Source of the DNA: Chloroflexota bacterium
GTDB taxonomy: Bacteria; Chloroflexota; Dormibacteria; Dormibacterales; Dormibacteraceae
DNA length: 40,796 bases
Reading direction: 5' to 3'
Assembly (NCBI GenBank): GCA_005883575.1
Contig: VBFH01000042.1
Location: 1 to 40,796 of the forward strand
Part shown: in pieces, positions 1 through 40,796 of the stretch
How the letters are laid out: each line of letters begins with the position of its first letter
How positions within the stretch are numbered: position 1 is the stretch's first letter
Notes under the pieces: generated by a model
The model's input: the letters and a program-made list of their open reading frames with translations, nothing else
What the model was told of the DNA's origin: nothing
The model's database searches: none
Made by a program: the position numbers and the translations under genes

Positions 1-734
1 TTCCTGCTCGCTGATGGAACCAGCGCCAAGGCGCTGACCGGAATCGACGACCACTCGAGGTTCTGCGTCTCCGCCCGGCTCATGACCAGAGAGCGGACTC
101 AGACCGTCTGCGACGGATTCAGTTCAGCTCTCAAGGCGTATGGCTTCCAGCCCAGGTCCTGACCGACAACGGCAAGGTCTTCACCGGGCGCTTTGCTCAG
201 CCACCAGTGGAAGTGCTCTTCGACCGGATTTGCCGGGAGAACGGGGTCGACCACATCCTCACCCAACCGCGCTCGCCGACCACAACGGGGAAGATCGAGC
301 GCTTTCACCGCACCCTCAGGGTGGAGTTCAACACCAGGCAGGTGTTCCACAACCTGAAGACCGCACAGGAGGCACTGAATGAGTGGGTGACCTACTACAA
401 CACGCAACGTCCGCACCAGGCGCTGGGCGACCTGACACCGGAAAGCCGCTTCAATGCCACTGAGCGGCAGCCAGCGGATCCGCGTACTCCTCGGCCAGAA
501 CGCAACGGGGAACAGGGGGTCTGCCGGAGGGTAGCCAGTAACGGCGTTGTCAGCGTCGACTACCAGCAAGTCAGTGTTGGCAGGAACTACGCCGGCGGTT
601 CCTGCGACGTGCTGGTGACCGACGGCCTGCTTCAGTTCTGGGTGGGCAGCGAGTTGCTCAAGACAGTCGCTCGCACGGGCACTGGCGTGGTCCGCAAACT
701 ACACGCCAACGGCACTGCGCCGAGGTCTAGGTGA
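1..734 (+). pseudogene. IS481-type transposase, frameshifted and cut by the window edge
   Basis: DDE-type integrase-core transposase of an insertion sequence. Frame 1 reads from the edge with the first catalytic aspartate (TGIDDHSRF) and ends in TGA at 160-162. The rest continues in frame 3 with the second aspartate (VLTDNGKVF), the glutamate (GKIERFHRTLR), the typical YNTQRPHQALG stretch and a C-terminal extension ending at 732-734. The frame change lies near 145-156, where one missing base would restore a YGLPAQVLTDNG-like reading. The N-terminal helix-turn-helix lies outside the window. The element is probably inactive unless the shift is a sequencing error. Assignment to IS481 rather than IS3 rests on the C-terminal extension and the single-ORF style. 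Confidence 0.8.
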
Positions 735-742
735 ATTGGGAG

Positions 743-787
743 TGTCGGGTGTCAACCGGGACGCCGCTGTCGGGCATCAACCGGAAC
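743..787. repeat. Imperfect 20-bp direct repeat at the IS end
   Basis: The 20-mers at 743-762 and 768-787 (both beginning TGTCGGG and containing TCAACCGG) agree at 17 of 20 positions. They start 9 bp after the transposase stop. Their place suggests transposase-binding repeats in the terminal region of the insertion sequence. The other IS end is outside the window, so the exact boundary cannot be fixed. Confidence 0.5.
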
Positions 788-887
788 AGCACAGGGTGGC
801 ACTCCTGTCAGTGATCTCCGTCAGTTTCAGACCGACGGGCTCGCGGTGGCGCTGGTCGCGGTCACTCCCGGTGGGCATGGTTGCGTG

Positions 888-1604
888 TCACCGCTCGCGA
901 CGTGCTGAAGACTTGCGCCGGATCGACTGCTCACCGCGGTCGAGGAGCGCCCGTGCGTTGGTGGCCGCGATCCAGTCGCGGTAACGGCTGGGCGGCCATC
1001 CCCGCTTGAGGACCAACAGGTCGTAGACGGCCAGCGAGTTGATTGTCCACAGCACGTCCGCAGCCTCATCGATCGACAGCCCCGGTCTGAGCGCACCACG
1101 ATCCGACAAGAGTCCGGCGATGCTCTTCATCCCATCGAGTCGCTGGGCCTCCAGCTGAGTCCAGACCCGCGCCAGCTCGGTGTCGGTTGTGGCTGCCTCG
1201 ATGAGCACCCGATGCAAGGGACCCGCCCGTGCGTGGATCCCCGGTTGGGTGCTGGCGTGGAGCTCGAGCATGCGGCGCGGATCCTGCTCCTCAATCATCG
1301 CCTTGATGGCAGGACGCTCCTCGACGGGGACCATCGCCCGACGGGCGCCCCCCGCAACAGCGGCCTCCACGACCGACTTGAACAGAGCGGCCTTACTGCC
1401 GAACGCGCGGTAGATGGTCTCCACCGCCACACCAGCAGCCTTGGCGATGGCGACGATTGTGGTCCCAACGTACCCTTGATCCAAGAAGAGGACGAGCGCG
1501 GCGGCGACTATGTCGTTCCGGGTCTGGGCGGCCTGAGCCCGGCGACGCGTGGAGTCGTAGTGCCCGCGGGGCTTGACAGATTCTGTATTCGATGGAATAC
1601 TCAT
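888..1604 (-). CDS. TetR/AcrR-family transcriptional regulator
   Basis: A 238-residue one-component repressor-type protein. The N-terminal TetR DNA-binding domain is clear: RNDIVAAALVLFLDQGYVGTT, then the helix-turn-helix IAKAAGVAVETIYRAFGSKAALF, roughly residues 29-75. A ligand-binding helical domain fills the rest and its ligand cannot be predicted. The start is taken as the ATG at 1604 (MSIPSNTES). The frame stays open upstream, but that extension runs through the intergenic region and into the divergent gene's 5' end. It is transcribed away from the small monooxygenase-like gene at 1722, the usual arrangement when a TetR protein controls its neighbour. Confidence 0.88.
   Translation of the reverse strand: MSIPSNTESVKPRGHYDSTRRRAQAAQTRNDIVAAALVLFLDQGYVGTTIVAIAKAAGVAVETIYRAFGSKAALFKSVVEAAVAGGARRAMVPVEERPAIKAMIEEQDPRRMLELHASTQPGIHARAGPLHRVLIEAATTDTELARVWTQLEAQRLDGMKSIAGLLSDRGALRPGLSIDEAADVLWTINSLAVYDLLVLKRGWPPSRYRDWIAATNARALLDRGEQSIRRKSSARRER
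1585..1600. promoter_or_regulatory. Perfect 6+4+6 palindrome at the tetR start
   Basis: GTATTC-gatg-GAATAC is a perfect inverted repeat covering codons 2-7 of the TetR gene, next to the 117-bp divergent region. A second short inverted repeat (TTCCC/GGGAA) lies near 1623-1643. Either could be a TetR operator. This is inferred from symmetry and position only, and the first also encodes protein. Confidence 0.3.
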
Positions 1605-1721
1605 GGCTCCAATCCAGACTCGTTCCCTCCAATCATATGGGAAACGAGGGGACTGTCCGGAGGCACACGGCTCGAGGAGGGCGCCCCGAAAGGGAACCTC
1701 GAGGACATCAAGGAGGGTCCG

Positions 1722-1997
1722 ATGGTGGCAGTGGTGGTTCGCGAGAGAGGAGAGGCGGAGCACGTGCAGGGAAGTCGCGATCACCTCGAGGCCAACGTTC
1801 TGCCCAGGGTGAGGCAGGTGCCCGGGATCGTCTCAGGGCTCTTTATGACAGATGAAGCGGGACGCACGTTAAACGTGCTCATGTTTGATAGCGAGGAAGC
1901 TGCGCGAGCTGCTCTGGGTCCAATACAGAATGCCCCGCGGCCCGGATTCCTCCGCTTCGAGGACGCAACGCTGCACAAAGTTCTGGTCCACTTCTGA
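1722..1997 (+). CDS. Small protein resembling antibiotic-biosynthesis monooxygenase (ABM) fold
   Basis: A 91-residue protein. The start is well supported: AGGAGG at 1711-1716 lies 5 bases before the ATG. Its sequence (MVAVVVRERG, then HVQGSRDHLEANVLPRVRQVPG, GLFMTDEAGRTLNVLMFDSEEAARA) has the beta-alpha-beta pattern of dimeric ferredoxin-like ABM/YdhR proteins, in which a short helix follows the first strand and a FDSEEAARA helix follows the third. No catalytic residue can be assigned. Divergent from the TetR gene, so likely its regulated target. Function is unproven; it could be a stress-response or quinone-modifying oxygenase, or a non-enzymatic member of the fold. Confidence 0.6.
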   Translation: MVAVVVRERGEAEHVQGSRDHLEANVLPRVRQVPGIVSGLFMTDEAGRTLNVLMFDSEEAARAALGPIQNAPRPGFLRFEDATLHKVLVHF

Positions 1998-2185
1998 TCC
2001 GGAATCTTTATGACAGGCTGGTTGACGGTATCAAGTGCATCGAGCGGCCGGATTGGGAGCACCAAAGCTATCTCGCCAAGAACGAGCGTAAGAACGGCGT
2101 CACGCCGTTGCTCTCGAGAAGTTGCCCAGCCGGCTACGTACGCGAGCCTGCCTCAGGGTCCGTCGGTCGCCGCGCCTTCACATGA
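1994..2185 (+). pseudogene. Possible gene remnant with protein-like sequence
   Basis: In the frame of position 1994, a stretch of about 40 residues overlaps the stop of the upstream gene and reads LIRNLYDRLVDGIKCIERP, followed by DWEHQSYLAKNERKNGV. Its composition (W, H, Y, charged pairs, few R/P/A runs) looks like real coding sequence, unlike the out-of-frame readings nearby. After about 2115 the composition degrades, and the frame stops at 2183-2185. There is no start codon or SD sequence of its own. It may be a fragment left by a deletion beside the insertion sequence. I do not recognise the family. Confidence 0.25.
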
Positions 2186-2207
2186 CGATGCGTTAAGCGC
2201 GATTGTG

Positions 2208-2240
2208 TCGCCCGGGATCACGGGCGAATGGTTCTTTTTC
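2208..2240 (+). terminator. Rho-independent terminator
   Basis: A perfect 7-bp stem TCGCCCG/CGGGCGA with a 6-base loop (2208-2227) is followed by a T-rich run with five consecutive T at about 2234-2238. It points rightward and would end transcription from the small monooxygenase-like gene, protecting the convergent aminotransferase. Confidence 0.6.
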
Positions 2241-2267
2241 TGTAACTGCGGGGGCACCAATCCGGGG

Positions 2268-3470
2268 TCAGGTCGCGCGGGCTGCGCTGAAGGTGTGGAT
2301 CGCCTCTTCCAGGACGGGCAGCGCCCGCTCGACCATCGCGTCCGAAGCGGTGAGAGAGAGCCGGAAATGTCCCGGGCGCTCGAACGCTTCTCCCGGAAGC
2401 GTGTAGATCCGTCGCTCGGCAAGCCAATCGCAGAACTCTGTTGCGTCCGAGATGGGAGTCCGCGGAAACAGATAGAACCCGGCCTCAGGCGAGGCGAGCG
2501 AATAACCCATGCGCCGCATCTCCGCGACCATCCGATCTCTTCGACGCTCGATCGCCGGGATGTCGATGGTCAGCTTCTCGAGCTCCGGCATCGCTCGCTG
2601 CATGACCGTGTCGGGGACCGTGCCACTGGCCAGCGACGCGGCCATGAGCACGAATCGGAGTTGCTCCCGTCCCGGCATCGACGGAGGCATGGCCGTGTAG
2701 CCCGCGCGTTGACTGGGTGCCAGCAGAGTCTTTGAGTAGCTGTGAAGCATGAACGTCGCCCCATAGAAGCGCCCGGGCGTGATCATCTGCCGGCCGTCGA
2801 AAAGAATGCGCGCATACGCCTCGTCACTCAGCAGATAGATGCGCCGTCCGATCCGTGCCGACGCCTTTTCGAGAACCAAGGCGAGGTTCCGCAGCTGGTC
2901 CTCTGGATAAATGCGGCCGCTGGGGTTGTGCGGCGTGTTCACGATCACAGCTCGTGTGCGCGGGGTGATCGCTTGCTCGACAGCATCGGGGTCGAGGCTG
3001 AAATCGGCCTCGCTGAGCGGGACTCTGACAGGCTCCGCGGACGCCGCCAGCACCATGGCTTCGTAGAAGAACCATGGCGGCGACATCATCACAACCTGGT
3101 CGCCGGGATCGATCAGCGCATGCATCAGAAGGGCAAGGCCCGAGCTGGCGCCGCGGGTCAGGACGATGTCCTGGGGGTCGAGCTCCAGGCCCAGCCTCTC
3201 GCCGAGCGCCGACGCCACGGCCGTCGTGGCCGGCCCCCAGGGAGGGCCGTAGCCGTAGTACGAAGGGGAATCCGGCACCACCGCTCGCTGCAGCGCGTCG
3301 ATGTACTCGGGCATCGCCATCTCCTGGGGATTGCCGGCGAGGAAATCGCACGCGTCAGGGTGAGCGAGGTCGCGCGGCTGCATGAGAAAGCGCAAGACCG
3401 AGGCGGCTGATCCGAGAGAGCTGGCGGCGTGTCGGGCGACGTCGAGGTGCTTACCGGCGAACAGGTCCAT
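2268..3470 (-). CDS. Class I/II PLP-dependent aminotransferase
   Basis: A 400-residue fold-type I aminotransferase, probably aspartate- or aromatic-type. Landmarks in order: substrate loop SPSYYGYGPPWG (about 68-79), GASSGLALL cofactor-phosphate region (107-115), NTPHNPSGRIY with the PLP-binding Asn182, LLSDEAYARI with Asp216, the Schiff-base lysine in SYSKTLLAP (Lys247), and the carboxylate-binding arginine in GHFRLSL near the C-terminus. Length is normal for the family. The ATG at 3470 follows the M23 peptidase stop at 3490 by 19 bp, so it is likely the last gene of the minus-strand run. Substrate cannot be inferred from context. Confidence 0.9.
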   Translation of the reverse strand: MDLFAGKHLDVARHAASSLGSAASVLRFLMQPRDLAHPDACDFLAGNPQEMAMPEYIDALQRAVVPDSPSYYGYGPPWGPATTAVASALGERLGLELDPQDIVLTRGASSGLALLMHALIDPGDQVVMMSPPWFFYEAMVLAASAEPVRVPLSEADFSLDPDAVEQAITPRTRAVIVNTPHNPSGRIYPEDQLRNLALVLEKASARIGRRIYLLSDEAYARILFDGRQMITPGRFYGATFMLHSYSKTLLAPSQRAGYTAMPPSMPGREQLRFVLMAASLASGTVPDTVMQRAMPELEKLTIDIPAIERRRDRMVAEMRRMGYSLASPEAGFYLFPRTPISDATEFCDWLAERRIYTLPGEAFERPGHFRLSLTASDAMVERALPVLEEAIHTFSAARAT

Positions 3471-3489
3471 TGCCGCGAAGGTTAATCCG

Positions 3490-4800
3490 TCAGCCGGTCC
3501 AGTTCGTCCCGGGCACCGGCAGGTACGGCAGAGGGTCTGTCACCAGGTCGTTCACCCGCAGCTCGAAGTGGACGTGGGGCCCGGTCGAGTAGCCGGTCGA
3601 GCCTTCGAGGCCGATGAGCTGGCCGCGCACGACCTTCTGGCCGGCCGCGGCGTTGGTCTGCTGCAGGTGGCCGTACAGCGTGGCGATGCCGCCGCCGTGA
3701 GCAATGATCACGTAGTTGCCGTAACCAATCGCGCTGTGTCCCACGGCGACGACGACGCCGTCGGCCGCGGCCATCACGGCGGTGCCCAGTGCCGCTGACA
3801 GGTCAACGCCGGTGTGGAAGTGCTTGTATGGGCCGAGCGGCGGTTCGAGCGCGAAGGTTGTGGGACCGAATCCCTGCGTGACCTGGAACTTGACCATGGG
3901 CCACGACAGCGAAAGCCCTGAGATCGTCTTTCCGAGAGGAAGAGCGTGGCTGACGATGGCCAGGCCGGTGCCAACCTCGGCCTGCGCCCAGGCCGTCTGG
4001 TACGAGCGCAGGATCAGGTCCTGCTCCTGGGCTTCGAGAAGCTGGGCGAGGTTGGTGGTGACATCGGCCGGCTGGTTCAGGAGATGGTTCTTGGCGGTCG
4101 TCAGCTGCGTCACCAACCCGGTGAGCTGACCGCTGACCACGTCTTGCTGGGCCATGACTTCTTGTAACGAGGTGAGGTTTGCGACCAGCAGATCCCTCGC
4201 GTTGGTCTCGCGATCGAGATCGGTCTGCCGCGCGTCGCGGTCGGTACGAAGCTTCGCAAGGTCTGCTTCCAACCGGTCCTGCATCGCATGCGCACGCTGG
4301 CCCGCGACCACCGCGTCAGCGGTCGCGATCAATGCCTCCCGCAGGTTGCCTGTCCGCGCGATCAACAGCCAGAACGAGTCGGGCTGCCTGTAGATCGCTC
4401 GCGACATGGCCGCCAGCTGCTGCTTCTCCACCTCGATCCTCGCCTCGGTGTCCGCGATCTCGGCATCGAGCCTGGCGATCTCCGCTTCGAGGCTCGCGAT
4501 GAGAGCTTCTTCCTGAGCGACCTCGGAGCTGAGCGACTGCTCGATGCCTGCGAACTGGTCGAGGGTTGCCGAGAGTCGATGCTGAGCGGTCAGCGCATTG
4601 GCGATGTCTCCGCCAAGCCGTGTCTTCAGCGAGTCGTAGGCGGCCTGGTTGGGATCGGTCGTCGCGGCCGGGCACGAAACGCGGCTGCCCGAAGACACGG
4701 TCTGACTGGAGCATGACGTGGAATCGGTGGCGCTCGCGCTCGAGACCTGGAGCGTCAGGATGGCGGCAGCGACGGTCGCCGCGCCAAGCGCTCGCCTCAC
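3490..4800 (-). CDS. Secreted coiled-coil M23 (LytM) peptidase, FtsEX partner
   Basis: A 436-residue murein hydrolase of the EnvC/CwlO type. A short N-terminal hydrophobic signal segment (AATVAAAILTLQVSSASA) is followed by a long charged coiled coil (about 60-240; EALIASLEAEIARLDAEIAD) and a C-terminal M23 domain with both zinc motifs intact: HTGVD (His329, Asp333) and HVHFE (His409, His411). The start is taken as GTG at 4798-4800, which overlaps the TGA of the upstream ftsEX gene (GTGA) and implies translational coupling. In known systems FtsX binds such coiled coils outside the membrane and FtsE ATP hydrolysis switches on peptidoglycan cleavage. Here the M23 domain is active-looking, so the protein could cut the wall itself, unlike E. 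coli EnvC, which acts through amidases. Confidence 0.88.
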   Translation of the reverse strand: MRRALGAATVAAAILTLQVSSASATDSTSCSSQTVSSGSRVSCPAATTDPNQAAYDSLKTRLGGDIANALTAQHRLSATLDQFAGIEQSLSSEVAQEEALIASLEAEIARLDAEIADTEARIEVEKQQLAAMSRAIYRQPDSFWLLIARTGNLREALIATADAVVAGQRAHAMQDRLEADLAKLRTDRDARQTDLDRETNARDLLVANLTSLQEVMAQQDVVSGQLTGLVTQLTTAKNHLLNQPADVTTNLAQLLEAQEQDLILRSYQTAWAQAEVGTGLAIVSHALPLGKTISGLSLSWPMVKFQVTQGFGPTTFALEPPLGPYKHFHTGVDLSAALGTAVMAAADGVVVAVGHSAIGYGNYVIIAHGGGIATLYGHLQQTNAAAGQKVVRGQLIGLEGSTGYSTGPHVHFELRVNDLVTDPLPYLPVPGTNWTG

Positions 4801-6668
4801 GCGCGGGCCTTGCGGAAACCCAGCATCGCAGTGGCCGTGCCGAGGACAAGCCCGGCAGTGATGACCGCCGCGAGCACGTACTGGACGGACGTGGAGTCGA
4901 CCCCGGGAAGGAGCTGGAAGTAGACCGTGGACTCGAAGCGGACCGCCAGCAGATACGCAGCGGCGATCAGGGCCGCGGCCAGGGCGCCGGCCAGGGCACC
5001 GGTCGTGAGCCCCTCGACCACGAATGGACCACGGAGCATCCAACTCCTCGCCCCAAGCAGCCGAGTGATCGCGACTTCCTGGCGCCTGGAGGCGGCGATG
5101 CCACGCATCGAGTTGGCGATGACGACATACGCGACGATCGCAAACAGGAGCACGATCCCGCCCGCGATTCCGCCCGCCACGAGGGCGAAATGGCGCAGGC
5201 GCGAGTACGTGTCCGGGTCGTATGAGGTCGGGTAGCTCGGGTCAACGGCCGGGTCGCCAACCACCGAGCTGGCCACCCCCCCGACCTGGGTGACCAGGCG
5301 AACCCGGACGTCCATGCTCGCCGGGAAGGGGTTGGTCGAGCTGAGGCTGGCGAGGTTGTCCAAACCGTGACGCTTGCTCGCCTCCGCCAACGCTTGCTCC
5401 GGCGAGATCTCGGTCACGGAAACGACACGTGAGTCGGCCGTGAGCTTCGCCTTGAGCGCCGCTACCTCGTCCTGGGTGGCCCCGTCCGCCAGGTAGACGC
5501 GGACCATCGACGCCTCGCCGGCTTGATCCATCGCCGCCCTCTCGACCGCGACCCCGACGAGCGCGATCGTTCCGCACAGCATCAGCAGCAGCGCGATGGT
5601 GCCGATCACGGGAGTGGTCAGCCGCACGTCTCGACTCCAGCTCCGCAGGCCGCTGAGCAAGACGAGCCGGTAGGCGTTGGCAGTGAAGGCCGCTATGCGC
5701 CGCCACAGCGCAAGTTGAGGCGTCTTGGCAGCCCTGTGCGGCCGCGGGCGCGCGGGGATGATGATCCGCCACCACGCTGAGGCAGCCGGCGCAGCGACGG
5801 TGTGCCCGTTGCCGTTGGCGTGCCCGTTGCCATTCGAGCTGCCGTTCGCATGTCCATTGCCGTTGAGCAGAGGCCGGCGTGCTCCGTTCGTCATCACCTT
5901 GGCGCTGGGCAGGCGCAGGATCCGGCTCGCGGGGAAGGTGTGTCGGTGCGACGCCACGATCACGGTCGTTCCCTTCGCGGCCGCATCCTCGAGCAGCTGC
6001 GTGATGATCGCGGCGTTCTCCTCGTCCATCGACGCCAGCGGCTCGTCCGCGAGCAGCACCCGGGGCCGGGTTGCCAGCGCCCGAGCTACCGCCACCCGCT
6101 GCCGCTCGCCGGCCGAGAGCTGATGTGGGTACGCCCGGCGGCGATGCGCCAGCTTCACTGATTCGAGAGCTTCGATCGCACGCTGCTTGATCGCGCGGTT
6201 CGGGACAAGCGGGTCCCTGACCTGCAGCGCAACCACGATGTTCTCCAGGGCGTTCAGCCGAGGCAGCAGGCGCTGCTCCTGGAAGACGAAGGCGACGTCG
6301 CGGCGCAGCCCGCGCAGGCCGCGCCTCCACCTGCGATGCAGGCCACGTCCGCGCACCCACAGCTCACCGGCGTTAGGGCGCAGCTGCCCGTGGACGAGGC
6401 GGAGGAGGGTCGTCTTGCCGGAGCCGCTCGGGCCGGTTACCTCGACAAGCTCGCCCTGGGCGACGGTGAGGTTGACGCCTTTGAGGACCGGGTTGCGACC
6501 GTACGACTTTGTGACGCCGACGAGCTTGACCGCCGGCGGTGCTTCGAGCTCGCCGTTCGTCCCCGGGCGCTGCCTGGTCGCCGCTTCCTTCTTCGCTCGC
6601 ACGACCTTCGTGCCGTCGCCGTTTTTGAGCGCGCGAACGCGGCCAGTAGTTGCTGGTCGGCTTCCCAC
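4797..6668 (-). CDS. ftsEX: FtsE-FtsX single-chain fusion (ABC ATPase + permease)
   Basis: A 623-residue protein joining the two normally separate FtsEX subunits. The ATPase half (about 46-260) has Walker A GPSGSGKT (79-86), Q-loop VFQEQ, signature LSAGERQR (184 on), Walker B VLLADEP (Asp208/Glu209) and the H-loop SHR. A low-complexity Asn-Gly-His-Ala linker spans about 269-290. The FtsX half has TM1 near 352-376, an extracellular loop of about 120 residues, then three more TM segments ending LGFRKARA. Separate FtsE is about 225 and FtsX about 300 residues, so both halves are full length. The GTG start at 6668 has GGAG upstream. The gene is translationally coupled to the M23 peptidase that follows. 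Confidence 0.9.
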   Translation of the reverse strand: MGSRPATTGRVRALKNGDGTKVVRAKKEAATRQRPGTNGELEAPPAVKLVGVTKSYGRNPVLKGVNLTVAQGELVEVTGPSGSGKTTLLRLVHGQLRPNAGELWVRGRGLHRRWRRGLRGLRRDVAFVFQEQRLLPRLNALENIVVALQVRDPLVPNRAIKQRAIEALESVKLAHRRRAYPHQLSAGERQRVAVARALATRPRVLLADEPLASMDEENAAIITQLLEDAAAKGTTVIVASHRHTFPASRILRLPSAKVMTNGARRPLLNGNGHANGSSNGNGHANGNGHTVAAPAASAWWRIIIPARPRPHRAAKTPQLALWRRIAAFTANAYRLVLLSGLRSWSRDVRLTTPVIGTIALLLMLCGTIALVGVAVERAAMDQAGEASMVRVYLADGATQDEVAALKAKLTADSRVVSVTEISPEQALAEASKRHGLDNLASLSSTNPFPASMDVRVRLVTQVGGVASSVVGDPAVDPSYPTSYDPDTYSRLRHFALVAGGIAGGIVLLFAIVAYVVIANSMRGIAASRRQEVAITRLLGARSWMLRGPFVVEGLTTGALAGALAAALIAAAYLLAVRFESTVYFQLLPGVDSTSVQYVLAAVITAGLVLGTATAMLGFRKARA

Positions 6669-6757
6669 CCTTGGCTCCAGATTAGTTCATGCCAGAGTAC
6701 AGGGGAAAAGTTAATCCCGCATGGTACGAATGTCCTAAGAACTGGCTGGGACATCGC

Positions 6758-8449
6758 CTAGGCGCAGCCGCTCAGGTGAAGCGGCGCCGGTGTCACGGCG
6801 ATCACGAACGCACCACCAGTCGGGATTGCGAGGACGAGCCGGCTGCCGTCGGGCTCGTCGCTCACGAGCGCACTCACGGCGCCGTCGGTGGTGATCTGGC
6901 CGGTCACCTCTCGCGGAACGTAGACGACCGTTGAAGGGTCGCCGGCTTTGCCGCGGGCGTGCATGGTGAAGTGACCGTCGGATGCGTCGTAGTGATAGGT
7001 CGCGGCCGGGTCGTCCGTAAGGCGGGGGTAGACCCTCGCCAGCATCCGTTCGCGAGCGACCCGCAGGCATCCGCTCGAGTCGCCGGGCGTCTCGGGTGGC
7101 TTGAAGACGCCCCAGGAGGCGCCGCTGCTCTCCTTCCATGGCCAGAACGCAAAGCCCGTGCGGTGCCTCTCCTGTTCGGCGAGCTGCGACTTCAGCAGCG
7201 TCCCCTCGTCGCCCGGGGCGCTCCCGAACTCCGACACGAAGAGTGCGGCACGCATGGCTCTGGCCTCGCGCTCGCCCAGTGAGTAGCTCTGGTCGTAACC
7301 ACCCCACGGATAGCTTTTGCTGGACACGATCTGAGGGGCGAGGTGATCGATCGTGTAGATGTGCGTGTAGGCGTGGAGCGCGAGGACGATATTCGCGTAG
7401 GAGCTCACCGGCAGGCCTAGATGCGTCGGGAAGTCGGTCACCTCCCTGAGCAGGCCGGTGTCGAGAAAGATCAGATGGCGTGCGTCATCGGGGCCCAGGT
7501 CACGGTACCCGCACGGTGCCGGCATGAAGAATCCCGACCAGCAAGGAAATCCGTCATGGACTCCTGTGATCGCGTCGATGGCCCGTCTATAAAAAGGAAA
7601 CAGAAGCAGGTCCTCGAATCCCGGAGGCAGGTTCCAGCCCAGGAGCGGCTCGTTGTAGATGCCGTAACCCGCGACGGCCGGGTCGTCACGAAAGCGCTTG
7701 GCGATGACGGCGAGGGCGGCGAGGTATTCGTCCTGAATGCCGTCGCGGTCGTACCAGAAGTTGGTGGTCGCTTCCAGGACCGCGGGGTTGATCTCGCGGT
7801 TGTTTGCATACACATGGGACGGAAAGCCGTCTGTGAACGTTGCCCATCTGGGGGCTCCGCTGTCATACGAAAGGTTGACCGTCGAATCGCCTGCGCCGAC
7901 GAAGTGCGAGTAGGCGTTCTGATGCATGTCCACGATCACGTACATCCGGAGCTCTCTAGCCCAGTCAACTATCTGCGCGACGCGGTCGACGTAGGTGGTG
8001 TTGAACCTCCCGCGCTCGGGCTCGAGCAGGCTCCACGAGATCGGCAGCCGGATCGAGTTGAAGCCGAGACCCGCCATCGCCTCGAGGTCTTTCCGGCACA
8101 GCGGTGGATACTTGCTTGCGCGCGAATTCGCCGGACACTGGCCATTCTCGTAGGCGGACGGTTCGAGGGAAAAGACCGGACCGCTGCCTGGGCCGAACTC
8201 GAGCAGCGAGGCCGGGATCGCTCCCTGCAGCAAGACCATGCGGCCCTGTTCGTCTGCGATGTAAGGCGTCGCCCCTGAAGGGTGGGCGACGTGCAGCCAT
8301 GGCAGCGCGCCGGCCGGTCCGGCGGAGGCGTTGTGCGCCGGGGTGACAAGAGTCGCCAAGGAGACAAGCAGCGCGCCCGGAAACGTACCCAGCGCCACGA
8401 CCAAGACGACCAGGCCGCCCACCACGCGCCGGATCACGACGCGAGCCAC
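6758..8449 (-). CDS. Secreted or membrane-anchored GH5 glycoside hydrolase
   Basis: A 563-residue retaining glycosidase. A hydrophobic N-terminal segment (residues 8-36) acts as signal peptide or anchor. The TIM-barrel landmarks of family GH5 are present: FNSIRLPISWSLLEP (130-144), VIVDMHQNAYS (171-181), acid/base glutamate in YGIYNEPL (Glu267) and nucleophile in FVSEFG (Glu407). The DMHQxxYS motif and C-terminal beta domain resemble endoglycoceramidase-like GH5 members rather than plant-wall cellulases, so a glycolipid or surface glycan is a possible substrate. Its 5' end overlaps the small membrane gene upstream by 16 bp, indicating co-transcription. Confidence 0.85.
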   Translation of the reverse strand: MARVVIRRVVGGLVVLVVALGTFPGALLVSLATLVTPAHNASAGPAGALPWLHVAHPSGATPYIADEQGRMVLLQGAIPASLLEFGPGSGPVFSLEPSAYENGQCPANSRASKYPPLCRKDLEAMAGLGFNSIRLPISWSLLEPERGRFNTTYVDRVAQIVDWARELRMYVIVDMHQNAYSHFVGAGDSTVNLSYDSGAPRWATFTDGFPSHVYANNREINPAVLEATTNFWYDRDGIQDEYLAALAVIAKRFRDDPAVAGYGIYNEPLLGWNLPPGFEDLLLFPFYRRAIDAITGVHDGFPCWSGFFMPAPCGYRDLGPDDARHLIFLDTGLLREVTDFPTHLGLPVSSYANIVLALHAYTHIYTIDHLAPQIVSSKSYPWGGYDQSYSLGEREARAMRAALFVSEFGSAPGDEGTLLKSQLAEQERHRTGFAFWPWKESSGASWGVFKPPETPGDSSGCLRVARERMLARVYPRLTDDPAATYHYDASDGHFTMHARGKAGDPSTVVYVPREVTGQITTDGAVSALVSDEPDGSRLVLAIPTGGAFVIAVTPAPLHLSGCA

Positions 8450-8661
8450 CAGTAAGCGATGCCGACGACAAGCGTGGCGAGCGCGATGACTCCCGCGGTC
8501 AGACCGGCCATGGCCCGTGTCGCGCCTCGGAGCTCGCCGCCCGAGGCTCTGATGCGCCGTAAGGAGCGCAAGCCGCTGAAGATTGCGAATGGCGCGAAGA
8601 CGCCGAACGGCAGCGCGAGCAGACCAAGGACCAGGGCCCTGGTCGCCGCGCGATCCCTCAC
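8434..8661 (-). CDS. Small two-TM membrane protein (DUF4190-like)
   Basis: A 75-residue protein with two hydrophobic helices (VLGLLALPFGVFAPFAIFSG and AGLTAGVIALATLVVGIAYW) joined by a basic loop SLRRIRAS. The layout matches DUF4190 proteins of unknown function. GTG start at 8661. It lies 12 bp after the preceding small membrane gene and overlaps the GH5 gene, so all three are likely one transcription unit. Confidence 0.65.
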   Translation of the reverse strand: MRDRAATRALVLGLLALPFGVFAPFAIFSGLRSLRRIRASGGELRGATRAMAGLTAGVIALATLVVGIAYWWLAS

Positions 8662-8673
8662 GGCGTCAGAGGC

Positions 8674-8865
8674 TTACCAGAGCTTGCCACCGCCCAGGAG
8701 TATGTACAGGATCGGGCCGATGCCCCAGAAGAAGCTGATGATGATCCACAGCACCTTGGCCACGCCGCCCATGTCCTTGCGGTTGACGATGTCGACCACC
8801 GCGAGCACAAAGGCGATTGGGTGCAAAAAGATCGCCAGCAGCACCTCGACAAGAAACTTGATCAA
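8674..8865 (-). CDS. Small membrane protein, PLDc_N-type
   Basis: A 63-residue protein with two TM segments (FLVEVLLAIFLHPIAFVLAVVDI and VLWIIISFFWGIGPILYILLG). The loop NRKDMGGVAKVLW and the second helix match the N-terminal membrane domain of cardiolipin-synthase-like phospholipase D proteins, here free-standing. TTG start at 8865, directly downstream of the class V aminotransferase stop. Role unknown. Confidence 0.65.
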   Translation of the reverse strand: MIKFLVEVLLAIFLHPIAFVLAVVDIVNRKDMGGVAKVLWIIISFFWGIGPILYILLGGGKLW

Positions 8866-8872
8866 AGCGTGT

Positions 8873-10279
8873 CTAGTGTTTCACGACCGCGTGCGATGGG
8901 CCGGGGATCCGAGGCCAGCCCCCGGACGGTGCGTACGTCCCATCGGCGGCCTGCTCGTAGCTCGCCTTGATCCGGCCGCGAGCGATGTAAGTGACTGCCT
9001 CGAGGAACCGATCCACTTCTTGTTCCGTGTTGTAGGGAGCAAGACTCGCGCGAACCGCACCCGGTAGCGCCTTCCTGCGCCCCGCGGTCACCTCGCCTTC
9101 GACCGCGACCACGTCGTCCCTGCTCATGTGGAGCAGATGAAAGACGTAGGGGTTGGCGCAGAAGCATCCATGCCGGACGGCGATTCCCCACTCGTGGCTC
9201 AGCGCGGCTGCGACCAGACCGTGATGCAGCTCGTCGACCACAAAGCTGCCAAGCGCCAGTCGGCTGCCGGCGGTGCGGGGTTCGACGCCGCCCAGGACGC
9301 TGACACGGGGTATTGCACCCAGGCCTTCGAGCATCCGGCGGCCGAGCGCCACCTCGTATTCGAGCATCTCGTCAAACCCCAGCTCGAGAAGGGTCTCGAT
9401 CGCGACCCCGAGCGCCACTGCGCCGATGACGTTGGGCGAGCCGGCCTCTTCTCGGTCCGGCAGATCGGCCCAGACGGTGTCGTCCCAGGTCACGATGCTG
9501 ATCGCGCCTCCACCCATGACCTCAGGGGCGCCGGCGAAGAAGTCACGTGGCGCGACAAGCACTCCGGCGCCGTACGGCGCGTACATCTTGTGTCCGGAGA
9601 GCGAGACGAAATCGAGGTGGCCGGGGTCGTCCGCCGGACGCATTTCGATGCGGTGATGCGGGGCCAGCTGCGCGGCGTCGACTGAGATGCGCGCGCCGTA
9701 GCGATGCGCCAGCTCCGCCACCTCGTGAAGAGGCGACACGAATCCCGTGACGTTGGAGGCGCCGCACAGAGCGACCAGGCTGATCTTGCCCTCGGCATTT
9801 TTCAGTGCATGCTCGATCGCCTCGAGGTCGATGTGGCCGTCGTGCGACAGCCCGACCATCACGTGCCCGCTCCTGTGCCGCCAGGGAAGCAGGTCGGCGT
9901 GGTGCTCCATCTCCGTGACCAGAACCTGCCGGCCATCGAGGCGAGCCTCCTCGGCGGCGATCCGGTTCAACGCGTCCGTCGTGCCCTTGACGAAGATCAC
10001 GACCTGGTTTGTTTCGTCGACGCCGAGAAAATGCGAGACCAGCTCTCGCGCATGCTCGTAGGCCTCGGTGGATAGGCGTGACTTGTAGCCCGTGCCGCGA
10101 TGCACGCTGGAGTAGAGGTCGGAGAAACCGTTGACCACATCGCGCACCCTGGTCAGCGGTGGCGTGCTTGCGGCGTTGTCGAAGTTGATCCCCGTCACCG
10201 TCCCACCACCGAAGAGCGGGACCGGCAGGTCGACTCCGGCGAAGTGCTCGCGCCACTGGCCGGAGTGTGGAGATCCCAC
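8873..10279 (-). CDS. Class V aminotransferase / cysteine desulfurase-like
   Basis: A 468-residue PLP enzyme of the SufS/NifS/isopenicillin-epimerase group. Seen: INFDNAASTPP (31-41), EMEHHADLLPW with the PLP-stacking histidine region (123-133), SVDAAQLAPHH (Asp201), the Schiff-base lysine in LSGHKMYAPYGAG (Lys231), and a cysteine pair in RHGCFCANP, where cysteine desulfurases carry their catalytic loop. The start is taken as GTG at 10279, giving an N-terminal SGQWREHF segment; a later GTG just before INFDN is possible. The protein is longer than SufS (about 410). No suf or isc genes are adjacent, so a desulfurase role is not established. Divergent from the PucR gene at 10379. Confidence 0.85.
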   Translation of the reverse strand: MGSPHSGQWREHFAGVDLPVPLFGGGTVTGINFDNAASTPPLTRVRDVVNGFSDLYSSVHRGTGYKSRLSTEAYEHARELVSHFLGVDETNQVVIFVKGTTDALNRIAAEEARLDGRQVLVTEMEHHADLLPWRHRSGHVMVGLSHDGHIDLEAIEHALKNAEGKISLVALCGASNVTGFVSPLHEVAELAHRYGARISVDAAQLAPHHRIEMRPADDPGHLDFVSLSGHKMYAPYGAGVLVAPRDFFAGAPEVMGGGAISIVTWDDTVWADLPDREEAGSPNVIGAVALGVAIETLLELGFDEMLEYEVALGRRMLEGLGAIPRVSVLGGVEPRTAGSRLALGSFVVDELHHGLVAAALSHEWGIAVRHGCFCANPYVFHLLHMSRDDVVAVEGEVTAGRRKALPGAVRASLAPYNTEQEVDRFLEAVTYIARGRIKASYEQAADGTYAPSGGWPRIPGPSHAVVKH

Positions 10280-10378
10280 GGTCGGCCTAAATCTAACCCC
10301 TACTCGCGGGCAGGTCGAGCCTGTATAGCTCACACTAGGATAGGCGTTGTCCATTGTGTTATTGACACGAGGCTCGGC

Positions 10379-12136
10379 GTGAAGAGCGAGGCGCCGGATT
10401 CGAGCCTGGCGGCCCGGGAGCTCAATTTCCTGGTCCGCCTGGCGCAGGCGGCGGCATCGACGCAGCGCCCTGATGAGCTGCTCGAGCTGATCATCCGGGA
10501 GACGACCTCCGCCATCGGCACCGACGTCTGCTCTCTCTACCTGTTGACGCCACCTGGCCTGGAGCTGCTGCTCACGGCAACGAACGGTCTCAACGAGAAC
10601 ATGGTCGGCAGGGTCACCATGAAGGTGGGGGAGGGCATCACCGGTTGGGTGGCCGAGTCGCGCCGGCCGGCGGTGGTGCCCGACGTGAGCCAGGAGCCGC
10701 ACTGGAAGTGGGTGCCAGGCCTGGACGAAGACCGATTCCACTCCATGGCATCCGTGCCGATCGAGTCGGGGCCGCGCCTCGTCGGTGTGCTCAACGTCCA
10801 GAGCACCGACAGGCGCGAGTTCAACTCCGGGGACATCGACTTCCTGCGCGCGATCGCGGCCCAGGTGGCGGGGATCCTCGAGCGAAGCGAGCTCCAGCGC
10901 CGGACCGAGGTCCAGCTGGCGGAGATCCGCCTTTCGCACGATACGCACGAAAGGTTCACGAAGCTTTCGCTGGATGGGGCGGGCATCCCCTCGATCCTCG
11001 AGGTCATCGCCTCGCTGGCGGGGGGCCGCGCCGCCCTGTATTCGGCCGACGGCTACCGGATCCGGGGTATGGGGGAGTCGTCGGATGGCATGCCGGCGCG
11101 GATCCAGGTGCCATCGATTGCGGCCGCGCGCGAGGTGAGGATCAGCGCGGGCCGGCCGCCGCGGCCGCTGGACGTGGTGCCGGTTCGCGCCGGGTCAGAC
11201 ATGCTCGGGCTGCTCGCCGTCGGCGTCGACGATGAGACGATCGATGCGGAGGGCCGGCTGCGCGCGCTCGAGCACGGCACGACCGTGCTTGCGGTGGAGC
11301 TGTCGAAGGAGCGCGCCGCGGCTGAGGTCGAGCGGAGGCTTCGCGGCGACCTGGTGGAGGAGGTGCTCGCGGGCGGGCTCGAGGCCGACGAGGCGGAACG
11401 CGTTGCGCGTCAGGCGGAGCGGCTCGGCCACCGGCTGCCGCAGAAGGCGTGGGTCGTCGTGCTCGAGCCCGACGACGACAAAACGGAAGCAGCATTGGCT
11501 GCCCGAGGACAGCAGGACCGTCTCGACGGAGCGCTCAGCGGGCTGGTCCGATCGCGCATGCCCGGAGCCCTCACCCTGGTGCGCTCCGCATCGGCGGTGT
11601 TCCTGGTGCCCGACGAGCTGGCCGCCGACCTGCCCGCGGTCGAGAAGCTGGCGAATCAGGTGCTCGCGGCCGCGGCCCCGGTGATGAAGCCAGGCTCGGC
11701 CTCGGTCGGTATCGGCAACCTGGCGAATGGTGTCGGCGAGCTGGCGCGCTCGCACGTGGAGGCGCGCCAGGCGCTGCGGCTGACGCGTCGCGCCGGAGGA
11801 CGCGGGCGAGTCGCTTCTTATCGCTCCCTGGGCGCCTTCCGCCTGCTGCTAGAGGTCCAGAGCCCCGACGCGCTCCGGCGCTTCGTCAACGAGCTGCTCG
11901 GTCCGCTGCTCCAATATGCCCAGTCGCGGGACACGCCCCTGCTCGAGACGCTGGAGGCGTTGTCGGCTGCGAGGTGGGTCAGGCGTGCCGCCGCGCGCAA
12001 CCTCGGCATCCACATCAACTCCATGACCTATCGGGTGGAGCGCATCCAATCCCTGACGGGCCTGCAGCTCGATGACCCTGAGACGCGGGTCGCGATCTCG
12101 ATTGCGCTTCGTGCTCGAGCGATGCTGGGGATGTAG
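10379..12136 (+). CDS. GAF-domain PucR/CdaR-family transcriptional regulator
   Basis: A 585-residue activator-type regulator. An N-terminal GAF sensor domain (about 20-165; DVCSLYLL, VGEGITGWVAESRRP, ASVPIESG, VGVLNVQS) is followed by a middle region with the CdaR GGDEF-like fold and a C-terminal PucR helix-turn-helix (ALSAARWVRRAAARNLGIHINSM is the core, about 530-560). PucR relatives control purine, amino-acid or sugar-acid catabolism in response to small molecules. Start chosen at GTG 10379 (VKSEAPDSS); the open frame extends upstream but through sequence lying inside the divergent aminotransferase. It converges with glnA, so control of nitrogen genes is possible but unproven. Confidence 0.85.
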   Translation: MKSEAPDSSLAARELNFLVRLAQAAASTQRPDELLELIIRETTSAIGTDVCSLYLLTPPGLELLLTATNGLNENMVGRVTMKVGEGITGWVAESRRPAVVPDVSQEPHWKWVPGLDEDRFHSMASVPIESGPRLVGVLNVQSTDRREFNSGDIDFLRAIAAQVAGILERSELQRRTEVQLAEIRLSHDTHERFTKLSLDGAGIPSILEVIASLAGGRAALYSADGYRIRGMGESSDGMPARIQVPSIAAAREVRISAGRPPRPLDVVPVRAGSDMLGLLAVGVDDETIDAEGRLRALEHGTTVLAVELSKERAAAEVERRLRGDLVEEVLAGGLEADEAERVARQAERLGHRLPQKAWVVVLEPDDDKTEAALAARGQQDRLDGALSGLVRSRMPGALTLVRSASAVFLVPDELAADLPAVEKLANQVLAAAAPVMKPGSASVGIGNLANGVGELARSHVEARQALRLTRRAGGRGRVASYRSLGAFRLLLEVQSPDALRRFVNELLGPLLQYAQSRDTPLLETLEALSAARWVRRAAARNLGIHINSMTYRVERIQSLTGLQLDDPETRVAISIALRARAMLGM

Positions 12137-12165
12137 CGAGGCAGACCCAGTCGGGGGATTGGGCT

Positions 12166-12224
12166 CGTTTGGCGCCAAACCGCGCCAAACTCAACCAACG
12201 CCGAGACTCACGTTTGGGCCAAAA
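12166..12224. repeat. Palindromic TTTGG/CCAAA cluster between pucR and glnA
   Basis: The 14-bp perfect palindrome GTTTGGCGCCAAAC (12166-12179) is followed by a half-site GCGCCAAAC (12182-12190) and a second near-palindrome GTTTGGGCCAAAA (12212-12224). They lie between the 3' ends of convergent genes, where operators are not expected. They may be binding sites, or hairpins that separate the two transcripts; no T-run follows them. Confidence 0.4.
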
Positions 12225-12300
12225 AGCGGGGAATCGGGGGTTACCTGAGAGGAGAAAGGCCCTGACTTGCGCCAGAGCCCTTGGAGTGAATGGTCCGCTT

Positions 12301-13746
12301 TTAGACGTCGCTGTAGAGCATGAACTCCCACGGGTGCGGCCTAAGCGCGACCGCGTCGACTTCCTTCTTGCGCTTGTATTCGATCCAGGTCTCGATCACG
12401 TCGGCGGTGAAGACCCCGCCTTCGAGCAAGAAGGCGTGGTCCTTCTGCAGCGCGTCCAGGGATTCGCCGAGCGAGCCCGGCACCGACTTGATCTTCGCCT
12501 TCTCCTTGCCCTCGAGCTCGTAAATGTCCTTGTCCACCGGCTCCGGAGGCAGGATCCTGTTTCTGATCCCGTCGAGGCCGGCCATCAAGCAGGCCGAGAA
12601 CGCCAGGTAGGGGTTGGCGGCCGGGTCCGGCGAGCGGAACTCGACCCGTTTGGTCTTCGGGTTGGTCGAGTACATGGGGATTCGCACGCACGCCGAGCGG
12701 TTGCGCTTCGAGTAGACGAGGTTGATCGGCGCCTCGTATCCGGGAACGAGCCGGCGGTATGAGTTGGTCGTCGGCGCGCAGATCGCGAGCAGGGCGGCTG
12801 CGTGCTTCAGCAATCCGCCGATGTAGTAAACCGCCGTCTGGCTCAGACCCGCGTAGCCCTTCGCGTCGGCGAAAAGGTTCTCGCCGTCCTTCCAGAGGCT
12901 CTGGTGCACGTGCATCCCGGAGCCGTTGTCCTGGAACAGTGGCTTGGGCATGAACGTCGCGACGTACCCATGCTGGGCGGCGACGTTCTTGATCACGTAC
13001 TTGTAAACCATCATCTTGTCGCCCATCTTGGTCAGCGAGTCGAACCGCATGTCGATCTCGGCCTGCCCGGCGGTGCCCACCTCGTGGTGCTGGACCTCGA
13101 CGCGCACACCCGCCTCGATGAGCTTGAGCATGATCTCGGAGCGCAGGTCCTGGAGCTTATCGGTCGGCGGCACCGGGAAGTAGCCCTCTTTGTGCCGCGG
13201 CCGGAACGCGAGGTTGGCCTCCGAGTTCTTGCCTGAGTTCCAGATGCCCTCTTCCGAGTCGATGTGGTAGTAGCCGCTGAAAGCGTTCTGGTCGAAGCGG
13301 AGCGAGTTGAACAGGTAGAACTCCGCCTCAGGTCCCCAGTAGCTGATGTCCGCGATGCCCGACTTGCGCAGATGCTCCTCCGCCTTCTTGGCGATGAAGC
13401 GCGCGTCGCGCGTGTACGGCTCGCGGCTGATCGGGTCGACGACGTCACAGATCAGAAAAAGAGTCTTGTGCGACAGAACCGGATCGATCGTCGCCGACTC
13501 GGGGTCGGGCATGAGCAGCATGTCGCTCTCGTCGATCGACTGGAATCCGCGAATGCTCGAGCCGTCAAATCCAAGTCCGTCCTTGAAGCTGTCGACGTCC
13601 AGCTCGCCCAGGGGCAGGCTGAAATGCTGCCAGGTGCCGGGAAGGTCGACGAATCTGACGTCGACGACCTCGACGCCTTCCGCCTTGGCCCTCTCGAGCA
13701 CCTCGCGCGGACTGGTCTTACTGACCGCTTTTGTCTCTACCGCCAT
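12301..13746 (-). CDS. glnA: Glutamine synthetase, type I
   Basis: A 481-residue ATP-dependent glutamate-ammonia ligase. Recognised from FDGSSIRGF, YWGPEAEFYLF, VGTAGQAEIDMRF, DNGSGMHVHQSLW, the NRSACVRIP substrate loop and FRSPDPAANPYLAF. A tyrosine in DKDIYELEGKE (about Tyr409) aligns with the adenylylation site of GSI-beta enzymes, suggesting possible GlnE control. The start is ATG 13746 (MAVETKAVS), with GGAGG 7 bases upstream; longer starts read into the promoter region. It is divergent from the amt-glnB operon, forming a nitrogen-assimilation block. A weak hairpin lies after the stop near 12258-12285. Confidence 0.97.
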   Translation of the reverse strand: MAVETKAVSKTSPREVLERAKAEGVEVVDVRFVDLPGTWQHFSLPLGELDVDSFKDGLGFDGSSIRGFQSIDESDMLLMPDPESATIDPVLSHKTLFLICDVVDPISREPYTRDARFIAKKAEEHLRKSGIADISYWGPEAEFYLFNSLRFDQNAFSGYYHIDSEEGIWNSGKNSEANLAFRPRHKEGYFPVPPTDKLQDLRSEIMLKLIEAGVRVEVQHHEVGTAGQAEIDMRFDSLTKMGDKMMVYKYVIKNVAAQHGYVATFMPKPLFQDNGSGMHVHQSLWKDGENLFADAKGYAGLSQTAVYYIGGLLKHAAALLAICAPTTNSYRRLVPGYEAPINLVYSKRNRSACVRIPMYSTNPKTKRVEFRSPDPAANPYLAFSACLMAGLDGIRNRILPPEPVDKDIYELEGKEKAKIKSVPGSLGESLDALQKDHAFLLEGGVFTADVIETWIEYKRKKEVDAVALRPHPWEFMLYSDV

Positions 13747-13885
13747 GAACACCCTCCACGAACACAAAGATTTGACGGGCCCAGGGTTCAGCGTAAGGGG
13801 GGCGAGTTTCAACCATCAGGTGGACTTGGCACAAAGTCACAGCTCGGTTTTCTGTGCGCTTGACACGAAAAGGGTTACTCACAAC

Positions 13886-13922
13886 CGCCGGCTTCTCGTG
13901 CGAAGGGCACGACCGGCCGGCG
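13886..13922. promoter_or_regulatory. Large hairpin in the glnA-amt divergent region
   Basis: A two-part stem: outer CGCCGGC/GCCGGCG (7 bp), a symmetric 3x3 internal loop, then TCGTGC/GCACGA (6 bp) closing a 5-base loop. It lies 84 bp upstream of the amt start and 140 bp upstream of glnA. It could be a protein-binding site or an RNA structure on a leader transcript. No GlnR or sigma-54 consensus was found that I would defend. Confidence 0.4.
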
Positions 13923-13948
13923 TTTCGATTCGTCGCATCCGCACGTGT

Positions 13949-13975
13949 TTGACAGGCCTCGGTCCTTCCTAGGCT
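13949..13975 (+). promoter_or_regulatory. Possible amt promoter
   Basis: A perfect -35 hexamer TTGACA (13949-13954) precedes a weak -10 TAGGCT (13970-13975). The spacer is only 15 bp, shorter than usual. Position relative to the amt start fits a leader of about 25 bases. Tentative. Confidence 0.3.
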
Positions 13976-14006
13976 CAGCGGCATCAACGCTTTGGAGGTG
14001 ACGTCG

Positions 14007-15509
14007 TTGCCGCTGCCGCTTGACTTCCTCAAATCGCTCCTTCGGCGCAGACATGTGCTTGCCGTCTCTTGCTCGGTCGGGTTGATCGCGGCGCTAACGC
14101 CCGTGGTTGCGCTTGCCGACGACCCCACCGCGACACAGGCCGCAGGCGTGGCCGCGGACACCGTCTGGGTCATCGTCGCCGCCTGCCTCGTCATGTTCAT
14201 GCAGGCGGGCTTCGCGATGCTCGAGGTTGGCTTCAGCCGCATGAAGAACGTCGGCACGGTCGTGGCGAAGGTGGTGACGAACCTGAGCGTCAGCTCCATC
14301 GCCTATTGGGCCGTCGGCTTCGGTTTTGCCTTTGGCGCCGGCGGCATCTTCGCCGTGATCGGTGGCAGCGGCTTCTTCCCGACCTTCAGCCCCGGATCGC
14401 ACATGGACCTGCCGGCGATCGTTGCCAGCACGACTCCGGCCGCGGCAAAGTGGTTCTTCGAGTTCGTCTTCTGCGCGGTCTCTCTGGCGATCGTGTGGGG
14501 CACGATGATCGAACGCACGAAGTTCATCGTCTACATCCTGTTCGGCATCCCCTTTGCGGCCTTCATCTATCCCCTTATCAGCCACCAGCTCTTCGGCGGG
14601 GGCTTCCTGATGGCGACGCTTGGCTCCCAGGACTTCGCCGGCTCCACAGTCGTCCACCTGACGGGCGCGACGGCGGGTCTGGCGGGTCTTTTGCTCCTCG
14701 GCCCTAGGATCGGCAAGTACGAGCGAGGCCGGGCCAACGCGATCCCGGGGCACAACATGCCGCTCGCTCAGCTCGGCGTGCTGATCCTGTGGTTTGGCTG
14801 GTTCGGATTCAACCCGGGCTCGACCTTGAACGCGACCAACCTGCACTTCGCCGACGTCATCGTGGTCACCAACCTGGCCGCGGCCGGTGGGGCGGTGGCG
14901 GCGCTGGCCACCATCTATCTGATCACCAAAACGATGGACGTCGGCATGATCGGCAACGGCGCGATCGCGGCGCTCGTCGCCATCACAGCGCCCTCGGGTT
15001 ACGTTGAGCCCTGGGCCGCGATCGTCATCGGTGCGGTCGCGGGCGTGATCGTCGTGGTCGGCGTGCTCGCGATCGACAAGTACCTGGACGACCCGGTAGG
15101 TGCGCTTCCCGCGCACGGCCTGGCCGGAATCTGGGGCACGCTTAGCTGCGGACTCTTCACGGTGCCCGCGCTGGCGAAGTTCAACGGCGTCGGTCAGGGC
15201 GGTCTTTTCTACACCGGAAGCTTCCACCAGCTGGGTGCGCAGGCGATCGCCGTCACGGCGTCTTTTGTGACCGTGTTCGTGCTGAGCTACGGACTGTTCT
15301 GGATCATCAAGAAGACGGTCGGCCTGCGCGTGAGCGCGAGTGAAGAGATGGAGGGTCTTGACATCAGCGAGCATGGGATGTGGGGTTACCCGGAGGCGTT
15401 CATGCCGGTGCCGGGCGGGGTCTACCGCCAGCCGGATACGCCCACTGTCAACCCGCACCCGGAGCTTGAACCGGTTCCGGCCACGACAAAGGAGGTGTCG
15501 CCGGCATGA
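14007..15509 (+). CDS. amt: Ammonium transporter
   Basis: A 500-residue Amt/MEP/Rh channel. Basic residues and a cleavable-looking hydrophobic segment (about 15-38, ending ALA) come first, then the periplasmic start and about 11 TM helices. Family signatures: FMQAGFAMLEVGFSR, KNVGTVVAKV, WGTMIERTKF, the pore-histidine motifs VVHLTGATAGL and PAHGLAGIWG, and WFGWFGFNPGS. The start is decided by GGAGGTGA at 13994-14001, which places initiation at TTG 14007 rather than at the TTG or GTG that overlap the SD itself. The ATGA overlap with glnB at 15506 couples them, as in the widespread amt-glnK pairing. Confidence 0.95.
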   Translation: MPLPLDFLKSLLRRRHVLAVSCSVGLIAALTPVVALADDPTATQAAGVAADTVWVIVAACLVMFMQAGFAMLEVGFSRMKNVGTVVAKVVTNLSVSSIAYWAVGFGFAFGAGGIFAVIGGSGFFPTFSPGSHMDLPAIVASTTPAAAKWFFEFVFCAVSLAIVWGTMIERTKFIVYILFGIPFAAFIYPLISHQLFGGGFLMATLGSQDFAGSTVVHLTGATAGLAGLLLLGPRIGKYERGRANAIPGHNMPLAQLGVLILWFGWFGFNPGSTLNATNLHFADVIVVTNLAAAGGAVAALATIYLITKTMDVGMIGNGAIAALVAITAPSGYVEPWAAIVIGAVAGVIVVVGVLAIDKYLDDPVGALPAHGLAGIWGTLSCGLFTVPALAKFNGVGQGGLFYTGSFHQLGAQAIAVTASFVTVFVLSYGLFWIIKKTVGLRVSASEEMEGLDISEHGMWGYPEAFMPVPGGVYRQPDTPTVNPHPELEPVPATTKEVSPA

Positions 15510-15907
15510 CGGCGAATGGAAGCGGCCTGGCGATGAAGATGGTCGTTGCGATCATCCGCCACGAGCGGCTGCAGGAGGTCCAGGACGTGCTGGACGAGTG
15601 CGGCGTGTCGGGCGTGACCGTGACCGAGGTCAAGGGCTGCGGCGCGCAGCGCGGCTACACGGAGAAGTACCGAGGCGCAGCGGTGCACATCTCGCTCCGG
15701 CCGCGGCTGAAGGTCGAGGCGGTGATGAGGTCGGAGATCGTCGGCACGGTGGTGGACAAGCTGGCGGTCGCCGGCCGGACCGGGAAAGGCGAGGTCGGCG
15801 ACGGCAAGATCTTCGTGATCGGGGTCGAGGACGCCGTGCGCATCCGAACCGGCGAGCATGGGCCCGAGACCGTCCAGCATGGCGAGCGTGCCATGTGGGG
15901 CCACTAA
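15506..15907 (+). CDS. glnB: Nitrogen regulatory protein P-II
   Basis: A 133-residue P-II signalling protein (GlnB/GlnK type) that binds ATP/ADP and 2-oxoglutarate and gates Amt. Visible: MKMVVAIIRHERLQEVQDVL, the T-loop GCGAQRGYTEKYRG with a tyrosine (Tyr55) at the position uridylylated in E. coli, and the GKGEVGDGKIFVIGVEDAVRIRTGE C-terminal signature. It has about 10 extra N-terminal residues; an internal ATG at codon 10 is an alternative start. The placement directly after amt argues for the GlnK role. Confidence 0.95.
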   Translation: MTANGSGLAMKMVVAIIRHERLQEVQDVLDECGVSGVTVTEVKGCGAQRGYTEKYRGAAVHISLRPRLKVEAVMRSEIVGTVVDKLAVAGRTGKGEVGDGKIFVIGVEDAVRIRTGEHGPETVQHGERAMWGH

Positions 15908-15910
15908 GGA

Positions 15911-16067
15911 TATGAGAGGAAACCCGGATGGTTTCCTCTCATCGGCCAGGCGCTTCGCGCCGGGCCTACTCTCCTTCCGGTATACGGTTTCGGATCTTTT
16001 TTAGTTCCACTCGGCGCGATGTTTGGGTGGCTGGGGACATAGTCGCGACCGGCGTGAAGCCGGCCGC
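15911..16067 (+). repeat. Structured interspersed repeat, copy A
   Basis: Starts 3 bp after the glnB stop. Element order: a perfect 13-bp hairpin ATGAGAGGAAACC/GGTTTCCTCTCAT with loop CGGAT (15912-15942); a second hairpin GGCGC-ttc-GCGCC extended by GGCC/GGCC; a conserved 15-mer TTCCGGTATACGGTT (15975-15989); a variable stretch; and a terminal hairpin GCGACCGGC/GCCGGCCGC (16045-16067, one mismatch). It fills the gap between convergent glnB and the thioredoxin fragment. Confidence 0.85.
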
Positions 16068-16199
16068 CACCCCGCCGCCTCACCTGGCTTGTTAACTTTT
16101 GGCTGTCGCCGCCGTTGCGCTTTTCTCGATCCAGGCCCTGATCGGAGCCGCTCCGCCCGGATATCCGACCAGGCGGTCGACCAGCTTGCCCTCTCGAAA
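16068..16199 (-). pseudogene. Duplicated 3' end of the thioredoxin gene
   Basis: 132 bp identical base for base to 16406-16537, offset by 338 bp. It holds the last 36 codons of thioredoxin (from [15 protein letters not shown] on, through TATAKS and the stop at 16092-16094) plus 24 bp of downstream DNA. It lacks the 5' two thirds including the CGPC active site, has no start, and cannot make a working protein. Perfect identity means the duplication is recent, conserved by conversion, or an assembly artefact. Confidence 0.9.
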
Positions 16200-16204
16200 A
16201 GACG

Positions 16205-16363
16205 TATGAGGGAAAACCCGGATGGTTTTCCCTCATCGCGCGTGCGGCTGCGCCGCAGGCGCTGCTCCCATTCCGGTATACGGTTGGGATTGTTTCAGTC
16301 GTCACTCGAAGCAAGGTTTGAGAGACGGAGAAGCATAGTTGCGGCCGGCGTGAAGCCGGCCGC
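16205..16363 (+). repeat. Structured interspersed repeat, copy B
   Basis: Same architecture as copy A: perfect 13-bp hairpin ATGAGGGAAAACC/GGTTTTCCCTCAT (16206-16236, loop CGGAT), second hairpin TGCGGC-tgc-GCCGCA, the 15-mer TTCCGGTATACGGTT (16271-16285) identical to copy A, and a perfect 9-bp terminal hairpin GCGGCCGGC/GCCGGCCGC (16341-16363, loop GTGAA). The second hairpin differs in sequence from copy A but keeps its pairing. It lies between the thioredoxin fragment and the 3' end of the intact gene. Confidence 0.87.
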
Positions 16364-16429
16364 CAAGGCAACGCAAGTTGACGAAAGAGAAGCGGCTGGG
16401 GATTTCACCCCGCCGCCTCACCTGGCTTG

Positions 16430-16777
16430 TTAACTTTTGGCTGTCGCCGCCGTTGCGCTTTTCTCGATCCAGGCCCTGATCGGAGCCGCTCCGCCCGGAT
16501 ATCCGACCAGGCGGTCGACCAGCTTGCCCTCTCGAAACAGGCCGAGCGTCGGGATGCCCATCACGCCGTAGCGGATGGCGATCTCCTGGTTGTAGTCGAC
16601 GTCGAGCTTGCCGATCGTGACCTTGCCGGCGAACTCCGTCGCCAGCTGCTCCACCACCGGCGCCATCATGTGGCAGGGGCCGCACCAGTCGGCGTAAAAG
16701 TCGACCACGACGGGTTCCGGGGCGTTGAGCACATTGGCCTCGAAGGTCGGGCCGTCGAAGTGCTGAAGGTTGTTCAT
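16430..16777 (-). CDS. trxA: Thioredoxin
   Basis: A 115-residue cytoplasmic disulfide reductase. The redox motif is [15 protein letters not shown] (Cys residues 4 apart in WCGPC), followed by [29 protein letters not shown] with the cis-proline (GIPT). Length is close to the usual 105-110. Monocistronic and divergent from the GT2 gene (52 bp between starts). Its last 108 coding bases plus downstream DNA are duplicated at 16068-16199. Confidence 0.95.
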
Positions 16778-16816
16778 GCCGAATACAAGGCCTGCGACGG
16801 TCTTCCTATTCCCCGG

Positions 16817-16822
16817 GATAAT
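16817..16822 (+). promoter_or_regulatory. Candidate -10 (GATAAT) for a leaderless GT2 transcript
   Basis: GATAAT ends 6 bases before the ATG at 16829, so transcription would begin at or next to the start codon. No SD sequence precedes the ATG and no convincing -35 is visible. Confidence 0.4.
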
Positions 16823-16828
16823 CGGGTC

Positions 16829-18364
16829 ATGGCCGTGCTCGAAGCCCAGCCGCCGGCGCCCGTGTGGGAGCAGGCTGCGCGCCAGTTCGGCGCTCGCTTT
16901 TTTGAGGCCCTACCAGGGGCGGTGACGTGGGTGCTACTGGCGTCTCCCGCGTGGATCCCGATCGTCTTCAAGCTGCCGGGAGCGATCTTCGTCGCGTCGC
17001 TGGTGCTCGTGTTCGACACCTACTGGGTCCTGCGCGCAGTCACCGTGGTGACAGGCGTCTACAGCACCCTCATCAGGATGCAGCGCGATACCAAGAAGGA
17101 CTGGCTCGCACTTTGCCGCCAGGAGCAGGCCGCAGGCGGCGTCGATCCGCTGCAGTTCATCCATCTGTCGGTGATCCCGACCTACACCGAGCCCTACCAC
17201 GTGCTCGAGCGCACGGTGCAGGCGATCGTCGATTCGAACTATCCCGACGAGCTGAAGATGGTCGGCATCATCACCCGCGAGACCGACAAGCCCGGCTGGG
17301 AGAACGTCGCCCGGCTGAAAGAAAAGTTCGGCAGCCGGCTGCGCGGCTTCTACCACATCAAAGATCCTCTCGAGCCCGGGATCGTCATCGGCAAGTCCGC
17401 GGCCATGAACTGGGGTGGTCGCTGGATGGTGCGCGTGCTCACGGATGAAGGTTTCGACCTGACGAAGATCCTGATCACCGACCTCGACTCTGACTACCGT
17501 GTGCACCCGCAGTACTTCGCCTGGATCAGCTGGCACCACGCCCGCGAACCGCTTCGCGATTACGCGATCTGGCAGCCCGTGCCGTTGTTCCACAACAACA
17601 TCTGGGAGGTCCCGATGGCGGTCCGAATCATGTCCGCCAGCACCTCGCAGTGGCAGATGTTCCTGCATTCGCGGCCACACCGGCTCGTGGCCTTCAGCAG
17701 CTACACCTGCAGCCTCGATTTCGTGCATAAGGTTGGTTACTGGGACAAGGACGTGATCCCAGAGGATTCGCGTTTCTACTGGAAGGCGTTCTTCACTTTC
17801 GGCGAGCGCTTCTCGGTGAAGTCGGTGTGGCTGCCTATCTACGGCGACTCACCCAACTCACGCGACTACGCGTCCACGCACATGAGTCAGTACAACCAGA
17901 TCAAGCGCTGGGCCTGGGGCATCACCGACGTGCCGTACGTGCTCGCTCGCCTTTTCAGACATCCCGAGATCCCGCTCTGGCTTCGCATCAGGCGATTCAT
18001 GAACCTCTTCCTGAACCACCTCAATTGGATCTTCCTCCCGGTGCTTTTGATGTTCGGCGCGTCGGTTCCGATCTGGGTCAGCATCGATTTCTCGCTCACT
18101 GACCTCGGCCAGACGCTGTGGACGATCTCCGGCCTCCTGCTCGGCACGACACTGTCGACGGTCATCTTCTTCCTCTACTTCGAGATTCGGCTGTTGCCCC
18201 CCAAGCCCAAGTCGTGGCCGTTGTGGAAGAAGGCCTCGATCTACCTCCAGTACTTCGCCTACCCGATGGTCGGACTGGTGATGAGCGTGCTGCCTGCGCT
18301 GGAGGCCCACACGCGACTACTGTTTGGACGGTATCTCGAGTACCGCGTGACAGAGAAGGTATGA
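16829..18364 (+). CDS. Processive GT2 family glycosyltransferase, membrane-bound
   Basis: A 511-residue GT-A transferase of the cellulose/hyaluronan-synthase-like group. Two N-terminal TM helices (about 30-75) precede a cytosolic domain with [19 protein letters not shown], a DxD-type metal site [10 protein letters not shown], the acceptor-side EDSRFYWK and the processivity motif QIKRW (in [10 protein letters not shown]). Three or more C-terminal TM helices follow ([47 protein letters not shown]). It should make or extend a surface polysaccharide while exporting it. The polymer is unknown. A GATAAT box close to the ATG suggests leaderless initiation. ATGA overlap with the next gene. Confidence 0.88.
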
Positions 18365-18834
18365 CGGGGACGATGAATGAGGCAGGGGCGCGGGCGCTCG
18401 CGGAGAGTCTCGGCAAGCTCTTCGGGGAACTGCATGAGAACTTTCGCGAGCAGGTGCGAGGCCTTGACCCCGGCACGCTCAACTGGAGCCCACTTCCCAA
18501 GGCAAATTCGATCGCTGTGCTCGTGACGCACGCGATCGGATCCGAGCTGGAGATGATCCGTTCGGTCCGATCGATTCCGACCTCGCGCGATCGCGATTCG
18601 GAGTTCAAAGCAGAGTCTGACGCGGAGCGCCTGCTGGAGATGATCGATGCCGCGGCCCGGGAGCTCGACGAGCACATCGCCGCGTTGACGCCTGCCGATC
18701 TGACCGAGCTTCGGCCTCGAGGAGATCGGCCGCCGCGGCCCGGGATCGAGTGGCTGGTCTCGAACTACGGGCACGCGCGCGAACATCTGGCTCAGATCGA
18801 GCTGACCAAGCAGCTGTACGACTCCAGAACGTAG
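18361..18834 (+). CDS. DinB-fold (DUF664-like) protein
   Basis: A 157-residue four-helix-bundle protein of the DinB/YfiT metalloenzyme-like superfamily. It shows AVLVTHAIGSELEMI and the later NYGHAREHLAQIELTKQLYD, with histidines in the helix positions (THAIG, GHAREH) that bind metal in relatives. Many members are thiol-dependent S-transferases or have no known activity. It is translationally coupled to the GT2 gene, which may only reflect a shared transcript. Confidence 0.75.
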   Translation: MTGTMNEAGARALAESLGKLFGELHENFREQVRGLDPGTLNWSPLPKANSIAVLVTHAIGSELEMIRSVRSIPTSRDRDSEFKAESDAERLLEMIDAAARELDEHIAALTPADLTELRPRGDRPPRPGIEWLVSNYGHAREHLAQIELTKQLYDSRT

Positions 18835-18855
18835 GCGCTACCCCACACCGCCTTG

Positions 18856-19016
18856 GCGGCCGGGTTCATCCCGGCCGCGACTATGCCCCTACGTCTCCCA
18901 TGCGTTGCGCTGAGTAGCTACTTAGACAAGTCCCAACCGTACACCGGAATGGGCGCAGCGCCTGCGGCTAAGTCGCACGCGCGATGAGGGAAAACCTTCC
19001 GGGTTTTCCCCTCATA
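18856..19016 (-). repeat. Structured interspersed repeat, copy C (inverted)
   Basis: Reverse-oriented copy. On the minus strand: hairpin 1 (18984-19015) has 13-bp arms ATGAGGGGAAAACC/GGTTTTCCCTCAT with one bulged base; the 15-mer is at 18935-18949 with one change (GTGTAC for GTATAC); and the terminal hairpin GCGGCCGGG/CCCGGCCGC is perfect (18856-18878). In that terminal stem both arms changed relative to copy B in a compensating way. It fills almost all of the gap between two convergent genes. Confidence 0.87.
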
Positions 19017-19018
19017 CC

Positions 19019-19705
19019 TCAGGCTCCGCAGACCGGTCCCGTGAGGTACGGCAGGCAGAAGTTCGGACCTGCCAGCGCCCACAGCGTCAGGAAGACGATG
19101 AAGCCGAGGAAGAGGATCCAGCCTGTGCCGGTGATGATGTTGCGGCCCGGCACCGGCCATCGCTTCCAGCCCAGACGCCGCGCCAAACGCGGCCCGGCGA
19201 TGCCGTCGATGAACGGCCATATCAGCAGCCCGACGACGACGATCGGCGGGATGACCAGCGACATGATCAGCTCAGGACCGAGCTTCAAGAACTGGAACAG
19301 GAAGAGGAAATACCAGTCGGGTCGCGGGATCGTGACCGCCCGGGGATCTGCTGACGCTTCGAGCTGAAGGTTCTTCTGTACGAACGCGGATAGCAGGCCG
19401 ACCGCAATCAGCATCACCACAGCGATGATCGGGTACGGCCAGAAGTGGTCGGGGAAGAAGGGATGGGTCTCTTCGTCGGGCATGTCGTCGGCCAGGTGGT
19501 GCCCGGCGTCGCCCATCAGAATCGGAAACAGCGCCAGGCCAACCAGGACCGGATAGAGGATGTGGTCGGGGCCGATCGGCAGGCGCTTCCAGTCCGGCTC
19601 GAGGGTGTGTCCGACGTGACCGTCGAGATCGCCGATCTCGACCTCTCTTACTGGTGCGGCCACCGCGGCGCCCGGTCCTTCCTTCTCGATGGGCTTCTCG
19701 TTCAT
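19019..19705 (-). CDS. Cytochrome bc complex, C-terminal cytochrome b subunit (subunit IV-like)
   Basis: A 228-residue membrane protein equivalent to PetD or the C-terminal half of cytochrome b. A hydrophilic N-terminal extension of about 45 residues is followed by TM helices around 90-108, 146-168 and 191-213. The quinol-oxidation motif reads PDWY (129-132, in IPRPDWYFLFLFQF) instead of PEWY, a variant known outside proteobacteria. There is no CxxCH, so no cytochrome c domain is fused. ATG 19705 overlaps the stop of cytochrome b (ATGA), and the ectodomain starts are coupled. Last gene of the minus-strand operon. Confidence 0.9.
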   Translation of the reverse strand: MNEKPIEKEGPGAAVAAPVREVEIGDLDGHVGHTLEPDWKRLPIGPDHILYPVLVGLALFPILMGDAGHHLADDMPDEETHPFFPDHFWPYPIIAVVMLIAVGLLSAFVQKNLQLEASADPRAVTIPRPDWYFLFLFQFLKLGPELIMSLVIPPIVVVGLLIWPFIDGIAGPRLARRLGWKRWPVPGRNIITGTGWILFLGFIVFLTLWALAGPNFCLPYLTGPVCGA

Positions 19706-20397
19706 AGCGGCTCCGAGATGCCGTGCGCCCGGATGAAACGGAAGTGCACGTACATCAAAAGCACGATCAGCGCAGGGAGCACGAACACGTGCAGGGTGAA
19801 AAAGCGCAGCAGCGTCGGCGGACCGACGACTGGCCCACCCTGGAGGATCTCCTTGATGAAGGCTCCCAGCTGGGCCGGCGGCGCCGACCCGGCGATCTTG
19901 ATCGTGACCTCGGTGGCGAAGTAGGCCTTGGTGTCCCACGGGAGAAGGTAGCCGGTCAGGGACAGGGTGAGGACGATCAGCAGCATCAGGACTCCGACCA
20001 TCCAGTTGAGCTCGCGCGGCGCGCGGTAGGAGCCCGTCCAGTACACGCGGGCCATGTGGATCAGCACCATGACGATCAGGATGTTGGCGCTCCAGAAGTG
20101 GACTCCGCGTATGAGCCAGCCCAGATAGACCGTGTTCTGGATGAACTGCACGCTGGTGTAGGCCGGCGCTGGATTGCCGCTTGCGTCCGGAACGTAGTAC
20201 AGCGCGAGCAGGATTCCGGTGAGGAGCTGGAACACGATCAGGATGAAGACCATCCCCCCGAAGCAGTAGTAGAAGGCGTTGGCGAAATTCGGCACCCGCT
20301 GGTAGAGGGCCTCGTCGACGGCTTTGGTGAACGGGTAGCGCTCGTCGAGCCAATCGACCACCGCCACCTGGATGTCACGCGGGTGCGGAATCGCCAT
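19702..20397 (-). CDS. Cytochrome b, N-terminal half (b6-type)
   Basis: A 231-residue four-helix cytochrome b. Haem ligands are His100/His114 (GVHFWSANILIVMVLIHM) and His203/His218 (LHVFVLPALIVLLMYVH). The spacings of 14 and 15 match b6 rather than mitochondrial cytochrome b. A cysteine in NAFYYCFGG (Cys45) sits where b6 and Bacillus QcrB bind an extra haem covalently on the quinone-reduction side. Together with the Rieske protein and subunit IV it forms a menaquinol-oxidising complex. No cytochrome c partner is in the window. Start ATG 20397, 9 bp after the Rieske stop. Confidence 0.93.
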   Translation of the reverse strand: MAIPHPRDIQVAVVDWLDERYPFTKAVDEALYQRVPNFANAFYYCFGGMVFILIVFQLLTGILLALYYVPDASGNPAPAYTSVQFIQNTVYLGWLIRGVHFWSANILIVMVLIHMARVYWTGSYRAPRELNWMVGVLMLLIVLTLSLTGYLLPWDTKAYFATEVTIKIAGSAPPAQLGAFIKEILQGGPVVGPPTLLRFFTLHVFVLPALIVLLMYVHFRFIRAHGISEPL

Positions 20398-20406
20398 TCC
20401 TGGCTC

Positions 20407-20943
20407 CTAGAACCCCAGCACGATGCCGTCGACCTGGACCTGTTTCGGATCTCCGCCTTGTTTCCAGCTCAGGTGGGAGAGGGGTACCGCGGCGGGGCCG
20501 TGGAGTACCGTGCCGTCGATCTTGAACCGCGACCCGTGGCACGGACAGTCAAACGTCTTCGCGTCCTTGTTGAAAGCCACGGAGCAACCGAGATGCGAGC
20601 AGTTCTGCGCGAAGACCGAGACCTTCCCGCCGTTCTTGACCACGAACCCGCCGAACGCGAGGTCGCCGGGAGCGTTGTCGCCTCCGCCGTCGGCCATGAT
20701 GAAGGCGGAGTTGGGGCTGGTCGGGGCCAGGATCTGGGTGGCGCTCCCGTCTTCGAGCTGGTCAATCGGCTTATCGAGGGGGACGGTGATCAGCTCTTTT
20801 TTCTGCCCTTTGGGGGGAGCGGGCCAGAAGTAGACGAGGATCGGCGCCAGCCCGGTGATCACCGTCGCGGTCATCAGGCTTGCGAGCCACCACCCGAGAA
20901 AGGTTCGTCGGGCGACTCGCCTGGGCGTCGCAGCGTCTGCCAT
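20407..20943 (-). CDS. Rieske iron-sulfur protein of the cytochrome bc complex
   Basis: A 178-residue protein with an N-terminal twin-arginine segment (RRVARRTFLGWW) and one membrane anchor (about 20-42). A C-terminal Rieske fold follows, with both cluster motifs, CSHLGC and CPCHGS, separated by about 17 residues, and a typical GPAAVPL loop. It transfers electrons from quinol to the next carrier on the outer face. ATG 20943 is preferred; a TTG three codons upstream is possible. The gene follows trpS by 12 bp and starts the bc operon. Confidence 0.93.
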   Translation of the reverse strand: MADAATPRRVARRTFLGWWLASLMTATVITGLAPILVYFWPAPPKGQKKELITVPLDKPIDQLEDGSATQILAPTSPNSAFIMADGGGDNAPGDLAFGGFVVKNGGKVSVFAQNCSHLGCSVAFNKDAKTFDCPCHGSRFKIDGTVLHGPAAVPLSHLSWKQGGDPKQVQVDGIVLGF

Positions 20944-20955
20944 CCGGCTCAAATG

Positions 20956-21942
20956 TTAGCGATCCAGGTAAGGGGGGAGACCCACTGCCTGGCGCGTCTC
21001 GCGCAGCGTCTGACGGGCTACGTTCCGCGCCCTCTCGCTGCCTTCGTCGAGGATGCGCGTCACGAGCTCGGGGGACAGCTCCGCTCGGACTTCGCGGAAG
21101 GGCAGAAACATCTCGATCAACCGCTCGGCCAGGAGCTTTTTCTTGTCGAAGCATCCGATCTGGGCCTTCCGGCACAGCTCCCAGTAGTGCTCCCAGTCGT
21201 CGAAGAGGAGCTTGTAGTAGGCGCAGACGTTGCAGCTCCTTGGGTGACCAGGGTCGGTCTTGCGCGGCCTTTTGACGTCTGTGACCATGCTTAGGACCTG
21301 CTTGCGGATGACCTCGGGCTCGTCGGTGACCCCGATGATGTTGCCGACCGTCTTCGACATCCGCTGCTTGCCGTCGGTGCCCTTGATCAGGTTTGTCTCG
21401 GTGAGCAGGGCCCGAGGTTCTGGGAACACCGGCGCGTATGTGCGGTTGAACTTGCGCGTCACCTCGCGCACGAGCTCGAGGTGGGCGAGCTGGTCCTTGC
21501 CGACGGGCACGCCGCTGCCTTTCACCATCAGGATGTCAGCGCCCTGCAGGATCGGGTAGGAGAGCAGGCCCAGGTTCACGTTGTCGGGATGCTGCTTGGC
21601 CATGTCCTTGAACGTGGGCGTGCGAAGCACCCAGCTCAGTGGCGTGACCATCGAGAGGAGAAGGAAGAGCTCGGCCACCTCCGGCACCTTCGACTGCAGG
21701 TAGAGCACGCTGCGTTTGGGGTCGATGCCGACCGAGATCAGGTCGGCGGTGAGGTCGAATACATTGTCCTCCGCCTTGTGCCCGTCCGGCTCCGTGGTGA
21801 GGGCGTGGTAGTCGGCGACGAAGTAGAAGCACTCGTACTTGCTCTGCAGCTCGACCCAGTTCTTGGCTGCTCCCAGGTAGTTGCCCAGGTGAAAGCGCCC
21901 CGTTGGCCGCATGCCGCTGAGGATGCGCATTCGATCCGCCAC
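20956..21942 (-). CDS. trpS: Tryptophanyl-tRNA synthetase
   Basis: A 328-residue class I synthetase charging tRNA-Trp. HIGH-type motif RFHLGNYLG near the N-terminus, the KMSKS-type motif KQRMSKTVG in the middle, and GADILMVKGSGVPVGKDQLAHLEL in between. Length is normal. GTG 21942 is used here; an ATG four codons downstream (MRILSG) is a plausible alternative because neither has a strong SD sequence. It heads the minus-strand unit that continues into the cytochrome bc genes. Confidence 0.95.
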   Translation of the reverse strand: MADRMRILSGMRPTGRFHLGNYLGAAKNWVELQSKYECFYFVADYHALTTEPDGHKAEDNVFDLTADLISVGIDPKRSVLYLQSKVPEVAELFLLLSMVTPLSWVLRTPTFKDMAKQHPDNVNLGLLSYPILQGADILMVKGSGVPVGKDQLAHLELVREVTRKFNRTYAPVFPEPRALLTETNLIKGTDGKQRMSKTVGNIIGVTDEPEVIRKQVLSMVTDVKRPRKTDPGHPRSCNVCAYYKLLFDDWEHYWELCRKAQIGCFDKKKLLAERLIEMFLPFREVRAELSPELVTRILDEGSERARNVARQTLRETRQAVGLPPYLDR

Positions 21943-22025
21943 CGCGGAGGAGTCTAATCACGGGGGCGCCCTGCGCGCGACCGGCGAGATCCCCGGAGAC
22001 GATCCTCCATTTACGATTCAGTCAG

Positions 22026-23501
22026 TTGCCTGATCACGATCCAGCAGTCGAACCGCCGGCCGCCAGCCTGGGCCTGGGGTCGCGGGCCCTCCGCAACACG
22101 GTGATGGTCCTCACGGCGAAGGTCGTCGCGCGCATGGTCGCGCTGGTCACGGTTTTGTACATGGTCAGGTGGCTCGGCCCACCTCACTACGGATCGTTTT
22201 CAGTCCTTGTCAACCTCACAGCGATCACAAGCGTGATGCTCGACCTCGGTTTCAACGTCCTCTTCGTGCGCGAGGGGGCGCGCCATCACGAACAGATCCA
22301 GCGCTACATGCGCAACGTCATGTCGCTGCGACTGCTCATGTCTGTCATCGGATTCCTCTTGCTCGCCGCGCTGGTCATTCCCATTGGTCTTGGCGCCCTG
22401 CTGCTGCCTGGTTTCGTCCTGATGGTCTTGACCTCGTACTCGTCGCTGCTGCGCAACGGCCTCTACGCCGTGCAGCAGCTCGGTTATGAGGCTGTCGCCG
22501 TCGTCCTCGAAAGCTTGATCCTCCTCGCCCTGGTGGTCTATGGCGTCCGAACTCGGCAGGGAGTCGCTTATTTCGTATGGGCGTACGCGATCCAGTACGC
22601 GTTCAGCTGCGTCTATTTCGCCGTGGTCCTGGCGTCCAAGCGAATCGCAATGATCGGTTGGAGCTTGGAGCCCGCGCTGCTGCGGGAGTGGTTCTGGAAA
22701 GGCCTGCCCTTCGCCCTGACGTTCGTGCTCACGATCATCTACTTCCGCATCGACCAACCGTTGATCGACGTCTTCCGCGGCCTCAAAGAGGCAGGCCTGT
22801 ACGGCGCCGCCTACAAGCCGATCGAATCGCTGCTCTTCGTGCCGATCACATTTCTGTCGATCGTCTTTCCTGTGCTGTCGGTCTACCACCGGGATCGGCC
22901 CACCGAATTGCTCGACGCCATCAATCGCTTCTACAAGGGCCTCCTGTTGATGGGATGGCCGATCAGCATCGGCATCTTCGTGCTTGCCCGACCGCTCACG
23001 CCGCTCCTGCTCGGCCGCGACTACCTGGGGTCAGAGCCTGCGCTTCGGGTCCTCGCGCTCGCGCTGGGATTCGCCTTTGTGAACAACGCGTTCATCGGGG
23101 CGCTCAACGCCTCCGACCGGCAGTCGTCCTTCTCGTGGGCGGCCGGGTGGAGCGTGGTCGTCAACGTGGTGCTCAACCTCGCCCTGATCCCGCTTTTCGG
23201 ATACCAGGGCGCGAGCTGGGCGACCGTGATGACCGAGCTGACACTAGGCGTGGTGGCATGGACGCTCACTGCGCGGCACGTAGGGCGCGTGGCAGTCCTC
23301 TCACTGAGCTGGCGAATCATCCTGGCCGGACTCATCATGGGCGCCGCCATCTATCCCCTGAGCAGCCTCGACGGGCTCGAGGTGGCGCTTCCCATCGCCG
23401 TAGGCGCAGTCGTCTACGGGGCCGCGGTGCTTTTGCTGCGAGCCCTCACAGGAGAGGAGATCGCCTGGGCACGGCGTGCGCTCGCGCTGGCTCGGTCATG
23501 A
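22026..23501 (+). CDS. Polysaccharide flippase (Wzx/MATE-type)
   Basis: A 491-residue membrane protein with 12-14 TM helices, of the polysaccharide transporter family. Typical features are an N-terminal ALRNTVMVLTAKVVARMVAL helix, RWLGPPHYGSFSVL, the mid-protein loop RIDQPLIDVFRGLKEAGLYGAAYK and FVPITFLSIVFPVLS. It should flip lipid-linked sugar units. The start is TTG 22026 without a clear SD; TACGAT 8 bases upstream would fit a leaderless transcript. Its ATGA overlap with the exonuclease gene is probably just operon packing. Confidence 0.88.
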   Translation: MPDHDPAVEPPAASLGLGSRALRNTVMVLTAKVVARMVALVTVLYMVRWLGPPHYGSFSVLVNLTAITSVMLDLGFNVLFVREGARHHEQIQRYMRNVMSLRLLMSVIGFLLLAALVIPIGLGALLLPGFVLMVLTSYSSLLRNGLYAVQQLGYEAVAVVLESLILLALVVYGVRTRQGVAYFVWAYAIQYAFSCVYFAVVLASKRIAMIGWSLEPALLREWFWKGLPFALTFVLTIIYFRIDQPLIDVFRGLKEAGLYGAAYKPIESLLFVPITFLSIVFPVLSVYHRDRPTELLDAINRFYKGLLLMGWPISIGIFVLARPLTPLLLGRDYLGSEPALRVLALALGFAFVNNAFIGALNASDRQSSFSWAAGWSVVVNVVLNLALIPLFGYQGASWATVMTELTLGVVAWTLTARHVGRVAVLSLSWRIILAGLIMGAAIYPLSSLDGLEVALPIAVGAVVYGAAVLLLRALTGEEIAWARRALALARS

Positions 23502-24358
23502 AGTCGAAACCAGTCTTTCTCAAACCTCGCGGCGCGGCTGCGCTCGTGCCTTGGGAGGAGATCGCGGTCGATGCGCCCGAGGTCGGTCCGCAGACACCGC
23601 TCGACCAGGCTCAGTTCGTCGCCCTCGACGTGGAGACCACGGGCAATGCGCCGTTTCTTGTCCTCGAGATCGGCGCCGAGCGATTCCGGCTCGAAGGCAC
23701 GCTTTCCTTCTTCGACACCCTGGTCGACTGCCGGGCACCCATCAATCCCTACGCCCGCAAGCGCCATCACATCGACCGCGCGATGCTGATCGGCGCACCC
23801 GAGTTCAAAGACGCGCGGCGCGCCTTCCTTCGCTTCGCCCAGGGCGCCGTCCTGGTCGAGCACAGCCACGACGCGTTCGACACCTGGCTGGTCGGTCGCG
23901 GCCTCGAAAGCCCGCTCGAGCACCCGATCATCGACACGACGGCGCTGGCTCGCCTGGTGCTCGACCTGCCGAAAGGCCAGACACCAGGACTCGCGCGGCT
24001 CGTCGCAGAGCTGGCAGTCGACGTCACACCGGCGCACGCCGCGCTGGACGACGCACGCGCCACGGCCATGGTGTTTCGCGCGCTGATCGCGCGCGCCCGC
24101 GCCACCCTCGGCTGGATCGCGGTCGGCGACGTGCTGGCCGCCCTGCCGCGACCGATCGTCGATCGAACCGCGCCTAGTCGAAGAGGGTCAGCTGCAGGTC
24201 AGGCTCCGGGTGCTCGAGGCCGGACAGCCCAACCCCGATCAGCCGAACCGGCCGCGACTCCACGTGCGACTTCTCGAGCGCCGAGCGCGCGGCGCGGAAG
24301 ATCGTCTCGACGTCGTCGGTCGGGCTCGTCCGGCTCACCTGGCGGCTCACCAGCCTGA
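23498..24358 (+). CDS. DEDDh 3'-5' exonuclease (DnaQ-like)
   Basis: A 286-residue protein with an exonuclease domain at about 40-200. ExoI motif LDVETTG (Asp44, Glu46), ExoII in EHSHDAFDTW, and ExoIII HAALDDA (His180, Asp185) show an intact DEDDh site, the fold of the polymerase III epsilon subunit. About 38 N-terminal residues precede the fold. The last 60 or so residues are a low-complexity Arg/Ser/Pro/Ala tail lying antisense to the end of the polymerase IV gene (185-bp overlap), because no earlier in-frame stop exists. The tail may be real or may reflect a lost stop near 24176. Possible role: proofreading or repair beside DinB polymerase. Confidence 0.8.
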   Translation: MKSKPVFLKPRGAAALVPWEEIAVDAPEVGPQTPLDQAQFVALDVETTGNAPFLVLEIGAERFRLEGTLSFFDTLVDCRAPINPYARKRHHIDRAMLIGAPEFKDARRAFLRFAQGAVLVEHSHDAFDTWLVGRGLESPLEHPIIDTTALARLVLDLPKGQTPGLARLVAELAVDVTPAHAALDDARATAMVFRALIARARATLGWIAVGDVLAALPRPIVDRTAPSRRGSAAGQAPGARGRTAQPRSAEPAATPRATSRAPSARRGRSSRRRRSGSSGSPGGSPA

Positions 24359-25262
24359 AGTCCGGCAGCTTCAGCTTCACGTAAACGGTCCTCGCGCGTA
24401 CCCCGTCGGTCTTGAGCCTTTCAGTGACGCGATCCGTCAGGTCGCGCAGCGCATGCTCGAGCTGGCCGCGGTCGCTGACATCTTGCTCGAAGGTCGTTTC
24501 GGCCGAGATCGTCTTCGCCGGCCGGCTGCCGTCGACCGGCTGGCGGTCGCGCCCCTGCGCCAGGCGCTGCAGAACAGCTCCGTTCGTCCCCAGTGCCTGG
24601 ACCAAACGCTGCGTCTCATAAGCCGCAAGAGCGCCGACAGTGCGTAGGCCCATTGCGTGGAGGCGATCCTCGGTCTTGGGGCCAAGGCCGGGGATCACGC
24701 CGACCGGCAGCGCCGCCAGGAAATCCGCCTCCGTGCCAGGGAAAACCAGGACCAAACCATCCGGCTTGCGAGTGCCGCTGGCGACCTTCGCCACGAGCTT
24801 GGAGGTGGCGGCGCCCACCGACGCCGTCAGTCCGACCTCGGTGTGGACCTGGAATTTGATCCGCCGGGCCACGTCCTCGGCGGTTGAGGTGCCGTGCCGG
24901 GTACGGGCGGTTACGTCGAGGTATGCCTCATCGAGGGCGATCCCCTCGACCAGCTCGGGTGAGGTGAATCGGCGAAAGATCGCGTGCACGACCCGGCTGG
25001 CCTCGCGGTATCTGGCGCCATCCGGAGGGATGACCGTGAGCTGCGGGCACAGCTGCATCGCCTCGTGAAGGGGCATCGCCGACTGGACTCCGTAGGCTCT
25101 TGCTTCGTAGGAGGCGCCCATGATCACGGCTCGTCGCGACCGACCGGCGACCGCGACCGGCATGCCGCGCAGCTTGGCGTCGTCGCGCTGGTGGACGGAC
25201 GTGTAAAAGGCGTCGAGATCGACGTGCAGGATCGTTCGCGGCCAGTTGTCGGGTCTCGCCAT
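24174..25262 (-). CDS. dinB: DNA polymerase IV (Y family)
   Basis: A 362-residue translesion polymerase. Catalytic motifs HVDLDAFYTSV (metal-binding Asp15) and ALDEAYLDVT carry the carboxylates; SYEARAYGV, the helix-hairpin-helix VIPGLGPKTEDRL and the little-finger domain follow. It ends in QLTLFD, a beta-clamp binding motif at the extreme C-terminus. Length is normal. A perfect palindrome lies 24 bp upstream of the start. Convergent and overlapping with the DEDDh exonuclease gene. Confidence 0.95.
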   Translation of the reverse strand: MARPDNWPRTILHVDLDAFYTSVHQRDDAKLRGMPVAVAGRSRRAVIMGASYEARAYGVQSAMPLHEAMQLCPQLTVIPPDGARYREASRVVHAIFRRFTSPELVEGIALDEAYLDVTARTRHGTSTAEDVARRIKFQVHTEVGLTASVGAATSKLVAKVASGTRKPDGLVLVFPGTEADFLAALPVGVIPGLGPKTEDRLHAMGLRTVGALAAYETQRLVQALGTNGAVLQRLAQGRDRQPVDGSRPAKTISAETTFEQDVSDRGQLEHALRDLTDRVTERLKTDGVRARTVYVKLKLPDFRLVSRQVSRTSPTDDVETIFRAARSALEKSHVESRPVRLIGVGLSGLEHPEPDLQLTLFD

Positions 25263-25285
25263 GTGCTGTGCAGCGGCCAGTCTGC

Positions 25286-25299
25286 CACAAGAACTTGTG
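25286..25299. promoter_or_regulatory. Perfect palindrome upstream of dinB
   Basis: CACAAG-AA-CTTGTG, 6-bp arms with a 2-bp centre, 24-37 bp before the polymerase IV start. Position fits an operator. It contains GAAC but not the full GAAC-N4-GTTC LexA pattern of Gram-positive bacteria, so SOS control is only a suggestion. Confidence 0.4.
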
Positions 25300-25333
25300 T
25301 GTCACGGCGGGTTCAGGCGCTTCGAGTAGTCCG

Positions 25334-25648
25334 TCAGGACCCGTTGAGCGCAGCCACGACGTTGGAGAAGACGTTGGCGATCTGGTTGCCCATCGTCAAG
25401 AGGACGACCAGCGTGATGATCCCGACCAGAACGAGGATGCCCCCGAATGCCGCGACCGTGACGATCACCGCGGTGCTGCTCCCACCGCCACGCGCCGGCC
25501 CGAACGGTCGCGCCGGCTCCCATGCGCGTCCGTTCCAGCGCCACATCCCGTCGGGCGAGACCGCGGGCCGCCACTGGCTGCCGTCCCACCACCACAAACC
25601 GTCGGGCGAGAAGGCGGTTCGTGGCTCCGGGCCGGAAGGAAGCCCCAT
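25334..25648 (-). CDS. Small membrane protein with two WWDG-type repeats
   Basis: A 104-residue protein. Two tandem tryptophan-rich repeats, SPDGLWWWDGSQWRPAV and SPDGMWRWNGRAWEPA (about residues 14-45), of DUF2510 character, are followed by a glycine/serine linker and one TM helix (about 58-86). The C-terminus is short. The repeat matches those in the three large paralogues at 27906-30768, but here the repeats are N-terminal and no signal peptide is present. ATG 25648; the reading frame is open far upstream, antisense to rfbA, which is not used. Confidence 0.7.
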   Translation of the reverse strand: MGLPSGPEPRTAFSPDGLWWWDGSQWRPAVSPDGMWRWNGRAWEPARPFGPARGGGSSTAVIVTVAAFGGILVLVGIITLVVLLTMGNQIANVFSNVVAALNGS

Positions 25649-25657
25649 CCGCTGAAC

Positions 25658-25688
25658 GATAATCCGGGCGATGAAGGGTGTCGTTTGA
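25658..25688 (+). promoter_or_regulatory. -10 box and five-codon ORF ahead of rfbA
   Basis: GATAAT (25658-25663) lies 7 bases before ATG 25671, which opens a mini-ORF MKGVV ending in TGA at 25686-25688. That TGA overlaps the TTG start of rfbA (TTGA). The mini-ORF repeats the first codons of rfbA (MKGVI), so it may be a small tandem duplication that now works as a leader coupling translation. Confidence 0.4.
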
Positions 25689-26437
25689 AGGGCGTGATTT
25701 TGGCCGGGGGCACTGGGAGCCGGCTGCACCCTCTGACGCGGATCACGAACAAGCACCTGCTGCCGATCTACGACCGTCCGATGATCAGCTATGCGATCGA
25801 GGCCCTCGTCACCTCGGGCGTCGGCGAGATCATGCTCGTGACCGGAGGGACGCACGCGGGCGAGTTCCTTCGGCTGCTTGGCAGCGGCCAGTCGTTCGGA
25901 ATCGACCGCCTGTCGTACGCCTACCAGGAGAAGGCGGGTGGCATCGCCGAGGCGTTGGGACTGGCCGAGAAGTTCGTGTCGGGCGATCGCTGCGTTGTCC
26001 TGCTCGCCGACAACGTTTTCGAGCGGTCGATCCGACCGTGCGTCGAGGCGTTCATCCGGCAGGAGCGCGGGGCCCGCGTCGTGCTGTCGAAAGAGACTGA
26101 CCAGGAACATCTCCGCAATCTCGGCGTGGCGCAGTTTGACGGCAACCAGCGCATCGAGCGGATCATCGAGAAGCCCGAGCGACCGCCCAGTGAGTTCGCT
26201 GTCACGGGCATCTACTTCTACGACCCGACGGTATGGAGAGTCCTGCCCGAGCTCAAACCTTCGGGACGAGGCGAGTTGGAGATCACCGACGTCAACAACT
26301 GGTACCTCACCGAGGGTCTCATGGAGTACGACGTGCTTGACGGTTTCTGGGGTGACGCCGGAGAGTCCATCGACGCCTACTACGCGGTCAACGATTTCAT
26401 CCGTGCGCATCGCGGCCACAAGGACAAGGACGCATGA
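25685..26437 (+). CDS. rfbA: Glucose-1-phosphate thymidylyltransferase-like nucleotidyltransferase
   Basis: A 250-residue sugar-nucleotide transferase making dTDP-glucose from dTTP and glucose-1-phosphate. The N-terminal LKGVILAGGTGSRLHPLT binds nucleotide; later NKHLLPIYDRPMI, VVLLADNVF and IIEKPERPPSEFAVTGIYFYD are typical. It is shorter than E. coli RmlA (about 290), lacking the C-terminal allosteric part, as in many short relatives. TTG 25685 gives the conserved N-terminus and has GAAGGG a few bases upstream. First of three coupled genes, rfbA-rfbC-rfbB. Confidence 0.88.
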   Translation: MKGVILAGGTGSRLHPLTRITNKHLLPIYDRPMISYAIEALVTSGVGEIMLVTGGTHAGEFLRLLGSGQSFGIDRLSYAYQEKAGGIAEALGLAEKFVSGDRCVVLLADNVFERSIRPCVEAFIRQERGARVVLSKETDQEHLRNLGVAQFDGNQRIERIIEKPERPPSEFAVTGIYFYDPTVWRVLPELKPSGRGELEITDVNNWYLTEGLMEYDVLDGFWGDAGESIDAYYAVNDFIRAHRGHKDKDA

Positions 26438-26883
26438 GCATCGACGGTGTCGTCTTGCAAGAGCTGGTCACGCACGCCGACGAGCGCGGCTTTTTTCGCG
26501 AGGTGATCCGCGAGACCGACGACCACTTCGACCAATTCGGGCAGTGGAGTCACTCGATGATGTATCCGGGTGTGACCAAGGCCTGGCACATCCATCAGCG
26601 CCAGACGGACTGGTGGTACGTCATCGGGGCCCTCAAGGTCGCCCTGTACGACACCCGTGGCGGCTCCTCGACGAAAGGCCAGCTCATGGAGTTCCTGATG
26701 GGCGACGGCCACCCCACCTGCCTCAAGATCCCGCCCGGCGTGGCGCATGGATGCCGGGCCTTGGAGCTCAGCCACATCCTCTACATCACCTCGCACGTCT
26801 ACGCGCCCGAGGACGAAGGCCGGATTCCACACGACGACCCAACCATCGGCTACGACTGGACAACAGGTCCCGCAATCAAGTGA
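26434..26883 (+). CDS. rfbC: dTDP-4-dehydrorhamnose 3,5-epimerase-like protein
   Basis: A 149-residue cupin of the RmlC family. It has RGFFREVIRETD, the substrate-pocket KAWHIHQRQTDWWYV with the catalytic-type histidine, ALYDTRGGSSTKGQ, and PPGVAHGCRAL. It is shorter than classical RmlC (about 180), so it may be a 3- or 5-epimerase, or a 3,4-ketoisomerase-like variant. ATGA overlap with rfbA and GTGA overlap with rfbB. Confidence 0.8.
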   Translation: MSIDGVVLQELVTHADERGFFREVIRETDDHFDQFGQWSHSMMYPGVTKAWHIHQRQTDWWYVIGALKVALYDTRGGSSTKGQLMEFLMGDGHPTCLKIPPGVAHGCRALELSHILYITSHVYAPEDEGRIPHDDPTIGYDWTTGPAIK

Positions 26884-27899
26884 CCCGCTCCTTCAAGCGC
26901 CTCCTGATCGCGGGCGGCGCGGGATTCATTGGTTCCCACTTTGTCCGCTACCTGCGCGCCGCGCGGTCCGACGTCGAGATCACGGTGCTCGACAAGCTCA
27001 CATACGCGGGAAACCTGGCCAACCTGGTGGACTTCGAAGGCCAGGCGGGCTACCGCTTCGTCCATGGCGACATCTGCGACGCCGAACTGGTCGACTCCCT
27101 TGCCGCCCAGGCGGACGCCATCGTCAACTTCGCGGCGGAGACACACGTCGACCGCTCGCTGATGGATCCGTTCGCTTTCATCGAGACCGACGTGCGCGGG
27201 ACGGCGGTTCTCTGTGAAGCGGCTCGCAAGCATGACCACCAGGCGTTTCTCCTCGTCAGCACCGATGAGGTTTACGGCGAGGTGCGTCAGGGCCGGTCCG
27301 AGGAGGATGACGTGTTTCGGCCGCGCAGTCCCTACTCGGCCAGCAAGGCCGCGGGAGAGCACATCGCCCACGCGTACGCCGCAAGCTTCGGGTTGCCTCT
27401 GCTGGTGACCAGGGGGTCGAACACGTACGGCCCGTTCCAGTACCCGGAGAAGCTGATCCCGGTGCTCATCACCAACGCGATCGATGACCTTCGCCTGCCG
27501 CTCTATAACGACGGCTCAGCGGTCCGCGACTACCTCTTCGTCGACGATCACTGCCGCGGCATCGACCAGGTGCTGCATGAGGCGCCGTCCGGCAGTGTGT
27601 TCAATATCGGCACCGGCGCCGAGACGAGCGGGCTTCAGGTGGCGGAGGCGGTGCTCGAGATCATGGCGAAGCCGCGGAGCCTCATCGAGTTCGTCGCCGA
27701 CCGGCCCGGCCACGACTATCGATACGCGCTCGACGTCGCGCGCATCACAGCGTTGGGTTGGGAGCCTCAAGTCACATTCGCGGACGGCCTGCAGCGGACC
27801 GTGCGCTGGTATCAGGACCATCCGGAGTGGTGGCGTCCGCTGAAGTCGGGCGAGTACTGGGAGTACTACAGGCGGAACTACCGGCCGCTGGTCAGTTAG
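26880..27899 (+). CDS. rfbB: dTDP-glucose 4,6-dehydratase
   Basis: A 339-residue extended SDR enzyme converting dTDP-glucose to dTDP-4-keto-6-deoxyglucose. NAD-binding [10 protein letters not shown], the family signature STDEVYGEV, catalytic YSASK (Tyr-x3-Lys), and NTYGPFQYPEKLIP and RDYLFVDDHC are all present. The start is GTG 26880, overlapping the rfbC stop. No RmlD reductase follows; the sugar could be finished by an enzyme elsewhere or diverted to another deoxysugar. Confidence 0.93.
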   Translation: MTRSFKRLLIAGGAGFIGSHFVRYLRAARSDVEITVLDKLTYAGNLANLVDFEGQAGYRFVHGDICDAELVDSLAAQADAIVNFAAETHVDRSLMDPFAFIETDVRGTAVLCEAARKHDHQAFLLVSTDEVYGEVRQGRSEEDDVFRPRSPYSASKAAGEHIAHAYAASFGLPLLVTRGSNTYGPFQYPEKLIPVLITNAIDDLRLPLYNDGSAVRDYLFVDDHCRGIDQVLHEAPSGSVFNIGTGAETSGLQVAEAVLEIMAKPRSLIEFVADRPGHDYRYALDVARITALGWEPQVTFADGLQRTVRWYQDHPEWWRPLKSGEYWEYYRRNYRPLVS

Positions 27900-27917
27900 C
27901 CGGCCCTAGGAGCCGGC
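27899..27917. terminator. Hairpin between convergent genes
   Basis: GCCGGC, 7-base loop, GCCGGC, starting on the last base of the rfbB stop codon and running into the 3' end of the convergent paralogue (stop at 27906). No T-run on either strand, so it may act only as a transcript-end stem. Confidence 0.35.
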
Positions 27918-28826
27918 CGGCGGAACAGGACGCCAGGTTCGGCTGTCCCACCAGTAATAGCCGTCCGTCGACCGCATCGCCCCCGGCGGAACCTCTCGAG
28001 AAGCGTCACGCCATGACTGGCCGTCCCACCAGTAGCGTCCGTCGTCCGACATCTGAAGAGCGCCGGCGGTCGCGGCTGAGACTGCCGCAGTGCGGGGCCG
28101 CCTCCGCGCGAGAAGAATGGTGGCCAACACCATGGCCAGGATGCCGACGACAAGGACGCTCGCGGCGCCCACGGCGATCGGGAGCGCTGCCGAGCCAAGG
28201 CTGAGCATGCTGTGGGAGCCGTTCTCCGGCCATTGAGACGGGGCGATCGAGTACGGCGGCGCGGCGTCGTACTGTTTTTTAGTCTGGGCGGCTGCGACGT
28301 CGCCCAGGTCGTCCGCCTCTGAGCTCACGCCGACGAAGAAGAAGTCGTTGCCTTTGAGGAACACGCCAAGGTCTGTGTACGCGGGCTGCGTTGGGTCGGC
28401 GTAGTGCCGCCCGAAGTACGAGTCCACGCCGTCGACGGAGATCGGGTGGACGTAGAACTGATCGTCTGTGTGGGCCTTGACGCTAGCGAGCCACTTGGCG
28501 GCATCGCGCCGGCCGCCGAACGCGACCACCGCCTCCACGAGCACATGCTTGCGGGACTCATCGATCCACGTGCGCACGAAGCCAACCACGTAGCCGTCGT
28601 GTTGGAGCTCTGTGAGCGTCGTTGAATCGTTGCCGGCGTATTCGGCCGCGCTCATCGGCCCGTCATGTTGGCCGCTTGGCGCCTCCACGAACTCGGACCC
28701 GGTCGGACCGACCAGGACTGTTTGGAGCGAAGGCGAAGGTGTTGGTGACGCGGCCGCGACGGCGGACGAGACGTGCATTGCCACCGCCGCCGCTGCGATG
28801 CCGATACCGGCTGCAAGCCTCCTCAA
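27906..28826 (-). CDS. Receptor-like membrane protein with C-terminal WWDG repeats, paralogue 3
   Basis: A 306-residue protein of no recognised family. Signal peptide (1-25, ending AVAAA), a short PTPSPSLQTVLVGP segment, an extracellular domain of about 180 residues (GYVVGFVRTWID, LVEAVVAFGG, FLKGNDFFFVGV, SQWPENG), one TM helix (about 214-238), a basic stop-transfer ARRRPR, and a cytosolic tail with two repeats: SDDGRYWWDGQSWRDAS and STDGYYWWDSRTWRPV. In the second repeat WWDS replaces WWDG. Last of a tandem triplet on this strand; 3 bp separate it from paralogue 2. A sensing or transport-accessory role is possible but nothing assigns one. Confidence 0.75.
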   Translation of the reverse strand: MRRLAAGIGIAAAAVAMHVSSAVAAASPTPSPSLQTVLVGPTGSEFVEAPSGQHDGPMSAAEYAGNDSTTLTELQHDGYVVGFVRTWIDESRKHVLVEAVVAFGGRRDAAKWLASVKAHTDDQFYVHPISVDGVDSYFGRHYADPTQPAYTDLGVFLKGNDFFFVGVSSEADDLGDVAAAQTKKQYDAAPPYSIAPSQWPENGSHSMLSLGSAALPIAVGAASVLVVGILAMVLATILLARRRPRTAAVSAATAGALQMSDDGRYWWDGQSWRDASREVPPGAMRSTDGYYWWDSRTWRPVPPAGS

Positions 28827-28829
28827 CGG

Positions 28830-29834
28830 TCAGCTGCCAGGTGGCTGCGGTTCTTCAGCAGACTGAGGAACCGGTCGCCAGACCCGCCCATCCCACCAGA
28901 GTTTGCCATCGCTCGAGCGTTGTGCACCACCGGGAACGGAACGGGACGCTTCCCGCCATGCCTGGCCGTCCCACCAGTAGTAGCCGTCGGCTGACATCAG
29001 GACGAGCGAGGCAGCGACGGCGGCCGGCTGCCGGTTCTGGCGCCTGATGAACAGCGCGATGCCGGCGCCAAGAACGATTAGCAAGATCGCGATCGCCAGC
29101 GTCGCCGGCAGGATCGCCGAGTCGATCCCGGCCGAGAGGCTGTGTGCGTTCTCAGGCCACTTGGACGGACGGATGGAGTCGGCGGGCGCAAAGTCGAACT
29201 GCCTTCTGGACTGAGCGGCCGCGGAGTCGCCGAGGTCATCCGCATCCGAGACGAATCCCACGATGAAGTAGTCATTGCCCTTGATGAAGGAAACGACATC
29301 TGCGTAAGCCGGTTCCTCGGGGTTCGCGTAATGCACTCCGTAGTAAGGGCTGATGCCGATCACGGAGATCGCGCGCTCGTAGTACTGGCCGCCGTGGTCA
29401 GCCTTCTCTGCGCTCGCCAGCCATTTCCGCGCGCCGCTGCCTCCTTGGAACGCGATCACGATCTCCACCAACCCGCGATTTGTGGACTGCTGTGTCCAGC
29501 TCCGGCCGAATCCGCTAAGGAAGCCGTCTTGATTCAGGGTCGCCTCGGTGTCCGTCGGGTTCTCGGGCTGCAGAAAGCTGACGTACTCCGCCACGCTGAA
29601 ATCGCCAAGCGGCGAACCCGACGACTCGGTGTCCTGCACGTAGTCCGAGGCTGGTGGGGCCGCCAGGATGGTGTTCAACGAGGGTGAGGGGCTCGGGGCG
29701 GCAGACGCGGCCTGCGGGCTGAAAGCGATCGCCGCGACAGCGAACAGCCCGACAAGTCGGATCCGAGCGGAATCAGGCGACCGGCGGCTGCGGGACCGGC
29801 GACGGCTGCGGAACGGGGCGCCATGCCCTGCCAT
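28830..29834 (-). CDS. Receptor-like membrane protein with C-terminal WWDG repeats, paralogue 2
   Basis: About 334 residues. The same plan as its neighbours: hydrophobic leader (LVGLFAVAAIAFSPQAASA), PSPSPSLNTILAAPPAS, ectodomain (DGFLSGFGRSW, IVIAFQGGSGARKWLAS, SFIKGNDYFIVGF, SKWPENA), TM helix, RRQNRQ and two repeats (SADGYYWWDGQAWREAS, SSDGKLWWDGRVWRPV). The start is uncertain. The only in-frame ATGs before the leader (29834 and 29852) lie inside the 3' end of paralogue 1 in another frame, so the N-terminal Arg/Ser-rich stretch is read from overlapping DNA. 29834 is used here. Confidence 0.7.
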   Translation of the reverse strand: MAGHGAPFRSRRRSRSRRSPDSARIRLVGLFAVAAIAFSPQAASAAPSPSPSLNTILAAPPASDYVQDTESSGSPLGDFSVAEYVSFLQPENPTDTEATLNQDGFLSGFGRSWTQQSTNRGLVEIVIAFQGGSGARKWLASAEKADHGGQYYERAISVIGISPYYGVHYANPEEPAYADVVSFIKGNDYFIVGFVSDADDLGDSAAAQSRRQFDFAPADSIRPSKWPENAHSLSAGIDSAILPATLAIAILLIVLGAGIALFIRRQNRQPAAVAASLVLMSADGYYWWDGQAWREASRSVPGGAQRSSDGKLWWDGRVWRPVPQSAEEPQPPGS

Positions 29835-30768
29835 CCCACCAGAATGTGCCATCGCTCGAGCGCTGCGCTGAGGGCGGCGCCTCGTGGGCGGCGTCCCTCC
29901 AGGCCTGCCCGTCCCACCAGAAGTTGCCGTCAGGCGAGAGCTGCACACCGGTCGCCGGCGCCTCCGCCTCCACGCCCGATTCGGGTTCGATCGACGATGC
30001 TGGTTCGCCGGCGGCCAACCCCACGGGGGTCATCGCCCTCCGCCTCCGAGCCGTGATCGCAAGGACGACGACGACCGCGAGCGCGAGCAAGATGCCGAAA
30101 CCGACGCCCAGACCGACGAGCGCGGAGCTGCCGGTCCCGCCGCTGGTGGCGTTCTCCGGCCACTGCGATGAGGGAATCGTTTCTTTCGGCGCGGAGTCGT
30201 GCTGTGACCTCGTCTGCGACATGGCCTGGGACAGCGCGTCGTCTTTCGTCGACACCACAAGGATCAGGAAGACGTCGTTGCCCTTGACGAAGGAGAAGGC
30301 GTCGCCGAAAGTCTTGTTCGAGGCATCCACGATGTGCTCGCCGTAGTAGGGGTCGATGCCCGACATCGAGTCTGCGTGCTTGTAGGTCGGATCGTTCTTG
30401 TCGCCCGCCTCGGACGCGATCAGCCAATCCCTCGCCCCGCGGCCCCCGGTGAAGGCGATGGCAGCCTCGATCAGCACATGCTCCGTCGGGGTGTTCAGCC
30501 AGGTCTTCCCGAAGCCGTCCACAAAGCCGTCGCGATTGAGTGTGGCCTCGATCTCGGCCTGCTTCGTCGGGTCGGCGTTGGTCGCATAGTCGTGAGCCGT
30601 GAAGCGGCCATGAAACGCCGATGAGGTCAGCTCGGTGAACCCGCTCGGGGGCGCGGCGAGCAGCGAATCGAGGCTCGGAGCCGGCGAAGGTGTCGCCGAC
30701 ACGGTGAGCGGCGCCAGCCCGAGCACAAAGGCCGCAGAGCCGCAGATCAGGCGCTTCACGCGCGCCAT
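29773..30768 (-). CDS. Receptor-like membrane protein with C-terminal WWDG repeats, paralogue 1
   Basis: A 331-residue protein. Signal peptide (MARVKRLICGSAAFVLGLAP start), PSPAPSLDSLLAAPPS, ectodomain with DGFVDGFGKTWL, LIEAAIAFTGGRGARDW, GIDPYYGEHI, SFVKGNDVFLI and SQWPENA just before the membrane, TM helix (about 214-238), TARRRR, an acidic linker, and two repeats SPDGNFWWDGQAWRDA and SSDGTFWWDGRAWRPV. It starts 1 bp after the glycosyltransferase stop (TAAGATG), so it is co-transcribed with the sugar genes upstream. Confidence 0.75.
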   Translation of the reverse strand: MARVKRLICGSAAFVLGLAPLTVSATPSPAPSLDSLLAAPPSGFTELTSSAFHGRFTAHDYATNADPTKQAEIEATLNRDGFVDGFGKTWLNTPTEHVLIEAAIAFTGGRGARDWLIASEAGDKNDPTYKHADSMSGIDPYYGEHIVDASNKTFGDAFSFVKGNDVFLILVVSTKDDALSQAMSQTRSQHDSAPKETIPSSQWPENATSGGTGSSALVGLGVGFGILLALAVVVVLAITARRRRAMTPVGLAAGEPASSIEPESGVEAEAPATGVQLSPDGNFWWDGQAWRDAAHEAPPSAQRSSDGTFWWDGRAWRPVPQPSPVPQPPVA

Positions 30769-30769
30769 C

Positions 30770-31495
30770 TTAGCCTCTGCCTCCCAACCTGCCGGCCATG
30801 CCGCGCCAATACCAATGCAGGTAGCGCGGAAGCCATTGCCATAGGCGAAACCGGCTCGCTCCGGCGGTCCGATCGCGCCATGTCGTGGGCACCTCGGCGA
30901 TGCGCATGCCGAGGCGGTAAGCCTTGACGGTCAGCTCGAGGCCGAGCTCGAAGCCGCCCTGGGACTCGATCGTGACCTGGTTCAGCAGCCGCTTCGAGTA
31001 AAGCCTGAAGTTGCTCGTCGCGTCGTGGATTGGCAGCCCGCCGAGCCAGTGAAGGGAGAGCCCGGCAGTCCGGGACATCGTCCGCTTGAGCAGGGGACCG
31101 CCGACCTGGCGCCCACCCCGCATGTAGCGCGACCCGGCGACGACGTCCGCTCCCTCGCGAGCCAGGCGGTACATCGGGTCGATGTCGGTCGCGTCGTCGG
31201 AACCGTCGCCCATGGTGATGAGCACGTACGGAGCCCGCGCGGCGCGAAGCCCGGACTTCATCGCGTTGAGCGCCCCGCGTCCGAGCGTGTTCTTGTGCAG
31301 GCGCACCTGCGGAAGCTCCGCCTGCAGCCGCTTCACGACGGGGACGGTGGTGTCCTCGTCGAAGTCGTGGACGACCAGGACCTCGAGCGGCCGCGTTTGA
31401 GTCGCCTCGACGACGCCGCGAAGTGTCGGGACCACGTTCTCGCCCTCGTTGTAGACGGGGATGACGACGCTCAGGGCGGGCGTCTCCTCGCTCAC
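30770..31495 (-). CDS. Dolichyl-phosphate-mannose synthase-like GT2 glycosyltransferase
   Basis: A 241-residue GT-A transferase. SVVIPVYNEGENVVPTL, VVHDFDEDTT, LGRGALNAMKSGL and ITMGDGSDDATDI with the metal-binding acidic site match the DPM1 group, which loads a sugar onto polyprenyl phosphate at the inner membrane face. It has no C-terminal TM domain, unlike the GtrB type. GTG start at 31495. Co-directional with the epimerase upstream (11 bp) and the WWDG paralogue downstream. Confidence 0.87.
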   Translation of the reverse strand: MSEETPALSVVIPVYNEGENVVPTLRGVVEATQTRPLEVLVVHDFDEDTTVPVVKRLQAELPQVRLHKNTLGRGALNAMKSGLRAARAPYVLITMGDGSDDATDIDPMYRLAREGADVVAGSRYMRGGRQVGGPLLKRTMSRTAGLSLHWLGGLPIHDATSNFRLYSKRLLNQVTIESQGGFELGLELTVKAYRLGMRIAEVPTTWRDRTAGASRFRLWQWLPRYLHWYWRGMAGRLGGRG

Positions 31496-31506
31496 GAACG
31501 GGAAAT

Positions 31507-32529
31507 TCAGATGCGCGCCGCCGCGATCTCTTCGCGGATCCAGGGGATCACCTCGTCGAGCACGTCCTCGAGCGGTGTCGTGGCTTCGAATCCAAGCATC
31601 TCGCGGGCTTTACTTACGTCCGGGACGCGCATCTGCACGTCGTGCTCGTAAGGAGGATCCGAAACCACGTTCAGCGGTTTCTCTGGACCGTGCACTTTCC
31701 GCCACACCACCTCGGCCAGCTCGCGAACCGTGGTGGATCGGGCGGTCGAGAGGTTGAAGTCCTCGTTGAGGGCGCGGTCGGACTCCATCGCGAGCCGGAT
31801 CCCGACCGCCAGGTCGCCGCCGTACGTGTAGTGGCGCACCTGGCTGCCGTCGCCGAGGATGTGCAGCGGGTCCTGCCCCTTCAAGACCTTTTGCACGAGG
31901 TCCGGGACAACGTGGCTCATCGCGAGCTTGACGTTGCCGCTCCTCACGTCGTGATCGCGAAGCGCGCGCCGCTCGCCGATGCCCACGCAGTTGAACGGCC
32001 GGACGATCGTGAATGGCAGGGCGTACTGCTCATGAGCCCCGCGCGCGAAGAATTCGTTGGCGAGCTTTTGAAAGCCGTATGTCGAGCGGGGCGGCGGGCT
32101 GGTGAGCTGGGCTCCTTCGGGCGTCGGGAAGACCGACGCGCTCTCGAACACCATGCTGCTCGAAATCACGGTGATCTTCTGCAGCCGCCCGCGGCGAAAC
32201 GCGCTGATGGCGGCGTCGAAGGTCGCGGCGGAGATCCGCTCGTTTTCCGCCAGCAGGTCGTATGCGAATTCGTGGAAGTAGGAGATTCCCCCGATCATCG
32301 CCGCCCCCGCGACCACCTGGGCGCAGTCCGCGGCAAGCTCGGTGAGGAGCGCCGCATCCTTGGCGTCGCCCTCGACCAATCGGTAGCGCGGGTCGTCGTC
32401 GAACGTCCGCCGGACCGGACCGTACTTACTGAAGTTGTCGACTCCGACGACCTCGTGCCCCGCGTGCAGGAGCTCGGCGACGAGATATCCGCAAATGAAT
32501 CCCGCCGCGCCGGTGACGAGAACCTTCAT
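31507..32529 (-). CDS. NAD-dependent epimerase/dehydratase (nucleotide sugar)
   Basis: A 340-residue extended SDR protein. The Rossmann motif is GAAGFICG with a cysteine in place of the usual glycine-flanking residue. The catalytic pair is in STYGFQKLANEF (Tyr-x3-Lys), and FNCVGIGERRA and DGSQVRHYTYGGDLA contact substrate. It resembles GDP-mannose/UDP-glucose epimerase relatives; the exact sugar cannot be read from sequence. Starts with ATG, 5' gap of 157 bp holding repeat copy D. Confidence 0.82.
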   Translation of the reverse strand: MKVLVTGAAGFICGYLVAELLHAGHEVVGVDNFSKYGPVRRTFDDDPRYRLVEGDAKDAALLTELAADCAQVVAGAAMIGGISYFHEFAYDLLAENERISAATFDAAISAFRRGRLQKITVISSSMVFESASVFPTPEGAQLTSPPPRSTYGFQKLANEFFARGAHEQYALPFTIVRPFNCVGIGERRALRDHDVRSGNVKLAMSHVVPDLVQKVLKGQDPLHILGDGSQVRHYTYGGDLAVGIRLAMESDRALNEDFNLSTARSTTVRELAEVVWRKVHGPEKPLNVVSDPPYEHDVQMRVPDVSKAREMLGFEATTPLEDVLDEVIPWIREEIAAARI

Positions 32530-32643
32530 GCGATTTGTCCAGGCGTGGCTTTGCCAGGCCGCCTAACCCGCGTAGTCACTCCGCCTCCTGGCATTGAACC
32601 GGACACATTAAGGCGGATTCTTCCTTACGCGAAAGGGAGAGCA

Positions 32644-32690
32644 GCGCCGCGCAGCGGCGCGATGAGATGGAACATCGCGTTCCCTCTCAT
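32644..32690 (-). repeat. Structured interspersed repeat, partial copy D (inverted)
   Basis: Minus-strand order: hairpin 1 with 12-bp arms ATGAGAGGGAAC/GTTCCATCTCAT (one mismatch, loop GCGAT), then a perfect 7-bp hairpin GCGCCGC-tgc-GCGGCGC. These correspond to the first two hairpins of copies A-C. The conserved 15-mer and terminal hairpin are missing. The TGA stop of the UDP-sugar dehydrogenase (32687-32689) lies inside the left arm (TTATGAG), so the element overlaps the coding end. Confidence 0.65.
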
Positions 32691-33895
32691 AACCTGATCG
32701 GTCCGGTGATGCCCCAGATGTCGACGACCTCGCGGCCGTCGAGCCCGAGGCCGCGGTATGCGCGGTGCGGAGCGCCGACCACGAGAACCTCCGAATCGCG
32801 CAGCACCTTGTCGAGAGGCTCGAAGGTTTCGTCGACGATGAACGGGTCGGTGCAAAGAACCCTGGCGCCCTTGAATTGCGCGAGCTTGCGCAGCTTGTAG
32901 CTCAGGGAGGCGCGCGGGTCGTCCGATTCGCCTTTGAACGCCATGCCGAGGATGCCGAGCGTCCTGCCCAGCAGGGGGCGTCGCGAATTGAGCGTGTCGA
33001 CAATGTAGCCCGGCAGGCCTTCGTTGACCTGCATCGCCGCCTGGCCCATCGGGAAGTGGTCAGGGGTGAAAGCGGAGAGCTGCATGGTGTCCTTCAAGAG
33101 GCAAGGGCCGGCGGCGAAGCCTGGCCCTGGGAGGTCGGCGGCGCGCGGGTAGTCCTGGCGGATAGCGTTCAGGACGCGGTTGTAGTCAAGTCCGGACCGG
33201 CTGACGATCTGGAAGAACTGGTTAGCGATGGCGAACTTCATGTAACGCCAAGTGTTGGTGAAGAGCTTCGCCAGCTCGGCCTCCAGCGGCGTGGTTCGGA
33301 TCACGGAGCTGACACCGAGCCGCTCGAACACCTCCTTGGCCGCATCGAAGGCGGCATCGGACGTCACCCCCACCAGTTGCGGCAGAGTCCGCAGCTCCTC
33401 GAGCGCGTGGCCCTCAGCGATGCGTTCAGGGCAGAAGGCGACGTCGGCATCGATGCCGGCGGCGCGGAGCCGGCGCTCGACCGTTTCGGTGGTGCCCGGG
33501 AAAACGGTGGACCGAAGGACGACCAGCGAGCCGTTCTGTACGTGGGGGGTGAGCTCGTCCAGGACGCGTTCGAAGATCCGGACGGAGGGGTTCATGAACT
33601 CGTCGATGGGCGTGCCTATCACCAAGACCACGATCCGAGTCCGCTCGAGCATCGCCGGATCGCGGGAAAGCTCGAGGCGTCCTGTGGGCAGCAGATTGGC
33701 GAGCAGTGCATCGGCTCCAGCCTCGCGAAACGGCACCTGGCCCGCCTTGACCATTTCGATCTTGGCCTGATCGATGTCGTTGATGCCCACGTGGTAGCCG
33801 CTGTCCGCCAGGGACAGGGCCAGCGGCAGGCCGACGTGACCGCAGCCGCCCACAATCACCAGGTCGAGGTCCGCCAGGGGCGCACGCGGACTCAA
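32687..33895 (-). CDS. UDP-glucose/UDP-N-acetylmannosamine dehydrogenase family protein
   Basis: A 402-residue NAD-dependent nucleotide-sugar dehydrogenase performing a two-step oxidation to the uronic acid. GGCGHVGLPLALSLA nucleotide-binding loop, RSTVFPGTTE, FCPERIAEG, and the catalytic cysteine in AAGPCLLKDTM. The C-terminal domain has GMAFKGESDDPRASLSY. The RIAEG and HVGLP features are closer to the WecC group than to Ugd, so the substrate may be an N-acetylhexosamine. TTG start at 33895 has GGAG upstream and overlaps the stop of a 12-codon ORF. Confidence 0.87.
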   Translation of the reverse strand: MSPRAPLADLDLVIVGGCGHVGLPLALSLADSGYHVGINDIDQAKIEMVKAGQVPFREAGADALLANLLPTGRLELSRDPAMLERTRIVVLVIGTPIDEFMNPSVRIFERVLDELTPHVQNGSLVVLRSTVFPGTTETVERRLRAAGIDADVAFCPERIAEGHALEELRTLPQLVGVTSDAAFDAAKEVFERLGVSSVIRTTPLEAELAKLFTNTWRYMKFAIANQFFQIVSRSGLDYNRVLNAIRQDYPRAADLPGPGFAAGPCLLKDTMQLSAFTPDHFPMGQAAMQVNEGLPGYIVDTLNSRRPLLGRTLGILGMAFKGESDDPRASLSYKLRKLAQFKGARVLCTDPFIVDETFEPLDKVLRDSEVLVVGAPHRAYRGLGLDGREVVDIWGITGPIRL

Positions 33896-33930
33896 GGCGC
33901 AGGCTCCGCGGTCGTGGGGATTTCGTTCAT
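33892..33930 (-). CDS. 12-codon upstream ORF
   Basis: ATG at 33930 encodes MNEIPTTAEPAP and ends in a TGA that overlaps the TTG start of the dehydrogenase (TTGA). A CATAAT box ends 9 bases before its ATG. It may be a leader peptide coupling translation to the weak TTG start. Coding status is unproven. Confidence 0.35.
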   Translation of the reverse strand: MNEIPTTAEPAP

Positions 33931-33939
33931 GGCGGCCAA

Positions 33940-33947
33940 ATTATGAT
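33940..33947. promoter_or_regulatory. Shared symmetric -10 for divergent genes
   Basis: ATTATGAT reads TATGAT on the plus strand (33942-33947) and CATAAT on the minus strand (33940-33945). Each would place a start site within a few bases of an ATG: 33958 on the plus strand and 33930 on the minus strand. No -35 is obvious on either side. Confidence 0.4.
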
Positions 33948-33957
33948 CTCGTTACTC

Positions 33958-35067
33958 ATGAACCAACCCCGGAAGGGTGGTGGTCGCCCGTCCGTGCTGC
34001 TGGACATGAGGCCGCTGCAGGGTCCGAGCGCATCCCGCGGGGTCGGGGCTTACGCGCGTGGTCTGCTCAAAGGGCTCGTCAAGGCAGGCTTCGACACAAA
34101 TCTGACCCTGTTGCTGGACGTCGCGTTCGATGCACCGGCTTTGCCAGTCGGCCGGTACAGGTTGGCCGGGTGCCGCCGCCGGAGCCATGGCCAGCTCGCC
34201 GCCTACGAGGACGCGGTCGCGCTCACAGCCGACCTCGAACGGATTGCCCCCGATGTCTACCACGCCATCGACTTCCACCTCCCGGGCCGGTGTCCCACGC
34301 GCCTGGTGGTCACGCTCCACGATCTGATCCCGTGGGCGTGGGGAGGGTCGCGCATGCGGGGCGAGCGGATGCGCTATGGAATCTTTCGGAGGCTCCTGCC
34401 GCGCGCCGACCTCGTGATCGCGGTTTCGGATGCGACCTCAGAGGACGCCGTCCGTCTTCGGGTCGCGGTCCGGCAGAAGATTCGCGTGATCCGCGAGTCG
34501 GCGGACACCGCGTTCGTGCCAAGGCATGGCGCCGCCGCCCGAGTCAAGGAAAAATGGGGCATCGACGGCCGCTACCTGCTGTTCGTGGGAGCGCTGGATG
34601 CCCGCAAAGACCCGCACGCCCTGCTCCGAGCATGGACGACCGCGCGCCTTGCGCATCCCGACCTCAGGCTGCTCATCGCCGGAGTTCCGGGGCGGCAGGC
34701 GCCTCCGAGCATGTCGGGTGCCGTTCAGCTAGGGCGGGTCGATGACGAGGAGCTCGCCGACCTCTATTCGGCGGCGAGCTGCCTCGTCTTTCCGAGCCGG
34801 TATGAGGGGTTTGGCCTCCCCTGCCTCGAGGCGATGGCATGCGGTTGCCCAGTCGCCGCGTTCCGGAACACGAGCATTCCGGAGGTGGTCGATGGGGCCG
34901 GAATCCTCGTCGAGGACGGGGATGCCGAAGCGCTTGGCGAGGCGGTGACGGAGGTGATGCGTGAGCCGGAGCGGTGGAAACGGGCCGGACTCGAGCGCGC
35001 GCGCCAGTTCAGCTGGGACAAGGCCGCCCGGGAGACCATCTCGGCGTACGAATCGCTATTGAGATAA
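33958..35067 (+). CDS. GT4-family glycosyltransferase
   Basis: A 369-residue GT-B transferase (374 if the ATG at 33943 is used). N-terminal GPSASRGVGAYARGLLKGL acceptor region; C-terminal domain with LLFVGALDARKDP and the GT4 signature FPSRYEGFGLPCLEAMACGCPVA, which holds the E-x7-E type donor-phosphate site. Start 33958 is preferred because the TATGAT -10 overlaps the earlier ATG. Followed by ugd and the decarboxylase, so it may use UDP-glucuronate or UDP-xylose. Confidence 0.87.
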   Translation: MNQPRKGGGRPSVLLDMRPLQGPSASRGVGAYARGLLKGLVKAGFDTNLTLLLDVAFDAPALPVGRYRLAGCRRRSHGQLAAYEDAVALTADLERIAPDVYHAIDFHLPGRCPTRLVVTLHDLIPWAWGGSRMRGERMRYGIFRRLLPRADLVIAVSDATSEDAVRLRVAVRQKIRVIRESADTAFVPRHGAAARVKEKWGIDGRYLLFVGALDARKDPHALLRAWTTARLAHPDLRLLIAGVPGRQAPPSMSGAVQLGRVDDEELADLYSAASCLVFPSRYEGFGLPCLEAMACGCPVAAFRNTSIPEVVDGAGILVEDGDAEALGEAVTEVMREPERWKRAGLERARQFSWDKAARETISAYESLLR

Positions 35068-35068
35068 T
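35063..35068 (+). promoter_or_regulatory. Candidate -10 (GATAAT) before ugd
   Basis: GATAAT overlaps the stop of the GT4 gene and ends 9 bases before the ugd ATG. No SD sequence precedes that ATG, so a short-leader or leaderless transcript is plausible. Confidence 0.35.
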
Positions 35069-35077
35069 CCCGGCGCC

Positions 35078-36373
35078 ATGAGCAAGCTTGCGGTCATCGG
35101 GGCGGGCTACGTGGGGTTGACGACGGGGGCTTGCCTCGCCGACCTCGGCCATGACGTGACCGTGGTCGATATCGACAAGGAGAAGATCGCGCTCCTCCGG
35201 CGCCGGATGGTGCCGTTCTTCGAGCCCGGACTTCGCGAGCTCGTGGAACGCAACGCCGCGGCCGGGCGGCTTCAGTTCACGACCTCGTACGCCGACGCCG
35301 TCCCCGGGGCAGAGTTCGCGATCATCGCCGTGAGCACACCGGAAGGTGAGGGAGGGGAGGCAGACCTGTCTTATGTGGAGGCGGCCGCGAGCTCGATCGC
35401 GGACGCGATGGACGGCCCGCTCGTCGTCGTGAACAAGTCCACAGTGCCGCCCCTCACCGGAGACATGGTCTCGAGCGTGTTGAAGAAACACAACGGCCGC
35501 CACAATGCGGTCGTCGTTTCGAATCCCGAATTTCTGCGTGAAGGTTCGGCGATCCAGGACTTCATGCACCCGGATCGGATCGTAGTCGGCAGCAACGACC
35601 GCCAGGCAGCCGAGAAAGTCGCAGGGCTGTACGCGCCGCTCAACGCCGAGGTCCTTGTGACTCCAAACATCTACACCGCCGAAATGGTCAAGTACGCCTC
35701 GAACGCATTCCTCGCCACCCGGATCTCGTTCATCAACGAGATCGCGTGGATCAGCGAGCGGGTCGGCGCCGACGCGAAGCTCGTCGCCGAAGGCATGGGC
35801 CTCGACAAACGCATCGGCCCGACGTACCTCGATGCTGGGATTGGATGGGGTGGAAGTTGTTTTGGAAAGGACGTGTCTGCCCTCACCGCCGTAGCCGAGC
35901 GCTTCGACTACCACCCTGAGCTGCTGCACGCAGTCATGGACATCAACCGTGACCAGCGCATGCTGGTCATCGACCTGCTTCGCGAGGCGCTCGAAGAGCT
36001 TCCCGGACGGGTCGTCGGCCTGCTTGGGCTCGCGTTCAAGCCGAACACGGATGACATGCGCGACGCCCCGAGCGTCGACATCGCGAGGGTTTTGCTCGCG
36101 GCTGGCGCCGAGCTGCGTGCTTACGACCCCGCCGCCATGGAGCGATCCCGGGTGCTCCTGCCCGACGTCGAGTATCGGAAGGACGCCTACGAGGTCGCGG
36201 CAGGTGCCGACGCGCTCGTACTGGTCACAGAGTGGAACGAGTTTCGGCAGCTCGACCTGGCTCGCGTCAAACAGCTGATGCGCCGTCCGGTGATCGTAGA
36301 TGGCCGCAACATCTACGATCCAGCCGCGATGAAGGACCTGGGATTCACCTATCGCGGCATTGGCCGGGAGTAA
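35078..36373 (+). CDS. ugd: UDP-glucose 6-dehydrogenase
   Basis: A 431-residue enzyme oxidising UDP-glucose to UDP-glucuronate with two NAD+. [20 protein letters not shown] binds [29 protein letters not shown], the active-site cysteine in [10 protein letters not shown] and the C-terminal [16 protein letters not shown] are all canonical. Normal length. The decarboxylase gene that follows overlaps it by 14 bp and would use its product, so flux to UDP-xylose is likely. Confidence 0.95.
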
Positions 36374-37300
36374 GCCGAGGGCGGTCGTCTCGGGCGGAGC
36401 CGGGTTCATCGGTTCTCACCTCTGCGAAGAGCTGCTCGCTCGCGAGGTCAGGGTGCTCGCCCTCGACAATTACATCACCGGGTCGGCCGAGAACATCCGC
36501 CATCTTCAAGGCAACCCCGACTTCGAGCTTCGCCAGCTCGACGTGAATCACGGCATCTTCATCGGCGGTGACGTGCGCTACGTCCTGCACTTCGCCTCTC
36601 CCGCCTCGCCCCCTCAGTACGACGCGAACCCGATACACACCCTCAAGGTCGGAACCGTCGGGACGATGAACATGCTCGGCCTGGCCCGGGCCAAAGGCGC
36701 GACGTTCCTCCTTGCCTCGACCTCCGAGGTCTACGGCGACCCGCTCGTTCACCCACAGCCGGAGGGCTACTGGGGCAACGTCAACCCCATCGGCCCCCGC
36801 GGCTGCTATGACGAGGCCAAGCGCTGCGCGGAGGCTTACGCGATGGCGTATCGCCGAACGCACGATGTCGACACGCGCATCATCCGGATCTTCAACACGC
36901 ACGGGCCGCGGATGCAAGTCTCGGACGGCCGTGCGGTACCGAACTTCATGGCCCAGGCGATCCGCGGCGAACCGATCACGGTCTACGGCGACGGATCCCA
37001 GACGCGCAGCCTTTGCTACGTTGCCGACCTCGTGCGCGGTGTGCTTGCCGCGCTCGACCGCGGCGACGAGTTTCCCGTCAACCTCGGCAATCCAGAGGAG
37101 GTCACGGTGCTCGAGCTGGCGAAGACGATCGTCAAGCTCGCCGGTTCGAAGAGCCGGATCGACCACCGCAAGCTGCCGGTCGACGACCCGAAGCAGCGCC
37201 GTCCCGACATCTCCCACGCGCGCGAGCTCCTCGGATGGCAGCCCGAGGTGAGCCTCGAAGACGGACTGGGCCGAACTCTTGAATACTTTCGTTCAGTGCT

Positions 37301-37304
<4 letters not shown>
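36360..37304 (+). CDS. UDP-glucuronate decarboxylase (UDP-xylose synthase)
   Basis: A 314-residue extended SDR protein. [52 protein letters not shown], catalytic YDEAKR (Tyr-x3-Lys) and [10 protein letters not shown] are diagnostic of the UXS group. It converts UDP-glucuronate to UDP-xylose and CO2. TTG start at 36360 inside the 3' end of ugd; the TTG has no clear SD. The pair ugd-uxs forms a complete two-step pathway. Confidence 0.92.
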
Positions 37305-39107
<1,803 letters not shown>

Positions 39108-39119
39108 CCTAGACGGACG

Positions 39120-39998
39120 ATGTTTGGGCCCGCTCGGCGCACCTGGGTGCTGGGCGGTGGGGGAGCACGAGGCGCCGCGCAGGTGGGCGTCCTGCAGGCG
39201 CTTTTCGAAGCCGGGGTGGAGGCGCCGGTCGCGCTGGTCGGGACCAGCGTCGGGGCGCTGAACGGCGCTTCGATCGCCGCGTATCCCTCGCTTGCGGGGA
39301 CCATGATGTTGCGCGAAGTCTGGCTGTCGCGGCAGGCCGCGGCCGTCTTCCAGGCGCACCCGCTCGGTGTGATCATCTCGGGCTTGCGCCGCGATCACCT
39401 CAGCATGATGCCGCAGGCAAATGTGAGGCGGCTGATCGACCGCGCGGAGTCGCTGACCGGAATGACGACGTTCGAGCAGCTGCGCGTGCCCCTTGCCGTC
39501 GTGGCCACGGACATGAACGCAGGAAAGCCGGCGGTGTTCCGATCGGGGAACCTGACTCCCGCGCTGCTGGCCTCGACCGCCATCCCAGGACTCTTCCCCT
39601 CCGTCCACATCAACGAGCGGGAGTACCTTGACGGCGGGGTGGTCGACAACACGCCACTCAACACCGCGGTCGACGACGGCTCAAAGGACGTGCTCGCGAT
39701 CAGTCTCATGGGCGGCGGCGAGTATGAGCAATCGCCCAACAGCATCCCCGAGCTGATCGCGCGGACGCTGCAGCTCTCGCTGCACCACCAGATGCTGAGC
39801 GACTACGAGCGTCTCCGCCACCGGGCGCGGATCGTCGTCCTGTGTCCGATCACCGCGCCGACGGCAACCTGGGTCATGAAGCGCGAACACGTCGAGGCCG
39901 TGATCGAGGCCTCGCGCGCAGCGATGGCGACCTTGCTCCACCAGCGGGGCTCGAGGCTCTTCCGCCACTCGGGGATTCACTACCTGCCTCTCAGCTAG
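39120..39998 (+). CDS. Patatin-like phospholipase
   Basis: A 292-residue serine lipase/acyl hydrolase. Oxyanion-hole GGGGARGAAQVGVL (13-26), nucleophile serine in GTSVGALNG, and catalytic aspartate in YLDGGVVDNTPL form an intact Ser-Asp dyad. No signal peptide, so cytosolic or peripheral. Length fits the RssA/YlbK-type bacterial group. It lies between ahcY and metK by position only; no link to SAM metabolism is known. Confidence 0.9.
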   Translation: MFGPARRTWVLGGGGARGAAQVGVLQALFEAGVEAPVALVGTSVGALNGASIAAYPSLAGTMMLREVWLSRQAAAVFQAHPLGVIISGLRRDHLSMMPQANVRRLIDRAESLTGMTTFEQLRVPLAVVATDMNAGKPAVFRSGNLTPALLASTAIPGLFPSVHINEREYLDGGVVDNTPLNTAVDDGSKDVLAISLMGGGEYEQSPNSIPELIARTLQLSLHHQMLSDYERLRHRARIVVLCPITAPTATWVMKREHVEAVIEASRAAMATLLHQRGSRLFRHSGIHYLPLS

Positions 39999-40094
39999 GA
40001 TTCAGCCGTCCCAGAGGGATGAAACCTGGCGCTTGGGGACACGTCCACACGGCGACGGGTCCTTGCCGGCGCGGGAGATTCAAAGGAGGACCGC
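39999..40094 (+). promoter_or_regulatory. metK 5' leader, possible structured RNA
   Basis: 96 bp between the lipase stop and metK. TAGGAT at 39996-40001 could be a -10. The leader can pair GTCCC (about 40009) with GGGAC (about 40038) and carries AGAGGGATGAAACCTGGC, loosely like part of the SAM-I core. It lacks the full conserved core (no GGCAACC), so a known SAM riboswitch cannot be claimed. It ends in a strong SD, AAAGGAGGA (40083-40090 region). Confidence 0.3.
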
Positions 40095-40796
40095 ATGCCG
40101 TCCCTGTTCACGTCTGAGTCCGTTGCCGAGGGGCATCCCGACAAGCTGGCCGACCAGATCTCTGACGCGATCCTCGACGCGATCCTGGCCAAGGATCCGC
40201 TGGCCCGAGTCGCGTGCGAGGCCATCGTCACCACCGGCCTCGTGATCGTGGTCGGCGAGATCACGACCGACTGCTACGTCGACATCCCGCGCATCATCCG
40301 GCAGACAGTGCGCGAGGTCGGCTACACGCGCGCGAAGTATGGCTTCGACGCGGAGACTTGCGGGGTGGTGAGCAGCATCGACGAGCAGTCGCCTGACATC
40401 GCGCAGGGCGTCGACGTCGGCGGCGCCGGCGACTCGGGCATGATGTTCGGCTTCGCCTGCGACGAAACGCCCGAGCTGATGCCCCTGCCGATCATGCTCG
40501 CGCACCGCCTGGCGCGCCGCCTGGCCGAGGTTCGGCGCAACAAGACGCTTAGCTACCTGCGGCCCGACGGGAAGGTCCAGGTCACGGTGCGTTACGGGGA
40601 CGACGGCAGTCCGAGCGGCGTCGACAACGTGGTGCTTTCGACCCAGCATCACGATGAGATCGACGCGGAACAGATGCGTGCGGACATCGCCGAGCACGTG
40701 ATCGCCGCGGTCGTCCCGGTGGAGATGCGCAGCGGTCAGGTCCGGACCTTCATCAATCCGACCGGGCGCTTTGTGATCGGCGGGCCGGTCGCCGAT
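40095..40796 (+). CDS. metK: S-adenosylmethionine synthetase (partial, 5' part)
   Basis: First 234 residues of an enzyme normally about 390-400 long, cut by the window edge. It makes S-adenosylmethionine from methionine and [62 protein letters not shown] and [11 protein letters not shown] are diagnostic. The ATG at 40095 has AAAGGAGGA 5 bases upstream, one of the strongest SD sequences in the window. With ahcY it covers two steps of the SAM cycle. Confidence 0.96.

Follow-up and report, generated by a model that had tools for sequence, protein, structure and literature searches.

A conserved single-chain FtsE-FtsX paralog encoded beside an M23 peptidase gene in one family of Chloroflexota

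FtsEX is a type VII ABC transporter with the composition FtsE2X2 (PMC11627006), its ATPase (FtsE) and permease (FtsX) being made as two polypeptides. In a 40,796-nucleotide contig of a Chloroflexota bacterium (VBFH01000042.1; the whole stretch analyzed, hereafter the window), one uninterrupted open reading frame (ORF) appears to encode both. Is this a genuine fusion, does it represent the division transporter of the cell, and what might such a protein do?

The coding sequence occupies 4797..6668 on the reverse strand, which also carries all of its parts given below, and encodes 623 amino acids from a GTG start to a TGA stop, with 0 internal stops. A K/N-rich N-terminal extension (residues 1-44; 6537..6668) is under weak constraint (pN/pS 0.76), apart from its conserved first residues, VGSRP. 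Because VGSRP and its variants open the conserved N terminus in relatives, the GTG start is supported. The FtsE-like nucleotide-binding domain (NBD; residues 45-254; 5907..6536) is recognizable from its motifs (Walker A GPSGSGKTT, Q-loop FQEQRLLPR, signature LSAGERQR, Walker B VLLADEP and the switch His in SHRH) and from Pfam (ABC_tran, residues 62-212, 118 bits). It is joined by a linker of variable length among relatives (residues 255-321; 5706..5906) to an FtsX-like permease half (residues 322-623; 4800..5705) with four predicted transmembrane (TM) segments, which hydropathy places with TM1 before the extracellular domain and three after it. The FtsX extracellular domain (FtsX_ECD, PF18075; residues 389-476; 5241..5504) scores 51.8 bits in Pfam against a cut-off of 23.5, and the FtsX C-terminal permease domain (residues 505-620) scores 34.6 bits. 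PF18075 includes the X-lobe, a feature of the FtsX extracellular domain that is absent from other type VII transporters (PMC11627006). By analogy, RRQEVAITRLLGARSWM, between TM2 and TM3, would be the coupling-helix region. Single-sequence structure prediction of the protein gave a mean pLDDT of 43, too poor for use. The 623-residue ORF and its Pfam domains agree with the sequence-only reading that both halves are complete and lie in one polypeptide with an N/G/H-rich linker, and a fixed 1:1 ATPase:permease ratio is a prediction that follows from the one-chain architecture.

An open frame of this kind could be an artefact of assembly or sequencing, in which an indel erased the stop codon that kept two genes apart. 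The source genome is a draft assembly of 127 contigs, and the copy in one relative (G008, locus L033) is disrupted by a break inside the permease. The other relatives refute this explanation. Rather than a stop at the linker position, the same uninterrupted ORF is present in 30 separately assembled species from eight genera (g1, g2, g3, g4, g7, g9, g10 and g11) of one Chloroflexota family, so that the architecture which the sequence-only reading had proposed looking for in relatives does recur there. The linker takes 17 different lengths (24-97 residues over 26 loci), all of them in frame, and the codons of both NBD and permease are under purifying selection (pN/pS 0.20-0.25). The chance of an artefact is thus negligible, and the FtsE-FtsX fusion is real, conserved and of single origin. 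Its distribution is narrow: none was found outside the family of the window among 110 genomes of the class or in phylum samples of 400 and 300 genomes. Among 346 genomes of Actinomycetota, the phylum of Kribbella, two matches spanned both halves, as did three among 331 genomes from the phylum of a deltaproteobacterial MAG; all five had a stop between two ORFs. The 348 genomes from the phylum of Sporosarcina gave no fusion at the threshold used, and the thresholds of these searches outside the family would miss very diverged fusions.

Between the last conserved NBD residue, P254, and W322, the full linker in the window comprises 67 residues, and its Asn/Gly/His-rich core (residues 269-289, NGNGHANGSSNGNGHANGNGH; 5802..5864) comprises 21. 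The initial estimate of about 20 residues therefore describes the core and not the whole linker. Acidic residues are almost absent from the linker, and K+R make up 12% of the window copy. The motif AAYGGNAAYGGNCAY (NGNGH) occurs five times in the 3.6-Mb genome, and three of the five copies sit inside the fused linker; NGNGH is therefore not a proteome-wide feature. Within the genus, pN/pS is 0.46 in the linker, compared to 0.21 in the NBD and 0.20-0.25 in the permease, and thus the frame has been maintained across a loosely constrained spacer. An internal translation start yielding a separate FtsX was considered and rejected, as the linker holds no conserved start codon with a ribosome-binding-like site. 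Post-translational cleavage inside the linker may occur.

In a 42-locus tree built on concatenated NBD and permease sequences, all 16 of the fused genes sampled form one clade (support 100/98), with one change of state and with the separate genes of G021 as sister. The separate-gene state is seen in outgroups, with a GTGA overlap in G021 and ATGA in the more distant G029. Judged from these sequences, the fusion had one origin, in a copy that was already duplicated and whose two genes were separate but overlapping. At the G021 junction, the FtsE-like protein finishes in a K/N/G-rich tail, and the TGA of its gene and the ftsX start codon (GTG) share bases as GTGA. From such an arrangement the fusion could plausibly have come about in one step, with a small indel joining the two frames via the existing tail. 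A tree of the M23 partner, in the drawing of which support labels are affected by re-rooting, groups the same fused-type loci together, but places G021 within the group and G025 beyond it, and so leaves the order of G021 and G025 unsettled.

The partner gene lies at 3490..4800 on the reverse strand, overlaps the fused gene by GTGA and encodes an M23 peptidase (PF01551, residues 328-423, 105.7 bits in Pfam). A hydrophobic, signal-peptide-like stretch at residues 4-22 precedes a helical, coiled-coil-like region at about residues 50-250, and the coupled next gene is thus the M23 coiled-coil partner that had been expected. The zinc-site motifs HxxxD and HxH are intact (HTGVD and HVHFE), and complete M23 copies in the fused clade retain HTGxD (HSGID in G025) and HxHFE. 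Like EnvC, which is FtsX-bound in E. coli (PMC7668044), the partner combines a coiled coil with a C-terminal M23 fold. In contrast, EnvC is a degenerate amidase activator with no catalytic residues in its LytM domain (PMC7668044); with its zinc-site motifs intact, the partner should itself be an enzyme. In this it resembles PcsB, CwlO and RipC (PMC11627006), where the coiled-coil protein is itself a hydrolase with catalytic residues, although the catalytic domain of the partner is M23, the fold of EnvC. An M23 gene adjoins the fused gene in every inspected relative with downstream sequence. In most genera, the module comes after a GAF/PucR-type regulator, a class-V aminotransferase and often a GH5-family gene, while in G024, G018, G021 and G025 the conserved part is just the fused (or split) gene and M23. 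Since the neighborhood otherwise varies among relatives, the M23 gene is the constant partner. In the window, a GH5-like protein (cellulase family) is encoded upstream of the fused gene at 6758-8449 on the reverse strand, and one occupies the same place in G001, G003, G010, G030 and G033.

The source genome (G000) carries three FtsEX-M23 modules. The canonical module has separate genes in the order secA-prfB-ftsE-ftsX-M23-S41 (locus L010, contig C71, 1641-4481), a second ftsE-ftsX-M23 module also has separate genes (L009, contig C38, 4215-7134), and the third is the fused one. The canonical order recurs in G022, G026 and G020 and, beyond the family, in G050. Genomes in the family of the window contain 2-5 FtsX_ECD copies, mostly 3; those of families elsewhere in the class contain 0 or 1. 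The best NCBIfam match of the fused NBD is the FtsE equivalog TIGR02673 (3e-55; cut-off 264.85 bits), yet at 187.2 bits it clearly misses the cut-off, which the canonical copy passes (285.5 bits) and the second narrowly misses (250.7 bits). By these scores, the fused gene is the most diverged of the three and not a standard division gene. For the FtsX equivalog NF038347 (cut-off 225 bits), the fused protein misses at 119.4 bits, and the canonical copy also misses, narrowly, at 214.4 bits.

These observations bear on what the fused protein is for. The sequence-only reading identified it as the division transporter, and it could indeed be the main division FtsEX of the cell that has merely become fused, given that an FtsX extracellular domain and an M23 partner are both there. 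This is improbable, because the genome, like those of relatives, retains a canonical prfB-linked FtsE/FtsX/M23 module whose genes are separate, because the FtsE of that module clears the equivalog cut-off which the fused NBD fails, and because genus g5 has the other paralogs without the fused gene; the identification is not upheld. A second possibility is that the protein is a non-catalytic scaffold, a poor ATPase whose one task is to anchor the M23 enzyme at the membrane. Every sampled fused member has the signature LSAGE, with the first Gly replaced by Ala, compared to LSGGE or LSGGQ in nearly all unfused proteins and LSGGERQR in the split sister G021, and the D-loop GNLD has given way to an ASMD-type sequence. 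Given these two changes, the ATPase cycle of the fused protein may be different. However, the fused clade shows no variation in Walker A and B (including the Walker A lysine and Walker B glutamate), the Q-loop Gln, the switch His or the signature Ser or second Gly, all of which make contact with ATP in the E. coli complex (PMC11491553). Together with constraint on the NBD equal to that on the membrane part, this makes a pure scaffold unlikely.

Fusion of an NBD to a permease in one chain also raises the possibility of a MacB/LolCDE-type exporter that does not control a wall hydrolase. An N-terminal NBD followed by a four-TM permease is the layout of MacB (PMC5985334), and the fused protein shares this domain order and a presumed homodimeric state. 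It differs in that the MacB periplasmic core domain (MacB_PCD, PF12704) has no Pfam match in the protein at E 0.001, while FtsX_ECD is present; in that a hydrolase partner, the M23 gene, adjoins it rather than an efflux adaptor; and in its N/G/H-rich, variable linker. The best solved homologue of the fused NBD is pneumococcal FtsE (6z4w). For the FtsX half, the closest solved structures are of FtsX, with 8idb_C best (2.1e-12), then 8ymc, 8hd0 (8hd0_C, 8e-12), 8tzj and 8i6o; in this comparison with solved structures, LolF matched at just 0.0015 and MacB gave no match. Moreover, the tree places the fused genes among FtsEX paralogs, most of which have M23 partners. An exporter is therefore highly improbable. 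Like FtsEX, the fused module consists of an FtsE-like NBD, a four-TM permease with an FtsX extracellular domain and an adjoining coiled-coil wall-hydrolase partner. Unlike FtsEX, its ATPase and permease are one chain with an extra N-terminal extension and the LSAGE signature, it scores under both NCBIfam equivalog cut-offs (FtsE and FtsX), and it is an extra paralog beside a canonical pair.

We therefore propose, with a probability of roughly 0.72, that the fused protein is a lineage-specific FtsEX paralog acting as an ATP-driven, MacB-like homodimer that controls its own M23 endopeptidase. In known FtsEX, closure of the two FtsE subunits on ATP is relayed to the extracellular domains via the coupling helix and membrane helices; the extracellular domains hold the coiled coil of a hydrolase or of its activator (PMC11627006). 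By the same scheme, two 623-residue chains would dimerize and their paired ATPase domains would close on ATP in the cytoplasm. Closure could then travel along the coupling helix and TM segments of the FtsX half and reach both FtsX extracellular domains, which would grip the secreted M23 partner, the product of the overlapping downstream gene, by its coiled coil. This in turn could release the active zinc endopeptidase domain of the partner to cut peptidoglycan. The flexible linker would occupy the place of the FtsX cytoplasmic N-terminal tail. Because the N terminus of FtsX is cytosolic (PMC11627006), the fusion is topologically easy and results in the domain order of MacB. We infer dimerization, ATP-driven control of the M23 enzyme and a role other than core division, and likewise the function of the protein and any benefit of fusing.

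We speculate, tentatively, that the fusion could be an insulation device, predicted to stop the FtsE-like ATPase from pairing with other FtsX paralogs. Such a role would be in keeping with the divergence of the Q-loop, signature, D-loop and coupling helix. If so, a family whose cells each keep at least three FtsEX-M23 modules could run separate programs of wall cutting without cross-talk. The open-access literature searched gave no account of an FtsE-FtsX fusion occurring in nature, with subscription literature mostly outside that scope. FtsEX is known as a 2:2 complex made from two genes. A naturally occurring one-chain form, whose one origin can be traced and whose unfused sister survives, ties it to the MacB layout. 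For structural studies, the fused chain also supplies an FtsEX with its stoichiometry already built in, and a family with multiplied FtsEX-M23 modules makes cross-talk and division of labor between paralogs testable.

Three smaller observations concern other copies and the edge of the window. In the disrupted copy of G008 (L033, 2420-2680), the permease half has a frame break and lacks the TM1 region, which could reflect an assembly error or a pseudogene. At the left end of the window (207-734, forward strand), an ORF resembles an integrase-core transposase fragment when read by eye. More diverged, separate FtsEX-like paralogs occur at L129 (G025, contig C45), L130 (G034, contig C101), L132 and L151 (both G029) and L137 (G036); of these, L132 and L137 have GPSEAGKTT as Walker A and gave no match to the usual signature pattern.
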